DNA from: Alicyclobacillus sp. SP_1 | Lineage (GTDB): Bacteria; Bacillota; Bacilli; Alicyclobacillales; Alicyclobacillaceae | Assembly: GCF_024706985.1 (NCBI RefSeq) | Contig: NZ_JAMCCX010000028.1 | Span: forward strand, 1-64,000 | Direction: 5' to 3' | Length of the DNA: 64,000 nt | Shown here: positions 1-64,000 of the stretch, piece by piece | Position numbering within the stretch: the stretch's first letter is position 1 | How the letters are laid out: each line of letters starts with the position of its first letter | Made by a program: the position numbers and the translations under genes | The notes under the pieces: model-generated | Told to the model about the DNA's origin: nothing | The model's database searches: none | What the model saw: only the letters and a program-made list of their open reading frames with translations

Positions 1-58
1 GCCCCACTCTGTGGACCCAGATTTCGAATAACCAGAGGGAACACCAATTCATACCATC

Positions 59-256
59 CTAAGTTGACAGCATTGGGCTTACAGCCCCGGTATTCGGAAG
101 TGCGGTGGTTGGCGAGGGTGGTAAGGATGGTGTATCGTTCCTATGATAGACCGAATAAGCGCCGTATAAAATGCCGCAAGACGTCAAGAGAGATGCGGTT
201 GCGGGCAGTACTTTGCGGATGAAACGAAGGGTGTTCGAAAAAGATTTATCTGGCAT
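59..256 (-). CDS. hypothetical small membrane protein (weak)
   Basis: A 65-residue frame starts at an ATG (254-256) with an AGGGG stretch about nine bases upstream on the minus strand. Residues about 15-37 form one hydrophobic segment, followed by a Pro/Ser/Thr-rich tail. It would be a single-pass membrane peptide of unknown function. It lies divergent from panD in an otherwise gene-free window edge. An LPNTG string near the C-terminus has no following hydrophobic and charged segment, so it is not a sortase signal. I recognise no family, and the frame could be spurious. Confidence 0.25.
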   Translation of the reverse strand: MPDKSFSNTLRFIRKVLPATASLLTSCGILYGAYSVYHRNDTPSLPPSPTTALPNTGAVSPMLST

Positions 257-369
257 GAGGTTGCGCCCCTTTGGCATGTTGGAGGTAGTTCGTCGGATGC
301 ATCCGCACCGTCGTGTGCTTGTCTTTAGGTTACCACAATTCGACATTCAGCGGATCGCTCAAAACGTTG

Positions 370-375
370 TATAAT
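370..375 (+). promoter_or_regulatory. candidate -10 box of panD
   Basis: A perfect TATAAT lies 21 bases upstream of the panD start. No convincing -35 hexamer is seen 16-18 bases further up, so the promoter call is tentative. Confidence 0.35.
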
Positions 376-396
376 CGTCAGGGGAGGCGCGTCCAT

Positions 397-810
397 ATGG
401 AACGAACTATGTTGAAATCGAAAATTCATCGAGCGACCGTCACGGGCGCTAATTTAAATTACGTGGGTAGTATCACCATTGATGAAGACCTGATGGACGC
501 CGCGGATTTGCTGGAACATGAACGAATTCAAGTCGTCAACTGCAACAATGGGGAGCGTTTTGAGACGTATGTTCTGAAAGGTGTCCGCGGCAGTCGAGCG
601 ATTGAACTGAATGGAGCCGCTGCTCGTCTCGTGCAGCCAGGAGATATTGTGATTTTAATGTCTTATGCGCAAATGACAGAGGCCGAAGCGCATGTTCATC
701 GGCCAGTGGTTGTTCTTGTCAATGAACGCAACGAGATTGTCGACGCAGATGGAACTGAGACTCATGAGATGAACCGAGCCTTAGCGACTGCAGGGAAATA
801 CCGAGATTGA
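397..810 (+). CDS. panD: aspartate 1-decarboxylase proenzyme
   Basis: This enzyme makes beta-alanine from L-aspartate for pantothenate and coenzyme A synthesis, in the cytosol. The 137-residue product opens with the family N-terminus ([12 protein letters not shown] and [10 protein letters not shown]). The Gly24-Ser25 pair is the self-cleavage site, where the Ser becomes the pyruvoyl cofactor. The length is slightly above the usual 127. The ATG at 397 is chosen because GGGGAGG at 381-387 lies nine bases upstream and because it places Ser at residue 25 as in the family. The longer upstream frame has no SD. It stands alone: the genes downstream run on the other strand. Identification is secure. 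Confidence 0.96.
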
Positions 811-878
811 AGTAGTTTGTCATCTCCGACCTAGGTCACTTTGTCTTCGTCCAGATGCTCTTTATACAAAAAATCGAG

Positions 879-913
879 CGGCACGTGGCTGTTTGTTAAC
901 AACCCACGTGCCG
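879..913 (-). terminator. intrinsic terminator of sodA
   Basis: A perfect 10-bp stem (CGGCACGTGG at 879-888 with CCACGTGCCG at 904-913) encloses a 15-base loop. Read on the minus strand it is followed by a run of six T, which fits a Rho-independent terminator just past sodA. It may also stop panD transcripts from the other side. Confidence 0.8.
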
Positions 914-942
914 CCATCTGTCTGCGTTGTATTTGCGGAATT

Positions 943-1551
943 TTACTTCGCAGCTTCGTACAATTTGTTAACTTCCGCCCAATTGATGAGGTTCCAGAAC
1001 GCCTTGATGTAGTCTGGGCGCTTGTTTTGATACTTGAGGTAGTAGGCATGCTCCCACACATCAAGACCAAGTATAGGCTTTTTACCTTCCATCAGAGGAT
1101 TGTCTTGGTTCGCTGTGCTCATGATGGAGAGCTTGCCGCCATCCATGACCAACCAAGCCCAGCCGCTGCCAAATCGAGTCGTCGCGGCTTTGGTGAATTC
1201 TTCTTGGAATTTCTCGTAAGACCCGAACGTCGAATGAATGGCATCCGCAATCGGACCGCTTGGCTGGCCGCCGCCCGTTGGACTGAGGGTCTCCCAGAAC
1301 ATGCTGTGGTTTGCATGTCCACCACCATTGTTACGTACCGCAGTGCGGATATTCTCTGGCACGGCATGCAGGTTGGAAATCAAATCGTGTAGACTTTTTG
1401 CCTGAAGATCTGCGTGGCCTTCCAGTGCAGCATTTAAATTGTTGACGTAAGTACCGTGATGTCGGTCATGATGGATTTCCATGGTCATTGCATCAATGTG
1501 CGGTTCCAATGCGTTAAACGCATATGGAAGCGGCGGTAGTTGATGAGTCAT
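943..1551 (-). CDS. sodA: superoxide dismutase, Mn/Fe type
   Basis: It converts superoxide to hydrogen peroxide and oxygen in the cytosol. The 202-residue product has the full family layout. The metal ligands are His27 (in EIHHDRHH), a His in [11 protein letters not shown], and the Asp and His of DVWEHAYY near residues 164-168. GSGWAWLV is also present. These surroundings resemble Mn-dependent bacillary enzymes, though metal choice cannot be settled from sequence. AGGAGGG precedes the ATG by six bases. pyrD lies 49 bp upstream on the same strand, so read-through is possible. A clear terminator follows. Confidence 0.96.
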
Positions 1552-1600
1552 GCCAATCCCTCCTATGTAGTGCGACAGATTATTTGCGTACTACCCTAGT

Positions 1601-2695
1601 TTACCTTAACCCACTCTTCTTTTCCATGTTCGATTCGCTGCCAACGGCATCGCTCATTCGCTCAAAGCCGTCTTTCGCGAGCAACTTGTCCAATTCCTCG
1701 ACCATTTTTGCTATCAGTGCAGGCCCTTTGTAGATAAAGGCTGTATAGATTTCAACCAACGTACATCCTGCCTTTATTTTTTCATAGGCATCGCTTGCAC
1801 TGAATACACCGCCACTGCCGATAATGGGCAGTCGGCCTTCGATGGATTGATGGATGAGTCTGATGACGTCTGTCGAGCGCGCGCGCAGTGGGCGTCCGCT
1901 GAGTCCTCCGGATTCTGCCTTCCATTCGCTTATCAGCCCGTTTCGAGTGATGGTTGTATTCGTTGCAATAAACCCCTGGCAACCCGCTTCTGCTAAGGCA
2001 TAAGCTAGAGCCGGAATGGCGTCATCGCTTAAGTCCGGCGCAATTTTGACCAAAACGGGCGGAGCCGTCGGCCGTTGTTGGCAAGCTTTGTTTCGCGCCG
2101 CCACGACGGATTGGACCAATGGAATTAACTCCGCTTCGGACTGTAAGTCGCGCAGGAGCGGCGTATTCGGGGAAGACACATTGATGACGAGATAGTCCGC
2201 CACGCCTGCGAACATCTCGACGCCATGAATGTAATCGTCCACTGCCAGCGCATTGGGGGTGTCCTTGTTTTTTCCGAGGTTGACGCCAATGGGTATTCGG
2301 AGAGGCCGGTCTCGCAATCGCCGCTGAAGTTCGTTGGCTCCACGATTGTTGAATCCCATTCGATTAATGAGGGCTTCATCCTCCTTCAACCGAAACAGTC
2401 GCGGAGTTGGATTGCCCGGCTGAGGCCTTGGCGTCACCGTACCGACTTCAATGAATGAAAATCCGCAGCGGGCTAGCCCTTGGAGCGCAACGCCGTCTTT
2501 GTCCAAGCCAGCAGCTAGACCGATAGGGTGTGGAAATTGCAAGTGGTGAAGCGTTGTTTGCAATCGCTTCGACTCAGGTACGGGTTTGGCCATCAAACCT
2601 GCAGCGGCTGGAAATCGCGTTAAGACGCCCAGTGTGAGGTGGTGGGCCAGTTCTGCATCTAAGCGAAACAGGAGACCTCGAGCTAATTTGTACAT
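1601..2695 (-). CDS. pyrD: dihydroorotate dehydrogenase (quinone), class 2
   Basis: It oxidises dihydroorotate to orotate in pyrimidine synthesis, passing electrons to membrane quinone. The 364-residue product has the short hydrophobic N-terminal helix region typical of class 2 (residues about 1-40). The FMN barrel motifs follow: GLAAGLDKDG, FIEVGTVTPRPQPGNPTPR, NRMGFNN, the catalytic-Ser segment NVSSPNTP, and IIGSGGVFSASDAYEKI. The ATG at 2695 is preferred, with GGAGG eleven bases upstream. An in-frame GTG at 2713 overlaps that SD and is less likely. The class 2 form suggests a respiratory quinone pool. The C-terminus has about 20 extra polar residues. Confidence 0.95.
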   Translation of the reverse strand: MYKLARGLLFRLDAELAHHLTLGVLTRFPAAAGLMAKPVPESKRLQTTLHHLQFPHPIGLAAGLDKDGVALQGLARCGFSFIEVGTVTPRPQPGNPTPRLFRLKEDEALINRMGFNNRGANELQRRLRDRPLRIPIGVNLGKNKDTPNALAVDDYIHGVEMFAGVADYLVINVSSPNTPLLRDLQSEAELIPLVQSVVAARNKACQQRPTAPPVLVKIAPDLSDDAIPALAYALAEAGCQGFIATNTTITRNGLISEWKAESGGLSGRPLRARSTDVIRLIHQSIEGRLPIIGSGGVFSASDAYEKIKAGCTLVEIYTAFIYKGPALIAKMVEELDKLLAKDGFERMSDAVGSESNMEKKSGLR

Positions 2696-2894
2696 TCGGT
2701 AGTCAACCTCCACGCCGACTGGCCAATCTGGCCATCACTGCCTTTGGCGACAGTTTAGCATCCTTTACGTATTGTAGGAAAACCGGGTAGACTAGGACTG
2801 GTTTGAATTACCTTGCGAAATTCTTGTCACATTCCGGGTCTCTTCTCCGTCTACTTTGGTGAGGCGGGTGGCCGAAAGGGTGAATTCAGCGCCC

Positions 2895-3446
2895 ATGCGC
2901 AACCATCTCGACTCCATGCAAGAGAATATGCTGCAGCAGTTAGAAGAGTGGATGGAGCTTTATGGTTCCGACGTCATCCGCTTTGCTTACTCATATCTGC
3001 ATGATTATCATCAGTCTGAAGATATTGCTCAAGAGGTATTTTTGAAAGCACTGTCGGCAATGGATAATTTTCGCAACGAAAGTTCGCCACGGACTTGGCT
3101 CTTGGCGATTACCGCTAATTCTTGCCGCGACTTTCTTAGGTCGGCGAAAGTGCGACATGAAACCACACAGGATGTGGAATTGCTGCAACGACAAAGTTCT
3201 CATGAGGTAGAGTCAGAGACAGTCGCTCGTTTGATGAAAGATGAGTTGTGGAAAACGATAAAGAAAATACCGATGAAATATCGAGAAGTACTGGTGTTGT
3301 ATTATCAACGGGAACTGAGTAGTCAGCAAATTGCGGATATCTTGGCAATCAGCGAACCTTCCGTACGGACGCGATTACACCGGGCACGTATCTTGTTGAA
3401 AGAGGAATTGGTGAAAGAAGGTGTTTGGGATGGAACGGAATACTGA
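2895..3446 (+). CDS. ECF-family RNA polymerase sigma factor
   Basis: This 183-residue protein has the two-domain layout of extracytoplasmic-function sigma factors. Region 2 includes DIAQEVFLKAL followed by FRNESSPRTWLLAITANSCRDFLR. Region 4 has a helix-turn-helix at LSSQQIADILAISEPSVRTRLHRAR. It would direct RNA polymerase to a small stress regulon. The start is uncertain: ATG 2895 is used, and in-frame GTG/TTG codons extend to 2856. The stop overlaps the next gene, which encodes a single-pass membrane protein in the place of an anti-sigma factor. I could not find a convincing autoregulatory ECF promoter upstream. The target regulon is unknown. Confidence 0.9.
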   Translation: MRNHLDSMQENMLQQLEEWMELYGSDVIRFAYSYLHDYHQSEDIAQEVFLKALSAMDNFRNESSPRTWLLAITANSCRDFLRSAKVRHETTQDVELLQRQSSHEVESETVARLMKDELWKTIKKIPMKYREVLVLYYQRELSSQQIADILAISEPSVRTRLHRARILLKEELVKEGVWDGTEY

Positions 3447-4485
3447 TGAGGAGAAACTCAAGTCTCTGTTTGCGGATGCAGCAGACGTTCCTTTCCCGGA
3501 AACATTAAAGGCTAAAATTTTGGAGCAGGCAAAAGCTCAGTTGGAAAGCACTATGAAGCGGGATCATTCCGAAAAAAAGTCAACCCATCGTCCGTCGGAG
3601 GCGCGTTCGCGGCGATGGTGGCAGCGGACAAGAACTTTGATTTCGAGCGGTATCGCCGTGGCCGTGGTGCTGGTAGTCGCAGGTGCTATCTGGAGTCACA
3701 CCTCAAAAACAGGAGTCGAGAAGGTGGGGCCTGCTTCTTCCTCGATGGCTTCGTCTACGGCAAGCAATGGCTTGATGCAGGCTCCTCTGCGGCCACCCTT
3801 CGGTCTGATTCCTTCCGCCTTGCGGGTCAATCGGCTATGGACGGGCGCATCGAATGGTTGGCCTAGTGGATCCGTTGTCTTCGCGTCGGTCACCAACACT
3901 TCGGCGGAGACCCTAACACGGCACGATGTCTTTGGCGTCCTATCCTTTTCTGGCGCTAATTCTGGATTGACTCACGACGATTTTATGAGTTTCGTGAACG
4001 GGCCTCGAGTTATCGCGCCAGGCGCTACAGTGACTTGGTCATTTCATCCAGTTGGCGCGCCAGCCAATGCGTCCGGCGCACTCATTCAATCTCCCCATCT
4101 GGTCTTTTACCAAGCTCGCTTGACATCTAGTGCCACGGCACCCGTTGTGTGGCGGGGTACTGATGTTCGTGCTACGAATGTGTTTGTCCATCCAGGCGAG
4201 GCCGTGGCAGTCGGTCAGGCAGTTACGGTCGATGTGATGTTGCAAAACGACTCTTCGTCTTCAGTCCCGTTGTCTCACTTGGTTGCTCTCATCTGGTTCT
4301 CGAACGAGCCGGGCACGTCGTTCGTATCTGACAAGACGGAACGGTTCATGGACAATATCTACAGTCCTGTAGCAACAAGCATCGCGCCGCACCAATCGTT
4401 AGAAGTTTCTTTTCACGTCATTGGTGGCAAGTCCTCCGATTATTTCAGCATGGTTCCGCATGTCGTCGTGATTCAAACGCCGTAG
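3430..4485 (+). CDS. putative membrane-bound anti-sigma factor
   Basis: The 351-residue product has a cytoplasmic charged N-terminus (about residues 1-70), one membrane segment (about 72-92) and a long Ser/Ala-rich linker. A large extracytoplasmic part follows. That part shows two similar beta-rich units: each has a hydrophobic strand block and then a phrase of the form I-APG/H-x-x-V-SFH (near IAPGATVTWSFHP and IAPHQSLEVSFHV). The gene overlaps the ECF sigma stop codon by 17 bp, the classic place for a cognate anti-sigma factor. No zinc-type HxxxCxxC motif is visible, so the anti-sigma role rests on position and topology. The ATG at 3430 has an AAGG about nine bases upstream. Confidence 0.6.
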   Translation: MERNTDEEKLKSLFADAADVPFPETLKAKILEQAKAQLESTMKRDHSEKKSTHRPSEARSRRWWQRTRTLISSGIAVAVVLVVAGAIWSHTSKTGVEKVGPASSSMASSTASNGLMQAPLRPPFGLIPSALRVNRLWTGASNGWPSGSVVFASVTNTSAETLTRHDVFGVLSFSGANSGLTHDDFMSFVNGPRVIAPGATVTWSFHPVGAPANASGALIQSPHLVFYQARLTSSATAPVVWRGTDVRATNVFVHPGEAVAVGQAVTVDVMLQNDSSSSVPLSHLVALIWFSNEPGTSFVSDKTERFMDNIYSPVATSIAPHQSLEVSFHVIGGKSSDYFSMVPHVVVIQTP

Positions 4486-4576
4486 TCACGCCAGCGCGTG
4501 TTCTTTCTTCTGAGGGTTTGGTGAAAAAACAGCCGAAGATGAACAAAGTAAAACATGAACGAGCGGAGGTGCCTGC

Positions 4577-4852
4577 GTGACCACGAGGTTTAGTTTGGCG
4601 GAGTTAGCGACGATGTTGCATTGTTCAGTCGATGATGTGCGATGGGCAGTCGATACACTTTCTGACCGTGGAGAACTCACTGCAGAGTCGTTTTCCTTCG
4701 GAGAAGGAGTCCGCTTGTGGCGCATTTCTCCGAGTGATGTCAAGCGCATTCAGGCAATGATTGAGCAACGACAGTCTGAAGACACCTGCGGAGTACGTGC
4801 CGTTGAACCAAAGCGCCGGGTGATCAAGCGTATCGTTTTGAAAAACGAATAA
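4577..4852 (+). CDS. small winged-helix-like protein of unknown function
   Basis: This 91-residue product starts at a GTG with GGAGG upstream. The first 30 residues (FSLAELATMLHCSVDDVRWAVDTLSDRGEL) read like a helix-turn-helix followed by a wing-like strand (VRLWRIS). The tail is basic. It could be a small DNA-binding protein. I do not recognise a named family. It sits alone between the putative anti-sigma gene and alanine dehydrogenase, with 91 and 159 bp spacers. Confidence 0.6.
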   Translation: MTTRFSLAELATMLHCSVDDVRWAVDTLSDRGELTAESFSFGEGVRLWRISPSDVKRIQAMIEQRQSEDTCGVRAVEPKRRVIKRIVLKNE

Positions 4853-5011
4853 GAACCTCTTCAATGGAGCTATCCCCTTTAATGGAGCCATCATCCCATG
4901 ACTCTGGCGAGATCAAAGGCCTTAGATTGCGTTTCGGGGGATGGCTGATTTACACTGAAGTCGCAAGCTGGCTCAGTCTGTCAGAGCACAGCAAAAGGGG
5001 GATTAGGGCAA

Positions 5012-6130
5012 GTGATTGTAGGCGTCCCGAAAGAGATTAAAAACAATGAAAATCGCGTGGCCATCACTCCAGCGGGAGTGCACGCGCTGGTCAGTGCAGG
5101 CCATCAGGTTGTGATTCAGTCGACCGCTGGTGAAGGTAGTGGCTTTGCGGATGATGACTACCGGGAGGCTGGTGCATCCATCGTGCCGACGGCTGCGGAT
5201 GCGTGGGGACAGGCTTCAATGGTGATGAAAGTCAAAGAGCCACTTCCAGAGGAGTATTCGTATTTCCGCTCAGACTTGACACTTTTTACTTATCTCCATT
5301 TGGCGCCGGAGCCTGAACTCACCAAAGCATTGCTGGAAAGCGGTTGCATCGCTATCGCCTATGAGACCGTGCAACTACCGGATGGGAGCTTGCCGTTGCT
5401 CACGCCGATGAGTGAAGTGGCTGGACGGATGTCCATTCAGATTGGTGCCCATTTTCTTGAAAAGGCCCATGGAGGTCGTGGAGAGTTGCTCGGCGGCGTA
5501 CCGGGGGTGCCTCCGTCGCGAGTTGTCGTGGTGGGTGGCGGGATCGTCGGAACGAATGCTGCCCGAATGGCGCTCGGACTCGGTGCTTCTGTGACGATAC
5601 TCGATACCAATTTGTCCCGCCTGCGCTATTTAGATGACGTTTTTGCTGGTCGCCTGCGGACCGTGATGTCCAATGCTTATAATCTGCGGGCTCAAATTGA
5701 AGGATGCGACTTGTTGGTTGGGTCTGTCTTAATTCCGGGTTCGCGTGCGCCCAAGTTGGTCAGCGCACAGATGGTGCAAGGAATGAATGCGGGGAGTGTC
5801 ATCGTCGATGTGGCGATTGACCAGGGTGGAAGTATTGAAACCATCGACCGCATTACGACCCATGACAATCCCGTCTATGAAAAGTACGGGGTCTTGCATT
5901 ATTCTGTCGCGAATATGCCGGGTGCTGTGCCGCGCACTTCCACTTTGGCTCTCACCAACGTCACCATGCCATACGCTGTCCAGCTCGCGTCACTGGGTAC
6001 GGAGTCGGCCATTCGTCAAAATGCTGCCCTCGCGAAGGGAGTCAACGTGTACCAGGGTCACGTGACTTACGGAGCAGTTGCAAACTCACTTCAATTGCCC
6101 TATACGCCTTTGGAGAAACTTGTATCCTGA
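5012..6130 (+). CDS. ald: alanine dehydrogenase
   Basis: It interconverts L-alanine with pyruvate, ammonia and NADH. In spore formers it supports growth on alanine and sporulation. The 372-residue length matches the family. The N-terminus [20 protein letters not shown] carries the substrate-binding Arg and Lys. The Rossmann loop is [18 protein letters not shown], and the C-terminal half has the usual [11 protein letters not shown] segment. The start is a GTG with AAAGGGGG about ten bases upstream. The sufT-like gene begins 13 bp after its stop, so the two are probably co-transcribed. Confidence 0.96.
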
Positions 6131-6143
6131 GAGGAGAATGAGC

Positions 6144-6452
6144 GTGGTTACCGAAGAAATCGTGCGCGGTATGCTAATGGATGTGCTCGATCCGGAAATT
6201 CAAATCGACATCGTCAACTTAGGTATGGTGTACGGAGTTGATGTGTTGGAAGATGGGCGCAAGGTTAAGGTGACCATGACATTGACTGCCATGGGCTGCC
6301 CCGCGTACGATGAGTTGAAAGAGCAAATCGAAGACACGGTCTTGTCTCTAGAAGGAGTCGAAGAGGTCGAAATTGAGCTGACCTTTGACCCACCTTGGGA
6401 CAAAGAGATGATGTCAGACGAAGCGAAACTGGTGTTTAAGTATCTATTCTAA
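6144..6452 (+). CDS. MIP18/DUF59 family Fe-S assembly factor, SufT-like
   Basis: The 102-residue product belongs to the MIP18/DUF59 family (YitW, SufT, PaaD N-domain), which helps load or mature Fe-S proteins. It shows DVLDPEIQIDIVNLGMVYGV at residues about 10-30, and the conserved T-x-x-GCP segment (LTAMGCPAYDEL) with the reactive Cys. A short acidic end finishes it. The GTG at 6144 is favoured because GAGGAG ends seven bases before it. The ATG at 6138 is only one base from that SD. It lies 13 bp after ald and just upstream of the suf operon, although a hairpin separates them. Confidence 0.88.
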   Translation: MVTEEIVRGMLMDVLDPEIQIDIVNLGMVYGVDVLEDGRKVKVTMTLTAMGCPAYDELKEQIEDTVLSLEGVEEVEIELTFDPPWDKEMMSDEAKLVFKYLF

Positions 6453-6520
6453 CGGTTTCGAAGGTCCATTGTCTGGACATCAAGCGTGCCGGGTTTTTAA
6501 CATCGGACAAGATACGCACG

Positions 6521-6556
6521 GACAGGCGCTACTCGAGTTTGAGAGTAGCGCCTGTC
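6521..6556 (+). terminator. strong hairpin after ald-sufT
   Basis: A perfect 14-bp stem (GACAGGCGCTACTC at 6521-6534 with its complement at 6543-6556) encloses an 8-base loop. There is no T run on either side. It likely halts or protects the ald-sufT transcript and insulates the suf promoter. Confidence 0.55.
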
Positions 6557-6647
6557 TCTGTCTGAGATAGGAAGGACAGCTCTCGCCTGCAGTGCGAGGC
6601 AGTTGTTTTGGGCGAAATCCAATTTCTCGAACGGGACCTCGCTACAT

Positions 6648-6675
6648 TTGATTTCTTCACAAAATGTGTTAGAGT
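6648..6675 (+). promoter_or_regulatory. candidate suf operon promoter
   Basis: TTGATT (6648-6653) is spaced 16 bases from TAGAGT (6670-6675). Both are partial sigma-A matches. Transcription would start near 6682, just before the palindrome at 6688-6702. The 334 bases between sufT and sufC hold this, the hairpin at 6521 and the palindrome. I see no gene there. Confidence 0.4.
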
Positions 6676-6687
6676 AAGAATGAATCA

Positions 6688-6702
6688 TGACTAAATTAGT
6701 CA
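6688..6702 (+). promoter_or_regulatory. 7-1-7 palindrome, probable suf operator
   Basis: TGACTAAATTAGTCA is a perfect inverted repeat of 7 bp around a central A. It sits just downstream of the candidate suf promoter and 85 bp before sufC. Its symmetry is that of Fur-family boxes, but the bases match the Fur consensus only in part. The IscR-like Rrf2 protein at the operon end is an equally good candidate for binding it. Confidence 0.5.
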
Positions 6703-6786
6703 ACAATAAGCGGCGATAGAGGGAGAGCTTCAGATTTGCAGTTCTCCATGACCGAAGAACGCCACGACTTTGGAAGGTGGATGAAA

Positions 6787-7572
6787 ATGTCGGAACTCAA
6801 ACTGGAGATTCAAGGTCTCCATGTTGCCATTGATGGTAAGGAGATTGTCAAGGGATTGGACTTGACGATTTGTGGTGGCGAAATCCACGCGATTATGGGA
6901 CCGAACGGGACTGGAAAGAGCACGTTGGCCTCGGCTTTGATGGGGCATCCTAGATATGAAGTCGTGCGCGGGCAAGTTCTGTTGAACGGTGAAAATGTAT
7001 TGGATATGTCTGTAGACGAGCGGGCGCGCGCTGGTTTGTTCTTGGCGATGCAGTATCCTGCAGAAGTTTCAGGCGTATCCAATGCCAATTTTATGCGGCA
7101 AGCACTCAATGCAAAGCTTGGTGAAGGGCATGAGATGCCTGTGTTGAAATTCCACCGTCAACTGCAAGACCGAATGAAAAAATTGAACGTGGACGAAAGC
7201 TTTGCAGACCGCTACTTGAATGAGGGCTTTTCTGGCGGAGAAAAGAAACGCAACGAGATTCTTCAGATGAGCATGTTGGAGCCGAAAGTAGCGATTCTGG
7301 ATGAAATCGATTCAGGATTGGATATTGATGCCCTGAAAATTGTCGCGGAAGGGGTCAATACCTTGCGGTCTCCGGAAACGGGCTTTCTCATCATCACGCA
7401 CTATCAGCGGTTGTTGAATTACATCGTACCAGACCACGTTCACGTGATGATGCAAGGAAGAATCGTCAAGTCTGGCGGAAGAGAATTGGCTGAGTATTTG
7501 GAAGCCCACGGTTACGATGGCCTCAAGGCAGAGTTGGGTATTGAAGACGAAACTGTTGAGGTCGGCATCTGA
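6787..7572 (+). CDS. sufC: Fe-S cluster assembly ATPase SufC
   Basis: SufC is the ABC-type ATPase of the SufBCD scaffold that builds Fe-S clusters in the cytosol. The 261-residue product shows Walker A GPNGTGKST near residue 38, the long SufC insertion with FMRQALNAK, signature FSGGEKKRNE, and Walker B AILDEIDSGLDIDAL. The ATG at 6787 (MSELKLEI) has AAGGTGG six bases upstream. Upstream in-frame codons to 6736 lack an SD. It opens the suf operon in the bacillary order C-D-S-U-B, with sufD 12 bp later. Confidence 0.97.
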   Translation: MSELKLEIQGLHVAIDGKEIVKGLDLTICGGEIHAIMGPNGTGKSTLASALMGHPRYEVVRGQVLLNGENVLDMSVDERARAGLFLAMQYPAEVSGVSNANFMRQALNAKLGEGHEMPVLKFHRQLQDRMKKLNVDESFADRYLNEGFSGGEKKRNEILQMSMLEPKVAILDEIDSGLDIDALKIVAEGVNTLRSPETGFLIITHYQRLLNYIVPDHVHVMMQGRIVKSGGRELAEYLEAHGYDGLKAELGIEDETVEVGI

Positions 7573-7584
7573 GGAGGGCGGAAC

Positions 7585-10518
<2,934 letters not shown>

Positions 10519-10606
10519 AGTCGTCGTCGATGATACAGAAGGTAGAAGTTTGCTAGAGCGTGGTTTTTCGAATGGTTGGAGGGACACTCCGAGGAGGTTG
10601 ATGGTC

Positions 10607-12004
10607 GTGGCAAAAGCTCTACCGGAAATGGAAGAATATCAATATGGGTTTCGCGATAAGGACGTCTCGATTGTCAAATTCCAAAAGGGATTGAGTAAAA
10701 AGACCGTAGAGGAAATCTCTATGATGAAGAATGAGCCTGGTTGGATGACCGATTTTCGCTTGCGCTCTCTTGAACTGTTTTTCGAAAAAGGCATGCCTCG
10801 CTGGGGTGGCGATCTGTCTCAGCTCGATTTCAATGACATCACGTATTACGTTAAACCATCGGAAGGTCAAGGCAAGACATGGGACGAAGTGCCTCTCGAA
10901 ATCAAAAATACGTTTGATCGTCTGGGGATTCCTGAGGCGGAGCAGAAGTTTCTGGCTGGCGTGTCTGCTCAATATGAATCAGAGGTAGTGTACCACTCGA
11001 TGCGAAAAGATTTAGAAGAACTGGGCGTCATTTTTTCGGATACCGATACTGCTTTGCGTGAACATCCGGAAATTTTCAAGCAGTATTTTGGCACGGTCAT
11101 CCCGCCTGAAGACAACAAATTTGCAGCATTAAATTCAGCTGTATGGAGTGGCGGGAGTTTCATCTACGTGCCGAAGGGAGTGCGCTGCGAAGTTCCGTTG
11201 CAAGCGTATTTCCGAATCAACTCGGAGAACATGGGTCAGTTTGAGAGAACGCTCATCATCGCCGACGACGACTCATTCGTCCACTATGTGGAAGGGTGTA
11301 CTGCGCCAGTCTACAGTACCAATTCGTTGCACAGCGCGGTGGTCGAGATCATTGTCAAAGACCGAGCCCGTTGCCGCTACACGACTATTCAAAACTGGGC
11401 TCCTAACATCTATAACCTCGTGACCAAACGAGCCGTCGCACATCGCGATGCCACGATGGAGTGGGTCGATGGTAATATCGGATCGAAATTGACCATGAAA
11501 TATCCGTCGGTTTATATGGTCGGAGAAGGCGCAAAGGCGATGGTGCTGTCCATCGCGGTAGGCGGACGTGGACAACATCAGGATGCCGGAGCAAAAGTGG
11601 TTCACAATGCCCCGAACACAACATCGACGATTGTCTCGAAATCGATTTCCAAGCATGGTGGTAAGACCACGTATCGGGGTCTGGCGTCGTTTGCCCCGAA
11701 TGCATTAGGAAGCAAGGCGAATATCAAGTGCGACACGCTGATTCTGGATGATGATTCGACGTCAGACACAATTCCCTATAACGAAATCATGAATGCGGAT
11801 GTCACCTTGGAGCACGAAGCTTCCGTCTCTAAGGTGAGCGAAGAGCAACTGTTCTACCTGATGAGCCGAGGTCTGTCGGAAGAAGAAGCGACAAGAATGA
11901 TTGTGATGGGCTTTATCGAGCCATTCACACGAGAGCTGCCGATGGAATACGCCGTCGAGATGAATCGCTTGATCAAGTTTGAAATGGAAGGCTCCATTGG
12001 TTGA
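10607..12004 (+). CDS. sufB: Fe-S cluster scaffold protein SufB
   Basis: SufB is the main scaffold subunit on which clusters form. The 465-residue product equals the Bacillus protein in length as I remember it. It shows [20 protein letters not shown] at the start, [34 protein letters not shown] mid-protein and [23 protein letters not shown] near the end. The GTG at 10607 is chosen because GAGGAGG ends nine bases before it and [11 protein letters not shown] aligns with known SufB starts. An ATG at 10601 is only three bases from the SD. The Rieske gene follows directly. Confidence 0.97.
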
Positions 12005-12033
12005 GTTTTCTGTCAGGAGGTTCATGTTCACTC

Positions 12034-12342
12034 ATGGCAATGGAAAAAATCGCGAAGTTGGAAGACATTCCTGAAGGTACGATGCAGCATGTTGAAGTAG
12101 GTCTGGAGGATGTGGCGATTTATCACACATCGGACGGTGTTTATGCCACGTCCGATGTGTGCACCCACGCGTCTGAGCAGTTGTCGCGCGGGCGGCTCGA
12201 CGGATGCATTGTGGCTTGCCCGAAGCACGGTGGCAAATTCGACGTTCGTACGGGAGCGGCAGTGGCATTTCCGTGTGTCATTCCGCTACAGACGTTTCCG
12301 GTGGAGATACGTGACGGGATGGTTTACGTGGACGTGGATTGA
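12034..12342 (+). CDS. Rieske-type [2Fe-2S] ferredoxin
   Basis: The 102-residue protein is a single Rieske domain. The cluster ligands are C-x-H (CTH, near residue 45) and C-x2-H (CPKH, near residue 65), spaced as in dioxygenase-type ferredoxins and NirD-like proteins. No membrane anchor or oxygenase domain is present, so it is probably a soluble electron carrier. Its place as the sixth suf operon gene, between sufB and rrf2, suggests a link to Fe-S assembly or repair, which is inference. AGGAGG lies 13 bases before the ATG. A second in-frame ATG is at 12040. Confidence 0.9.
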   Translation: MAMEKIAKLEDIPEGTMQHVEVGLEDVAIYHTSDGVYATSDVCTHASEQLSRGRLDGCIVACPKHGGKFDVRTGAAVAFPCVIPLQTFPVEIRDGMVYVDVD

Positions 12343-12366
12343 CGTCCCTGAATGGGGGAGATCGCG

Positions 12367-12852
12367 TTGAAAGTATCGAAACGAACAGAGTACGGTTTGC
12401 GCGCGATGGTCGCACTGGCTTTGCATCAGGGAAGTGCGCCAGTGCCGCTGTCGCTCATCGCAGAAGAAGAGGGCATTCCAGAGCAGTTTTTGGACCAAAT
12501 TGTGGCACAGTTGCGGCGTGCGGATTTTGTACAGAGTGTCCGGGGAGCTAGTGGGGGATATTTGCTCAGTCGGCCTGCGACAGAGATATCCATTGGGTCG
12601 CTCGTGCGTGTCTTGGAAGGGTCGCTGTCGCCGATGGCGTGTGTGTCCGAGGAAGGAATTGACCTGTCTGACTCCTGCGACCTCTTTTCCGGCTGTCATA
12701 CACGAGGAGTCTGGGTGCGCGTCATGGAGGCGGTCATTTCGGCCTTGGACAGTCTCACTTTAGCGGATGTGTTAGAACAACCCGCTGCTTCATGGGTCGC
12801 CGCAGAATCGACGACACGTGAGTCAGAATATGAACGCGGAGCTCCAGCCTGA
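12367..12852 (+). CDS. Rrf2-family regulator, IscR-like
   Basis: The 161-residue product begins with the Rrf2 phrase MKVSKRTEYGLRAMVALALH and has a winged helix with QIVAQLRRADFVQSVRGASGGYLL. Three cysteines follow in a C-x11-C-x5-C arrangement (PMACVSE, DSCDLFSGC) and a His directly follows the third. That resembles the [2Fe-2S]-binding part of IscR with a longer first gap. A cluster sensor that represses suf when iron-sulfur supply is good is the natural reading. The start is TTG 12367 with GGGGGAG six bases upstream, and it matches family N-termini. It is the last gene before the operon terminator. Confidence 0.88.
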   Translation: MKVSKRTEYGLRAMVALALHQGSAPVPLSLIAEEEGIPEQFLDQIVAQLRRADFVQSVRGASGGYLLSRPATEISIGSLVRVLEGSLSPMACVSEEGIDLSDSCDLFSGCHTRGVWVRVMEAVISALDSLTLADVLEQPAASWVAAESTTRESEYERGAPA

Positions 12853-12882
12853 GAACTGGTTGGCGCCCGCGTTCGCTTTTTT
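12832..12882 (+). terminator. intrinsic terminator of the suf operon
   Basis: GAACGCGG (12832-12839) pairs with CCGCGTTC (12867-12874), and an inner CCAGCC/GGTTGG stem extends the hairpin. Six T follow at 12877-12882. The rrf2 stop codon lies in the hairpin. Confidence 0.82.
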
Positions 12883-12884
12883 GT

Positions 12885-13181
12885 TTAGACTTCGGACGGG
12901 TCGCTAAATCCCAAATCCAATTTGGGCAACGACTGTATGCGATGAACTGCGGCGTCCCGAGCTTTACAGGCTTCCAAATACTCTAAGTAAATGCGTTTTA
13001 AGTCGCTGTGCTTGCTGATAACCACTGGATCGACCTGAAGATGATGTTCCTCTTTGTCATAGGAGATATGAAGGCTTGGATTGTACCCATAGTCCCTCAT
13101 TCCATGGAGCAAGTGATTCAATTGGTCATTGACCTGAATGTGTGCTTGACTCCAGTCTTCCGAGGAATGTGTTGCTTCCAT
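12885..13181 (-). CDS. hypothetical protein
   Basis: The 98-residue product is acidic and His-rich (KEEHHLQ). Its C-terminal half looks helical (DLKRIYLEYLEACKARDAAVHRIQSL). There is no signal peptide, membrane segment or family I recognise. The ATG at 13181 is supported by GGGAAGGT nine bases upstream on the minus strand. The longer frame to 13352 has no SD and would run through the fadR promoter. It converges on the suf operon, and its stop abuts the shared terminator. Confidence 0.65.
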   Translation of the reverse strand: MEATHSSEDWSQAHIQVNDQLNHLLHGMRDYGYNPSLHISYDKEEHHLQVDPVVISKHSDLKRIYLEYLEACKARDAAVHRIQSLPKLDLGFSDPSEV

Positions 13182-13316
13182 GATGAAGTTACCTTCCCTT
13201 CGCGCGTCGTTCGAATAGGATTCTCCATTTAGTATACCGACAATCCGCAGCATCGCCAACTGGAGTAAGAAGGCAATGCATGTTGCCATGTCGCAATAGA
13301 AGATTCCTCGTGGAGG

Positions 13317-13346
13317 TTGACAGACGGTAGCAACCTGCGGTACGCT
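13317..13346 (+). promoter_or_regulatory. fadR-etfBA promoter
   Basis: A perfect TTGACA (13317-13322) is followed after 18 bases by TACGCT (13341-13346). Transcription would begin near 13353, at the left edge of the FadR box. Confidence 0.6.
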
Positions 13347-13353
13347 TGTCACG

Positions 13354-14052
13354 GTGAATGACTATTCATTCATTGTGGGAGGGAGGGCCATCGCTAAGGA
13401 ACGAGATGATGCGAAGCACGTTGCAATTTTGAGGGCCGCGGTTGAAGTTATGTCTCAGTACGGCTATCATGGGGCTCAGATTTCTCGAATTGCACGCGCG
13501 GCAGGCGTTGCTGATGGTACTGTCTATCTCTATTTCAAGAACAAAGAAGACATTCTGGTCTCCATTTTACGCATGGCCATTGGCCGTGTTGTGCAGGAAT
13601 GTTCTCGACAACTTGCAGCGTGTCAGACGACGGATGACAAATTGGCGGCGTTGATACGCGTTTATTTTGCAGATCTCGGGGACAATCCGGCGTTGGCGAT
13701 GGTGACACAGGTCTATCTTCGACAAGTGGACGCTAACATTCGCCGCGAAATTGGAGATATCATGAAACCATTTTATAGTGTTGTGGACGAATTGATAGTG
13801 GCAGGAATGCAGGAAGGAAAGTTTCGTTCGAAAATGGACAGACGGATTGCTCGCCGTATGATTTTTGGAACCATGGACGAGACGGTTACGGCGTGGGTTT
13901 TGACCGGAAGTAAGTATTCACTCGTCAGTCAGGTGGATGATGTTGTGGATGTGCTTCTGCACGGATTAGTGGCCGTGAATGCAGAGGAAAACGCGATGTC
14001 AGAAGGGAGTTTGAGCCATGAAGATTCTAGTACTCATGAAACAGACGTTTGA
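13354..14052 (+). CDS. fadR: TetR-family fatty-acid regulator FadR
   Basis: It represses fatty-acid degradation genes until acyl-CoA binds. The N-terminal helix-turn-helix reads QISRIARAAGVADGTVYLYFKNKEDIL, nearly the Bacillus FadR sequence, and the C-terminal part has RMIFGTMDETVTAWV. It heads an operon with etfB and etfA and has a FadR box in its leader. The start is unresolved. The frame is open from GTG 13354, but that codon lies at the transcription start inside the operator. GTG 13375 has no SD. The strong GGAGGGAGG run is correctly spaced for ATC at 13390. The family's usual N-terminus would fit a start near 13390. Confidence 0.9.
   Translation: MNDYSFIVGGRAIAKERDDAKHVAILRAAVEVMSQYGYHGAQISRIARAAGVADGTVYLYFKNKEDILVSILRMAIGRVVQECSRQLAACQTTDDKLAALIRVYFADLGDNPALAMVTQVYLRQVDANIRREIGDIMKPFYSVVDELIVAGMQEGKFRSKMDRRIARRMIFGTMDETVTAWVLTGSKYSLVSQVDDVVDVLLHGLVAVNAEENAMSEGSLSHEDSSTHETDV
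13355..13372 (+). promoter_or_regulatory. FadR operator
   Basis: TGAATGACTATTCATTCA is a perfect 7-4-7 inverted repeat. It differs at one place from the Bacillus FadR consensus TGAATGAMTARTCATTCA. It lies over the expected transcription start of fadR-etfBA and implies autorepression relieved by long-chain acyl-CoA. Confidence 0.82.
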
Positions 14053-14788
14053 CACGGAAGAAAAGATTCAAGTAGAGAATGGGCAAATCAAAGAAGACGG
14101 CGTTCGTTTCGTCATCAATCCGTATGATGAGTATGCCATAGAAGAGGCTATCCGGATTAAAGAGGCGAATGACGCAGAAGTTGTTGTTGTCTCATTGGGA
14201 CCATCTCGGAGTGAAGAAGCACTTCGCACCGCATTGGCTATGGGAGCTGACGAAGCTATTTTAGCAGACGACCCAGAGCTGTTCGGCGATGAGTATACGG
14301 CGGCGAAAGTCTTGGCTGCCATCGCACGTCAAGGCAACTATGATTTAATTTTGGCAGGCAACCAGGCGGTCGACGACGGGTCTGGCCAAGTAGCCGTCCG
14401 ATTGGCTGAAGAGCTGTCCATCGCTCATATTTCTACTTTAACCCAATTAGAGGTCAACGGCGACGAAGTTGTAGGGCATCGGGACGCCGAAGGTGATGAA
14501 GAAGTGGTGACGGCCAAATTGCCAGTCTTGGTCACAGCCCAGCAGGGATTGAACGACCCACGCTACCCGTCGTTGATTGGTATACGCAAGGCAGGCAAAA
14601 AACCTCTGACGCATGTCACTTTGGCAGATTTGGGGCTCGATAAGTCGTCGATTGGAGCTAAAAGTGCTATTGTCAGCACGTTCTTACCTGAACCGAAGAC
14701 CGGAGGCAAAATTCTTCAGGGAGATCTCGCTGCACAAGTCGCAGAATTAGTTCAATCGTTAAAAAGTGTCGACAAAGTCATTGGTTAA
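14018..14788 (+). CDS. etfB: electron transfer flavoprotein, beta subunit
   Basis: EtfB forms a heterodimer with EtfA. The pair carries electrons from acyl-CoA dehydrogenases to the respiratory chain. The 256-residue product begins MKILVLMKQTFDTEEKI and has DEYAIEEAIRIKE, ALAMGADEAIL, the nucleotide-binding LAGNQAVDDGSGQV, and SIIGIRKAGKK-like PSLIGIRKAGKKPL. The ATG has GGGAG about ten bases upstream and overlaps the fadR end by 35 bp in another frame. Co-regulation with fadR suits its role in beta-oxidation. Confidence 0.96.
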   Translation: MKILVLMKQTFDTEEKIQVENGQIKEDGVRFVINPYDEYAIEEAIRIKEANDAEVVVVSLGPSRSEEALRTALAMGADEAILADDPELFGDEYTAAKVLAAIARQGNYDLILAGNQAVDDGSGQVAVRLAEELSIAHISTLTQLEVNGDEVVGHRDAEGDEEVVTAKLPVLVTAQQGLNDPRYPSLIGIRKAGKKPLTHVTLADLGLDKSSIGAKSAIVSTFLPEPKTGGKILQGDLAAQVAELVQSLKSVDKVIG

Positions 14789-14821
14789 CATACACAGTGT
14801 GATGTTTGGAGGGTGATGAAG

Positions 14822-15799
14822 GTGAGTCGTAAAGTTCTGGTTCTTGCGGACATTCGTCATGGAAAATTGCGCAATGTAACGTACGAGATGCTCGGTGCCG
14901 CCAATCACATTGCAGAGGGCGGGGAAGTCCTACTGCTGCTTCTCGGACATGGAGTGCAGGATTTAGCAGTCGGAGCGGGCGATGCCGGGGCAGACAAAGT
15001 TTTTGTGGTCGATGCTCCAGAGTTAGAAAAGTATACGCCCACTGCGTATCGCAAGGCGTTCATGGAGGCTTATCGCCAATTTTCACCGAATGTCATTTTC
15101 ATGTCTCATTCGGCCATTGGAAAGGACCTTGCGCCGCTTGTCAGCCAGCGGCTTGGAGCCGGTCAGGTATCGGACGCCATTCAGGTGGAAGTGGATGGTG
15201 CAGCGCTCTTCTTTACAAGACCCATATATGCAGGCAAGGCGTTTACCCGGGTTCAGGTAAAGAGTGACGTCGTGGTTGCCACCATTCGTCCCAATAACAT
15301 TGCAGCATTAGCGGATAAAGCAGGAAAACCGGGAACTGTCGAAACCTTGTCCGTTGCGTTTGAGACACAAGACTTGGCGACCATGGTCAAGGAAATCATC
15401 CAAAAGGCTTCCGTCGGTGTCGATTTGACCGAAGCGAAAATCATTGTTTCTGGCGGCCGGGGAGTCAAGAGTGCGGAAGGGTTTGCTCCGCTCAAAGAGT
15501 TAGCAGAGACGCTCGGAGCTGCTGTTGGAGCTTCGCGCGGAGCGTGCGATGCTGGATACTGCGACTACTCGATGCAAATTGGGCAGACAGGGAAAGTAGT
15601 CACTCCCGACTTGTATATCGCGTGCGGTATTTCCGGGGCTATTCAACACTTGGCGGGAATGTCTTCTTCCAAGGTCATCGTCGCCATCAATAAAGACCCG
15701 GAAGCCCCGATTTTCCAAGTAGCCGACTATGGCATTGTGGGCGATTTGTTTGACGTAGTACCGATGTTGACGAGCGAGTTGAAGAAAGCATTGGCGTAA
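14822..15799 (+). CDS. etfA: electron transfer flavoprotein, alpha subunit
   Basis: EtfA holds the redox-active FAD of the EtfAB dimer. The 325-residue product has the N-terminal domain with ALVSQRLGAGQVSDAIQVEVDG and FTRPIYAGKAF. The C-terminal FAD domain has IIVSGGRGVKSAEGF, GAAVGASRGACDAGY, QIGQTGKVVTPDLYIACGISGAIQH and INKDPEAPIFQVADYGIVGDLF. GTG 14822 is favoured because GGAGGG ends eight bases upstream; the ATG at 14816 is only two bases from it. It ends the fadR operon. Confidence 0.96.
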   Translation: MSRKVLVLADIRHGKLRNVTYEMLGAANHIAEGGEVLLLLLGHGVQDLAVGAGDAGADKVFVVDAPELEKYTPTAYRKAFMEAYRQFSPNVIFMSHSAIGKDLAPLVSQRLGAGQVSDAIQVEVDGAALFFTRPIYAGKAFTRVQVKSDVVVATIRPNNIAALADKAGKPGTVETLSVAFETQDLATMVKEIIQKASVGVDLTEAKIIVSGGRGVKSAEGFAPLKELAETLGAAVGASRGACDAGYCDYSMQIGQTGKVVTPDLYIACGISGAIQHLAGMSSSKVIVAINKDPEAPIFQVADYGIVGDLFDVVPMLTSELKKALA

Positions 15800-15861
15800 C
15801 CTGTGACGTAGCGCTTGGATGTCTCATGAAATGAAAATGACCGCTGTAAGGCGGATGCTCG

Positions 15862-15903
15862 ATTGGTAGGCAGAGATTGGTAGGCAGAGATTGGTAGGCA
15901 GAG
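15862..15903. repeat. three tandem copies of a 14-bp unit
   Basis: ATTGGTAGGCAGAG occurs three times head to tail (15862, 15876, 15890). The last copy supplies the 5' arm of the etfA terminator. Confidence 0.95.
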
Positions 15904-15927
15904 AGATGTCGCACTCTGCCTGTTTTT
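15896..15927 (+). terminator. intrinsic terminator of fadR-etfBA
   Basis: AGGCAGAG (15896-15903) pairs with CTCTGCCT (15914-15921) around a 10-base loop, followed by five T. Two upstream copies of the 5' arm could pair with the same 3' arm. Confidence 0.8.
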
Positions 15928-15964
15928 GTTGTAGCGGATCGTCCACAAGTCATGGATGGACCAG

Positions 15965-16012
15965 CCGCCCAAAAAGACAGGGGCTCCGTCGCGCCGCTGT
16001 CTTTTTGGGTGG
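15965..16012. terminator. long hairpin, bidirectional
   Basis: CCGCCCAAAAAGACAG (15965-15980) pairs with CTGTCTTTTTGGGTGG (15997-16012) through about 15 of 16 positions, with T runs inside the stem on both strands. It follows the 48-residue minus-strand gene and backs up the etfA terminator. Confidence 0.65.
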
Positions 16013-16060
16013 TGTTTGTGCTCGATGAACTTCAAGGTGTCTGCACTTTCTGAGGGAAGC

Positions 16061-16207
16061 CTAGTGAGATGGGGTGAATACCGTTGAGACCACTCCAGCC
16101 ACATATCCATTGCTTGCGTTATATGGGTATGGAGCTTGCGGCCGAAACGTCTCAATTCCGACAATGATAATGGCGATGACAAATAAAATTTCAAAGAAAC
16201 GCCGCAT
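16061..16207 (-). CDS. 48-residue single-pass membrane protein
   Basis: A short gene starts at the ATG 16205-16207 with a very strong SD (GGAGGAGG seven bases upstream on the minus strand). The product opens MRRFFEILFVIAIIIVGIE: two Arg, then one hydrophobic helix of about 15 residues, then a Pro/Tyr/Asn-rich outside tail. It would be a single-pass membrane peptide with the N-terminus inside. No family is recognised. The gene is followed by the hairpin at 15965-16012. SD strength, topology and terminator make it more than a chance frame. Confidence 0.65.
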   Translation of the reverse strand: MRRFFEILFVIAIIIVGIETFRPQAPYPYNASNGYVAGVVSTVFTPSH

Positions 16208-16360
16208 GTTTCAACCTCCTCCAAACCATAGCGCTCCGGTCGTCGACCTGTTTTCCTGGTCTCGCGGTCCAACGCCGCGAATTTTCAAGCCTATTGTACC
16301 AGATTGCTTTCTGGGACGCACGCATCGTGGCAAAGACTTGGGCTCCGGGTTCATCGCTCT

Positions 16361-16389
16361 TTGACCCAACTCTCCGACACTTCTATAAT
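16361..16389 (+). promoter_or_regulatory. sigma-A promoter of the S9 peptidase operon
   Basis: TTGACC (16361-16366) and a perfect TATAAT (16384-16389) are separated by exactly 17 bases. It is among the best housekeeping promoters in the window, 85 bp before the TTG start of the 113-residue gene. Confidence 0.75.
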
Positions 16390-16474
16390 GAGTTGCATTG
16401 AGTCCATTGCATCTTGCAAAAGACCATCGCCCGAGTATCGAGGCACTGACTTTTGCGATGAGGAGGATAACCAC

Positions 16475-16816
16475 TTGACACGGTTCGATCCGCTCGATTG
16501 GACGCACCAGTGGGACGACTATGAGATGTACATGTACGTGGACGTAGATTCGGAGCGCGAACAAGACCGAGGAGTTCGTATGCAGGTCTTGCAACGGAGC
16601 TTGCTGCAAGGGGCGGAAGAGTGGACTTTGCTGTATGACCGAAAACTGGCGCCGCTGCCTGAACTGGACACGCCCCGAGATTGGAATGACCAAGCAGAAG
16701 AGCGGGTCTTGCGCGAATTTCTTTTGGCTACACCGCAGTTGGTCAGTAACGAAAAGGAAGTTCTTGGTCGATTTCAACAAGACGGACGTCTGCCGTCAGA
16801 AGGAGGGTCTGACTGA
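16475..16816 (+). CDS. conserved-looking hypothetical protein upstream of the S9 peptidase
   Basis: The 113-residue product is acidic and rich in Trp, Tyr and Asp (DPLDWTHQWDDYEMYMYVDVD), with a helical middle and charged end. No signal or membrane segment is seen, and I recognise no family. The TTG at 16475 is chosen because AGGAGG ends eight bases before it. The longer frame from 16304 would begin upstream of the promoter. Its stop overlaps the S9 peptidase ATG, so the two are translationally coupled. Confidence 0.7.
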   Translation: MTRFDPLDWTHQWDDYEMYMYVDVDSEREQDRGVRMQVLQRSLLQGAEEWTLLYDRKLAPLPELDTPRDWNDQAEERVLREFLLATPQLVSNEKEVLGRFQQDGRLPSEGGSD

Positions 16817-18915
16817 TGAGTTTCGCAAAAAAGGCTCTAGATGTGACAGATATGGTCCGTTTTGAGTTGCCGGCGAATCCGAAAATTTCTCCAGATGGTT
16901 TAACGGTTGTCTACGAGGTGACGACGGGCGACCTGGCAGCTGATGGATACGTCAGGCACTTACATGCAGTGCACGTAGAAAGTGGTGAGATAAAACAGTG
17001 GACGCATGTGGGCACACAAAACGCATCACCCGTGTTCGATCCGCTAGGCAAAAACATAGCATTTCTATCCAATCGTGAAGGTGGGTCACAAGTCTGGCTG
17101 ATGCCGCGAATGGGCGGGGAGGCAAGGCGCCTGACGCGCCTTTGTCGGCCTGTCTCGAATTTGCTGTTTCACCCGTCGGGGAAGTGGATTTACGGCACTG
17201 TGGCAGTGCCTGAGGGAAAAACGGTGGAGCAGTGGGAGGACGACTGGTCCGCTGCAGATGCCGTCAAGAAAATAGAAGATAGGGACAAAGCGTGGATGGA
17301 CGGTCCCAAGCGCTTTCGCAGACTCTATTACAAGGCGGATGGAACGGGGTTACTGCCTGATGTCTATCGCCAGTTAGTGCGGATTCATGTCGAAACGGGC
17401 GCCGTCGAACAGTTGACAGATGGGCCATACCATGTTGGAGAACCAGCCATGTCTCCGGATGGAGAAACCATCTACATTCCTTCGAATCGACGCCAACATG
17501 CTGAGTTGGAGTTGTGGTCTGACCTGTATCGCCTTCCGGCGGCAGGGGGTGAATTAACCCTTGTCACGAACGAAGTGGACGTATCGCAAGTGAGCGTGTC
17601 TCCCGATGGAAAACATTTGGCGCTCTTTGGAGACCAAAAGAAGTTTGGGAACGCTAGTCACCTGCAACTGTATTTGTACAACCTAGAGTCGTCGTCGCTG
17701 ATTCATGTGACCGAGCATTTTCCAGATACACTTGGGAATGCTGGGATGAGTGATATGCGCGCGCATGAACATACGCCGGGGCCACTCTGGTCGAAGGATG
17801 GACAGAGTCTCTTGGTACTCGCTACGCGTGAAGGGCGGACCGAAATCATCCGTTGGCAAGTGGGTGCTCATCAGCCGGAGCGAGTGGCCGGAGGAGACCG
17901 CGAAATTTACGGCTTTGACTACGACGGCAAAGATACTGCAGTCTACTGCTATACAGATTTTGGTCAGCCGGGGCGTTTAGCCATGGCCGTCCTGTCTCAA
18001 AGCGTTGAGGTGTTTCCAGAGCGTGCGTTGAAAGAGCCCATGCATGAACATCCTTGCCCGCCGTTTCCGACGACGGAGCGCCGCTTAGACGTGCACAATG
18101 AGTGGTTAGAAGGCCATCAAGTGGCTAATGTCGAGCCGTTTTGGTACACGTCAATCGATGGTTGGAGAATGCAAGGGTTTGTCATGTTGCCAACCACGCA
18201 GTCCAAATTGAAATCGGGCAAAGTGCCAGTCGTACTTGAAGTACATGGCGGACCGCACCTGGGCTACGGTTACTCGTTTTTTCACGAATTTCAGTACATC
18301 GCGGCACAAGGGTATGCCGTTGTCTTTGTGAATCCCCGAGGTAGCGTAGGGTATGGGCAGGAATTTGCGCACTCCGTTTGCGGCGAGTATGGGCAAAAAG
18401 ATTCTCTGGATGTGTTGGCGGGCCTAGATGCGGCACTCGAAAAGTATCGACAACTGGATGAGCAACGAGTGGCAGTGACCGGAGGAAGCTATGGTGGATT
18501 TATGACCAATTGGCTGGTTGGCCACACAGACCGCTTCTTTGCTGCCGTCTCACAGCGCTCCATCAGCAATTTTGTCTCATTCTACGGTGTCAGCGATATA
18601 GGGCCCTTCTTTACGGAACTGGAAATTGGCGGGGCCGTGCCGGCAGATGTCGAGAAGCTATGGAAACAGTCGCCTCTAGCCTATGCAGAAGCGGTGCGCA
18701 CACCACTGCTCCTGCTTCATTCGGAACAGGATTATCGTTGCCCCATTGAACAGGCCGAGCAGTTTTATTCCGTATTGAAGCGGTTGTCGCGCGACGTAGA
18801 ATTGCTTCGCATCCCCAATGCCAATCACGACTTGTCGAGGTCTGGTAAACCCTCTTTGCGCTTCGCCCGGCTAAAGGCGTTGTTTGAATTCATCGACGCT
18901 CGTCTTCCGGATTAG
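16816..18915 (+). CDS. S9 family peptidase (acylaminoacyl-peptidase / prolyl oligopeptidase type)
   Basis: This 699-residue enzyme probably trims short or N-blocked peptides in the cytosol. Residues about 20-380 form a beta-propeller with WD-like repeats (ISPDG, SPDGETIYIPSN, SPDGKHLAL). Residues about 420-690 are an alpha/beta hydrolase. The nucleophile Ser is in GGSYGGF (near 559), Asp in HSEQDYRCP (near 639) and His in NANHDLSR (near 670). NPRGSVGYGQEF is typical of S9C. No signal peptide is seen. The ATG overlaps the previous stop and has AAGGAGGG about ten bases upstream. Confidence 0.92.
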   Translation: MSFAKKALDVTDMVRFELPANPKISPDGLTVVYEVTTGDLAADGYVRHLHAVHVESGEIKQWTHVGTQNASPVFDPLGKNIAFLSNREGGSQVWLMPRMGGEARRLTRLCRPVSNLLFHPSGKWIYGTVAVPEGKTVEQWEDDWSAADAVKKIEDRDKAWMDGPKRFRRLYYKADGTGLLPDVYRQLVRIHVETGAVEQLTDGPYHVGEPAMSPDGETIYIPSNRRQHAELELWSDLYRLPAAGGELTLVTNEVDVSQVSVSPDGKHLALFGDQKKFGNASHLQLYLYNLESSSLIHVTEHFPDTLGNAGMSDMRAHEHTPGPLWSKDGQSLLVLATREGRTEIIRWQVGAHQPERVAGGDREIYGFDYDGKDTAVYCYTDFGQPGRLAMAVLSQSVEVFPERALKEPMHEHPCPPFPTTERRLDVHNEWLEGHQVANVEPFWYTSIDGWRMQGFVMLPTTQSKLKSGKVPVVLEVHGGPHLGYGYSFFHEFQYIAAQGYAVVFVNPRGSVGYGQEFAHSVCGEYGQKDSLDVLAGLDAALEKYRQLDEQRVAVTGGSYGGFMTNWLVGHTDRFFAAVSQRSISNFVSFYGVSDIGPFFTELEIGGAVPADVEKLWKQSPLAYAEAVRTPLLLLHSEQDYRCPIEQAEQFYSVLKRLSRDVELLRIPNANHDLSRSGKPSLRFARLKALFEFIDARLPD

Positions 18916-19069
18916 AGTAGAGCTTGGCTTGTGCGCCCGTGCAGCTCAAACAACGTAGGCTTTTGCTGAAGCGTGCAGAATGCGCTCAATTGCGTTAAGA
19001 TGAGAGCATCCTGATGGTGGATACGTCGCCGCGAGGTGTACCAAAAGCTGGTGTGTGGAGGGACGGAGC

Positions 19070-19480
19070 GTGAGCAAAAAGAACCGAGCAAGGCGCTCTA
19101 GTCGAGAGGGCATCCTCGAAGACAAGCCAGATTACGCGATGGACCGAATGCAACGAGAGACGGCCGCCAAGCCAAAGGCGGAGGTTGTCCCGGAGCAAAA
19201 TGCACGAGTGGAAGAGTTTCTTCACGCCAATGCCTTACAGCGATTGAAAGCATTGAAAACGTCCATGGAACAGCATGAAGCGCCAAGTACCAAGCAGGTT
19301 GACTCCACGCGCCGGGCAGAGTCCCCGAAGCCGCGCACCGCTAAGTCGGCAGCAGAGAAGTTGTCCGAACAACCGGATGCGTCATTTGCGGAATTGTTTG
19401 ATCCGGTGGAGGACGAAGAGGCGTCGTTTGCGGATATGCTTGGAGATTCAAAGTTGGATTGGCGCTATTTCAAGTCATAA
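19070..19480 (+). CDS. hypothetical charged, probably disordered protein
   Basis: The 136-residue product has a basic N-terminal third (KKNRARRSSR), a Lys/Glu/Ala-rich middle and an acidic end with FAELFDPVEDEE and FADMLGDSKLDWRYFKS. Low complexity suggests disorder with a C-terminal binding motif. The FAELF and FADML pair looks like a repeated short linear motif. The GTG at 19070 has GGAGGG seven bases upstream. No family is recognised. A hairpin follows about 100 bp after the stop. Confidence 0.65.
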   Translation: MSKKNRARRSSREGILEDKPDYAMDRMQRETAAKPKAEVVPEQNARVEEFLHANALQRLKALKTSMEQHEAPSTKQVDSTRRAESPKPRTAKSAAEKLSEQPDASFAELFDPVEDEEASFADMLGDSKLDWRYFKS

Positions 19481-19576
19481 TGGTCCATGCTAGATAGTAT
19501 GGTTAGCACGAGATGGAGGAATGAGACGATTGCAATCCTTATGGACATTTCATCCAAATAGAGTAGCAATCAAAAC

Positions 19577-19603
19577 AAAGGGCGGCCCGCTGGGTCGCCC
19601 TTT
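19577..19603 (+). terminator. hairpin between the charged-protein gene and hutH
   Basis: AAAGGGCG pairs with CGCCCTTT, extended by GGCC-type pairing around a CGCT loop. The tail is only three T inside the stem, so termination strength is uncertain. Confidence 0.6.
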
Positions 19604-19650
19604 CTCATGGTAAAGCAATAGCGTGGGAGAGATAGAAGGAGGTCGTTTCC

Positions 19651-21156
19651 ATGAAATCCGCAATTGTTTTGAATGGTGAGTCACTCACATTGTCTGATTT
19701 GGAGAAGATTGCTCGGCAAGATATTCCTGTCGAAATCACGGAAGATACTTGGCGGCGAGTGGAAGTGAGTCGCGAACGGATCGAACAGAGGATAGCGGCA
19801 GGAGATGTTGTATATGGCGTGACGACCGGATTCGGGAAGCTTGCTGACGTGCCCATTCCTGCCAATCAAGTAGCTTCACTGCAAATCAATTTGCTGCGTT
19901 CGCATGCGATGGGCGTAGGTGCGCCGCTTCCGCGCGATGCGGTTCGCGCGTTGCTGGCCTTGAGACTGAATGCGTTGGTCAAAGGGTTTTCGGGCATTCG
20001 CAAAGAGACCTTGCAGCTTTTGCAGGCATGTCTCAATCGCGGCGTCCATCCAGTCATTCCGAGTCAGGGTTCGCTTGGAGCATCGGGCGATCTCGCTCCT
20101 TTGGCTCACATGGCTTTGGTCTTGATTGGGGAGGGGCGCGCGGAGTTTTCCGGGGAAATCATGCCTGGTGGGGCTGCTTTACAAAAAGCGGGGCTCACGC
20201 CTGTACGCCTTGGCGCGAAAGAGGGCTTGGCGCTCATAAATGGTACACAGGCCATGACGTCGGTCGGTGCGCTAGCGACACTCGAGGCTGAGCGCGTGGG
20301 GCGGTTTGCGGATGCTGCGCTGAGCTTGACCATGGAGGCTCTCTGTTCGATTGGGGATGCATTCTTACCCAATCTTCACGCTACGCGCCCGCACCTTCAC
20401 CAGGGGGTTGTGGCGGAGCGTGTACTCCGCTATTTGGACGGCAGCACGCGGATTACCCGGCAAGGTGAGGTTCGCGTCCAAGACGCATACTCGATTCGCT
20501 GTGCTCCACAAGTGCATGGCGCCAGTTGGCAGGCGTGGGATTACGTGCAGAAGCAAGTGACCATCGAGATGAACGCGGTAACCGACAATCCGATTGTGCT
20601 GGAAGATGGCCGGGTCTTGTCCGGCGGACATTTTCATGGTCAACCCATGGCCCTTTCTTTTGACTTTTTGAAACTCGCAGTCGCGGAGTGGGCGAGTATT
20701 TCCGAACGCCGGACGGAACGGCTTGTCAACCCACAACTATCCGGCCTTGCTCCTTTTCTAGCGAAAAATGCAGGCCTCGAATCCGGTCTCATGATTGTCC
20801 AGTACGTGGCGGCTGCTCTTGTTTCGGAAAACAAGGTGCTGGCTCATCCTGCGTCGGTAGATTCCATTCCGTCTTCCGCCAATCAGGAAGACCATGTCTC
20901 CATGGGGACCATCGCGGCCCGTCAAGTTCGACAAATGGTCGGCAATACGGCCCGCGTGGTGGCCATTGAGTTGGCGGCTGCGTCCCAAGCCATCGCGTTG
21001 CAAGGTGCAGAATCTCAAATGGCATTGGCAACGCGTCAGGCACTGGAATGGGTCCGTTCCATCGTACCGCCAACGGTTGCCGATGTCTCCTTGAGTGACG
21101 AGTTAGAAACCTTAGCCGCCGAAATCTTGCAGACTACCCCAGAATGGATGCTCTAA
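19651..21156 (+). CDS. hutH: histidine ammonia-lyase
   Basis: It removes ammonia from L-histidine to give urocanate, the first step of histidine use. The 501-residue product has the Ala-Ser-Gly triad that cyclises to the MIO cofactor in GSLGASGDLAPLAHM (near 145). It also has YGVTTGFGKLADVPI near residue 54, NGTQAMTS and QEDHVSMG. AAGGAGG precedes the ATG. No other hut gene is adjacent, so the pathway must be completed elsewhere or the product used differently. It converges with the fumarase-like gene. Confidence 0.96.
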   Translation: MKSAIVLNGESLTLSDLEKIARQDIPVEITEDTWRRVEVSRERIEQRIAAGDVVYGVTTGFGKLADVPIPANQVASLQINLLRSHAMGVGAPLPRDAVRALLALRLNALVKGFSGIRKETLQLLQACLNRGVHPVIPSQGSLGASGDLAPLAHMALVLIGEGRAEFSGEIMPGGAALQKAGLTPVRLGAKEGLALINGTQAMTSVGALATLEAERVGRFADAALSLTMEALCSIGDAFLPNLHATRPHLHQGVVAERVLRYLDGSTRITRQGEVRVQDAYSIRCAPQVHGASWQAWDYVQKQVTIEMNAVTDNPIVLEDGRVLSGGHFHGQPMALSFDFLKLAVAEWASISERRTERLVNPQLSGLAPFLAKNAGLESGLMIVQYVAAALVSENKVLAHPASVDSIPSSANQEDHVSMGTIAARQVRQMVGNTARVVAIELAAASQAIALQGAESQMALATRQALEWVRSIVPPTVADVSLSDELETLAAEILQTTPEWML

Positions 21157-21230
21157 GCTCCGTGGAGTGACGGGATGTCCTTAGTGCTGCAGACACGACT
21201 TCAGGCGACGACAGGTGCTCTTCTCAGACA

Positions 21231-22769
21231 TTAGTCATTGCCCTCGGTAGCAGTCTGCTTTGGCCTGGTAGAGGCGGCAAGGCCCACAATCGGCGAGCCA
21301 AGAGGCTCTTGCGCGCCTGTCCCTGAACCGCTCATTGGAACCGATGTCTGCTTACTTTCGAACGGAGGCCAGTGTTGCGAAACGGGGCGGGCAAGGTGGT
21401 CTACGTCAAGTGCGCGGACAGCGGTCGCTTCTTCCACCCCGAGTTGACGGCAGGCGTCAAGCAGTGACAGATGGTTTTCCAGAGCGTGTTTGACGACTTT
21501 TGCAGCCGATTCATAGCCAATGGCCGTGTTGAGAGCCGTCGCCAGGGAGAGAGAAGTCTCTGCGTGTTGTCGACATGCGGTCACGTTTATGTGCAAATCC
21601 TGAAGTGCGAGACGGGAAAATTGACGAGTGGCATTAGCGAGAATGTGGATTGCATGGAGAAAATTAGAGGTCATAACGGGCATCATCACATTCAGCTCCA
21701 GTTGTCCGGCTCCACCAGCATCGCTAACTGTTTGACAGCAACCGTTGACCTGAAATACAACCATGTTCAGCATTTCCGCAAGGACTGGGTTGACCTTACC
21801 AGGCATTATGGAAGATCCGGGTTGAACAGCAGGAAACTCTAACTCTCCTAGACCGGTTCGCGGACCGGAGGAGAGCAGCCTCAAATCGTTGGCGATTCTT
21901 CCAAGCGCCCCGGCAACGGAGCGCAAAACGCCACTCACGTAGACGACTTCGTCCGGGTTCTGATTGAAAGTGAAGGCATTCGGTGCCAGAGTGAAGGCAT
22001 AACCGGTGCGCTGTGCAAGAAAGTGAATCGCTAGTCCACCAAACCCTGGAGGTGTGTTGATGCCAGTGCCCACTGCATTTCCACCCAGTCCGAGAAAGAG
22101 CAGTTGAGATGCGGCCTGTTCCAGCCATCGACGCTGACGTCGGATGTTTTCGGCATACCCGAGAAATTCATCGCCCAGACGCATCGGGACTGCATCCTGT
22201 AAATGAGTGCGTCCAGACTTGATGACATTCTCCGTCTCAGTTGCAAGGCGCGCGAGTGCTTTCTCCAATTCTGCGAGAGATGGGTCGAGTTGGGTCGCTA
22301 AAGCATCGACTCCGGCGATGTTGATGGCGGCATGAAAAGTATCGTTGGTGGATTGAGATTGGTTGACATGGTCGTTCGGATGGATATCGTCGCCTGTCGC
22401 GCCCGAGTTGTGAAGAATTTCGGTAGCACGGGTGGCAATAACTTCATTGACATTCATATTTTGCGAAGTTCCAGCGCCCGCTTGATAGATGTCGATTGGA
22501 AACCAGTTGGAAAAGCGTCCAGCAATGACTTCGTCGGCAGCTTGGCAGATGGCATCCGACACCAGTCCTTGCATGACCCCAAGTTCCCGGTGAGCTTTGG
22601 CCGCGGCCCATTTAATCAGTGCTTGAGCCTGAATGAACTGGTGTGGGAAATGGAGTCCGCTAATAGGAAAGTTGTACATGGCTCGAGCGGTTTGAGCACC
22701 GTAGTATGCATCTGCTGGAACTTGAAGGGTTCCGAGTGAGTCGTGGACCGTGCGAGTGTTCGGTGGCAC
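21231..22769 (-). CDS. class II fumarase/aspartase family lyase
   Basis: The 512-residue product has the superfamily signature GSSIMPGKVNP, with QAGAGTSQNMNVNEVIA, HPNDHVNQSQSTNDTFHAA and SGRTHLQDAVP. It either hydrates fumarate or adds ammonia to it. QPGSSIMPGKVNPVLAE mixes features of both, so substrate is left open, with fumarase slightly favoured by the GNAVGTGINTPPGF loop. The GTG at 22769 has AAAGGAG eight bases upstream. The longer frame to 22868 overlaps the next gene's leader. The last 45 or so residues are a Ser/Gly/Thr-rich tail absent from usual 460-470 residue members. Confidence 0.88.
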   Translation of the reverse strand: MPPNTRTVHDSLGTLQVPADAYYGAQTARAMYNFPISGLHFPHQFIQAQALIKWAAAKAHRELGVMQGLVSDAICQAADEVIAGRFSNWFPIDIYQAGAGTSQNMNVNEVIATRATEILHNSGATGDDIHPNDHVNQSQSTNDTFHAAINIAGVDALATQLDPSLAELEKALARLATETENVIKSGRTHLQDAVPMRLGDEFLGYAENIRRQRRWLEQAASQLLFLGLGGNAVGTGINTPPGFGGLAIHFLAQRTGYAFTLAPNAFTFNQNPDEVVYVSGVLRSVAGALGRIANDLRLLSSGPRTGLGELEFPAVQPGSSIMPGKVNPVLAEMLNMVVFQVNGCCQTVSDAGGAGQLELNVMMPVMTSNFLHAIHILANATRQFSRLALQDLHINVTACRQHAETSLSLATALNTAIGYESAAKVVKHALENHLSLLDACRQLGVEEATAVRALDVDHLARPVSQHWPPFESKQTSVPMSGSGTGAQEPLGSPIVGLAASTRPKQTATEGND

Positions 22770-22944
22770 AGAGAGAGCTCCTTTCCTTGGCGTGCGTTCG
22801 TTTCCAGTTTCGTCTGTGTGAGCTTTTACCATACCGTCTCCGATGGATCTGTGTGTTATGCTGTACATGGATGAAAGAGCAGTGCAAAAATCAGGGCGGG
22901 ACAGTTTGGTCGGCTCTCAGTCGGAGTGCAGAGGAGGGAATGGC

Positions 22945-23865
22945 GTGGAACTGAAAGAACGGCGCCGCTGTCTGAAGGTCGGCTTGAGGGCCGCTCTCGC
23001 AGCAGGTCAGACGTTTTCATCCCGGCTCGGGTCGGAGTTGCAAGTGCGGACGAAGACCTCTCTGTCCGATGTGGTGACAGAGGTGGATGGACTCTGTGAG
23101 CAATTGATTCGTGAGATGATTCAAGCGGAGTTTCCTCGGGACACAATACTCGGTGAAGAAAGTGTCGGTCCCGGTCGCGAAGCGTCTACCACAGCCATTG
23201 ATGCCGTTTGGGATGCGGACTCATTGTGGATTGTCGATCCGTTGGATGGCACCACGAATTTTGTCTCTTCGATTCCTTTGTCTGTGGTCTCGATTGCCTG
23301 TGCACGGGCAGGTAAAGTGACATTCGGATGTGTCTACGACCCGTACCGGGAGGAAGTCTTTTTTGCACTGGAAGGCGAGGGAGCATTTCTGGCCAAACGT
23401 GTCGCAGTGGAGCGTTGGCTGCAAATAGAAAGCGCGTCTGAATTAGAAACATTGCCTGGTCAGGCAATGCATGTGTCGGATGTAGAAGTATTCCAGCATG
23501 CGGTCGTGGCGACGGGTATGCCTGTCCGGATAGCGCCGCAGCGCCGGTTGACCGAAGCGGCAACTGAGATCGCTTGTCAGGTGAAAAGCTTTCGTGCGTT
23601 AGGTGCGGCTGCGTTGCACCTTGCCTATGTCGCTGCAGGCAGATTGGACGCATTTTGGGAGTTTGACTTAAATTCATGGGACTTGGCTGCTGGCGTGTTT
23701 TTGATACAGATGGCTGGTGGCATTGTTCAGGATTCTGAAGGAAATTCATTTTCGCTTCGTTCGCGCCACGTGGTGGCAGCCAGTCACGAGATGTTGGCAT
23801 CGGATATTCGTTCTGTATTGCAAACGTTCATGACCGCTGAAAATTCGGCGAGCGAGCATCGTTGA
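22945..23865 (+). CDS. inositol monophosphatase family protein
   Basis: The 306-residue product belongs to the Mg-dependent, Li-sensitive phosphatases that act on inositol phosphates, PAP or related substrates. It shows the metal ligands in SDVVTEVD, LGEES and WIVDPLDGTTNFVSSIP (near residue 100), and the C-terminal LNSWDLAAGVFLIQMAGG. The GTG at 22945 has GAGGAGGG six bases upstream. The gene is divergent from the fumarase-like gene and 10 bp before pncB, which suggests a two-gene operon. The true substrate cannot be read from sequence. Confidence 0.9.
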   Translation: MELKERRRCLKVGLRAALAAGQTFSSRLGSELQVRTKTSLSDVVTEVDGLCEQLIREMIQAEFPRDTILGEESVGPGREASTTAIDAVWDADSLWIVDPLDGTTNFVSSIPLSVVSIACARAGKVTFGCVYDPYREEVFFALEGEGAFLAKRVAVERWLQIESASELETLPGQAMHVSDVEVFQHAVVATGMPVRIAPQRRLTEAATEIACQVKSFRALGAAALHLAYVAAGRLDAFWEFDLNSWDLAAGVFLIQMAGGIVQDSEGNSFSLRSRHVVAASHEMLASDIRSVLQTFMTAENSASEHR

Positions 23866-23875
23866 GGTGTAGACA

Positions 23876-25396
23876 TTGAAAGAACCGTCTTCTCTTGTCG
23901 CGCGCAAGGCGACCGAACGCATTTTAGAGATCTCCGGTCTGCCGGTATACCGTAACCGCCCGACGGAATTATTAACAGATTTATACCAATTGACTATGAT
24001 GTATGGACATTTTCGTGCGGGGCGCCATGAGCAGCGTGTGGTGTTTGATATGTTTTATCGAAAGAATCCTTGTGGCAATGGGTACGTTGTTGCAGCGGGA
24101 CTGGAACAGGTCGTATGGTATTTGCAGCATGTGCAGTTTTCTTTAGAAGATCTCGATTACCTTCGCTCATTAGGTCTGTTTGGAGAAGACTTCCTACAAG
24201 CTCTACATCACTTTCACTTCAGCGGAGACTTGTATGCGGTACCGGAAGGGACCATTGTTTTCCCAGGAGAGCCACTTCTGCGCTTTGAGGGGCCGATGTT
24301 CGAAGTTCAGTTGATTGAATCTGCGGTTCTATCGTTTGTTAACCATCAGAGTCTCATTGCCACGAAAGCGCAGAGGATTGTTGACGCTGCTAAGTCCAAC
24401 CCGAAGTCCCCTGAAGCTCCGGTCATTGAGATGGGTCTGCGCAGAGCACAAAATGTTGATGCGGCTGTATTTGGTGCGCGTGCTGCCTTCATTGGTGGAT
24501 GTACGTCAACGAGCAATGTACTGGCGGGCCAGTCGTTTGGTATTCCTGTATCAGGGACGCAGGGACACAGTTGGATTCAGAGCTTCCCTTCAGAACTTGA
24601 GGCTTTTAGGGCTTATGCAGACACGTTTCCAGACCATACGGTACTGCTCGTGGACACTTACGATGTCTTGAATAGTGGGATACAAAATGCCATTGTCGTC
24701 GGTCGAGAGTTGAAAGAAAAGGGGAAGAAACTACACGCTATCCGCATCGACAGCGGTGACTTAGCGTATCTGTCGAAGCGTGCTCGCAAGATGCTGGATG
24801 CGGCTGGACTGACCGATTGCGGGATTGTTGCTTCTTCCGATTTAGATGAATGGACTATTCGGGAATTGGCCCTGCAAGGTGCGGAAATTACGAGTTACGG
24901 TGTTGGAACTAGCCTCATTACGTCCTATGACTGTCCTGCCCTCGGTGGCGTCTACAAATTAGTAGCGCACGAAGTAGAAGGCAGGTGGACTCCTTGCATC
25001 AAAATTTCCGAGAATCCAGAAAAAGTGACTAATCCAGGGAAGAAAAAGGTGCTCCGCTTATCGAAAGAGGGTAAAGCGGTGGCAGACTTGATTGCGCTCG
25101 ATGAAGAAGAGTTCGATGGCAGTAAGCAACTCACGGTGTTTCATCCAGTTCACACGTATAAACGTAAGACGATCGTCGATTTTCAAATAGAAAATTTATT
25201 GCAACCGATTGTACGAGCAGGGGAGCTTGTTTATGTTTTACCGGATTTGCGAGAAATTCGAACGCATGTGGAGCGAGGGTTGCAGCAATTTTCATCAGAG
25301 ACGTTGCGTCATGTGAACCCTCACGAATATCATGTAGATCTGTCGAAGAAATTGTGGGACTTAAAACAAGACTTGCTTAGTGAAGTTCGTGCGTAG
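23876..25396 (+). CDS. pncB: nicotinate phosphoribosyltransferase
   Basis: It joins nicotinate to PRPP, with ATP, to enter the NAD salvage path. The 506-residue product fits the longer Gram-positive form. Key segments are TDLYQLTMMYGHF (near 40), MGLRRAQNVDAA, the His of SGTQGHSWIQSFPSE that is phosphorylated in the family, and IRIDSGDLAYLSKRAR. The TTG start has GAGGTG upstream and lies 10 bp after the phosphatase stop. An ATG 30 codons or more inside would remove conserved sequence. Confidence 0.95.
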   Translation: MKEPSSLVARKATERILEISGLPVYRNRPTELLTDLYQLTMMYGHFRAGRHEQRVVFDMFYRKNPCGNGYVVAAGLEQVVWYLQHVQFSLEDLDYLRSLGLFGEDFLQALHHFHFSGDLYAVPEGTIVFPGEPLLRFEGPMFEVQLIESAVLSFVNHQSLIATKAQRIVDAAKSNPKSPEAPVIEMGLRRAQNVDAAVFGARAAFIGGCTSTSNVLAGQSFGIPVSGTQGHSWIQSFPSELEAFRAYADTFPDHTVLLVDTYDVLNSGIQNAIVVGRELKEKGKKLHAIRIDSGDLAYLSKRARKMLDAAGLTDCGIVASSDLDEWTIRELALQGAEITSYGVGTSLITSYDCPALGGVYKLVAHEVEGRWTPCIKISENPEKVTNPGKKKVLRLSKEGKAVADLIALDEEEFDGSKQLTVFHPVHTYKRKTIVDFQIENLLQPIVRAGELVYVLPDLREIRTHVERGLQQFSSETLRHVNPHEYHVDLSKKLWDLKQDLLSEVRA

Positions 25397-25491
25397 TATA
25401 TCTGCATCGGTAAGAGAGATATGAACCGTTCCAATTGAACGAGCAAAAGGGTTGAAACATAGGATTGCGTCAGAGAGAGGAGTTTGGACCA

Positions 25492-26430
25492 ATGCGGGTT
25501 TTGAAGGTCAGTCCGCGAGGGTATTGCTACGGCGTTGTCGATGCGATGGTTTTGGCGCGGCAAGCCGCAGATGACGCGTCACTGCCTCGTCCTATTTATA
25601 TTCTTGGCATGATTGTGCACAATGCGCATGTGGTCGAAGCGTTCCGCGAGTTGGGAATTCAGACACTTGATGGAGCAAATCGACTTGAACTTTTGGAGAA
25701 GATTTCATCTGGGACAGTCATTTTCACTGCACATGGAGTCTCACCGGAGGTAAAAGTCAAAGCGAAAGCCCGTGGATTGCACGTTTTAGATGCTACCTGT
25801 CCGGATGTAACCAAAACGCATCGACTGATTGAGGAAAAAGTGTCGGCTGGCTATGACATCGTATATATAGGACGGAAGGGGCATCCGGAGCCAGAGGGAG
25901 CGATGGGAGTGGCGCCACATCGCGTGCATCTTGTAGAAAATGAACAGGATGTTGCGGAGCTGCACTTGTGGGGTGATAAGATCGTCGTCACCAACCAGAC
26001 CACGATGAGCCAATGGGACACGCAAGGGCTCATCGACAAAATTGTTGCTAAGTATCCTCAGGCCGAAGTGCACAATGAAATTTGCATGGCAACGCAACTT
26101 CGTCAGACGGCCGTGGCGGAACAAGTGGCGGAAGCAGACTTGTGCCTAGTTGTCGGTGATCCGCGCAGCAATAACTCCAACCGTCTGGCACAAGTTTCGG
26201 AAGAAATTGCTCATGTAAAAGCCTATCGAATTGCGGATATCGGGGAGCTCAATCTTCAGTGGCTCGAGGGTATTGCTACGGTTGCGGTGACCTCGGGGGC
26301 TTCCACTCCAACAGCAATCACCAAAGAAGTGATTGAGTTTCTTGAACGTTATCGTCCGGAAGATGGGACGACCGTTCAGCCATCCAGTAGGGTTGATTTG
26401 AATCGCATTTTACCTGCCGTTCGGTCTTAA
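25492..26430 (+). CDS. ispH: 4-hydroxy-3-methylbut-2-enyl diphosphate reductase
   Basis: IspH carries out the last step of the MEP isoprenoid path, making IPP and DMAPP with a [4Fe-4S] cluster. The 312-residue product has the three cluster cysteines at 12 (GYCYGV), near 103 (DATCPDV) and near 198 (NEICMAT). HGVSPE, TNQTTMS and TSGASTP are the substrate residues. GAGAGAGGAG lies upstream of the ATG. It stands alone, 95 bp after pncB. As a Fe-S enzyme it would depend on the suf operon. Confidence 0.97.
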
Positions 26431-26513
26431 CTTGAGACTGTGGGCGGTTGCGTAAATTGGTGTGCTGTTCAAATAGTCATTTATTCTGAGGTATATCACT
26501 GGGGGATTTATTA

Positions 26514-27428
26514 ATGGAAGAGATGCTTCGGTCCTTCTTCTTGACCTTGGCCAAAAATCAATCTGCGAACCGCTGGGCGAAACGGTATGGTTTGCGACTA
26601 GGAGCGCAGCGTTTTGTGGCGGGGGAGACAATTCCTGATGCCATGCAGGCTGTGAAAGAATTAAACAGTATAGGGATGACTGCCACGCTTGACCATCTGG
26701 GTGAGTTTGTTGCAGATGAAGCTGAGGCGAGACAGTCCGCGACTGACTGCATTGAGGCTTTGAAAGCTATTCACGAGCACGAGGTTCTGTCCACGTTGTC
26801 GCTTAAGATGACGCAAGTCGGTTTAGATATCAGCCGTGACCTATGCATGGAAAATATGCGGAGCATTTTGGATGTAGCTCTTGCCTATGGTATTGTCGTC
26901 AACATTGATATGGAAGATGAAACCCGCTGCCAGGTGACTTTGGATATTTTTGATGAATTACGAAAGGACTATCCGAATGTCATGACCGTCATTCAAGCCT
27001 ACCTCTATCGCAGTTTGGATGATGTTCTCCGCTTGGCTGGGGAAGGTGCTTCTTTGAGACTTGTCAAGGGAGCCTACAAAGAATCGGAGAAAGTAGCATT
27101 TCCCGATAAGGCAGATGTAGATTCAAATTATATTAAAATGATGGAAGCTCACCTGCTGTCGTCGGGATTTACTGCCATAGCAACACACGATGAAAAAATT
27201 ATTCATCACGCCAAAGAGTATATCGCGAATCATCAGATAGCTCCGGACAAGTACGAATTTCAAATGTTGTATGGAATCCGCGCGAATCTACAACAACAAT
27301 TGGTCTCAGAAGGTCATCCTGTTCGGATTTACGTGCCTTACGGAAACGATTGGTATGGATATTTCATGCGTCGACTGGCAGAACGGCCAGCGAATGTCAG
27401 TTTTGTACTGCGAGGCATGGTGCACTAA
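26514..27428 (+). CDS. proline dehydrogenase, monofunctional
   Basis: This FAD enzyme oxidises proline to pyrroline-5-carboxylate. The 304-residue product is the single-domain Gram-positive type (PutB/FadM). It has LSLKMTQVGLDI, VNIDMEDETR, VIQAYLYRS, LRLVKGAYKE, IATHDEKII, YEFQMLYGIR and YVPYGNDWYGYFMRRLAERP, which give the barrel, FAD and substrate residues. GGGGG lies about ten bases before the ATG. No P5C dehydrogenase is adjacent. A strong hairpin follows, and an amino-acid permease converges on it. Confidence 0.95.
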   Translation: MEEMLRSFFLTLAKNQSANRWAKRYGLRLGAQRFVAGETIPDAMQAVKELNSIGMTATLDHLGEFVADEAEARQSATDCIEALKAIHEHEVLSTLSLKMTQVGLDISRDLCMENMRSILDVALAYGIVVNIDMEDETRCQVTLDIFDELRKDYPNVMTVIQAYLYRSLDDVLRLAGEGASLRLVKGAYKESEKVAFPDKADVDSNYIKMMEAHLLSSGFTAIATHDEKIIHHAKEYIANHQIAPDKYEFQMLYGIRANLQQQLVSEGHPVRIYVPYGNDWYGYFMRRLAERPANVSFVLRGMVH

Positions 27429-27471
27429 AAAATGTGCTCTTGAGTCGAGAAGAAATGATTCATCAGGTCAA

Positions 27472-27512
27472 TCAAGAAGAGGTCCGGGATGGTTTCCCGG
27501 ACCTCTTCTTGA
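27472..27512. terminator. perfect 18-bp hairpin between proline dehydrogenase and permease
   Basis: TCAAGAAGAGGTCCGGGA (27472-27489) is perfectly complementary to 27495-27512 with a 5-base loop. T-rich arms on both strands suit a bidirectional terminator for the convergent genes. Confidence 0.8.
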
Positions 27513-27577
27513 CAATGCTTGCCGCTGTATACTGCACGATTTTCCGTCTGCGAGTTGCTATCGAAAATGACAACTTA

Positions 27578-29191
27578 TCAGGTTGTGGTAACAGTCGATG
27601 CATTTCCTTCTTCGAGCGACGCCAACTGGTCGGTCAAATAGGTAGTGCTGTAGCCGCTCGCCACACCCCAGTAATAGAAGATGATGCTGCCCACAATGAC
27701 GACGACCATGTCCCAAGGATAGTGGATGATTCCCGTCAATTCGCCCAGTTTGGCTGAACCGAGATAGACCATCGCAAACATGAAGAGTAAGTAGACGATT
27801 AACCAAATACCAGACTTCAAGGACTGCCCTGTGGGCCGCTCAATTTGTTTGGGCATGATGAGCGAGAAGATGAAGTAAAGCACAATACCGATGAGAATTG
27901 CAACGAGCAATTTCCAGTCGGTTTTCCAACCGGTCCAGTAGACAATCAGAGAGCCAATGATGAATGCAATCGGCGCGATAACTTTAGAACCACCGAGTCG
28001 ATACGGTCGGTGTGCGTTCGGCACAGTTTTCCGCATGACGGCCAACGCCACAGGGCCTATGATGTAAGTGAAGACGGTTGCGGACGATACCAATCCAACC
28101 AACGACTGCCATGACGGAAAGGGTAAAAGGAAGATGAGCCCTAACAAGAAAGCCACAATGAGGGCTCCCACGGGGATACCGGTGCGCTTATCTACCTTTC
28201 CAAGAAACCGCGGGAAATAACGGTTTTTTGACAATGCGTAGAGAACGCGTGTTGTCGATGCAATGTAGACATTTCCTGTACCAGCAGGAGAGAGAACGGC
28301 ATCTGCATAGAGCAAGATGGCGAACCAACCTAAATTCAGGCTGATGGCTACCTGAGCAAATGGTGCACTGAAATTCAGGTTTGCCCAGCCTTTTGACAAT
28401 CCACTGGCCGGTGCACCGGCAACGAAAACCAACTGCAGAAGTACGTAGAGCAAAATGCCAATGATGATCGATATGATGAGTGCTCTTGGCACATCACGCT
28501 GTGGATTCCGAGCTTCTCCAGCCAAATCGACGGCCTGACGAAATCCAAGGTAAGAAAAGACCACACCGGAAGTGGCGATAGCAACCAAGACACCGGAGCT
28601 ACCATCGGGAGCAAATCCTCCAAAGTGGCTCAGGTTACTCCAATGCAATCCCACTATGAAAAAGATGATGATTGTAGCCGCTGGCATGATGAACTTAAGG
28701 ATGGTGACGAAGGTGTTGACTTTGGCAAAAATCCGGACACCAAAGTAGTTGATGAGGAAAAAGACGAACATCAGGATGGCAGCTAAGAGCAAGCCTTCTC
28801 CCGTCAAAAGACTTGTTTTTGAGTTCCATAAACCTGGCAACCAGTGAGAAGCGTACTGCATGACTCCTTCTGCTTCGACCGCTGGAACGGATGAGTATGC
28901 AATCCACGCGGCCCAGCCCATGATAAAGCTTGTAAGGTGGCCATGCGTATAGTGAGGATAGCGGACGATGGAGCCGGATTCCGGTAACATAGAACCCAAT
29001 TCTGCGTAGACAAAGCCAATCAATAGAACGGCGATGCCTCCAATAATCCAGGATAAAATGGAGGATGGACCCGCATCTTGTGCCGCGTAAAGTGCTCCAA
29101 AAAGCCAGCCTGAGCCAATGATGCCGCCAAGGGAGGCCATCGTCAGGTCAAGAAGGGAAAGTTCTCGCTTTAAGCCTTCTTTGTTACTCAC
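27578..29191 (-). CDS. APC superfamily amino-acid permease
   Basis: The 537-residue product has about 12-14 membrane helices and the APC opening LSLLDLTMASLGGIIGSGWLFG, in which the GSG backbone binds substrate. FSYLGFRQAVDLAGEARNPQRDVPRA follows at the end of helix 6. It probably imports an amino acid with protons; the substrate is unknown. The GTG at 29191 is preferred because AAAGGAG ends eight bases before it. An ATG at 29209 overlaps that SD. It converges with proline dehydrogenase, a hint but no proof of proline transport. Confidence 0.88.
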   Translation of the reverse strand: MSNKEGLKRELSLLDLTMASLGGIIGSGWLFGALYAAQDAGPSSILSWIIGGIAVLLIGFVYAELGSMLPESGSIVRYPHYTHGHLTSFIMGWAAWIAYSSVPAVEAEGVMQYASHWLPGLWNSKTSLLTGEGLLLAAILMFVFFLINYFGVRIFAKVNTFVTILKFIMPAATIIIFFIVGLHWSNLSHFGGFAPDGSSGVLVAIATSGVVFSYLGFRQAVDLAGEARNPQRDVPRALIISIIIGILLYVLLQLVFVAGAPASGLSKGWANLNFSAPFAQVAISLNLGWFAILLYADAVLSPAGTGNVYIASTTRVLYALSKNRYFPRFLGKVDKRTGIPVGALIVAFLLGLIFLLPFPSWQSLVGLVSSATVFTYIIGPVALAVMRKTVPNAHRPYRLGGSKVIAPIAFIIGSLIVYWTGWKTDWKLLVAILIGIVLYFIFSLIMPKQIERPTGQSLKSGIWLIVYLLFMFAMVYLGSAKLGELTGIIHYPWDMVVVIVGSIIFYYWGVASGYSTTYLTDQLASLEEGNASTVTTT

Positions 29192-29670
29192 CCGCAAAAC
29201 TCCTTTCATGGTCTTCTCTTGTGTCTGCTGATACCTTTGTTTCTTTCTGAGAGCACACACGGAAATTTCTGCACTACGAATAAAATAAGTTCAGAAACCA
29301 ATCGTTCGTCAAAATCGAGAGTCTCGATGTCTGCGCAACACATTCTCCAACGACCTATTACTTCAAATGACTTTTTGGGTGCGGCGCTTCTCGTCGAATC
29401 TATTTTCCTCCTTTCGACAAAATCCTTGCCGCAAATGTTCGGAATATTAGACTGTATGCGGAATGGATGTTCTTTATTTTAATGGCGATGTGTCAATAAA
29501 TCAAACGTTTTATTTTCTCTGTCAATTATACGTTGAGAAAATAGCTTACAGAGGTTTTGTGCATGGTATGCATGCCGTGAAAATACCTGCCAGTTGCGGT
29601 CCTCTACATTTACGTTGAAGCATTGCCATGGTTTAATGAAAAGAAGAATGGCCAGAAGGAGGTATTTTTC
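29192..29670. other. 479-base intergenic region
   Basis: This is the divergent spacer between the permease and the enoyl-CoA hydratase. It is AT-rich and has no plausible gene: the 87-residue plus-strand frame inside has no SD and no family features. It holds a 9-bp inverted repeat (TATTTTCTC at 29511-29519 with GAGAAAATA at 29535-29543), which could be an operator or a weak hairpin. I see no clear promoter pair. Confidence 0.6.
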
Positions 29671-30456
29671 ATGCCTGTTCTAGAAATCGAGACCATTCGC
29701 GGAGTTCAGTTAATGACCATGAACCGCCCGAAGAGCTTAAATTCTCTCAACGAAGAACTGTCCTCTGCACTAATACGAGCGTTCCATATGGCATCTGAAG
29801 ACGATGAAGTTCGCGTTGTTGTGCTGAACGGAGCCGGGAAAGGATTTTGTAGTGGGCTGGACTTAACAACGGTCGACTCCATTGGAGAACAATCCTCGCG
29901 GTTTCAAGCGCTCGACGAATATGGATGGGTTGGGCGTCTTGCCTTGGCGATTTCCGAATGCGACAAGCCTGTGATAGCGGCGATGAACGGCATTGCGGCA
30001 GGTGCAGGATTATCGCTGGCGCTCGCAGCGGACATGAGATACATGGCAGCGTCAGCTCGTGTGACCACAGGGTATATACGGAGAGCATTGTCACCTGATG
30101 CGGGGATGAGTTATTTTTTGCCGCGCTTAGTCGGTCCCAATCGCGCCGCCAAGTGGCTGTTTACAGGTCAAGACATTGCTGCTTTTGAAGCAGAGCAGGC
30201 TGGGCTGGTGGATGAAGTCTATGCGGATGGGGAGTTTATGCCGCATGTACTAAGGATTGCATATGACATCGCGGACCAGGCACCCCTTGCTTTGACATAC
30301 ACCAAGCGACTTCTCCACGCGAGCTTTGACACAGACCTGCGGTCTCAATTGCGACAGGAGTTTACATCTATCAAAGCCTGTTTTGCTACGGAAGATGTAG
30401 CGGAGGGTATGCAAGCATTCTCGGAGAAGAGGAAGCCTATATATCGAGGGCGTTGA
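29671..30456 (+). CDS. enoyl-CoA hydratase/isomerase family protein
   Basis: The 261-residue product has the crotonase fold. The oxyanion-hole phrases are GKGFCSGLDLTTV (near 62) and AAMNGIAAGAGLSLALAADMRYMA (near 105). The family Glu pair is not seen as such: SPDAGMSYFLPRLVG occupies the second catalytic region, with Asp where many hydratases have Glu, as in PaaG-like isomerases. AAGGAGG ends eight bases before ATG 29671. The upstream in-frame ATG-like codon at 29623 lacks an SD. Function may be isomerase or hydratase on an acyl-CoA. Confidence 0.88.
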   Translation: MPVLEIETIRGVQLMTMNRPKSLNSLNEELSSALIRAFHMASEDDEVRVVVLNGAGKGFCSGLDLTTVDSIGEQSSRFQALDEYGWVGRLALAISECDKPVIAAMNGIAAGAGLSLALAADMRYMAASARVTTGYIRRALSPDAGMSYFLPRLVGPNRAAKWLFTGQDIAAFEAEQAGLVDEVYADGEFMPHVLRIAYDIADQAPLALTYTKRLLHASFDTDLRSQLRQEFTSIKACFATEDVAEGMQAFSEKRKPIYRGR

Positions 30457-30582
30457 ATGGCGAGCGCCTCGGAAATGAGTGCTTAAGGGTTGAACTGTCA
30501 AGAGTTGCCGATGACCGGATCGATGAACCAGCATGTCCGGCAATTAGGGGATGAAAAACTCGTTGAGGGAGGTAATCTTCCA

Positions 30583-31194
30583 ATGGAATTGAATCCACAA
30601 GGTCAGTCCTGGATTGAAAATTACAAATTGCTTATAGGGTCCATTGTTCCTCGACCGATTGCATTTGTCTCGACAGAGAGTCGAGAGGGAATTCGGAATT
30701 TAGCGGCATTTTCCTTTTTCAATGGTGTCTGCCCTAAGCCATTTATCATATCCTTTGCACCAATGTTCAAAACGGCGAATGGAGGGCCGAAAGATACGCT
30801 GAAAAACATCGAAGAAACCGACGAGTTTGTAGTCAATATTGTGTCAGAGTCGATTGTTGAGCAGATGAATCGAACAGCTCCGGAGTATGACTTTGAAGTG
30901 GATGAATTTGATGTTGCAAAACTTACTCCGATTGCAAGTGTGGTGGTGAAGCCGCCAAGAGTGGCGGAGAGTAAAATTCAGATGGAATGTAAAAAAGTTA
31001 ATATTCTAAAGTTTGGAAGTGGAGCTGGAGCTGGCGCGCTAGTATTGGGTGAAGTGGTGCGAATGCATGTAGAAGATTCGGTTTATCGGGAAGGTAAAAT
31101 TATTTTGGAGGAACTTGCACCCGTTGCACGGATGGCTGGTGATACATATGCTCGTGCTACAGATTTGTTCGAATTAAAGAGACCCACCCTATAA
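30583..31194 (+). CDS. flavin reductase-like FMN-binding protein
   Basis: The 203-residue product belongs to the DIM6/NTAB split-barrel flavoproteins. It has the opening block GSIVPRPIAFVSTESREGIRNLAAFSFFNGVCPKPFIISF and the FMN phosphate region KDTLKNIEETDEFVVNIVSE. It may reduce FMN for a partner oxygenase or act as an oxidoreductase; no partner is obvious nearby. GGGAGG lies ten bases before ATG 30583. The M24 peptidase gene starts 13 bp after its stop, so they form an operon. Confidence 0.88.
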   Translation: MELNPQGQSWIENYKLLIGSIVPRPIAFVSTESREGIRNLAAFSFFNGVCPKPFIISFAPMFKTANGGPKDTLKNIEETDEFVVNIVSESIVEQMNRTAPEYDFEVDEFDVAKLTPIASVVVKPPRVAESKIQMECKKVNILKFGSGAGAGALVLGEVVRMHVEDSVYREGKIILEELAPVARMAGDTYARATDLFELKRPTL

Positions 31195-31207
31195 GGAGAG
31201 ATGAAAA

Positions 31208-32308
31208 GTGCCTAGTTTCGAAGAGACAGAGGTGCGCAGAAAGGCTCTGTGTCAGCGTTTCGTCGGTCAGCAGATTCACGGAGCGATTATTACGTCGCCG
31301 GCCAATCTGTTTTATTTTGCGGGGGTTTGGCTTGAGACTGGAGAACGGATGGCAGCGTTGGTGCTAAAAGAAAATGGGGATGCCATGTTCATTGCTCATG
31401 AAATGTTTCAACGAGAAGTCGAGAAAGCATATGTCTCAACTTCTTTCTATCGAGACGGTGACGACCCTTATCTTATGTTGATGTCTTTGCTCGGACCTAC
31501 AGGAAGGGTGGCAGTAGATGGTGCCTGGAGTGCGGCTCATCTCTTGGGGCTGCAAGAGGCAGGGAAAAATCTTCACTGCATGCCACTACAGCAGCATGCG
31601 GCATTTCTACGGTCGCGCAAGTCCGTAGCTGAAATGGCGTCACTTGCCCATGCGTCTCATCTGGCAGACGAAGTGGTACAGGCCATCAAAACTCATCTCT
31701 GCGTCGGTCAAACAGAGCGGGCAATTGCCAATCGCCTCGCCGATTTGTGGCAAGAAGCAGGAGCTTCCGGCATGTCTTTTCCAGCCATCGTTGCCAGTGG
31801 TGTGAACAGCTCTGCTCCGCATCATGAACCAGATACATCACCTCTTGTAGCCTCAACAGTCATTGTCGATACTGGTGGAATTTACGAACATTATTGCAGC
31901 GACATCACGAGGACATACCTTCTTGGCGAGCCGACAGACGAGATGGTGAGAGTTTATAAAGTCCTGCTCGCCGCTCAAAAGGAAGGTATTTCTGCTGCTC
32001 GCCCTGGAGCGACGTTGCAGTCGGTCGACCGGGCAGTCCGGCGAGTGATTGAGGAAGCGGGGTACGGCAAGTACTTCACACACCGGACTGGGCATGGAGT
32101 AGGACTCGATATTCATGAAGATCCGTTTGTAGTAGAGGGTAATCTGGAAGTTCTACAGCCAGGTATGGTGCTGAGTGTAGAACCAGGGATTTATATTCCA
32201 GGGCAGTTTGGAATTCGTATTGAAGACTTGGTCGCCATCGCTCCAGATGGAAGCGATGTTCTCAATGCGGCGCCAAAAGACTTAGAGCAGGTTATTCTTA
32301 AGGTCTAA
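31208..32308 (+). CDS. M24 family metallopeptidase, Xaa-Pro aminopeptidase-like
   Basis: The 366-residue enzyme probably removes N-terminal residues before proline. The N-terminal half is the creatinase-like domain. The C-terminal pita-bread domain shows the two-metal ligands: Asp in VIVDTGGIYEHYCSDITRTYL (two Asp), His in HRTGHGVGLDIHEDPF, Glu in LSVEPGIY and Glu in GIRIEDLV. The GTG start has AAGGAGAG upstream and lies 13 bp after the flavin-reductase stop. Its stop codon overlaps that of the convergent yfhH-like gene by four bases. Confidence 0.92.
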   Translation: MPSFEETEVRRKALCQRFVGQQIHGAIITSPANLFYFAGVWLETGERMAALVLKENGDAMFIAHEMFQREVEKAYVSTSFYRDGDDPYLMLMSLLGPTGRVAVDGAWSAAHLLGLQEAGKNLHCMPLQQHAAFLRSRKSVAEMASLAHASHLADEVVQAIKTHLCVGQTERAIANRLADLWQEAGASGMSFPAIVASGVNSSAPHHEPDTSPLVASTVIVDTGGIYEHYCSDITRTYLLGEPTDEMVRVYKVLLAAQKEGISAARPGATLQSVDRAVRRVIEEAGYGKYFTHRTGHGVGLDIHEDPFVVEGNLEVLQPGMVLSVEPGIYIPGQFGIRIEDLVAIAPDGSDVLNAAPKDLEQVILKV

Positions 32309-32622
32309 TTGGGGGCCTCTTCGAGACGAGCAATGGGCAGAGAGTCGGTCTCACCAGTCGACTCTCGAAATCCCCAAGCCATGATTCCTTCTAATCCGGT
32401 GACGGTAAAGTACTCTTGCTCCTCTTCTGCAATAGCATAGCGTCGCCCCACTTCAATGGAGTGCGAAGGAAGAATTTCATAAGACTTGGCCAAATACCAT
32501 TTCGTCATATGTATTTCATACTCATTCCAGCGTTTGTCCTCTAATGCGTTCCTTCCTAATTCTTGGAGGCTTTTCATTTCTTCTTTTAATTCATCGAGAG
32601 TCATTTCGCTGTAGAGAGCCAA
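32305..32622 (-). CDS. DUF1811 family protein, YfhH-like
   Basis: The 105-residue product has a helical N-terminal half (MTLDELKEEMKSLQELGRNALE) and a small beta domain (VGRRYAIAEEEQEYFTVTGLEGIMAWGFRES) ending in LPIARL. This is the layout of Bacillus YfhH (DUF1811), of unknown role. It starts with TTG behind AAAGGAGG. It lies 22 bp downstream of ytrI on the same strand, so it may belong to that sporulation transcript, which is inference. Confidence 0.82.
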   Translation of the reverse strand: MALYSEMTLDELKEEMKSLQELGRNALEDKRWNEYEIHMTKWYLAKSYEILPSHSIEVGRRYAIAEEEQEYFTVTGLEGIMAWGFRESTGETDSLPIARLEEAPN

Positions 32623-32644
32623 GGTTCGGCCTCCTTTATAGGAT

Positions 32645-33094
32645 TCATGGAATTGGATTCGCTCGAATTCGCACGTACAAGGTTTCTCCGAGGACGACCA
32701 ATTGGACTCGAAGGCGATAATTTCGGCCGTCGGCGGTGAAGAGTTGACCGTTCAGTATCTGTTCAGGGATTTCTGGATGACGGAGAAGCACGTCCAATTC
32801 GCGGCCAATCAGAAACGCAAGTTGCTCTTTTGCATATTTCGATCCCGCTTCTGCAACTCGTTCATTTCCTCCCGCAACCGTACACTCCACGCGGATAGTT
32901 TCAATCAATGTCTGAGATGGATTGTGCAGTTGAACATATAGCCGTGCATTCTCCGCCTTCAAATCTTCTATGATGATGTTAGACTTTGCGGACACAAGAT
33001 ACAAGCGGTTTAACTCCTGCCCTTGAATAGTGAACATCGCAATGGCTCCCGACAGTGCGCCGAGCAGATAGAGAGATACCGCTTTACGGTCCAT
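32645..33094 (-). CDS. ytrI: sporulation membrane protein YtrI-like
   Basis: The 149-residue product has one N-terminal membrane helix (about residues 8-24), a coiled-coil stretch with IIIEDLKAENARLYVQL, and a beta-rich end outside the membrane. Topology and position after ytrH match YtrI of Bacillus, which is made in the mother cell and needed for normal spores. Sequence conservation in this family is low, so the call leans on synteny. The ATG at 33094 lies next to the ytrH stop. Confidence 0.75.
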   Translation of the reverse strand: MDRKAVSLYLLGALSGAIAMFTIQGQELNRLYLVSAKSNIIIEDLKAENARLYVQLHNPSQTLIETIRVECTVAGGNERVAEAGSKYAKEQLAFLIGRELDVLLRHPEIPEQILNGQLFTADGRNYRLRVQLVVLGETLYVRIRANPIP

Positions 33095-33095
33095 T

Positions 33096-33425
33096 TCAAA
33101 AGACCTCGCTTCCAGCAAGCCACTTAATCAGCAGGAAGCCAGCTTGACATCCAAGCAACGCTGCAAATAAGTAGGTGGCCTGACGTGCCAGTGGACCTAG
33201 GTCCAAACCAAACAGGCTCACTTCCAGAACGCGCAACGTATCCATAGTGCCGCCTAGAGTGGCTACCATCGCCCAAATCTTCAATTGTCCAGCAAGATTA
33301 AGCATTGTTGTCATAGGTGGGCGAGTATGAGTTAATACGGTCGCGAGCCCTCCAAACAAACTTCCTCCGACGACGAGCCCCATAGAAATGAAGAAGTCTA
33401 CAATCCAAGTCGCAATGATGGACAT
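33096..33425 (-). CDS. ytrH: sporulation membrane protein YtrH
   Basis: The 109-residue product has three membrane helices with the family phrases VVGGSLFGGLATVLT, LAGQLKIWAMVATLGGTMDTLRVLE and AALLGCQAGFLLIKW. YtrH is a mother-cell (sigma-E) protein needed for robust spores, so the organism very likely forms endospores. ATG 33425 has AAAGG ten bases upstream, better than the ATG at 33431. In Bacillus ytrHI sits beside the replicative dnaE; here the nearby dnaE is instead a DnaE2 type 6 kb away on the other strand. Confidence 0.9.
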   Translation of the reverse strand: MSIIATWIVDFFISMGLVVGGSLFGGLATVLTHTRPPMTTMLNLAGQLKIWAMVATLGGTMDTLRVLEVSLFGLDLGPLARQATYLFAALLGCQAGFLLIKWLAGSEVF

Positions 33426-33597
33426 GTGCATCCAACCTTTGTGTGTTTTCGAAATCGACGCCTGTCCCTTTATCTGTACGAATGGATACGAAAGACTAGA
33501 CTATAGAAATCGTTCGAAGTGAGCATTGTCTCACTCGCCTGACAGAGTAGCAAGCTCATGATATGATGGAGAAATCAGCTTTCACAGAGAGGTCGGG

Positions 33598-36500
33598 ATG
33601 GCTACGCGGCAAATGAACGATTTCCGTACAGGTGCTTGTACAGGGGTGAATCTGCGTTATATCCCAGCCATCACTTGTCGGGACATCGGAATTCTTATGA
33701 GGGAAAGTTCTGTATCTGGTCATCTTAGCGAGCAGTGTGTATCGCTAGAAGAATGTTTGCAGGAGATTTTTTCTGAGTCTCCAAGTGCTTTGAAGCCAGG
33801 AGCACCGGATTGGCTGTATGAATCTGCTGTATTGGCTTTTGAAATGGTACAAACAGGAGATGTCATCGGGTTTGCGGCCCCGAGTCATCTATCTTCGTTA
33901 GAAGTGCAAAAGATGGCCCGGACGCTGTCGGATACCACCAACGATACCATTCCGTCAGTGCTGTTCACTCCTTCTCCGTTTATCGCTATGTGGTTACCAG
34001 CCTGGAGCAATCCCTCCTTCCGTGCAATTCGTCGACGGTTGGTAAGCCTTTTCTTGGAAAGCACGACGAAAACATTCGATATTTCTTCTGTCGAAGAGAC
34101 GGCAACTGTAGTGGATAGTCTCGTGACGGACTGGATTTCCATTTGGATGGACCAGCTGTGCAACGAGGTCCTGGAAATGAACGAAGCGGTGGCAAAGCCG
34201 TCTTATCGAGTTCTGTACCGTGGAGAAGAGGAGATTTTGAAGGCATGGTTCCATGCATTGAAAAAAAGCAGGAAGCAAGAATTTGCTGCGGATGGGTGGC
34301 TTATTGGTCGAGCTCTACGCCAGGAATTAACTGCGACCGGATGGATTTCTCCTGACCTGACGGATTGGACTGGCAAGACGTTTTATCAATTGGGTTTTTC
34401 TCTTTGTGCCCCGGAAGTAGCAACGAATCCATGGACATTGAAGTACGAATTGGTTCATCGGTACTTTGGAACGCGTATTCCTCTAGGTGCTTGGTGGAAC
34501 AGTGAAATACGCTGCTTAAGAACGGGTTCGGATATTTTAGTTGGGGCGGATGTATGGATATTGGAGCGGTTGTTGGTAGCATCTCGAATGGATACTGCCA
34601 TTGCTGAATCACTGCATCATCCGGTACCTGTTTCTGCCGAATTAGCGGCAAAAGGTTTGATGGAGTGGATGGAGGAGTCACTGCCAAAGCTGCATGCGGC
34701 TGGATTTTCAGTCCAAACACCAGCATGGTCGGATGCGCCGGCTGACGTGAAAATTCGCGTACAAGTCAAATCGAGCAAGTTCCGTAGAGAGTCTTCTATG
34801 CCCCGAAGTAGCATCTCGTCTGGGCGATTGGCAAGCATTCCGTTGGTAGAGTTCGACTGGACGGTAGTTATCGACAATCAGGAATTAACACAAGAGCAGT
34901 TTATGGACATGGTTGCTGAGAAACAAAATTTAGTGGAGATAAACGGTTCATGGAAACTGGTTTCTTTAGGTGATATTTTGCGTAAAATGGAGTCTATTGG
35001 ATTAGGATTGTCGACAGAAAGTCATTCCATATCGGCTTTGCGCTTGTCCCGAAGCTTGTTGCTTCAAGAAGCGACGGATGACCTTTCAGTGGATTTCTCA
35101 TATACAGAGGATGCGAGAGAAGCAGAGCAACTGATTCGTTCGATGATAAGTGCTGGAAGCCCGCCAGAGGTCAATACGCCACAAGGTTTTGTTGGAGAAT
35201 TGCGGCCGTATCAAAAACTCGGATTTTCATGGATGGTCCACTTGCGCAATTTGCACTGCGGAGCTTGTTTGGCAGATGACATGGGGTTGGGTAAGACTGT
35301 TCAAGTGATCGCTTATTTGCAATACATTCATGAACAACGACTCAATGAGGCACCCCATTTATTGGTGTGTCCCACCTCATTGATTCAAAATTGGAGGTCA
35401 GAACTGGCTCGGTTTGCTCCGGAACTGCGTGTACACCTTCATCATGGTCCGAATCGGAACGATGTTCAAGAAAGTGGCTGGAGCGTATTAGAAGAAGCAT
35501 TGTCAAAGGTGGACATTATTCTTACGACGTATGCCATTTTGGTTCGGGATGAAGAACAGTTGACGAATCTGAACTTTGACGTAGTGGTCGTCGATGAAGC
35601 ACAAAACATCAAAAACATTCAAACGAAGCAATCGAAGGCAGCCATGCGACTGACTGCAAAGCATCGTATCGCTTTGACAGGCACGCCTGTTGAGAATCGT
35701 CTGGAGGAACTCTGGTCAATTTTGTCTTTCGTCAATCCAGGATACCTCGGAACACAAAGCTGGTTTAGAAATCAATTTGAGTTGCCTATAGGAGAAGATG
35801 CAAGCCATCCTGCTGGTCATCGACTTCGTGCCCTGTTGAAGCCTGTTCTGTTGCGACGTAGAAAGTCGGAACCGTCGATACGAATGGAACTTCCTGAAAA
35901 ATGGGAGACGAGGTCATACGCTTCGCTTACCGTCGAGCAGGCTGCGTTGTACCAGTCCGTAGTAGATAGGCTTTTTGGACATCTGGAAAATTCCACAGAT
36001 ATGTCACGACGTGGCCAGATTCTCGCTTCACTGGTGCGTCTGAAACAAATTTGTGACTATCCCGGATTGGTTGCAGGTGGAAAACTAGACATCAGTCGTT
36101 CTGGGAAATTGAAGCTTCTTCTGGAGTTGCTGGATGAAGTCGATTCTAATCTAGATGCTGCGCTCATCTTTACGCAATTTCGAGAGATGGGACATCTATT
36201 GACGGAAGCCATCGAATTGCGCTTTGGTCAGAAACCACTTTTTCTACATGGAGGACTTTCTGCCCGCATGCGCGGAGAGATGGTGCATGCCTATCAACAT
36301 GGTGCAGAAGTATCGCCGTTTTTTGTTCTATCACTCCGTGCAGGTGGGGTTGGCTTGAATTTGACAAGGGCTAATCACGTGTTCCATTTCGATCGATGGT
36401 GGAATCCTGCAGTAGAAGATCAAGCTACAGATCGTGCTTTTCGAATGGGGCAGACGAGAGATGTTCAAGTTCACAAATTAATTTGTGCGGGGACGTTAGA

Positions 36501-36651
36501 AGAACGGATCGATGAACTTTTATCTGCAAAGAGAGAGTTATCTCAATCCGTGGTAGGAACATCGGAAGCTTGGGTGACGGAATTGGACAATCATATGCTT
36601 CGCGAATTATTTCAACTGGATGCCAGCGTGGAAATAGAGGAGGATGCGTGA
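33598..36651 (+). CDS. SNF2-family DNA helicase/translocase
   Basis: The 1017-residue protein has a long N-terminal region with a SNF2-associated (DUF3670-like) part, roughly 250-500. A SNF2 ATPase follows: motif I DDMGLGKTVQV near 560, DEAQNIKN, and LTGTPVENRLEELWSIL. The C-terminal lobe has FTQFREMGHLL, LSLRAGGVGLNLTRANHVFHFDRWWNPAVEDQATDRAFRMGQ. It would move along duplex DNA to remodel protein-DNA complexes, perhaps in repair or transcription recycling. The ATG has AGAGAGG upstream and its stop overlaps the SWIM gene by one base. Confidence 0.93.
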   Translation: MATRQMNDFRTGACTGVNLRYIPAITCRDIGILMRESSVSGHLSEQCVSLEECLQEIFSESPSALKPGAPDWLYESAVLAFEMVQTGDVIGFAAPSHLSSLEVQKMARTLSDTTNDTIPSVLFTPSPFIAMWLPAWSNPSFRAIRRRLVSLFLESTTKTFDISSVEETATVVDSLVTDWISIWMDQLCNEVLEMNEAVAKPSYRVLYRGEEEILKAWFHALKKSRKQEFAADGWLIGRALRQELTATGWISPDLTDWTGKTFYQLGFSLCAPEVATNPWTLKYELVHRYFGTRIPLGAWWNSEIRCLRTGSDILVGADVWILERLLVASRMDTAIAESLHHPVPVSAELAAKGLMEWMEESLPKLHAAGFSVQTPAWSDAPADVKIRVQVKSSKFRRESSMPRSSISSGRLASIPLVEFDWTVVIDNQELTQEQFMDMVAEKQNLVEINGSWKLVSLGDILRKMESIGLGLSTESHSISALRLSRSLLLQEATDDLSVDFSYTEDAREAEQLIRSMISAGSPPEVNTPQGFVGELRPYQKLGFSWMVHLRNLHCGACLADDMGLGKTVQVIAYLQYIHEQRLNEAPHLLVCPTSLIQNWRSELARFAPELRVHLHHGPNRNDVQESGWSVLEEALSKVDIILTTYAILVRDEEQLTNLNFDVVVVDEAQNIKNIQTKQSKAAMRLTAKHRIALTGTPVENRLEELWSILSFVNPGYLGTQSWFRNQFELPIGEDASHPAGHRLRALLKPVLLRRRKSEPSIRMELPEKWETRSYASLTVEQAALYQSVVDRLFGHLENSTDMSRRGQILASLVRLKQICDYPGLVAGGKLDISRSGKLKLLLELLDEVDSNLDAALIFTQFREMGHLLTEAIELRFGQKPLFLHGGLSARMRGEMVHAYQHGAEVSPFFVLSLRAGGVGLNLTRANHVFHFDRWWNPAVEDQATDRAFRMGQTRDVQVHKLICAGTLEERIDELLSAKRELSQSVVGTSEAWVTELDNHMLRELFQLDASVEIEEDA

Positions 36652-37397
36652 TGCGTCGTCGTTCAAAAGTGTGGACTGTAGAAGCTATGTGGAAGCCTTT
36701 TTTGTCAGCAGTAGAGCCAGGCAGACTGCGCAGAGCGAGAACTTCGGCACGACAAGGAGATATCGTGCATATGAAATTCGTTGATGGATACTGGCAGGGG
36801 GAATGTTCGAATACCTCCAGTGTCCGGCGCATAGAAGCGTTTCAGTTACGCGCTATTTCGGATTGGAGACCAGTGAGTTCGGTCATCGCGCGATGGCTGG
36901 CGCAGCATCCTGATTGGCTTGCCAGCCTGATTTCTGGGGAGTGGGACGAAATTTTTTTGCAACATATTTCCGCAATAAACGTTGCCGTATTTCCAACGGA
37001 GTCCATTGTCCTCGATTGGAAACAAACAGCTAGTTGTACGTGTGCTGATGTCGATCCGCTTTGTCGACACGTCGTCTCTGCTCTGTTGAAGGTTATGTGG
37101 GATATGGAGGAAAATCCTTTATTGTCTTTACAATGGCTTGGATGCAATCCGTTGACTTTGCTAGACTCCATTCATTCTATTGCACAAAAATACTGGTCGG
37201 CCCATCGACATGTGCAGAACCAACAGGATGCAAAGGAAGAACTTTGTGAGCAAATCTCCATCGGCAAGTTCAACGAAAAAGAAATTTCAAGTTCTGTTAG
37301 TCAGTCAGGGAGACGATTTGCTCCCGTATTAGATTCCACAAAGATGGAATATTGGAGCAACCTCTTAAAGAATACGGATTTTTCATCTTCGAGATAG
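36651..37397 (+). CDS. SWIM zinc-finger protein
   Basis: The 248-residue product carries a SWIM motif, C-x-C-x6-C-x-H (in CTCADVDPLCRHV near residue 130), which binds zinc and is common beside SNF2 helicases. The N-terminal part is rich in Trp and Arg; the C-terminal part is helical. The pair probably works as a helicase and DNA- or protein-binding adaptor. ATG 36651 has GAGGAGG six bases upstream and overlaps the helicase stop (TGATG), so translation is coupled. Confidence 0.88.
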   Translation: MRRRSKVWTVEAMWKPFLSAVEPGRLRRARTSARQGDIVHMKFVDGYWQGECSNTSSVRRIEAFQLRAISDWRPVSSVIARWLAQHPDWLASLISGEWDEIFLQHISAINVAVFPTESIVLDWKQTASCTCADVDPLCRHVVSALLKVMWDMEENPLLSLQWLGCNPLTLLDSIHSIAQKYWSAHRHVQNQQDAKEELCEQISIGKFNEKEISSSVSQSGRRFAPVLDSTKMEYWSNLLKNTDFSSSR

Positions 37398-37457
37398 TGG
37401 GAATGAGCTACCTACGGTGGTGTCCTGTGGATTTCCAGTGGCGATTGAGTTTTAATT

Positions 37458-37469
37458 CACGAATTCGTG
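37458..37469. repeat. 12-bp perfect palindrome between SWIM gene and 59-residue gene
   Basis: CACGAATTCGTG lies in the 91-base convergent gap. It may be a small hairpin ending either gene, but no long T run follows. Confidence 0.35.
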
Positions 37470-37488
37470 TTCTTTGAATTTAGAGACT

Positions 37489-37668
37489 TTAAATGGCTGG
37501 AGTACGGTTTTCGTCCGATTCTTCGTCTGTTTCCTCGATAAATACAGTGGATGAGTCAGCTGCAGTGAAACGAGAGGACTTGTTGTCTGGAGTCTTCAAT
37601 GCTTGTTTGGAAAAAATGCCGAGGACAATAGCCAAGAGTACAATGGTGACGACAAAACCAATGCCCAT
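37489..37668 (-). CDS. 59-residue single-pass membrane protein
   Basis: A short gene on the minus strand starts at ATG 37668 with AAAGGAGG nine bases upstream. The product has an N-terminal hydrophobic helix (FVVTIVLLAIVLGIF) and then a hydrophilic tail that is acidic near the end (IEETDEESDEN). It would sit in the membrane with the tail in the cytosol or outside. No family is recognised. It lies between the helicase-SWIM pair and the SOS cassette. Strong SD and clean topology support it. Confidence 0.65.
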   Translation of the reverse strand: MGIGFVVTIVLLAIVLGIFSKQALKTPDNKSSRFTAADSSTVFIEETDEESDENRTPAI

Positions 37669-37863
37669 GTTTGTAAACCTCCTTTCCTACTCCTCACAAA
37701 AGTACTTCGGATGGTAGTGTCTCGTCAAGTGGTCTCCATTTGAGTGCACTCCTTTAGTTCTGGATATTGATGCTCAACGGACGTTTGGTCAGTAATGATT
37801 GTTCGATGACCAGCGAGGCCTCCTTCAAGAGTATCCTCATCCCAGAATTTACAAAACAAAAAA

Positions 37864-37875
37864 GAACATACGTTT
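37864..37875 (+). promoter_or_regulatory. LexA box 1 (upstream)
   Basis: GAACATACGTTT matches the Gram-positive LexA pattern GAACN4GTTC except for the last base. It overlaps the -35 region of the imuB-like promoter. Confidence 0.7.
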
Positions 37876-37901
37876 GTATTTTGCTGCAAATCGTATATAA
37901 T
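37873..37901 (+). promoter_or_regulatory. promoter of the SOS mutasome cassette
   Basis: TTTGTA/TTGTAT (37873-37879) stands 16-17 bases before a perfect TATAAT (37896-37901). Transcription would start near 37908, inside LexA box 2. Confidence 0.75.
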
Positions 37902-37905
37902 AAAA

Positions 37906-37917
37906 GAACACACGTTC
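37906..37917 (+). promoter_or_regulatory. LexA box 2 (downstream, perfect half-sites)
   Basis: GAACACACGTTC has both perfect LexA half-sites, GAAC and GTTC, spaced by four. It covers the expected transcription start. Together with box 1 it brackets the -10 hexamer, giving tight repression until DNA damage. Confidence 0.85.
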
Positions 37918-37936
37918 TTGTTTAGGGGGGTAAAAT

Positions 37937-39214
37937 ATGCGTTATGGACTTTACGTACATGGCCAAGGGTGGATGTTACCGAATTGCCACGGGAGTTGTG
38001 TAGCCATTCGCTATCGTCAGGTAGTTGATTGGACCGTGCTTGCGTATAAAAAAGGTATTCGAAGGGGGCTTTTACTTGACCAAGCGAAGCTGTTAGTTCC
38101 CGAACTACAGCATATCGAAGCAGATGAGACAACCGACGAATGGATTGAAAAGATACGAAGAGTGGTGTTTCAAAGGACTCCTTGGGTTCAAACATTTGGT
38201 TGGCGAACACTGGCTGCCGAATTGTCTGGAAAAAAACCGCCATTGAAGGAATCATTAGATATTTTTAAAGAGATCTGTGCTTTACTAACCAGTCAGCAGC
38301 GAGTTGTAGTTTCTTTAGCAGAGACGGCATCTTTAGCGCGCTCGATGCTATGGTGGAGATCTCATGAAAAAATACCCAATTCATTGGAGAAGTATTTGAA
38401 TGGCAATTTGTTTTTGGTCTCTCCAGGGTTATTAAGGTCGTCCGATTCTAAAGAAGCTGATAAGTCTGAAAGTAAATCAAGGGAATGCCACTCTAGCAGG
38501 AGGTTGTTTTGTCCAGAGTCCGTATCCATTCCGGAATGGTTTCTACATTTTCCTCTTCATGCTCTGTCGAGATTGAGTGAGTCAGACAGGGTGCGTCTGC
38601 GCTCTTTAGGAATTCATCGACTGGGGCAGTTATTGTCTCATCCGATTGCAGATGTAAAAAGTCAGTTTGGTTCAGATTTTTCAACGGAATTGCTCGGTTG
38701 GCTATCGCATTCCGGGAGAATACACGTCAATTACCCAACGAATCAGCTTCATTTTTCTTGGGAAGCTACGATGTTTGAAGAGCCTACTATGGAGCATGCT
38801 CTTAGCATTATCGGGCGGATATGCCAACGGGCTTCTCGGGAACTTCTGCGGAGGGAAGTTTTTGCTCAGAGAGTTTTAATATCATGGAAATCGAATGCTG
38901 CTTCCGGGTGCTTTGAAATTCATTTAAAAAATCCAACATCTCAAGCGGATATCCTTCTGCCTCAAATAAAAAGTTGTTTGTCTAAAATCCGAGGAACGAC
39001 ATTGGAGCGCTTAAAATTGTCGATACCAGATTTTTCACGGGAATCAGGTCTTCAAAGTTGTTTGCATTCCATTCAAGTTGAAGAAAAATTTTATAAAGAG
39101 AATCTTTGTTTTGCGATTGACAATATAGAAAAACGTTTTCCTGGAAAACTACACAAGGGGATTCGACCTTCGTATCGAGAGTTGTTGTTTCATTCTGTAC
39201 TGCAAGAGATATGA
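37937..39214 (+). CDS. ImuB-like, polymerase-dead Y-family protein
   Basis: The 425-residue product follows the ImuB plan: a degenerate palm/finger region, then GIRRGLLLDQAKLLVPEL (the usual GVRPGM-LAEA-LCP-L phrase). A helix-hairpin-helix-like thumb reads LHALSRLSESDRVRLRSLGIHRLGQLLSHP. A little-finger part starts at FSWEATMFEEPTMEHAL. The N-terminus lacks the acidic metal-binding residues of active Y polymerases, so it is likely a bridge that brings DnaE2 to the beta clamp. No obvious clamp-binding pentapeptide is seen. AGGGGGG ends six bases before the ATG. LexA control indicates SOS induction. Confidence 0.8.
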   Translation: MRYGLYVHGQGWMLPNCHGSCVAIRYRQVVDWTVLAYKKGIRRGLLLDQAKLLVPELQHIEADETTDEWIEKIRRVVFQRTPWVQTFGWRTLAAELSGKKPPLKESLDIFKEICALLTSQQRVVVSLAETASLARSMLWWRSHEKIPNSLEKYLNGNLFLVSPGLLRSSDSKEADKSESKSRECHSSRRLFCPESVSIPEWFLHFPLHALSRLSESDRVRLRSLGIHRLGQLLSHPIADVKSQFGSDFSTELLGWLSHSGRIHVNYPTNQLHFSWEATMFEEPTMEHALSIIGRICQRASRELLRREVFAQRVLISWKSNAASGCFEIHLKNPTSQADILLPQIKSCLSKIRGTTLERLKLSIPDFSRESGLQSCLHSIQVEEKFYKENLCFAIDNIEKRFPGKLHKGIRPSYRELLFHSVLQEI

Positions 39215-39453
39215 GTCGAATCGTCACTCGCTCCATCGCCGTGACAGAATGGAATAGAGAGAGACCAAAGTCGTTTTGGGATGGTAAAGAACAACATTTG
39301 GTGGAACGCATCATAGACGAATGGTGGGAAATGGGGGCTTGGTGGGAAGGTGAAGGAACGCGTCGAATGATACGCATTGAGACCTCTGAATTGCAGTGGA
39401 TGGATATCGAGTGCGTAGACGGCATTTGGTCTATTTATCGAATATGGGATTGA
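39211..39453 (+). CDS. small accessory protein of the mutasome cassette, DUF6504-like
   Basis: The 80-residue product is Trp-rich: FWDGKEQHLVERIIDEWWEMGAWWEGEGTRRMIRIE and then DIECVDGIWSIYRIWD. From memory it resembles the DUF6504 proteins found next to imuB and dnaE2 in Actinobacteria and other groups; that is not verified. Its ATG overlaps the imuB-like stop by 4 bp, and its stop lies 11 bp before dnaE2. It is therefore locked into the cassette. The role is unknown; a structural link between the two polymerase-like proteins is one possibility. Confidence 0.75.
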   Translation: MSRIVTRSIAVTEWNRERPKSFWDGKEQHLVERIIDEWWEMGAWWEGEGTRRMIRIETSELQWMDIECVDGIWSIYRIWD

Positions 39454-39464
39454 GAGGGAAACAG

Positions 39465-42400
39465 ATGTTCATTCACTTGCATTGTCATTCTATCTATTCG
39501 TTTTTTGATGGTGCAGCACGAATTGAATCGTTGGTTGCGACAGCTGCTTTGCATGGAATGTCGTCCTTGGCTCTGACGGATCACAACACCATTACTGGAT
39601 TACCTGAATTTCACCAGTGGTGTAATATATATGGAATTAAGCCGATTTCGGGGGCAGAATTGACTTTAGAAGATGGTTCCCATATTACAGTCATTGCAAA
39701 GAATAAAAGTGGGTATTCGAATTTGTGTAAAATATTAACCTCCGCTTATGGAGGACCTGCGCCTTGGAACATAAATTCAGTCTACAGGAAAGTGAGTTTG
39801 TCCAAACGAAAGAATCCGTACGTTACCATGGAGTCATTGTTTCAAAATAAAGAAGGTTTGATTGTTTTGACAGGGTGTCGGCGTAGTCGATTGGTGCAAC
39901 TTTTGCTAGCTAAGAGATATCGAGACGCTGAGGAGTGGATGGCGTGGTTAAAAAAACATTTTGCAGAAAATATTTATCTGGAAATGCAATGCAATGGGTT
40001 TCCTGGAGAGCATGTTTTGTTAGCACTTATGAAACACCTTTCAGAACATGTGGGGGTTCCTCTATGTGCGACCGGAAATGTCCATTATGTCGACCGGCAC
40101 GATTACCCTATTCATGATTTATTACGCTGCATGGGTGTACCTCAGCACGTGTGGGTGCCGAGCGCAATTCGTCCACTGAATGATCGTCAATGGTTGTATT
40201 CCTCCGAGGAAGCGTGTCATCGGTTTTCCGAATATCCAGAAGCTATAAGTAACACTTATAAAATATCGGAAATGTGTGAAGTAGTTCTTAGAATTGGAGA
40301 AACGACCTTTCCTGAGTTTTCGAAATGCAGCTCTAGTCATCAACAGCTGTCCTTAAAAGAATTGGTGTATCAAGGAGCCCAAGAGCGTTATAGCACGTTG
40401 ACAGATAAGATACGCTTTCGGCTGGAATACGAATTAGAAATTATACAAAACTTAGGCTATGAAGATTATTTCTTGATTGTATGGGATGTCGTGAGATTTG
40501 CTCGCTCCAAAGGAATTCGCTGCTCGGGAAGAGGTTCTGCAGCTGACTCGGCGGTGGCTTTCTGTCTTTTCATTACCGATGTTGATTCTATTTCGAGAGG
40601 CTTACTGTTTGAACGCTTTTTAAGCATAGAACGCGCTGAACGTCCCGATATTGATGTCGATGTCGAGGCGGACAGACGAGACGAATTGATGCAATATGTT
40701 TACGATTCATACGGATTTGAGCGGGTGGCGAGAATTGCTACTTATCAAACATTCCGGGGGCGGATGGCAGTTCGGGCCATTGGTGCTGCTCTTGGTTTGC
40801 CAGAAGCTTTCATCGATGATTTGGCAAAAAGAATTCCTGGTATGGCAAGTGCCGATGGATTGGAGTCGCTGCTTCAAAATGTTCCGGAATTGAGAGCGTA
40901 TTCTGCCTTCTACAAACAGGTTCAGCTGTTATGGAATATGGCAAGTCAAATCGCTGGTTTTCCCAGGCATTTTGGGATGCATGTTGGTGGGGTTGTCATC
41001 AGTGCTAAGCCATTGTATGAATTCACGTCTCTCCAACCCTCTGGGAAAGGAGAGTGGATGACGGCCTTCGATAAAGAGGGTGTAGAGGCAGTGGGTTTGA
41101 TGAAATTGGATTTACTTTCTCTTCGTACACTCTCCGCCGTGGAAGGAACTGTAAAGCTTAGCGAAGTAACCTCTGGACAAATCGATTTTGGAAAGATCCC
41201 ATTAGACGACGAGCCAACGTTTGAGATGATTCGACAAGGGGAAACCATTGGCGTGTTTCAATTGGAAAGTCCCGCACAAAGAGCATTGCAGAGCAGACTT
41301 CGGGCGGATCGTATGGAGGACATTATTGCGAGTGTTGCGCTCATTCGTCCGGGCCCAATTCAAGGCAATATGGTCGATCCGTTTTTAGAACGTCGGCACG
41401 GCAAATCTCCTATATTGTATCTTCATCCAAAGTTGGAACCCATCTTAAGAAAAACTTATGGGGTTGTCCTCTTTCAAGAACAAGTGATTGAAATCGCTAC
41501 AGCCATTGCACATTTTACACCAGGAGAGGCAGATCAATTGAGACGCGTCATGAGCAAGGCGAGATCCGCCCATGAAATCAAAAAGATAGGTGAAACATTT
41601 ATAGATAGAGCAGTTCAATCGGGGGTAGATGTGAAGACGGCAGAAGACATATTTCATTACGTTCAAGGCTATGCAGGCTATGGCTTTTGCGAAGCTCACG
41701 CTGCAGCTTTTGGGACACTGGCGTACAAGACTGCCTACTTAGTGAAGCATTACCCGGCGGAATTTTTTGCGTCGATCATTAATCAATCTCCAATGGGCTA
41801 TTATCCGATTCATGTGCTCTGCTCGGAGGCTAAACGCCGTGGAGTAGCAGTTTTGGGACTGGATGTTAATGAGAGTGAATGTGAATGTATGGCGACAAAT
41901 CAAACTACTGTTCGATTTGGGTGGATGCAACTCAAAGGAATGCCTAGAGCACTTTCGGAGCAGATTGTCAGAATTCGTAATGCAAGCGGTCGGTTTGCAG
42001 GTGTCCAAGATTTTATACAGAGAGTTCCTGAAATCAATCGGTGGATGTTGGAAAACATGATTCGAGCAGGAGCATTTGATGGTGTGATGAGGAAAACTCG
42101 CGAAGAAATTCTCTGGAAATTGCCAGAGTGGCTGGCTTATCGTGAGTGGAATATGTCTCCATTGGGACGGCTGAACAAAGCTATGGTGCCAGTTGACGAA
42201 AGGTACATACAGGAAAATATTGGGGAAAAAGTTGCATGGAGTGATAGTGCAACTCACAACGAAGAGATTGCTGTAAAAAATTCAGAAATACAAATTCTTG
42301 ATGAGTACAGCTTGTTGGGAAATGGCTTTTCAGGTCATTGGATGACACTGTATCGACCCAAATTAGCAGGGCGAGGGTACTTGTTCATAGAGTCTCTGGA

Positions 42401-42686
42401 TTCTTTAGGGGATGGGGCTATGGTTCAAATTGCAGGGCTTGTGGTCAGACCACATCGGCCACCGACGAAGAGCGGGCAGACTGTGGTTTTCTTTACGGTA
42501 GAAGATGAGACAGGGATTGTTGATGCAACGATGTTTCATTCGGTATATCAAAAATCCGGAGGGGTTTTGTTCACTCCTCGCGGTCGAATGGTTGGATTGA
42601 GAGGGATTTTGCAGAGGAGAGGGGGGAATCGACCGAATGTCATGGTGTCGACCATATGGACCTTAATGAGAGGTTCAGAAATATGA
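39465..42686 (+). CDS. dnaE2: error-prone DNA polymerase ImuC/DnaE2
   Basis: The 1073-residue C-family polymerase is of DnaE2/ImuC length. The PHP domain begins HLHCHSIYSFFDG with LTDHNTITG, GAEL and ATGNVHYVD. The palm has the catalytic Asp pair in RPDIDVDVE (near 410) and the third Asp in GLMKLDLLSLRTL. EAHAAAFGTLAYKTAYLVKHYPAEF and a C-terminal OB domain (MVQIAGLVVRPHRPPTKSGQTVVFFTVEDE) follow. It makes mutagenic bypass synthesis in the SOS response. ATG 39465 is chosen; GAGAGGG lies about eight bases upstream. The gene is AT-rich compared with the window's first half. Confidence 0.93.
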   Translation: MFIHLHCHSIYSFFDGAARIESLVATAALHGMSSLALTDHNTITGLPEFHQWCNIYGIKPISGAELTLEDGSHITVIAKNKSGYSNLCKILTSAYGGPAPWNINSVYRKVSLSKRKNPYVTMESLFQNKEGLIVLTGCRRSRLVQLLLAKRYRDAEEWMAWLKKHFAENIYLEMQCNGFPGEHVLLALMKHLSEHVGVPLCATGNVHYVDRHDYPIHDLLRCMGVPQHVWVPSAIRPLNDRQWLYSSEEACHRFSEYPEAISNTYKISEMCEVVLRIGETTFPEFSKCSSSHQQLSLKELVYQGAQERYSTLTDKIRFRLEYELEIIQNLGYEDYFLIVWDVVRFARSKGIRCSGRGSAADSAVAFCLFITDVDSISRGLLFERFLSIERAERPDIDVDVEADRRDELMQYVYDSYGFERVARIATYQTFRGRMAVRAIGAALGLPEAFIDDLAKRIPGMASADGLESLLQNVPELRAYSAFYKQVQLLWNMASQIAGFPRHFGMHVGGVVISAKPLYEFTSLQPSGKGEWMTAFDKEGVEAVGLMKLDLLSLRTLSAVEGTVKLSEVTSGQIDFGKIPLDDEPTFEMIRQGETIGVFQLESPAQRALQSRLRADRMEDIIASVALIRPGPIQGNMVDPFLERRHGKSPILYLHPKLEPILRKTYGVVLFQEQVIEIATAIAHFTPGEADQLRRVMSKARSAHEIKKIGETFIDRAVQSGVDVKTAEDIFHYVQGYAGYGFCEAHAAAFGTLAYKTAYLVKHYPAEFFASIINQSPMGYYPIHVLCSEAKRRGVAVLGLDVNESECECMATNQTTVRFGWMQLKGMPRALSEQIVRIRNASGRFAGVQDFIQRVPEINRWMLENMIRAGAFDGVMRKTREEILWKLPEWLAYREWNMSPLGRLNKAMVPVDERYIQENIGEKVAWSDSATHNEEIAVKNSEIQILDEYSLLGNGFSGHWMTLYRPKLAGRGYLFIESLDSLGDGAMVQIAGLVVRPHRPPTKSGQTVVFFTVEDETGIVDATMFHSVYQKSGGVLFTPRGRMVGLRGILQRRGGNRPNVMVSTIWTLMRGSEI

Positions 42687-42863
42687 GTATCAAGAAATGT
42701 TGAATGGAACATGTTCATGCTTAAATTCAATTAAATTGTGGAAATGATCGTATTGTAAACAGGTGGCGAAGGGCGTTTGTGGAATGTATCAGTGCGCAAA
42801 TTTTCACGTCTGGCCAGTCGTAAAGTGAGGCTTCCTTTGTCCACTCAAGTACATTCTGGAGTT

Positions 42864-43901
42864 ATGAAAAGAATATCTAAAGTCACTAGTCTTCTTGCAG
42901 TGTTTTTGACAATATGTACGGTGAGCGGATGTTCGTCACCGCAGTCTTCCTCAGATACGCTTATTTCTAATGTTTCCGAGGCTGGCAAGACCTTGGAATG
43001 GGGAGAAAACATTAAGTCGCAGGCATTGCAGATGATAAATTCCGCCTCCTCTTTTTGCTATTTAGACATGTATGAACTGTCAGACTCAGATATTATGCAG
43101 GCTCTCATATCAGCAAAGCGCCGCGGAGTCTCGGTTCAAGTCATTGTGGATGCGACTGAAGTGCACTCTCAAAGGGTCGCTATTCCTACATTGCGGGACG
43201 CTGGTATTCCTGTATCCGTACTCGACATTCCTGGCGGCATATCTCATATTAAAATGCTGATATGCGGCAATCATGTTTTGATCGGTGGCATGAATTTTGG
43301 AGCACACTCGTGGCAAAATAACGATGCCTCTGTCTATTTTCCTAATGCTGGGCGCCAATTTGAATCCTTGTTTCTGTGGGACGAATCTAGAGCAACGGGT
43401 ATTCCTGCTGAAGCTCCTGTCACGGCTCCGCTTTTGTTATATGACCGCTCGATTGAACCTGCCGTGATTCAAGCGATTCAAAGTGCAAGACATTCTATCA
43501 ATATGGAAGCATTTGATCTATCTGACCGAGGTGTGGTAGACGCACTTCGTGAGGCGTTGACACGGGGTGTTTCAGTGAAGATATTGCTCGACCCTACAGA
43601 GTACTTTAGTCGCAAGCCAGCACGTTCGTTGCTCGATACGGGTGCCGTTGTTCGATACTATCGACCCTATGCGGGTGAACTGATGCATGCTAAAATTTTG
43701 GATGTTGATGGAGGGGAAATCTTTTTGATTGGGAGTGCAAATTTCAGTCATCAGGCTTATCTTAAAAATCACGAAGCGGATGTAGAACTGCGTAATATGC
43801 CCGAATTTGCTCATTCTCTGGAGGAAAATTTAGATGAGCAGATGGGTCGCGGAACAGATAGCGCTACATCGAGGAGACATACTAAAGAAGGCGGATGGTA
43901 G
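42864..43901 (+). CDS. phospholipase D-like lipoprotein
   Basis: The 345-residue product has a lipoprotein signal (MKRISKVTSLLAVFLTICTVSGC; the Cys after VSG is the lipobox). Two PLD repeats follow. The second HKD motif is complete (HAKILDVD, with GSANFS). The first keeps His and Lys (HIKMLICG) but has Gly where Asp is expected, followed by GGMNFG. It would be anchored outside the membrane and may act on phospholipid or DNA. The start is uncertain: ATG 42864 fits the signal peptide but has a close SD, and the frame is open from 42777. Confidence 0.82.
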   Translation: MKRISKVTSLLAVFLTICTVSGCSSPQSSSDTLISNVSEAGKTLEWGENIKSQALQMINSASSFCYLDMYELSDSDIMQALISAKRRGVSVQVIVDATEVHSQRVAIPTLRDAGIPVSVLDIPGGISHIKMLICGNHVLIGGMNFGAHSWQNNDASVYFPNAGRQFESLFLWDESRATGIPAEAPVTAPLLLYDRSIEPAVIQAIQSARHSINMEAFDLSDRGVVDALREALTRGVSVKILLDPTEYFSRKPARSLLDTGAVVRYYRPYAGELMHAKILDVDGGEIFLIGSANFSHQAYLKNHEADVELRNMPEFAHSLEENLDEQMGRGTDSATSRRHTKEGGW

Positions 43902-43904
43902 CAT

Positions 43905-44483
43905 TTGCACCAGGGTGGTTTTGCTCGGACCTTACGGGCCGGTTTGTCCCGAAGTTGCACGGAAGTGTTGGATCATCGCTTCATGGAATGGCTTACCCAT
44001 CAGTGGGGAAAGTTCGTTTTTTTCGATGCTTGGATGATGGTTGTTGCCGAGTGGAATCCAACGTTGATGCTTGTGGTCATCTTTCTATTCACGCTCGGAT
44101 TTGGAGCACATCATGTCCAGATGTCGAGTGTTTGGATAGCTGCTGGTATTTCTATTTTCAGCGCTTTTATCGGTAGGGTTACCAACGAGCCAGTCGGACG
44201 ACTGATTCAACGACTGCGCCCTTTCGAAGCGATGTCTTTTTCCCCGCTCGTCTCTCACGAGCGGGGAGACTCGTTTCCGAGTAATCACGCGACGGGCGCT
44301 TTTGCTCTAGCTGTCCCGTTTCTGTTCGTTTCCGATTACTGGGTAATTCTGTTCGCGTTAGCTCTTTTGTTGGTTATTTCGCGAATGTACGTGGGTCTTC
44401 ACTTTGTTACGGACATTATTGCTGGACTATCGGTCGGAATGTGTGTGGCCCTGTTTTTTAGTTGGTGTATCTTTGTGGTCTAG
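43905..44483 (+). CDS. PAP2-family membrane phosphatase (undecaprenyl-diphosphatase-like)
   Basis: The 192-residue frame has five or so membrane helices and the three PAP2 motifs: K/Q-x6-RP-like QRLRPFEA, PSNHATGAF and SRMYVGLHFVTDIIAG. This fits BcrC-like recycling of undecaprenyl diphosphate or another lipid phosphate. The start is unclear: TTG 43905 has no good SD, while GTG 43965 or TTG 43968 would give about 171-172 residues and better match BcrC N-termini. It follows the PLD-like gene by 3 bp, so the two lipid-type enzymes are probably one transcript. Confidence 0.82.
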   Translation: MHQGGFARTLRAGLSRSCTEVLDHRFMEWLTHQWGKFVFFDAWMMVVAEWNPTLMLVVIFLFTLGFGAHHVQMSSVWIAAGISIFSAFIGRVTNEPVGRLIQRLRPFEAMSFSPLVSHERGDSFPSNHATGAFALAVPFLFVSDYWVILFALALLLVISRMYVGLHFVTDIIAGLSVGMCVALFFSWCIFVV

Positions 44484-44576
44484 CACTTGTCGAAAATGGA
44501 CCGAGTCGGGATGCGTAATACATGAATTATGCTTTTCTTGACCATCGTATGGGTAACAGAAAGGTGTGATTCGTAC

Positions 44577-44966
44577 TTGTTGGAAATTGGCCTTGCCAGT
44601 GTCTTGTCGATGTCTCTTGCTACCATAGGAATTTGGCCTATCGGTGGTATTCCTCTACAGGCAAATGACGCAACTTCTGTCCAGATTGTGCTTCGTGACG
44701 CAACGATACGGCCAGCAATCATTCAAGCCACACGGTCACAGCCATTGCATTTGCATATCGTCAACGAGGGGGGCAAGGTTCATAATTTTGTCGTCCCTGC
44801 CTTTTATGTATTTACTTCCAATTTGCCCCCTGGAACTTCTACAGATGTTTCCTTTTCTCCAGAAAAATCCGGGGCCTTTCCATTTTATTCTGATGCGGGT
44901 GGACAACCGGAGGCAGGATTAAGAGGAGTGTTACGAGTCTCTCCTCCTGAGCACTCCTCAAAATGA
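44577..44966 (+). CDS. secreted cupredoxin-fold protein lacking copper ligands
   Basis: The 129-residue product has a signal peptide (about residues 1-30) and one cupredoxin domain with VQIVLRD, GKVHNFVVPA and the C-terminal ligand loop. Where plastocyanin-like proteins have C-x-x-x-G-H-x-x-x-G-M, this one has SDAGGQPEAGLRG: Ser, Gln and Leu replace Cys, His and Met. Only the first His remains, so type 1 copper binding looks lost. The TTG at 44577 has AAAGGTG ten bases upstream; ATG 44529 is the longer choice without an SD. Confidence 0.72.
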   Translation: MLEIGLASVLSMSLATIGIWPIGGIPLQANDATSVQIVLRDATIRPAIIQATRSQPLHLHIVNEGGKVHNFVVPAFYVFTSNLPPGTSTDVSFSPEKSGAFPFYSDAGGQPEAGLRGVLRVSPPEHSSK

Positions 44967-45063
44967 TTCTGGTTGGTTATGAGGAATCAAGAACAATTCT
45001 GTCGTCACCTCTGGCTCTCAACATGGCACTGAAGTAAGATGAGACTAGTGAGGAGGTATTGCG

Positions 45064-45519
45064 TTGGACATGAAAGTGGAGGCAAAGTGGCTCGGCTCTC
45101 GTCATTTTCAGGCGGAAGGACCATCTGGAAATACCGTTTATATGGATGCAGGAAGACAAGACGGGGGAACAGGTCAAGGCAATCGACCCATGGAACTTTT
45201 ATTGATGGGACTCGTAGGTTGCACAGGAATTGATATCAGCATGATTTTGGAGAGAATGCGGCAACCACTCTCGCATATGAAAATTGAGGCTGTTGGCCAG
45301 CGCCGTGACGAGCGTCCGCAGTCGTTCACGGAAATTCACCTGACATATCACTTGGAAGGGGACCTCCAGCCTGCAAAAGCTTGGCGAGCCATTCATCTCA
45401 GTGAAGAAAAATATTGCTCAGCGAGCGCGTCTCTAAACGCATCCATTATTCCACATCTCGTGTTGAACGGGAAGGAAGTTGCTCCCCTGGATGTGGTAGA
45501 GGAAGGTCTCCCGGATTAA
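45064..45519 (+). CDS. OsmC/Ohr family protein
   Basis: The 151-residue protein has the two redox cysteines of peroxide-reducing OsmC proteins: LVGCTGIDI (near 58) and EKYCSASASLN (near 119). The GGTGQGNRPMELLLMGLVGC stretch is a family hallmark. It probably reduces organic peroxides or hypochlorite-stressed thiols in the cytosol. The TTG start has GAGGAGG seven bases upstream. It converges with the HIT gene, and the two stop codons overlap by four bases. Confidence 0.92.
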   Translation: MDMKVEAKWLGSRHFQAEGPSGNTVYMDAGRQDGGTGQGNRPMELLLMGLVGCTGIDISMILERMRQPLSHMKIEAVGQRRDERPQSFTEIHLTYHLEGDLQPAKAWRAIHLSEEKYCSASASLNASIIPHLVLNGKEVAPLDVVEEGLPD

Positions 45520-45911
45520 CCGGGAGGCCACCCGAGTTGCCGACCACCGAGCAAGTGAAAGTGCAAATGGGCAACCGTTTGCTGACCGTGATGACCAACA
45601 TTGGTAACCACTCGATAGCCATTTGCATCTATCTGTTCTTGTTGCGCAATCTGTGGGATGCACAGCCAAATTTCTGAAACGGACTGTCCATACTCCGGAG
45701 TCAGTGCCTGGGCGGAAGGGATATGTATCTTGGGAATAACCAAGATGTGCACAGGAGCTTGCGGTCGAATGTCGCGAAAAGCTAGGACAAAGTCATTTTC
45801 AAAAACTTTGTCGCAAGGTATGGTTCCTTCAACCATTTCACAAAAAAGGCAGTCCGTGATAATCACCTCCGCATGGCCTGTGGTCTTTTCAACTTCAACT
45901 GTAAGATTCAT
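45516..45911 (-). CDS. HIT family nucleotide hydrolase/transferase
   Basis: The 131-residue product has a zinc-type CLFC near the start, VPKxHI-like VIPKIHIPS, VTNVGHHGQQTVAHLHFHLLGGR with the HxHxH histidine triad, and the usual GR end. It hydrolyses dinucleoside or AMP-linked compounds. The start is uncertain. ATG 45911 gives a 22-residue extension before DCLFC and has no close SD. GGAGG lies five bases before an in-frame ATC at 45860, which would give the common MTDCLFC-like start; a GTG at 45866 abuts that SD. Confidence 0.9.
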   Translation of the reverse strand: MNLTVEVEKTTGHAEVIITDCLFCEMVEGTIPCDKVFENDFVLAFRDIRPQAPVHILVIPKIHIPSAQALTPEYGQSVSEIWLCIPQIAQQEQIDANGYRVVTNVGHHGQQTVAHLHFHLLGGRQLGWPPG

Positions 45912-45936
45912 TTTGGGCTCGCACAAGCTCCTCTCT

Positions 45937-45942
45937 ATTATA
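45937..45942 (-). promoter_or_regulatory. candidate -10 box of the HIT gene
   Basis: On the minus strand TATAAT reads here, inside a 6-1-6 inverted repeat (CTCTAT-T-ATAGAG, 45933-45945). The -35 region is weak. The overlap suggests possible repression, but this is speculative. Confidence 0.3.
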
Positions 45943-45962
45943 GAGGATGCTTGTTTTATACG

Positions 45963-45990
45963 CTACGCAGTATCGCCTACGCAGTATCGC
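45963..45990. repeat. two tandem copies of a 14-bp unit
   Basis: CTACGCAGTATCGC occurs twice head to tail at 45963 and 45977 in the divergent gap between the HIT gene and fadN. Confidence 0.95.
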
Positions 45991-46072
45991 GCAGGCGGAA
46001 TGAGCTTTCGGCGGAGATAGCGTTACTTTTGAGACTTTCTGTGAAGTACTACCGTTTCTCGTGCCTCTGTGA

Positions 46073-46078
46073 TATGAT
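46073..46078 (+). promoter_or_regulatory. candidate -10 box of fadNAE
   Basis: TATGAT lies 15 bases before the operator palindrome at 46094. The best -35 at 17-base spacing is poor, so this remains tentative. Confidence 0.4.
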
Positions 46079-46093
46079 GGACACGGGCAATCT

Positions 46094-46107
46094 ACCGACT
46101 GGTCGGT
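46094..46107 (+). promoter_or_regulatory. palindromic operator upstream of fadNAE
   Basis: ACCGACTGGTCGGT is a 6-2-6 inverted repeat lying 9-22 bases past the expected transcription start. Its sequence differs from the FadR box at 13355, so a different TetR-family regulator may bind it. Confidence 0.55.
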
Positions 46108-46153
46108 CTGGGGCTCGGTTAGCCTTGAAGAGCCTAAGGAGGAGGACTTTCTG

Positions 46154-48559
46154 GTGACTTTCCAAGTGCGTAAAGCGGCGGTATTGGGCTCTGGAGTGAT
46201 GGGGGCCGCGATTGCGGCACATCTTTCCAATGTCGGGATACCTGTTCTGTTACTTGACATGGTACCACCCAAGTTGACGGAGAAGGAAATTGCAGCGGGA
46301 CTGACTTTGGAGTCTCCTCAAGTCAGAAACAAGTTAGCAACTCAGGGATTGGAAGCGGCAAAAAAATCGAAACCAAGTCCCTTTTATTCGCTTGAGGACG
46401 CATCCCGAATTGAAGTTGGGAATTTTAGTGATGATTTGAGTCGGTTAAAGGAATGCGACTGGGTTATTGAAGTGGTTGTCGAAAACTTGGAAATCAAACG
46501 AAACTTGCTGCATCAAGTGCAAAGTGCCGTACGTGCCGACGCCATTGTTTCCTCTAACACGTCCGGAATTTCGATTGCGGCTATGTCGGAGTTGTGTGAG
46601 CCTAGTTTTCGAAAGAGGTTCCTGGGGACACACTTTTTCAATCCACCAAGATATATGAAGCTTCTAGAGGTTATTCCTGGACCAGAAACTTTGCCGAACG
46701 TCGTAGAAGATATGGTTCGTTTTGGCGAGCGTGTTCTTGGAAAAGGTGTTGTGGTAGCGAAGGATACGCCGAATTTTATTGCCAATCGAATTGGCACCTA
46801 CGGACTCATTGCAACGCTTGACGCGATGCAACGGCATGGGTTTGGCGTGGACGAGGTTGATGCAATCACGGGACCTTTGATGGGCAGACCCAAGAGTGCA
46901 ACGTTCCGCACCTTGGATGTTGTAGGACTGGACACATTTGTTCATGTTGCTGAAAATGTGCAATCGTCTGTGTCTGGGGAAGACGAAAAAATCGCTTTTC
47001 AAATTCCGGATTATTTGCGCGAGATGGTCTCTCGAGGGTGGCTCGGTGAGAAAACGGGCCAAGGATTCTTTAAACGAGAAAAGACATCGTCTGGAAGAGA
47101 AATTCTTGCATTGAATCTCACCTCTATGGAATATGGTGCTCGTAAACGCGTGACATCTTCTTCCTTTGATGCAGCACGGTCAGCGGACACACTGGAGCAG
47201 AAGTTAAATCATCTTGTGTATGGCAAGGACGCCGTATCTGCGTTCGTCTGGGAAATCCTCAAGAAAGTTCTGCTATACACTGCGAGTAAGCAAGAGGAAA
47301 TTGCGGACAACATCGTTGCAGTCGATAACGCCATGAAGTGGGGCTTCAACTGGGAACTGGGGCCCTATGAGACATGGGATGTTTTAGGGGTTGAAAAGTC
47401 TGTCGAGAGAATGCGACAGGATGGAGAAACAATACCAGCGTGGATTGAGGAATTTCTTGCCGCTGGGCATACGTCATTCTATAAAACGTCGGCCGGTCAA
47501 CCGAAGGAGTTTTATGTTCTGACTCGCCACTACAAAGAGTTGGAAGTGGCTCCGGAGCATATTTCGCTAAAATCTCTGAAGGAACAAGGGAAAGTCATTC
47601 GCAAAAACAGCGGTGCAAGTCTCATTGACTTGGGAGATGGCATTGCGTGTCTTGAATTTCACTCATTGAAGCAGGCCATCGGGACCGATGTCACTCAGAT
47701 GATTGACTATGCTGTGCAAGAGGTGTCGGTCAATTGGGATGGACTCGTCATCGGTAATGAAGCTGCGAATTTTTGTGTCGGAGCCAATTTGATGATGATG
47801 CTGATTGAGGCTCAAGATGAAAACTGGGACGACTTAAACTTAGCAGTACAGCAGTTTCAACAAGCGTTGTACCGACTCAAGTATCTCGCGAAACCCGTTG
47901 TTGCGGCACCATTTTCCCTGTCGTTGGGCGGGGGGGCAGAAGTCTGCTTCCCAGCGGATCGCATACAAGCATCGGCCGAGACGTACATGGGTTTAGTCGA
48001 AGTTGGAGTTGGGTTAATTCCAGGCGGCGGTGGCAACAAGGAGTTGCTGATTCGCAGCTTGGAAGGAGTGCCAAGTGTACTAACGGATCGTCTCGATGGA
48101 TATGTTCGTTCTGTTTTCGAGACGATTGCGATGGCTAAAGTCTCCACCAGCGCTAAGGAAGCCCGTGCTAATGGTTTCTTGCGTGCAGCGGACGGTATCA
48201 GTGTCAATCGCGATTACCTCCTTCATGACGCAAAAGTAGTGGCACGCAGCTTGGCTGACTCTGGATATATCCCGCCGCAAGAAAGACGAATTCCCGTCGT
48301 TGGGGAGGCGGGGGCAGCTGTTTTAAAGACCGGTGTCTATGGTATGCGTATTGCCGGACAGATTTCCGATCACGATGCCAAAATTGCTGGTAAATTGGCT
48401 GACGTCTTGACCGGGGGTTCTGTACCTCGAGGTACTCTGGTGACAGAACAGTACTTGTTGGACTTAGAACGAGAGGCGTTCTTGAGTCTCGTTGGAGAGC
48501 CAAAGACTCAAGCTCGCATGCAGCATATGCTTCAAACCGGGAAACCACTTCGGAACTAA
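46154..48559 (+). CDS. fadN: 3-hydroxyacyl-CoA dehydrogenase / enoyl-CoA hydratase
   Basis: This bifunctional enzyme does two steps of fatty-acid beta-oxidation. The 801-residue protein has the dehydrogenase first: AAVLGSGVMGAAIAAHL for NAD at residue 8, SNTSGISIAAM, GTHFFNPPRYMKLLEVI with the catalytic His, and NRIGTYG. The hydratase comes last: IGNEAANFCVGANLMMM and AAPFSLSLGGGAEVCF near 590, and GLVEVGVGLIPGGGG. This order matches Bacillus FadN and differs from FadB. GGAGGAGG precedes the GTG. It opens fadN-fadA-fadE. Confidence 0.95.
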   Translation: MTFQVRKAAVLGSGVMGAAIAAHLSNVGIPVLLLDMVPPKLTEKEIAAGLTLESPQVRNKLATQGLEAAKKSKPSPFYSLEDASRIEVGNFSDDLSRLKECDWVIEVVVENLEIKRNLLHQVQSAVRADAIVSSNTSGISIAAMSELCEPSFRKRFLGTHFFNPPRYMKLLEVIPGPETLPNVVEDMVRFGERVLGKGVVVAKDTPNFIANRIGTYGLIATLDAMQRHGFGVDEVDAITGPLMGRPKSATFRTLDVVGLDTFVHVAENVQSSVSGEDEKIAFQIPDYLREMVSRGWLGEKTGQGFFKREKTSSGREILALNLTSMEYGARKRVTSSSFDAARSADTLEQKLNHLVYGKDAVSAFVWEILKKVLLYTASKQEEIADNIVAVDNAMKWGFNWELGPYETWDVLGVEKSVERMRQDGETIPAWIEEFLAAGHTSFYKTSAGQPKEFYVLTRHYKELEVAPEHISLKSLKEQGKVIRKNSGASLIDLGDGIACLEFHSLKQAIGTDVTQMIDYAVQEVSVNWDGLVIGNEAANFCVGANLMMMLIEAQDENWDDLNLAVQQFQQALYRLKYLAKPVVAAPFSLSLGGGAEVCFPADRIQASAETYMGLVEVGVGLIPGGGGNKELLIRSLEGVPSVLTDRLDGYVRSVFETIAMAKVSTSAKEARANGFLRAADGISVNRDYLLHDAKVVARSLADSGYIPPQERRIPVVGEAGAAVLKTGVYGMRIAGQISDHDAKIAGKLADVLTGGSVPRGTLVTEQYLLDLEREAFLSLVGEPKTQARMQHMLQTGKPLRN

Positions 48560-48582
48560 CGATAGAGTGAGGAGGAATTCGT

Positions 48583-49764
48583 GTGCGTGATGCAGTGATT
48601 GTGGCTGGCGTGCGGACGGCTATTGGTAAAGCCCCCAAAGGCACGCTCAGAAACTTTCGTCCGGATGATATGGGGGCAGCTGTGGTGAGTGAACTTTTAG
48701 CGAGAGTCCCCCAAGTGTCGAAGGAAGAGATAGAAGATGTTCTCTTTGGCTGTGCCATTCCAGAGGCAGAGCAGGGGATGAATGTGGCTCGTGTGATTGC
48801 CATGCGGGCTGGACTGCCAACTTCTGTGCCGGGTGTGACTGTCAATCGGTTTTGCTCCTCTGGCCTCCAGACCATCGCTATGGCTGCGCAAGCGGTTATG
48901 ACGGGCATGATGGACTGCGTGATTGCTGGAGGAACCGAGACCATGAGCATGGTGCCGATGGGGGGGTTCAACATTTCCCCTAATCCTTCCTTGGTTGATA
49001 CCTTTCCGGAAGTGTACATGTCCATGGGACACACGGCCGAAGAAGTTGCGCAACGCTTCCAAGTTTCTCGTGAAGACCAGGATGCTTTTGCTTTACAAAG
49101 TCACCAACGTGCCATCCAGGCCATTGACGCGGGACGCTTTCGAGACGAGATTGTTCCACTGACAGTCAAAACGGCTGTCGTCGGGAATGATAACCGTGTG
49201 ATATCGAAAGATATCACTTTTGCGGTCGACGAAGGACCTCGTCGAGACACTTCGATGGAAGCTTTGTCTAAGTTGCGGCCGGCGTTTCACGTAAAAGGGT
49301 CAGTCACGGCTGGAAATTCATCTCAAACCAGCGATGGCGCGGCGGCCGTACTCGTGATGTCTTCAGAGCGAGCACAACAACTTGGTCTTCAGCCGATAGG
49401 CATTTTTCGCTCGTTCGCAGTAGCTGGGGTAGACCCCGACATTATGGGCGTTGGACCCATTGCCGCTGTGCCGAAAGCACTGGCAAAGGCTGGACTGAGC
49501 TTGGCTGACATGGACTTAATTGAACTTAACGAAGCTTTTGCTTCCCAGGCTCTGCAGGTGATTCGTACTTTGGAGATGAACCAAGACATAGTCAATGTCA
49601 ACGGGGGTGCGATTGCACTCGGCCATCCTATGGGGTGTACGGGCTCCCGATTGACGGTGAGCATGTTGCATGAACTCGCCCGCCGGGGAAAGAGGTACGG
49701 GTTGGTGACCATGTGTATCGGTGGCGGCATGGGTGCCGCAGCGGTGTTTGAGCGACCTGCATAA
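48583..49764 (+). CDS. fadA: acetyl-CoA acyltransferase (thiolase)
   Basis: It cleaves 3-ketoacyl-CoA with CoA, the last step of beta-oxidation. The 393-residue product has the acyl-binding Cys in VNRFCSSGLQTIAMAA (near 88), the His in GGAIALGHPMGCTGSRL and the second Cys in TMCIGGGMGAA, as well as NEAFASQ. The GTG has GAGGAGG upstream and lies 23 bp after fadN. Companion genes make a degradative rather than a biosynthetic thiolase likely. Confidence 0.95.
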   Translation: MRDAVIVAGVRTAIGKAPKGTLRNFRPDDMGAAVVSELLARVPQVSKEEIEDVLFGCAIPEAEQGMNVARVIAMRAGLPTSVPGVTVNRFCSSGLQTIAMAAQAVMTGMMDCVIAGGTETMSMVPMGGFNISPNPSLVDTFPEVYMSMGHTAEEVAQRFQVSREDQDAFALQSHQRAIQAIDAGRFRDEIVPLTVKTAVVGNDNRVISKDITFAVDEGPRRDTSMEALSKLRPAFHVKGSVTAGNSSQTSDGAAAVLVMSSERAQQLGLQPIGIFRSFAVAGVDPDIMGVGPIAAVPKALAKAGLSLADMDLIELNEAFASQALQVIRTLEMNQDIVNVNGGAIALGHPMGCTGSRLTVSMLHELARRGKRYGLVTMCIGGGMGAAAVFERPA

Positions 49765-49818
49765 GACGTGGAATGGCACGCGAGAACGAAGCGAATGAAA
49801 AAATGGGGAGGAATTGTC

Positions 49819-51588
49819 ATGACAACGGATCAAAAGACGAGTCGCGGGGCAGCATATCTCATTGAAGATGTGAATGCCGAAGATATATTTACGCCGGAAG
49901 ACTTTACACAAGAGCATCAGATGATTGCCGAGACGACTCGCGCATTTGTACAAGGCGAGATTTTGCCCAATCAAGAGCGCTTAGAACACCAGGACTGGGA
50001 CTTGACGGTGAAACTGTTGCAGAAGGCTGGAGAACTGGGACTGTTGGCGGCCGACGTTCCAGAAGACTATGAAGGACTTGGAGCAGATAAGGTGACCTCC
50101 GCGCTAATTACCGAGGAAATTACTCGCGGCGGCTCGTTTGCTCTGAGCCATGGAGCACATGTTGGGATCGGATCGCTACCGATTGTCTTCTTCGGAAGTG
50201 AGGAGCAAAAAAAGAAGTATCTTCCTAAGCTTGCCGCTGGTACGCTTATCGCAGCATATGCACTGACAGAGCCTGGATCGGGGTCGGATGCACTTGGTGC
50301 AAAAACGGTCGCCGCGCTCTCTGCAGATGGAAAGTATTATGTGTTGAATGGTACGAAACAATATATTACTAACTCGGGCTTTGCAGACATTTTCGTCGTC
50401 TACGCCAAAATTGATGGAGAAAAATTCTCTGCATTCATCGTGGAACGTCAGTATGAGGGTGTTTCAACGGGGCCAGAGGAAAAGAAGATGGGTATTAAAG
50501 CGTCTTCCACGCGCCAACTCATTTTGGAAGATGTGCATGTGCCGGTAGAAAACTTGCTCGGTGAAGTCGGTAGAGGACATGTGATTGCCTTCAACATTTT
50601 GAATATCGGCCGTTATAAATTGGCGGTTGGTGCCGTCGGTGGCATGAAATCGGCGATTGCGACCTCCGTCAAGTATGCGAAAGAACGCAAACAGTTCGGG
50701 ACAGCCATTGCAAACTTCCCGCTGATTCAAAAAAAATTGGCTGAAATGAACATTGCCACGTATGTTGCCGAAAGCATGTCGTATCGAACGACGGGCGAGA
50801 TTGACCGGCAGTTGGAACATTTGGGGAAGACGACGGACGGTCGCGTTGTGGCCCAAGCCATCGAGGAATATGCGTTGGAGTGCTCTGTGGATAAAGTGTA
50901 TGCTTCAGAAGCACTCGATTTCGTGGTCGATGAAGGTGTACAAATTCATGGTGGAGCAGGTTTTATTCAAGAGTACCCGATTGAGCGGATGTACCGTGAC
51001 TCGCGAATTAACCGCATTTTTGAAGGGACCAATGAAGTCAACCGGATGATTATTCCGAATACCCTGTTTCGAAAGGCGATGAAAGGCGAACTACCTTTGT
51101 TGCAAGCGGCGCAGGCTTTGCAACAGGAACTTATGGGCGTAATTCAGCCAGCGGACGAAATGCAACCGTTGAGCGCTCAATTTCACACTTTGTCAATGAT
51201 GAAAAAAATCTTCTTGTTCGTTGGTGGCCAAGCGGTGCAAAAGTACATGCAATCTATGAAAGATGAGCAAGAAATATTGGCCTGGTTAGCAGATATTGCA
51301 ATTGAAACGTATGCAGTCGAAAGCGCGCTCTTGAGAGCGAAGAAAGCTTTGGACAGTGGTGCGGATGCCGCAAACAAGATTGATATGGCGACGATCTATA
51401 GCGAGGAAGCATTAGTACGTGTGGAATCGACCGCCCGTAATATTTTGGCGACGATGGAAGAGGGAGACTCGCTAAGAACGCAGTTGTCGATTTTACGCAA
51501 GTTGACTCGGTTCCAGCCAGTGAACAGCGTAGAATTGAAGAGACGCATTGCAAAGCGGGTTATTGATGCCGAGAAGTATTTGGCGTAG
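49819..51588 (+). CDS. fadE: acyl-CoA dehydrogenase
   Basis: It makes the first double bond in beta-oxidation and passes electrons to EtfAB. The 589-residue length is close to Bacillus FadE and includes a C-terminal extension of about 170 residues beyond the core. Core motifs are ALTEPGSGSDALGAKT, KQYITNSGFADIFVVYAKI, FGTAIANFPLIQKKLAEM, GGAGFIQEYPIERMYRDSRINRIFEGTNEVNRMII, where the Glu of YEGT-like FEGTNE is the catalytic base. ATG 49819 has GGGGAGG upstream. The operon ends with it. Confidence 0.95.
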   Translation: MTTDQKTSRGAAYLIEDVNAEDIFTPEDFTQEHQMIAETTRAFVQGEILPNQERLEHQDWDLTVKLLQKAGELGLLAADVPEDYEGLGADKVTSALITEEITRGGSFALSHGAHVGIGSLPIVFFGSEEQKKKYLPKLAAGTLIAAYALTEPGSGSDALGAKTVAALSADGKYYVLNGTKQYITNSGFADIFVVYAKIDGEKFSAFIVERQYEGVSTGPEEKKMGIKASSTRQLILEDVHVPVENLLGEVGRGHVIAFNILNIGRYKLAVGAVGGMKSAIATSVKYAKERKQFGTAIANFPLIQKKLAEMNIATYVAESMSYRTTGEIDRQLEHLGKTTDGRVVAQAIEEYALECSVDKVYASEALDFVVDEGVQIHGGAGFIQEYPIERMYRDSRINRIFEGTNEVNRMIIPNTLFRKAMKGELPLLQAAQALQQELMGVIQPADEMQPLSAQFHTLSMMKKIFLFVGGQAVQKYMQSMKDEQEILAWLADIAIETYAVESALLRAKKALDSGADAANKIDMATIYSEEALVRVESTARNILATMEEGDSLRTQLSILRKLTRFQPVNSVELKRRIAKRVIDAEKYLA

Positions 51589-51645
51589 GAGGGGTTCGCT
51601 GTCTCGTCAGATGGGGACGGTCAAGCCTTTCGAATAGGATGGATG

Positions 51646-51694
51646 GAGGAGTACTGCGGGCCGCTCAGGAAGATTGGCCCACGCGGTACTCCTC
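51646..51694 (+). terminator. hairpin after fadNAE
   Basis: GAGGAGTAC (51646-51654) pairs with GTACTCCTC (51686-51694), with more pairing inside (GCG with CGC, GGCC with GGCC). No T run follows, so it may be a stabilising rather than a terminating hairpin. Confidence 0.55.
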
Positions 51695-51720
51695 GAGTCT
51701 GTTCCAGCGTTTTCACACCG

Positions 51721-51729
51721 TGGTATAAT
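51721..51729 (+). promoter_or_regulatory. extended -10 promoter of the MazG-like gene
   Basis: TGGTATAAT combines a TG motif with a perfect TATAAT 22 bases before the ATG. The -35 is weak (TTCCAG), as allowed for extended -10 promoters. The leader would be very short. Confidence 0.6.
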
Positions 51730-51751
51730 CTCCGCGTAGAGGAGGGGCAAC

Positions 51752-52057
51752 ATGGAGCGAAAGACGATTTCTCTGCCGCGTCTCACGGGTTTAACGCCAA
51801 CGATGGAATCCACGATGCTGAAAATCATGGAGGAAGTAGGCGAGTTGGCTCAAGCCATGGGCAAGTTTCGCGGTTTGTCCGGCGAACGTTCTTCGATGGA
51901 AGAGGCAGATGTAGCGCGGGCCATTGTGTCCGAGCTGCTGGATGTGGCGCAGACCGCTACATCCATGATGTTTGTGATTGAAGATATCTATGGCTTTGAT
52001 ATGTCCGATGAGATTGAACGGCACATCGCCAAGCTTCAAGAGAGAGGATACTTGTAG
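51752..52057 (+). CDS. MazG-like family protein
   Basis: The 101-residue product has the all-helical nucleotide pyrophosphohydrolase pattern: IMEEVGELAQAMGKFR gives the EExxE-like metal site, and SELLDVAQTATSMM gives the second E/D pair. Such proteins remove odd or excess nucleotides. GAGGAGGGG lies before the ATG. The last codons and stop are repeated 73 bases further on as part of a 39-bp direct repeat. Confidence 0.82.
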   Translation: MERKTISLPRLTGLTPTMESTMLKIMEEVGELAQAMGKFRGLSGERSSMEEADVARAIVSELLDVAQTATSMMFVIEDIYGFDMSDEIERHIAKLQERGYL

Positions 52058-52155
52058 ACTTCGCACACTGTGTCGATGCTTCCGGCCTAAGACTGCACAG
52101 GCTTTCGGCTTATCCGGAGGATACTTGTAGACTTCGCACACTGTGTCGATGCTTC
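52044..52155. repeat. 39-bp direct repeat spanning the MazG-like gene end
   Basis: A 39-bp sequence at 52044-52082 recurs identically at 52117-52155, with 34 bases between. The first copy includes the last codons and stop of the MazG-like gene. The shared part contains CACACTGTG, a short inverted repeat. Confidence 0.95.
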
Positions 52156-52174
52156 TAACTGTTTTGAATAGAAA

Positions 52175-52195
52175 GCTTGCCTGAGACAGGCAAGC
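52175..52195 (-). terminator. terminator of nfo
   Basis: GCTTGCCTG (52175-52183) pairs perfectly with CAGGCAAGC (52187-52195) around a 3-base loop. On the minus strand a T-rich tail follows. It ends nfo and may also stop the convergent MazG-like gene. Confidence 0.75.
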
Positions 52196-52201
52196 CGTTG
52201 T

Positions 52202-53047
52202 CTAAGACTGCGGTGCAGCGCGGTCGAGAAGAAGGTCGATTTCCTCTTTGTACCGTCCGTTTGGCGTCTCCAAAATTTGTGGAATGCCGCGAAGTGCTTC
52301 GTGATGCACAATTGTTTTCAACGCCTCAGTTCCAATATATCCGTCACCAATGTTGGCGTGCCGGTCTTTGCGGGAATCAAATGGATTCTTCGAATCGTTG
52401 ATGTGCGCGACTTTCAAACGCTTTAGCCCAATGGTCTGCTCGAATTTGTCGAGAAATCCATCAAAGTCTGCCACAATATCATATCCGTAACTAAAATTGT
52501 GACACGTGTCGATACAGACGCCGAGGACCTCTGGATGGTCGACGCGTTCGATAATTTCAGCGATGTCCTCCAAGGAGTTTCCGACTTTCGACCCGTCTCC
52601 CGCCATCGTTTCTAGACAGACAAACAATTGTTCGTCGCCTGTTAATACTTGATTTAAGCCTTCCACAATTCTCGTAATGGCATAGTCACGCCCTTCGCCG
52701 ACATGAGAACCTGGGTGCATGACGATGTACTGAAAACCAAGGTATTCCACGCGCTCTATTTCTTCGCGCAAAACCGATATCCCATACTCCCAGGTGTCTT
52801 CTTTGGGACTGGCTAAGTTGACTAAATAAGAGAGATGTACGACCGGATCGACAATATGATGTTCTGCCATTTGAGCAAGAGCTTCATCTCGATGGAACTC
52901 TGTGATGGGGCGGGCCTTTCCTCCACGATTGCTTCGCGTGTATATCATAAATGTATTCGCACCGTAACGGATGGTCTCTTCGACAGCTGCGGTCAATCCG
53001 GTCTTTGCAACCGAAACATTGGCTCCCAGCAAAATGGGCTTGTCCAT
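52202..53047 (-). CDS. nfo: deoxyribonuclease IV (AP endonuclease)
   Basis: It cuts DNA at abasic sites in base excision repair. The 281-residue TIM barrel binds three zinc ions: His in VVHLSYLVNLASP, His in VMHPGSHVGEG, Glu in LETMAGDGSKVG, Asp and His in CIDTCHNFSYGYD, HINDSKNPFDSRKDRHANIGDG and Glu in LETPNGR. ATG 53047 (MDKPILLGANVSVA) is favoured by alignment, with GAGGAG twelve bases upstream. The frame opens to 53092. Confidence 0.95.
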   Translation of the reverse strand: MDKPILLGANVSVAKTGLTAAVEETIRYGANTFMIYTRSNRGGKARPITEFHRDEALAQMAEHHIVDPVVHLSYLVNLASPKEDTWEYGISVLREEIERVEYLGFQYIVMHPGSHVGEGRDYAITRIVEGLNQVLTGDEQLFVCLETMAGDGSKVGNSLEDIAEIIERVDHPEVLGVCIDTCHNFSYGYDIVADFDGFLDKFEQTIGLKRLKVAHINDSKNPFDSRKDRHANIGDGYIGTEALKTIVHHEALRGIPQILETPNGRYKEEIDLLLDRAAPQS

Positions 53048-53207
53048 CTTCGTCCATAACTCCTCGTCATTGTCATTTTGTTCTCTTAGCATAACGGATT
53101 ACCGCTGTTCTGCAAAGTCACTCATTTTTGTGGCGTCTTTTACTCATGTTCCTGTGCATTCCAGGTAATCCTCTGTACGAGGAGATTGGACGCAAGGGGG
53201 ATGGAAA

Positions 53208-55262
53208 GTGGACGAGGAAGAAAATCCGCGTTTGAAACGACTTTCCTACATATACGGGATTGCTTTTAGCGCCATGGCCGCCCTCATCTTGAGGCTCGGC
53301 TACCTACAAATTGTGCACAGTGCAGAATACCGCGCGGAAGCGGGCCAAGTACAGTATGCGCGCATTCCGATTCTGCCGAAGCGCGGTTACATCTACGACC
53401 AGCACATGCGCCTTCTTGCCTATAATGAGCCGACTTACAGCATTGTCTACGTGACCTTGGATTCCCCTGACCAGCATCCGGAAGCAGTCGCCCGAGTGCT
53501 GTCACCACTCTTGAAGCAAAGTTCGGCGAAGCTTGTGTCTCAACTCGAACAACACCGTGCCTACGACAATCCCGTCATTCTTTTAGAATCGGCGACTCCC
53601 AAACAAATTTCCTATGTTTTTGAGCATCAAAGTTTGCTTCCGGGAGTTCGCGTACTCGAAGACTCGCGGCGCATGTATCCGAATGGACCACTCGCTGGTC
53701 ACCTGCTTGGCTATGTCCATGCGCAGTCTCCTGAAACCGTAGAACAATATGCTCACGAGAATTATTTGCCCAGTCAGCGCGTGGGCATTACTGGCGTGGA
53801 GGAAGCGTATGAGCGTGTGCTTCAAGGCAAAGTTGGGTACGAAGTGTGGCAGATGAATTTTCGCGGACTCCCTATGCGCAACATGGGTGTTCAGCCAGTC
53901 CCGCGGTCCGGACAAAGTCTGCGTTTGACAATTGATGCCCCTTTACAAGCGAGCGCGGAAGAATTGGTTTCGGAGACGGTTCGAGAGCAGGAGTCTCGTC
54001 ACGGTCAGCAAATTCGCGACGCCGAGGCCGTGATGCTCGATGTTCACACCGGTGGGGTGCTGTGTATGGTGTCTTATCCATACTACGATCCCAACTGGTT
54101 CACTGATGCGAGCAGTTATCAAAAGCACGCTCACTATCTCAACAGCCGCATCCTCACACCAACCATTAATCACGTTCTCACGAGTCCGCGCTATCCAGGT
54201 TCAACCGTGAAGCCCGTGAACATCATTGCAGGATTTGCAGGAAAGGTCATCGGTCCGGACACTCACATTGACGATCACGGTAGTGTCATGGTAGGCACGT
54301 ACGAAGCGCATGACTGGAAACTGGATGGTCACGGACAGGTCGGACCGGCCCGAGCCATCGCGGTCTCTTGCGACACGTTTATGTATGATGTCGGGATGTG
54401 GCTTGCTCGCTGGCACGATGGACCGCCGGTGGGGGAGAGTTTCGCGAAGTGGTATCGTACCGACCGGCTGCGGGGACTGAACACGCTATTTGGCTGGGAA
54501 GCGAAATTTGGGTTAGGTCCAAAAACCGGGATCGACTTGCCAGGCGAGGTATCTGGTCGCTATTACACGAATGACACCACTTCTCGGTCCGTGGTGCAAT
54601 ATCATTTAGAGCGCTCAGAGCAGGCCTTGCAAGGGTCCGGGCATTACGAAAACAATGGACTTTTGTACGACAATGCATTTGCGGCAATCGGTCAAATGCA
54701 AGAGTTCACTCCGCTACAATTGGCCGAGTCGACGCTCATGCTTGCCAATGGCGGGACATTTATTCAGCCGCACGTGGTCGACGCCATTCTCACAGCCGAC
54801 GGCCGATCCGTCGTGAAGACACTCACACCAACCCGCAGAACTGTTCACATTCCAGCGGGTGGTCTTGATGTGGTGCATAAGGGACTTGAAGATGCCGTGA
54901 GAAAACCGGAAGGTACTGCCAGTCGCTTCTTTAAAGGCACATCGTATGCCTTGGCCGGAAAGACAGGAACTGCGGAAATCAGTCAGTTCGGTGAGAAAAC
55001 CGACATTTCCCTATTTATTGGGTATGCACCAGTCAACCATCCACAAGTGGCGATCGCGGTTATGGTCCCGGGCTCGGCCGGCAGAAGTGACGCAGCGGTA
55101 CCCCTGGCACGTCGATTGCTCGACTGCTATTTCGCCGGGAGGACAACGAGTCACAGCCCGAAAGGCGTGTTGATGGTGCCGGAGACGAGCATATCGTCTG
55201 ACTCGAGATTGGTCCCGTGGAACCAGTCGCGTGCCTTTATGGATGTGGAGAGGGAGCAGTAG
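53208..55262 (+). CDS. class B penicillin-binding protein 2 (peptidoglycan transpeptidase)
   Basis: The 684-residue product has one N-terminal membrane helix (about residues 12-30), a PBP dimerisation domain and a transpeptidase domain. The active-site motifs are Ser in PGSTVKP (SxxK, near 332), SCD (in place of SxN, in AVSCDTFMYD) and KTGTAE near 585. It cross-links peptidoglycan for rod growth (MrdA/PbpA-like) or spore wall; no PASTA domains are present. GTG 53208 has AAGGGGG upstream. It stands alone, divergent from nfo. Confidence 0.92.
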   Translation: MDEEENPRLKRLSYIYGIAFSAMAALILRLGYLQIVHSAEYRAEAGQVQYARIPILPKRGYIYDQHMRLLAYNEPTYSIVYVTLDSPDQHPEAVARVLSPLLKQSSAKLVSQLEQHRAYDNPVILLESATPKQISYVFEHQSLLPGVRVLEDSRRMYPNGPLAGHLLGYVHAQSPETVEQYAHENYLPSQRVGITGVEEAYERVLQGKVGYEVWQMNFRGLPMRNMGVQPVPRSGQSLRLTIDAPLQASAEELVSETVREQESRHGQQIRDAEAVMLDVHTGGVLCMVSYPYYDPNWFTDASSYQKHAHYLNSRILTPTINHVLTSPRYPGSTVKPVNIIAGFAGKVIGPDTHIDDHGSVMVGTYEAHDWKLDGHGQVGPARAIAVSCDTFMYDVGMWLARWHDGPPVGESFAKWYRTDRLRGLNTLFGWEAKFGLGPKTGIDLPGEVSGRYYTNDTTSRSVVQYHLERSEQALQGSGHYENNGLLYDNAFAAIGQMQEFTPLQLAESTLMLANGGTFIQPHVVDAILTADGRSVVKTLTPTRRTVHIPAGGLDVVHKGLEDAVRKPEGTASRFFKGTSYALAGKTGTAEISQFGEKTDISLFIGYAPVNHPQVAIAVMVPGSAGRSDAAVPLARRLLDCYFAGRTTSHSPKGVLMVPETSISSDSRLVPWNQSRAFMDVEREQ

Positions 55263-55278
55263 GATAACCCGCGGTTGG

Positions 55279-55307
55279 TTGTCACTGTGACTTGACTTGA
55301 CTATAAT
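55279..55307 (+). promoter_or_regulatory. sigma-A promoter of the second tetR gene
   Basis: TTGTCA (55279-55284) and a perfect TATAAT (55302-55307) are 17 bases apart. Transcription would start near 55314, inside the operator. Confidence 0.75.
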
Positions 55308-55312
55308 GATAA

Positions 55313-55326
55313 TGAGCGGGCGCTCA
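55313..55326 (+). promoter_or_regulatory. palindromic operator of the second tetR gene
   Basis: TGAGCGGGCGCTCA is a perfect 6-2-6 inverted repeat on the transcription start, well placed for autorepression by the TetR protein downstream. Confidence 0.7.
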
Positions 55327-55342
55327 GTCGGAGGTGATGAGG

Positions 55343-55966
55343 TTGCCTTTGGATGTTTCGACTCAAGTGAAAGATCCTGAGCGAGTGCGTCTTCGGAGAG
55401 AGCAAATTGTTCAGGCATCGGTTCGACTGTTTACAGAAAAGGGATTTCACAAGACGACAACTCGCGAGATTGCGAAGGCAAGTGGTCTTTCCAATGGAGC
55501 GTTGTACGAATACGTGCAGTCAAAAGAAGACGTGCTCTACTTGGTGTGTCGTCATATTCATCGAGAAGTTCGAAATCGGCTTGCCAGCACTTTGACGGAG
55601 CCCGGTTCAGCCGCCAAACGACTACGTCATGCACTGTGTCGTTTTGGGGAACTGGTCCTCTCGATGCAAGACGAGATTTTGCTCATCTATCAAGAGAGCA
55701 AGTCTCTTCCGCGGCTGTACCTTCACGAGGTGCTCAGCGAGGAGCAGCAAGTGGTTGCGGTCTTTGAACAATTGCTTCGAGAAGGACTTGCTGACCAATC
55801 TATCCTTGTCGAAGAAAAGGACATTCCGGTTCTCGCGGAAAATGCTGTGGTCATGGGCCAGATGCTGGCCTTCCGCCGATGGGCATGGAAGCAAAAATCG
55901 ACAGAGTCGGTTCTGAACACACAGGTCAATGCATTTTTGGCGTCGGTTCACTCCACAACAGACTGA
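55343..55966 (+). CDS. TetR-family transcriptional regulator
   Basis: The 207-residue protein has the TetR helix-turn-helix (TTTREIAKASGLSNGALYEYVQSKEDVLYLV, residues about 37-67) and a helical ligand domain. It lies directly before icmF, so control of acyl-CoA or branched-chain metabolism is likely, though the ligand is unknown. TTG 55343 is chosen because GGAGG ends eight bases before it; the ATG at 55337 is too close to the SD. Its promoter carries a perfect palindrome. Confidence 0.9.
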   Translation: MPLDVSTQVKDPERVRLRREQIVQASVRLFTEKGFHKTTTREIAKASGLSNGALYEYVQSKEDVLYLVCRHIHREVRNRLASTLTEPGSAAKRLRHALCRFGELVLSMQDEILLIYQESKSLPRLYLHEVLSEEQQVVAVFEQLLREGLADQSILVEEKDIPVLAENAVVMGQMLAFRRWAWKQKSTESVLNTQVNAFLASVHSTTD

Positions 55967-56006
55967 CGAAAGTGGAAATAAAATTATAACAGTCCATTGG
56001 GCTATC

Positions 56007-56096
56007 ATGGGTGTTCACTCGTTTTTCGACGTCTGTTCGTCTACCCGTTTCGACGTCTGTTCGTCTACCTGTTTCGACGTCTGTTCGTCTATCTGA
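56007..56096 (+). CDS. possible 29-residue leader peptide of icmF
   Basis: An ATG at 56007 opens a 29-codon frame through the triple 24-bp repeat, giving three near-identical eight-residue units of the form F-D-V-C-S-S-T-x. Its TGA (56094-56096) overlaps the first base of the icmF SD (AAGGAGG). The upstream SD is poor. It could couple ribosome passage to icmF initiation, or it may be a by-product of the repeat. Confidence 0.3.
56024..56095. repeat. three 24-bp tandem repeats in the icmF leader
   Basis: A 21-bp core (starting TTTCGACGTCTG) recurs with 24-bp period at 56024, 56048 and 56072, with only a base or two of difference. Each core can form a small GACG-loop-CGTC stem. The array ends right at the icmF SD. 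Confidence 0.95.
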
Positions 56097-56110
56097 AGGA
56101 GGAATGCTGT

Positions 56111-59100
56111 GTGGCTATGGAAATCAAGTCTAAACAAGAGACAGAAAACGACGTGCCTTCTTCTATCGATCAGCAGGAGACAGTACCTTATCGTCCGGTT
56201 CACCCGGTGCGGTTTTTAACCGCTTCTAGTCTGTTTGACGGGCACGATGCTTCAATTAACATCATGCGTCGAATCTTGCAGTCTTCGGGCGCTGAGGTCA
56301 TTCATTTGGGACACAACCGTTCTGTTGAAGAAATCGTTCGAGCCGCCATCCAGGAAGATGTTCAAGGAGTCGCCATTTCCTCTTACCAAGGTGGCCATGT
56401 GGAGTATTTTAAGTACGTCATCGATTTGCTCAGAAAACATGGCGCGAGTCACATTCGCGTTTATGGCGGCGGTGGAGGCGTAATTATCCCATCGGAAATC
56501 AAGCTCCTTGAAGACTACGGTGTAGCAAAAATATTTTCTCCCGATGATGGCCGGCGTTTAGGCCTACAGGGCATGATCAACTGCATGTTGCGGGAGTGTG
56601 ATGTACCCCCACGCGCAGTGCAACAGGCGCTTGATATCAGTCATCTCTCAGTGGACCGGATGGATGAAGTCTCCGCCTGGGTGACCAAGGCGGAAGAAGG
56701 TGCCACTGCAGGATTTACAGCAGAGACATTGGAAAAATTGCGATTACGCGCACACCATGCCCCAGTACTTGGCATCACGGGAACTGGTGGAGCAGGAAAG
56801 TCGTCTCTTACGGATGAGTTGGTCCGCCGTTTTCTTGATGACTTCCCAGATAAAACACTCGCCATTTTTTCGGTCGATCCATCGAAGCAGCGGACCGGTG
56901 GTGCACTTCTCGGAGATCGGATTCGCATGAACAGCATTCATCATCCTCGGGTCTTTATGAGGTCCTTGGCTACCCGTTCTTCTCAGACTGAACTTTCCGC
57001 CTCTATCGAGGAAGCAGTGACAGTGGCACGAGCCGCTGGGTTTGATTTTGTCATCGTCGAGACCAGCGGTATTGGTCAGGGCGATGCGCAAATTGTTGAT
57101 ATTGCGGACGTCTCCATCTATGTGATGACGGCCGAATTTGGCGCTCCGTCACAGTTGGAAAAAATTGAAATGCTGGATTATGCCGATCTCGTTGCTATCA
57201 ACAAGTTTGAACGTCGGGGTTCCGAAGATGCCTTGCGGCATGTTCGGAAGCAACTTCAGAGAAACCGAAATGACTACCAAACTCCCATTGAGAAAATGCC
57301 AGTATACGGAACCATTGCGAGTCAGTTTCGGGACGCAGGGACGGATATTCTCTATTTGGCAATCCTCGATCGCTTGCGTGAAAAGTGCAATGTGGACTGG
57401 CGGTCGCCACGCACTTCTCCTTCGATGGCCGCTCCCAAAGCAGGCATTATTCCAGGTAGCAGAGCGCATTATCTGTTGGAAATTGCGCAGACAAGCGAGC
57501 GTTATCGCACGTTCGTCACTGAGCAGTCGAACTTGGCGAGGAGAGCCTATCAAGTGCGTGGAACTGTCGAACTCCTAAAGAAATCTATGACCGAGAAAGA
57601 GACGGAGATGGCGGACAGTTTGGAAGTCACTTTTCAGCGTCTGTTCCAGTCTTTGCATCCAATCACCGTGCAAATCCTCAATCAGTGGGAAGACAAGAAA
57701 TCTCGCTATCAAGCGGATGAGTTCATCACCCATGTGCGGGGTAAGGAAATTCGGCAAGCACTTTACACCCATTCTCTGTCTGGGACGCGGATTCCAAAAG
57801 TCGCCTTGCCGAAATACGAAGATTGGGGCGAAATTGTGCGCTGGTCTATGTTGGAGAACGTTCCAGGCGAATTCCCATATACCGCAGGTGTATTTCCGCT
57901 GAAGCGCCAAGAAGAAGAGCCTAAGCGACAATTTGCTGGAGAAGGAACTCCTATGCGGACCAATCGGCGTTTTCACTACTTATCCAAAAATGACTCCGCA
58001 AAAAGGCTTTCGACAGCGTTTGATTCTGTCACTCTATACGGGGAAGATCCGGACGAACGACCTGATATTTATGGGAAAATCGGAGAAAGCGGCGTGAGTG
58101 TCTGTACGTTGGATGACATGAAGAAACTGTACGACGGCTTTGACCTGTGTCATCCAAGCACGAGTGTCTCGATGACGATTAACGGTCCGGCGCCCATTCT
58201 CTTGGCGATGTTCATGAATACCGCGATCGACCAGCAGATGGAGTTTTTTGTGCAGCGCGAAGGAAGGGCTCCGACAGAATTGGAGAGAGAAGAAATCAAA
58301 AAAAGAACGCTGCAGACCGTTCGAGGTACGGTACAAGCCGATATTCTCAAGGAAGACCAAGGACAGAATACCTGTATTTTTTCGACCGAGTTTGCATTGA
58401 AGATGATGGGAGATATACAAGAGTACTTTATTCAGGAAGGGGTTCGAAATTACTACTCTGTATCCATCAGCGGCTACCACATTGCAGAGGCCGGGGCTAA
58501 TCCAATTACACAGCTAGCACTGACTCTCTCTAACGCATTCACCTATGTAGAATACTATTTGAGCCGCGGTATGCACGTCGATGACTTCGCTCCTAACCTG
58601 TCTTTCTTCTTTTCCAATGGAATGGATCCGGAGTATACCGTCATTGGCCGAGTGGCTCGGCGTATCTGGGCGACGGTCATGAGAGAAAAATATCATGCGA
58701 ACGAACGAAGTCAGAAGCTGAAATATCACATACAGACTTCGGGACGGTCTCTGCATGCTCAGGAAATTGATTTTAACGACATTCGCACCACGTTGCAGGC
58801 GTTGTTGGCCATCTATGACAACTGTAATTCGCTGCATACGAATGCGTACGACGAAGCGATCACAACGCCGACGGAAGAGTCGGTCCGCCGCGCGATGGCC
58901 ATTCAGATGATCATCGCACGAGAATTTGGCCTGACGAAGAACGAAAATCCGCTTCAAGGGGCTTTTATTGTGGAAGAACTCACGGATTTGGTTGAGCGGG
59001 CGGTACTCGAGGAGTTTATGCGCATCAACGATCGCGGCGGCGTGCTGGGTGCCATGGAAACTCAATATCAGCGGAGCAAGATTCAAGAGGAATCCATGCA

Positions 59101-59431
59101 TTACGAACACCTGAAACATTCTGGAGAACTACCCATCATCGGGGTAAACACTTATCTCAATCCAGCCACATTGAAGTCGGATTATGTACCTCCTGAAATT
59201 GAATTAGCTCGAGCGACGGAAGCGGAGAAGAGAGAACAAATATCCAACTTGCGCGCTTTTCATGAAGCTCATGCTGCGGAAGCCAAGGCGGCGTTGGTGC
59301 ATTTAAAACAAGTTGCCGATGCTCATGGGAACTTGTTTGCTGAGCTGATGAATGTTGTCAGGGTCGCAAGTTTAGGTCAGATTACTCATGCTCTGTACGA
59401 AGTTGGAGGACAATATCGGAGAAATATGTAA
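56111..59431 (+). CDS. icmF: fused isobutyryl-CoA mutase IcmF
   Basis: It rearranges isobutyryl-CoA and n-butyryl-CoA (some also pivalyl- or isovaleryl-CoA) with adenosylcobalamin. The 1106-residue fusion has a B12 domain (about 30-160, [15 protein letters not shown]), a MeaB-like G-protein domain (about 220-410: [49 protein letters not shown]) and the acyl-CoA mutase domain (about 560-1100, [35 protein letters not shown]). The GTG at 56111 has AAGGAGG eight bases upstream; an upstream open frame across the repeats has no SD. Confidence 0.96.
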
Positions 59432-59506
59432 ACTCATGTTCTGAACGAACTGGGGTACCTTAGGCTCAAGGACGGTGACATCCGTACTTGGCCTGGGGGT
59501 GGGAAT

Positions 59507-60841
59507 GTGCAGCGACCTTCCTATGGAACGTTGCGTCCAGCTGCTTGGTGGCTCTTGGTCATCAGCGGCTTGTTCAGCTTGTCAATAGGGCTGTCCAACA
59601 CGTTTGTGAATATTTTCATTTGGAAAGTAGACAAAAGCTACAGCAGTGCAGCGTGGTATAATTTGTCAATGTATGTTATTGTGCCATTTTCCTTCATCGC
59701 CGCAGGGTGGATTGCCCACCGTTGGCGCACGGTCATCTCACTTCGCCTGGGAATTGCGACGCACGCAGCATTTTATCTCAGTACTTTGTGGTTTGGACTT
59801 GCCCTGGCAAGAAACCCCATGCTTATGGGGGCATTCATGGGGTTGGCAACCGGCCTATTTTGGTTTGCTTTTAACACACTGTCTCTTCAGTACACGACGG
59901 ATGGGAATCGTAGCTCCTTTGTCGGAACCAATGGAGTTTTTGCATCCATCGCCGGCATGTTGGCGCCGCCTGTCGCAGGATATCTGATTGGCCGCGAAGA
60001 TCGATATTTTGGCGGGCTCACTGGGTTTCATGTCGTCTTCGGGATTTCGGTCATCTTATTTGCAATGGGCACGGTCCTCAGTTTTCGTCTCCACTCGGCT
60101 CCGGTCCACCACTATTTTCGCTGGCGCAAAGCCTTGCTTCGATTAAGCAATGTGGACTGGCGTCTGAAAATGATGGGATGTTTTGTCTATGGTATTCGTG
60201 AGGGCGTATTCCTGTTTCTGATTGGACTGCTTTTCTTTGTCGCAACGGGCAGCGAACTAAAATTGGGAGAGTTTTTTCTTCTGCAGAGTGGTCTGGCGTT
60301 TGTCTCCAACTTTTTGGCAGGGAGGGTCAGCAGAGGCCGCCGTCGTATTTATATTCTTGGATTGGGCGCAGTTGGGATGATGAGTTGTGCATTCCTGTTT
60401 TTGTTGCCGGTGACGGCTGTTCGTTTGGTACTGTATGGCTCGCTCATTTCCGTTGTATTGCCGTTCTTTCTCGTTCCCCTGCAATCGCTCCTCTACCGAC
60501 AAATGGAGACGATGGTTGCCAATCATCAGGGATGGAGCGAAGAACATGTCGTCGTTAGGGAATTTTTCGAGAATGCGGGCCGCGTGTTTGGTATTGCTGT
60601 GTTTTTAGTGTTGGGGATAAATGGCGGGCTAACGGTGACTCGCATTGCTTATTTTGCATTCAGCTTAGGATTTGTCCAATTGGGTACATGGATTCTGTTT
60701 TGGCGAAGTGAAAGGCGAAACGAAGCACGGGTACTGGAAAACGTCCATTCTGTCAACGAGGACTGGAGAGAGTACCGAGATCGGCGGCGTGAATCGGAGA
60801 TTGAGTCGCGGACGAAATTCCGTGTCAAACATAAAATTTGA
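59507..60841 (+). CDS. MFS transporter
   Basis: The 444-residue product has about 12 membrane helices in two halves split by a cytoplasmic loop near residue 205 (RWRKALLRLSNVDWRLKM). It resembles Bacillus YqgE-like transporters. The cargo is unknown. The charged C-terminal tail of about 45 residues (RDRRRESEIESRTKFRVKHK) is cytosolic. The start is a GTG with GGGGGTGGG upstream. It follows icmF by 75 bp, so it may be co-transcribed. Confidence 0.85.
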   Translation: MQRPSYGTLRPAAWWLLVISGLFSLSIGLSNTFVNIFIWKVDKSYSSAAWYNLSMYVIVPFSFIAAGWIAHRWRTVISLRLGIATHAAFYLSTLWFGLALARNPMLMGAFMGLATGLFWFAFNTLSLQYTTDGNRSSFVGTNGVFASIAGMLAPPVAGYLIGREDRYFGGLTGFHVVFGISVILFAMGTVLSFRLHSAPVHHYFRWRKALLRLSNVDWRLKMMGCFVYGIREGVFLFLIGLLFFVATGSELKLGEFFLLQSGLAFVSNFLAGRVSRGRRRIYILGLGAVGMMSCAFLFLLPVTAVRLVLYGSLISVVLPFFLVPLQSLLYRQMETMVANHQGWSEEHVVVREFFENAGRVFGIAVFLVLGINGGLTVTRIAYFAFSLGFVQLGTWILFWRSERRNEARVLENVHSVNEDWREYRDRRRESEIESRTKFRVKHKI

Positions 60842-60933
60842 GTGCTCATAAACTGCAACATGACTGAGTATGAAAAATTCTCATGTGGAAAAACAAGAAA
60901 ACAATAAGACTTAAGAGACGGAAGGACACACCA

Positions 60934-60962
60934 TTACAGGGAACCTCATCGGCCCCCTGTAA
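60934..60962. terminator. hairpin between MFS and ferredoxin genes
   Basis: TTACAGGG (60934-60941) pairs with CCCTGTAA (60955-60962) around a 13-base loop in the convergent gap. No T run follows on either strand. Confidence 0.45.
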
Positions 60963-61027
60963 AGTGCGCCTGCCGCACGTTCATTCGTTTCGAAAAGGTA
61001 GAGAACGCATGAGGCTAGGCCAATGTC

Positions 61028-61264
61028 CTATTTTTGAAAAAAGGCCCGATTTTTCTCAATGAATGACTTTTCTTCGTCTGGAACAAAATCTTCTTGATAG
61101 ATGGCGGAGACAGGGCATACGGCTTCGCACGCGCCACAGTCTATGCAGGTATCTGGGTCAATATAGTACTGGTCTTCGCCTTCGTGGATGCAATCCACGG
61201 GGCAGGTTTCGACACAGTCTGCGGCTTTTTCGTCGATACAGGGCGACGTGATGATAAAGGCCAC
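61028..61264 (-). CDS. 7Fe ferredoxin ([3Fe-4S][4Fe-4S])
   Basis: The 78-residue electron carrier has C-x7-C-x3-C-P (C9, C17, C21) and then C-x2-C-x2-C-x3-C-P (C40, C43, C46, C50). This is the 7Fe pattern of bacillary and archaeal ferredoxins. The acidic C-terminal helix is also typical. The GTG start has AAGGAGGA about seven bases upstream. It is monocistronic and convergent with the MFS gene. Confidence 0.95.
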   Translation of the reverse strand: MAFIITSPCIDEKAADCVETCPVDCIHEGEDQYYIDPDTCIDCGACEAVCPVSAIYQEDFVPDEEKSFIEKNRAFFQK

Positions 61265-61463
61265 ATGTACTCCTCCTTGAAATCGAGATGCTTGTATTCA
61301 GAGACCATCATACCAAGGCCATGGGGTCATTTCAATACACGGTGTCATCGTGGTCGGGCCAAGGTTCAAAATGATGTGATGGTGAGTCAATGAAAAGCGA
61401 TGACTTAGGGCCCTCGCGTTGATTGTCGGTCTCGAACAGGTTCATAATAAATACAATTTGATA

Positions 61464-61477
61464 CAGACCTAGGTCTG
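61464..61477. promoter_or_regulatory. 14-bp perfect palindrome before the M16 pair
   Basis: CAGACCTAGGTCTG is perfectly self-complementary and ends 23 bases before the TTG start of the YmfF-like gene. It may be an operator. Its GACCTAGGTC core occurs at two other places in the window. Confidence 0.45.
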
Positions 61478-61500
61478 CATCGCGCGTTGGAGGGACAGTA

Positions 61501-62787
61501 TTGGAAACTATGGTGACGCAAAATCATTCTGGGATATCGGTGCACGTTTTAAATACCAGTAAATTCCGAAGCAAGCATTGGGCTATGCGTATTTCCATAC
61601 CTCTTGAAAGACAGTTGCTTACTTCAGCGGCAGTACTTCCCTATCTGTGGATGGAAGGAACGTCAGAGTTCCCATCCTCGCGGCAATTAGTTCAGAGGAC
61701 CGATGAGCTGTATGGAACTGTTTTGAGAACGTCGATTCAAAAGCGTGGAAGTCGGCATGTAATGGACATCTCCGCAAGTAGCCCGGAAGAGTTATACATA
61801 GACGGGGCGCAAGCGTTGACGAGTCTGGTTCAGGAATTGCTGTTGTCACTCTTGACTAAGCCAGCATTGGAGTCATCTGGGGCGGAATTTTCATCGAGTC
61901 ATGTAAAGCGTGCAATTGCCCTTCATTCCCGGCGAATTGAGAGCCTCTACGATGATAAGACGACCTATGCCTATGAACAAGCCATATTAGCTTCCTGTCA
62001 AGGCCTTGTCCAAGGTCTACCCAAATATGGATATAAGGACGATCTCGATGGACTGACAGGCAGCCATTTGTTCTCGGCGCATCAAGAGGTGCTTAAGAAC
62101 GCAGATGTCGATTTCTACTGCGTTGGTCGAATCCCGCAACCCGAGACGTTTTCGGACCAAATGATTGAAGCCTTGAGGCCACACTTTCTCAGCAAGTGTC
62201 GGCAACCGTCGGTGTTACCGGTGGATACCACTCGGATTTCTCCGTCCACGAACGTGCATGTGGAGCAACAAAAGGTCCAACAAGCAAAGCTCAATCGTGT
62301 CTATCAGACGAACGTCGCTTATGGTTCGGAGGATTATCCTGTAGCAGTCGTCATGAATGGCATTTTAGGAGCATTTCCACATTCTAAATTGTTTGTCAAT
62401 GTGCGCGAAAAACACTCCTTGGCCTATTACGCATCGAGCCGTCTCGAAGGGATGCTCGGTCTTTTGGTGATTTATGCTGGTATACAGCCTGATAAGTTTG
62501 AACAGACACAGTCCATCATCTCGCAACAAGTCGAGGATGTTCAGAGCGGGAGGGTCAGTGAAGAGGAACTGACGTTCACAAAGGACGCTTTGTTGAACCA
62601 GTTTCGCCAAGCAGAAGACCAGCCGCTGTCCATCATTGATTTTCACTACAGTGGTCAATTGTCCGGGAATCCCAGTGGGATGGAACTGTTTCGAGAACAG
62701 ATATCAAGGGTTTCCGTAAAAGACGTGCAGAGAGTGGCGGGAAAACTTCGCGAATCGGCAACATATCTTCTGACAAACGAGGGATAA
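61501..62787 (+). CDS. M16 peptidase-like protein without active site, YmfF-like
   Basis: The 428-residue product has the M16 fold (ILGAFPHSKLFVNVREKHSLAYYASSRLEG is the C-terminal-half hallmark) but no HxxEH zinc motif. It is therefore the non-catalytic partner, as YmfF is to YmfH in Bacillus. The TTG start has GGAGGG six bases upstream. The active-type gene starts 4 bp after its stop. The pair probably forms a heterodimer that degrades small peptides; the true substrate is unknown. Confidence 0.88.
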   Translation: METMVTQNHSGISVHVLNTSKFRSKHWAMRISIPLERQLLTSAAVLPYLWMEGTSEFPSSRQLVQRTDELYGTVLRTSIQKRGSRHVMDISASSPEELYIDGAQALTSLVQELLLSLLTKPALESSGAEFSSSHVKRAIALHSRRIESLYDDKTTYAYEQAILASCQGLVQGLPKYGYKDDLDGLTGSHLFSAHQEVLKNADVDFYCVGRIPQPETFSDQMIEALRPHFLSKCRQPSVLPVDTTRISPSTNVHVEQQKVQQAKLNRVYQTNVAYGSEDYPVAVVMNGILGAFPHSKLFVNVREKHSLAYYASSRLEGMLGLLVIYAGIQPDKFEQTQSIISQQVEDVQSGRVSEEELTFTKDALLNQFRQAEDQPLSIIDFHYSGQLSGNPSGMELFREQISRVSVKDVQRVAGKLRESATYLLTNEG

Positions 62788-62791
62788 AATT

Positions 62792-64000
62792 ATGAACAGG
62801 CGAGAATATCCGGAATATGGTGTTGATTGGTGCTCCGAGCGTCTTGATAATGGTCTCGAAGTTCATGTCTTGGAAAAGCCAGACTTTCATCAAATATATG
62901 CGATGTTCAGTACAAGATATGGATCGATGGATACGCGCTTCCGCCTCGTTGGAATGAACGATTATACGGACGTGCCCGATGGTGTGGCTCATTTTCTTGA
63001 GCACAAGATGTTCGAAGAGCCAGACGGGGATGTCTTTCAGCAGTTTGCGCAACTTGGTGCATCGGCCAATGCGTTTACCACATACGACCAGACGTCGTAC
63101 TTGTTTTCTTCCACTACCCACGCCTTCGAAAACATGAAAGTCTTGGTCGATTTTGTTCAAAATCCGTACTTTACAGAAGAAAACGTCGCGAAGGAGAAAG
63201 GAATTATTGGTGAAGAGATTCGGATGTACGATGACACAGCCGACTGGCGCTGTTATACCGAACTGCTGCGTGCCATGTATCATTCACACCCGGTTCGATT
63301 GGATATTGCGGGTACCGTTGAATCGATAGCCAAAATCACACCCCAGTTGCTGTATCGCTGCTATGAAACATTTTATCATCCCGCCAACATGGTGTTGGTG
63401 GTCGCTGGCCCCGTCAATTCAAGCCGGGTTGTCGAAGCCATGGCAGAAAATCAAGCCAAAAAGAGTTTTCAACCCTTTCCAGGCATCGACCGGGACTTTC
63501 CGCGAGAGCCAGTCTCTGTGCGGGAAAAGTCTGTCCGCCATAACCTGGCTGTGCGGCAGTCAAGATGTTTGGTTGGGTTCAAGGAGAAGAATCTGCCAAC
63601 CAACGGTTCCGACTTGTTGCGTCAAGAACTGCTGACAGGCGTATTGTTGGACTCCGTCTTTGGCCGAGCTGGTGAGACGTTCGAAAAAATGGTGGATGAT
63701 GGACTGGCCGACAGTACATTTGGCTGGGAGTATGAAGTGACGAGATCCTATGGACATGCCATTTTAGGTGGCAACAGTGCTCATCCTGAAGCGTTAGCCA
63801 CGGCGATTCGACAGCATGCAGAAAGAGTTCTAGAGAGTGGCGTGTCCAACATCGATTTTGAACGTAGCCGAAAGAAAACGTTGGGAAGGCTCCTTGCCTC
63901 CTATGACGGACTCAGTGCCTTGGCCCGCGACGTAACGGCGTACGTTTTGAAGGGCACCCATCCATTTGATGCACTGCACGTGTTGCAGTCGATCACGGTA
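62792..64000 (+). CDS. M16 zinc peptidase, YmfH-like (cut by window end)
   Basis: The frame runs from ATG 62792 to the window edge without a stop (403 codons seen). It has the inverted zinc motif HFLEH (HxxEH) in DGVAHFLEHKMFE near residue 71, and the third-ligand region EEIRMYDDT about 76 residues later. SANAFTTYDQTSYLF is a family phrase. It is the catalytic partner of the preceding gene. Bacillus YmfH is about 430 residues, so little is missing. Confidence 0.92.
   Translation, partial: MNRREYPEYGVDWCSERLDNGLEVHVLEKPDFHQIYAMFSTRYGSMDTRFRLVGMNDYTDVPDGVAHFLEHKMFEEPDGDVFQQFAQLGASANAFTTYDQTSYLFSSTTHAFENMKVLVDFVQNPYFTEENVAKEKGIIGEEIRMYDDTADWRCYTELLRAMYHSHPVRLDIAGTVESIAKITPQLLYRCYETFYHPANMVLVVAGPVNSSRVVEAMAENQAKKSFQPFPGIDRDFPREPVSVREKSVRHNLAVRQSRCLVGFKEKNLPTNGSDLLRQELLTGVLLDSVFGRAGETFEKMVDDGLADSTFGWEYEVTRSYGHAILGGNSAHPEALATAIRQHAERVLESGVSNIDFERSRKKTLGRLLASYDGLSALARDVTAYVLKGTHPFDALHVLQSITV

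Follow-up and report, generated by a model that had tools for sequence, protein, structure and literature searches.

The three-gene cassette at positions 37864-42686 of the window (the whole 64,000-nucleotide stretch of Alicyclobacillus sp. SP_1 DNA analysed here) in all likelihood encodes a translesion mutasome that is SOS-induced and belongs to the iPolY-ImuB-C-DnaE2 type. Behind a promoter region containing two candidate LexA boxes lie, in this order, the genes for an inactive Y-family protein (iPolY), for a protein of 80 residues and for DnaE2. All three reading frames are intact and follow one another closely, the first two sharing an ATGA overlap, and the three genes most likely constitute one operon and are co-expressed. 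The features of the locus are as follows.

37864..37875, forward strand: candidate LexA box 1, GAACATACGTTT, overlapping the -35-like hexamer (box scan and sequence)
37874..37901, forward strand: promoter-like TTGTAT-N16-TATAAT, with a weak -35 and a perfect -10 (from sequence)
37906..37917, forward strand: candidate LexA box 2, GAACACACGTTC, a palindrome directly downstream of the -10 (box scan and sequence)
37937..39214, forward strand: iPolY, an ImuY-like inactive Y-family protein of 425 aa (profile and model matches)
39053..39067, forward strand: iPolY codons 373-377 (QSCLH), the place of the putative beta-clamp-binding motif (alignment; Gln373 invariant in 23 rows)
39101..39160, forward strand: diverged RecA-NT-like segment, iPolY codons 389-408, NLCFAIDNIEKRFPGKLHKG (weakly supported by pairwise and matrix scans)
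39211..39453, forward strand: standalone ImuB-C (DUF6504) protein of 80 aa (Pfam; predicted all-beta fold of seven strands)
39465..42686, forward strand: DnaE2-type error-prone DNA polymerase of 1073 aa, with the start taken as the ATG at 39465, while the open reading frame list begins at the GTG at 39396 (domain matches and tree)

The gene order is conserved across the Alicyclobacillaceae. The iPolY gene was present in 34 of 41 genomes of the family (own genome counted), DnaE2 lay downstream in all 33 relatives fetched (one copy, in L090, is broken), and the small gene was situated between the two in 32 of these 33 loci. The cassette was missing from G027, the only genome of the same genus that was searched. 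The identification of the third gene as DnaE2, made in an earlier note on this DNA, was borne out by this conserved position and by the domain matches of its product (PHP, alpha NTPase, finger, HhH and OB). In a tree of 24 rows chosen from the loci collected, the window DnaE2 grouped with 12 other Bacillota DnaE2s (support 100/100), whose loci hold the small gene, and it fell outside the clade of DnaE2s adjoining ImuB-type genes. The DnaE2 of Deinococcus deserti was placed in another branch, on a long branch. Locus L146 was omitted from the alignments, as its proteins looked identical to those of L145 in lengths and scores.

The iPolY profile matched solved Y-family polymerases with a best E of 2.7e-40, and the Y-family fold was also supported by a model match. 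The catalytic Asp-Glu pair is replaced by Arg90-Thr91 in the window protein; in the alignment the catalytic Glu was kept in none of the 34 family members, and an Asp still occupied the first place of the pair in 11 of them. Only this pair was counted, because the column of the catalytic first Asp was a MAFFT gap in 34/34 members. Residues 1-17 of the window iPolY contain no acidic residue. Judged from its sequence, iPolY is thus without a Y-family polymerase active site, and in this respect the earlier description of a polymerase-dead Y-family protein stood. The ImuB label attached to it did not, since the protein is without an ImuB-C domain: a Pfam scan of the 425-aa iPolY at E <= 10 returned no DUF6504 match, 24 residues follow residue 401, which lies in the RecA-NT-like segment, before the protein ends, and the DUF6504 domain is encoded by the next gene.

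The N-terminus of the window iPolY was also observed to carry unusual residues. Codons 373-377, which we take to be the clamp motif from their position and the general consensus, read QSCLH, a poor clamp motif with unusual residues at the motif place. These two oddities, the absence of the cassette from G027 and the broken dnaE2 of L090 could suggest that the cassette is decaying or silent and has no mutagenic function in the window species. We regard such decay as very unlikely, given three intact frames at short distances from one another and the retention of both LexA boxes.

The small protein contains 9 Trp residues among its 80, in agreement with its earlier description as Trp-rich. A Pfam search, which the earlier note had proposed, assigned it to the DUF6504 family: all 14 small proteins scanned (the window copy and 13 of the 32 relatives; reporting limit E 10) matched, with a best E of 5.6e-7, while the window copy alone scored 16.1 bits (E 0.014), below the cut-off of 24.2. 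The distant copies from the PolY-ImuB-C loci L143, L145, L147 and L154 all exceeded the cut-off (4/4), and the small-protein model gave the ImuB-C of D. deserti 35.7 bits. Among three ImuB-type proteins given to Pfam, DUF6504 was found at the C-terminus of one, from Sinorhizobium, and was not matched in those of Cupriavidus and Thermomicrobium at E <= 1. An hhalign comparison of the 14 small proteins with seven full-length ImuB-type proteins was not significant (probability 0.69%) and provides no evidence, so the ImuB-C identity rests on DUF6504 and the D. deserti match. The same hhalign comparison lined up the Trp-Trp regions of the small proteins and the ImuBs.

Sequence comparison of the small protein with the PDB gave no significant relative (best E 1.8), and the fold search gave no PDB match at E <= 0.001. 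A kinship with spermidine synthase was considered and rejected, as the best Z of 5.8 in VIA-align lies in a range that the tool itself calls common. No match at E <= 0.01 was obtained in a phage collection, and the Pfam scans of the small proteins contained no YolD match. The earlier note had seen the 80-residue protein as a different adaptor filling the slot of ImuA. A new adaptor that replaces ImuA and is unrelated to ImuB would be compatible with the weak DUF6504 score of the window copy, with the single match among three ImuB-type proteins and with the empty PDB searches; it is nevertheless extremely improbable in view of the DUF6504 matches in all 14 scanned copies, the four distant copies that pass the cut-off and the published designation of the D. 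deserti protein, of the same slot and length, as ImuB-C. By its family membership, the small protein is the ImuB C-terminal domain encoded as a separate gene and not a substitute for ImuA, so no replacement of ImuA need be invented.

The promoter region holds a TATAAT hexamer at 37896-37901, between both candidate LexA boxes, as had been noticed earlier; the exact GAACN4GTTC palindrome is found in box 2 only, and box 1 is not exact. The TTGTAT at 37874-37879 matches the -35 consensus at 3/6 positions and is separated from TATAAT by a spacer of 16, and this promoter was absent from the output of a consensus promoter scan. Single loose LexA boxes were not in excess of chance, with nine in the window versus 6.66 expected. 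The pair of boxes is above chance, because two strict boxes occurred in 30 of 34 cassettes (at least one in 33) between -300 and +120 of the frame start, as compared with 1 site in 258,497 bp in the remainder of the same loci. These 34 cassettes (the window and 33 relatives) are mutually non-independent, and the background is mostly coding DNA. The own genome also carries a lexA gene with two LexA boxes and a recA gene with one.

Outside the Alicyclobacillaceae, boxes were scarce, which indicates that the double operator is a trait of this family and not of the whole cassette type. The loci L194, L140 and L147 had one strict box each, no strict box was found at the similar cassettes L196, L197 and L141-L145, and none preceded the Y-family gene in the same-class genomes G354 and G370. 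L194 and L140, whose contigs are equally long, seem to be a single locus.

The earlier claim that ImuA is encoded neither in the cassette nor nearby was upheld and extended to the genome. In the assembly, which is 99.98% complete, recA, the one RecA found, was picked up both by the NCBIfam model for ImuA and by an alignment of ImuA sequences, and the only other match of the alignment lay in a 95-aa frame with an E of 0.04. Of the six rows of the alignment, five were annotated ImuAs and the sixth an unannotated neighbour, with no actinobacterial ImuA' among them. The ImuA model is not a sharp test, since 10 of the 14 control genomes, E. coli and B. subtilis included, gave a match at E <= 0.001, and its cut-off was passed in none of the 14, Caulobacter included. 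A canonical ImuA protein gave no Pfam match at E <= 1; PF00154 alone is thus a poor test for ImuA, and the model and the alignment were used instead.

The best RecA-NT match in the window iPolY fell at the expected place, with p = 0.034 to 0.14 over three scans, and the RecA-NT-like segment aligned across the Alicyclobacillaceae family. An HMM of seven RecA N-termini gave no significant match in the window iPolY; this miss is uninformative, since the same HMM also missed the motif of a control polymerase. Pairwise and matrix scans gave no clear RecA-NT signal in many relatives. In one scan, 18 of the 34 family proteins had their best match within the final 90 residues, versus 17% expected by length, some of these 18 matches (L084-L086 among them) lying away from the aligned place of the motif; in another scan, a best match in this region was seen for 17 of 39 proteins (the 34 of the family and five others). 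A clear RecA-NT was found in the metagenome relatives L141, L142, L145 and L147, which have the same gene kinds.

We propose that LexA bound to the two operators around the promoter would keep the cassette off, and that RecA filaments formed on damaged DNA would trigger LexA cleavage, so that the three genes would be expressed together. DnaE2 would carry out the error-prone synthesis. The iPolY protein may act as a platform without DNA synthesis of its own, docking on the beta clamp via the motif that precedes the RecA-NT-like helix, and the 80-residue ImuB-C may link iPolY to DnaE2, like the fused domain in ImuB. The role of ImuA would probably fall to RecA itself, acting at the diverged RecA-NT segment in iPolY. 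The complex of the three proteins, its contacts, the binding of LexA and the mutagenic outcome are each probable. A RecA-like subunit might also be unnecessary, with iPolY, ImuB-C and DnaE2 sufficing on the clamp and RecA only cleaving LexA. We consider this possible, though unlikely: ImuA was not found in the genome, the RecA-NT of the Alicyclobacillaceae is diverged and statistically unclear, and the Deinococcus review (PMC8072749) calls RecA participation not known, but the segment aligns across the family, the metagenome relatives have a clear RecA-NT and mycobacterial ImuB is reported to need its RecA-NT to bind ImuA'. More doubtful still is a version in which the RecA-docking motif has decayed in the iPolY of the Alicyclobacillaceae and a conserved 'FP..L..G...FRE.RL' tail was kept in its stead, the mutasome being held by ImuB-C alone, with neither ImuA nor a RecA subunit. 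The Alicyclobacillaceae would be good hosts for asking whether RecA is a subunit of ImuA-less complexes.

The cassette shares several traits with the ImuA-ImuB-DnaE2 mutasome of Caulobacter, Mycobacterium and Pseudomonas, a well-known system, also reviewed in the papers cited below, in which an inactive Y-family protein, an ImuB-C domain and DnaE2 are under LexA control. It differs in that ImuA was not found and ImuB-C is a separate gene; the classic type was rejected on these grounds, there being no fused ImuB-C in the 425-aa protein. The YqjW/UvrX-YolD-RecA system of Gram-positives likewise has a Y-family protein under LexA control and, as its partner, a small beta-rich protein, but its Y-family enzyme is active, DnaE2 is not part of it and the partner is YolD, whereas the window partner is DUF6504. 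This type was also rejected, since Pfam gave DUF6504 and no YolD match. D. deserti (L208) resembles the window in gene order, in an 80-residue small protein and in the lack of ImuA. The review PMC8072749 describes its operon as lexA-imuY-imuB-C-dnaE2, SOS-controlled and without ImuA, and states that UV mutagenesis was abolished without ImuY, DnaE2 or RecAC. Unlike the window, D. deserti has lexA inside the operon, and its ImuY was hardly alignable with the window iPolY alone (1.6 bits, versus 20.2 bits against the family profile).

The iPolY - standalone ImuB-C - DnaE2 arrangement has already been published, in Aravind 2013, in Timinskas and Venclovas 2019 (PMC6511836; exemplar Kyrpidia tusciae) and in a 2026 polymerase survey (type DnaE2X-iPolY-ImuBC-RecA; PMC12926913). 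Kyrpidia tusciae belongs to the same NCBI family as Alicyclobacillus, and its operon, as described in PMC6511836, has the same three gene kinds, an inactive PolY and no ImuA; it is a different species, likened to the window by published description. The same-class genomes G354 and G370, which carry a similar cassette, branch near the Alicyclobacillaceae. The idea of a Firmicute mutasome put forward in the earlier note therefore holds insofar as the cassette looks SOS-type and ImuA-less, and fails as to the different adaptor, the small protein being ImuB-C. Such an architecture, like the lack of ImuA, is already in print, and the Alicyclobacillus cassette is a further case of the described system. 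A published, hardly tested mutasome type is now seen across a family of acidophiles, with predicted double LexA operators in nearly every Alicyclobacillaceae cassette.

The arrangement put forward in the earlier note, with Y-family, 80-residue and DnaE-type frames in a row behind two LexA-type boxes around a TATAAT, was present in the sequence and comprised the following features:

37864-37875, ahead of the iPolY frame: LexA-type box 1, strict (pattern scan)
37896-37901, between both LexA-type boxes: TATAAT (sequence)
37906-37917, ahead of the iPolY frame: LexA-type box 2, strict (pattern scan)
37937-39214, + strand: frame of the inactive Y-family protein (iPolY), 425 residues (ORF listing)
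39211-39453, + strand: small gene, 80 residues, overlapping the iPolY frame by ATGA
from ATG 39465, + strand: DnaE-type frame, third in the row (start preferred in the analysis; the ORF listing has GTG 39396)

The −35 hexamer paired with the TATAAT was weak (TTGTAT), and the TTGTAT/TATAAT promoter was not among the sites listed by a consensus promoter scan. Within the window, loose LexA boxes taken singly were no rarer than chance. Across the whole source genome (3.4 Mb), the strict pattern gave 43 strand matches versus 24 with the reversed control, including sites ahead of lexA (two), recA (one) and a UvrX-like polymerase gene (two). Two Y-family genes resembling UvrX occur in this genome close to LexA-type boxes (L199 on contig C55 and L200 on contig C66), the former as two separate frames. 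Upstream of the cassette, on the same strand (33598-37397), one gene encodes an SNF2-type helicase and another may encode a SWIM-domain protein, for which the SWIM match falls below the cut-off.

Profile search assigned iPolY to the Y-family (best solved relative, E 2.7e-40), and all 50 matches listed by Foldseek for its predicted model (mean pLDDT 82.3, pTM 0.57) were Y-family polymerases (best E 8.3e-19). Arg90-Thr91 stands in place of the catalytic Asp-Glu, in agreement with the previous description of the protein as polymerase-dead; the Glu was retained in 0/34 members from the Alicyclobacillaceae (hereafter, the family) and the Asp in 11/34. The Pfam scan of iPolY found no ImuB-C domain (DUF6504, the C-terminal domain of ImuB), and the first protein is an inactive PolY devoid of this domain.

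The third protein is a C-family polymerase with Pfam matches to PHP, alpha NTPase, finger, HhH and OB; two more C-family polymerases in the genome are DnaE3-like and PolC-like by size and match. Among 24 sequences selected for a tree, the window DnaE2 clustered with 12 other Bacillota DnaE2s (100/100), whose loci all hold the small gene. This group was separate from five DnaE2s adjoining ImuB-type genes (100/99), three of which have annotated ImuA, the RecA-like mutasome subunit. Another branch united Deinococcus deserti with an Abditibacteriota plasmid whose genes are in the same order; its place is unsure because the branches are long. The order on the plasmid (L154) is lexA, Y-family gene, DUF6504 gene, dnaE2.

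The 80-residue protein itself matched Pfam DUF6504 weakly (E 0.014, 16.1 bits; cut-off 24.2). At a reporting limit of E 10, the domain was matched by 14/14 small proteins scanned (the window and 13 of 32 relatives; best E 5.6e-7), and all four distant small proteins adjoining a PolY gene (L143, L145, L147, L154) exceeded the cut-off. Among three ImuB-type proteins scanned, one canonical ImuB carried DUF6504 at its C-terminus (residues 429-504 of 507, E 5.9e-6) and the other two had no match; the 14 control genomes gave matches in Caulobacter only. The family model of the small protein scored 35.7 bits against D. deserti ImuB-C, quoted as bits because the database held only three sequences. These DUF6504 matches and the D. 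deserti score identify the small gene, as judged from sequence, as a detached ImuB C-terminal domain. On the same evidence we rejected the proposal of the earlier note that the protein is a different, new adaptor, which was left unsupported. The suggested structural modelling predicted with high confidence (pLDDT 93.3, pTM 0.80) a beta fold of seven strands that had no PDB match at E ≤ 0.001, in line with a 2026 paper according to which ImuB-C lacks close relatives in the PDB. In sequence records, 'DUF6504 family protein' is the name given both to the D. deserti gene and to a copy on an Alicyclobacillus plasmid; no paper was found under DUF6504 in the open-access collection searched.

Eleven more ImuB-C-like genes (L183-L193) occur in 8 family genomes, none near an iPolY-DnaE2 cassette. 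Seven of them have a LexA box at −1500 to +200 of the frame start; the plasmid copies L209 and L212 have none in that interval. L183 and L188 adjoin SRAP genes, and a frame resembling DNA ligase by eye is also near L188; SRAP and ligase contexts were already published in 2013 (PMC3765255).

No ImuA was found in the source genome: the NCBIfam ImuA model and an ImuA alignment, with no actinobacterial ImuA' among the queries, returned recA, and the alignment added a match to a 95-aa frame at E 0.04. The model has limited discriminating power, since its cut-off was passed in 0/14 control genomes. It has been proposed that RecA replaces ImuA through a RecA-docking motif (RecA-NT) in PolY (PMC6511836), and RecA-NT of mycobacterial ImuB is reported to be needed for ImuA' binding (PMC11791113). 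In the window iPolY, the segment NLCFAIDNIEKRFPGKLHKG occupies the expected place after Gln373, which stands at the clamp-motif place and is invariant in 23/23 alignment rows. RecA-NT scans gave weak statistics: p was 0.034 when the tail alone was considered, 0.14 over the whole protein, and 0.11 and 0.04 in two further scans. In four metagenome relatives (L141, L142, L145, L147) the motif was clear; in the group of A. fructus, mali and sendaiensis, none was seen at the corresponding alignment position. RecA may act as a mutasome subunit in the family, a role that we only infer because the statistics are weak and some members showed no motif at that position.

iPolY was present in 34/41 family genomes, own counted. 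In the 33 loci compared with the window, DnaE2 always followed iPolY (once broken into several frames), and the small gene lay between them in 32. In the exception (G017), iPolY-DnaE2 has two LexA boxes, and a 79-residue ImuB-C gene lies on a separate contig with its own LexA box 30 bases ahead of the start. The broken dnaE2 lies on an Alicyclobacillus suci contig (L090/L133); as it reads in several frames, it is either truly disrupted or mis-assembled. Within −300 to +120 of the frame start, 33/34 cassettes had at least one strict LexA box and 30/34 had two, paired boxes being spaced 42 to 53 bases start to start. The downstream 258,497 bp of these loci held one site, a contrast somewhat flattered by the relatedness of the cassettes and by a background made up largely of coding DNA. 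The pairing looks to have been kept by selection. It is not general outside the family: none of 10 loci scanned there had two boxes and three had one, two of these seemingly being a single locus. Within the class Bacilli, the small protein occurred in 32/398 genomes, 27 of them from the family. The only other same-genus genome searched (G027) matched neither iPolY nor the small protein, so a loss or a gain has occurred inside the genus, unless the cassette is merely missing from that assembly.

Aravind and colleagues named ImuB-C, reported its standalone form and listed it with DnaE2, with inactive DinB present or absent (PMC3765255). Timinskas and Venclovas (2019) described in Kyrpidia tusciae, classed in Alicyclobacillaceae at NCBI, an operon without ImuA in which an inactive PolY is accompanied by a standalone ImuB-C and by DnaE2 (PMC6511836), the same three gene kinds as in the window, where no ImuA was found either. 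According to a Deinococcus review (PMC8072749), D. deserti has no imuA, its imuY and dnaE2 genes flank one for an 80-residue protein, in the same slot as in the window cassette, and its UV mutagenesis is lost without ImuY, DnaE2 or RecAC; an older review (PMC3901139) gives a tenfold decrease for imuY and dnaE2 (imuC) deletions. The window cassette is a member of this already described mutasome type and adds to it modestly, through the LexA operators paired across the family and the weak RecA-NT.
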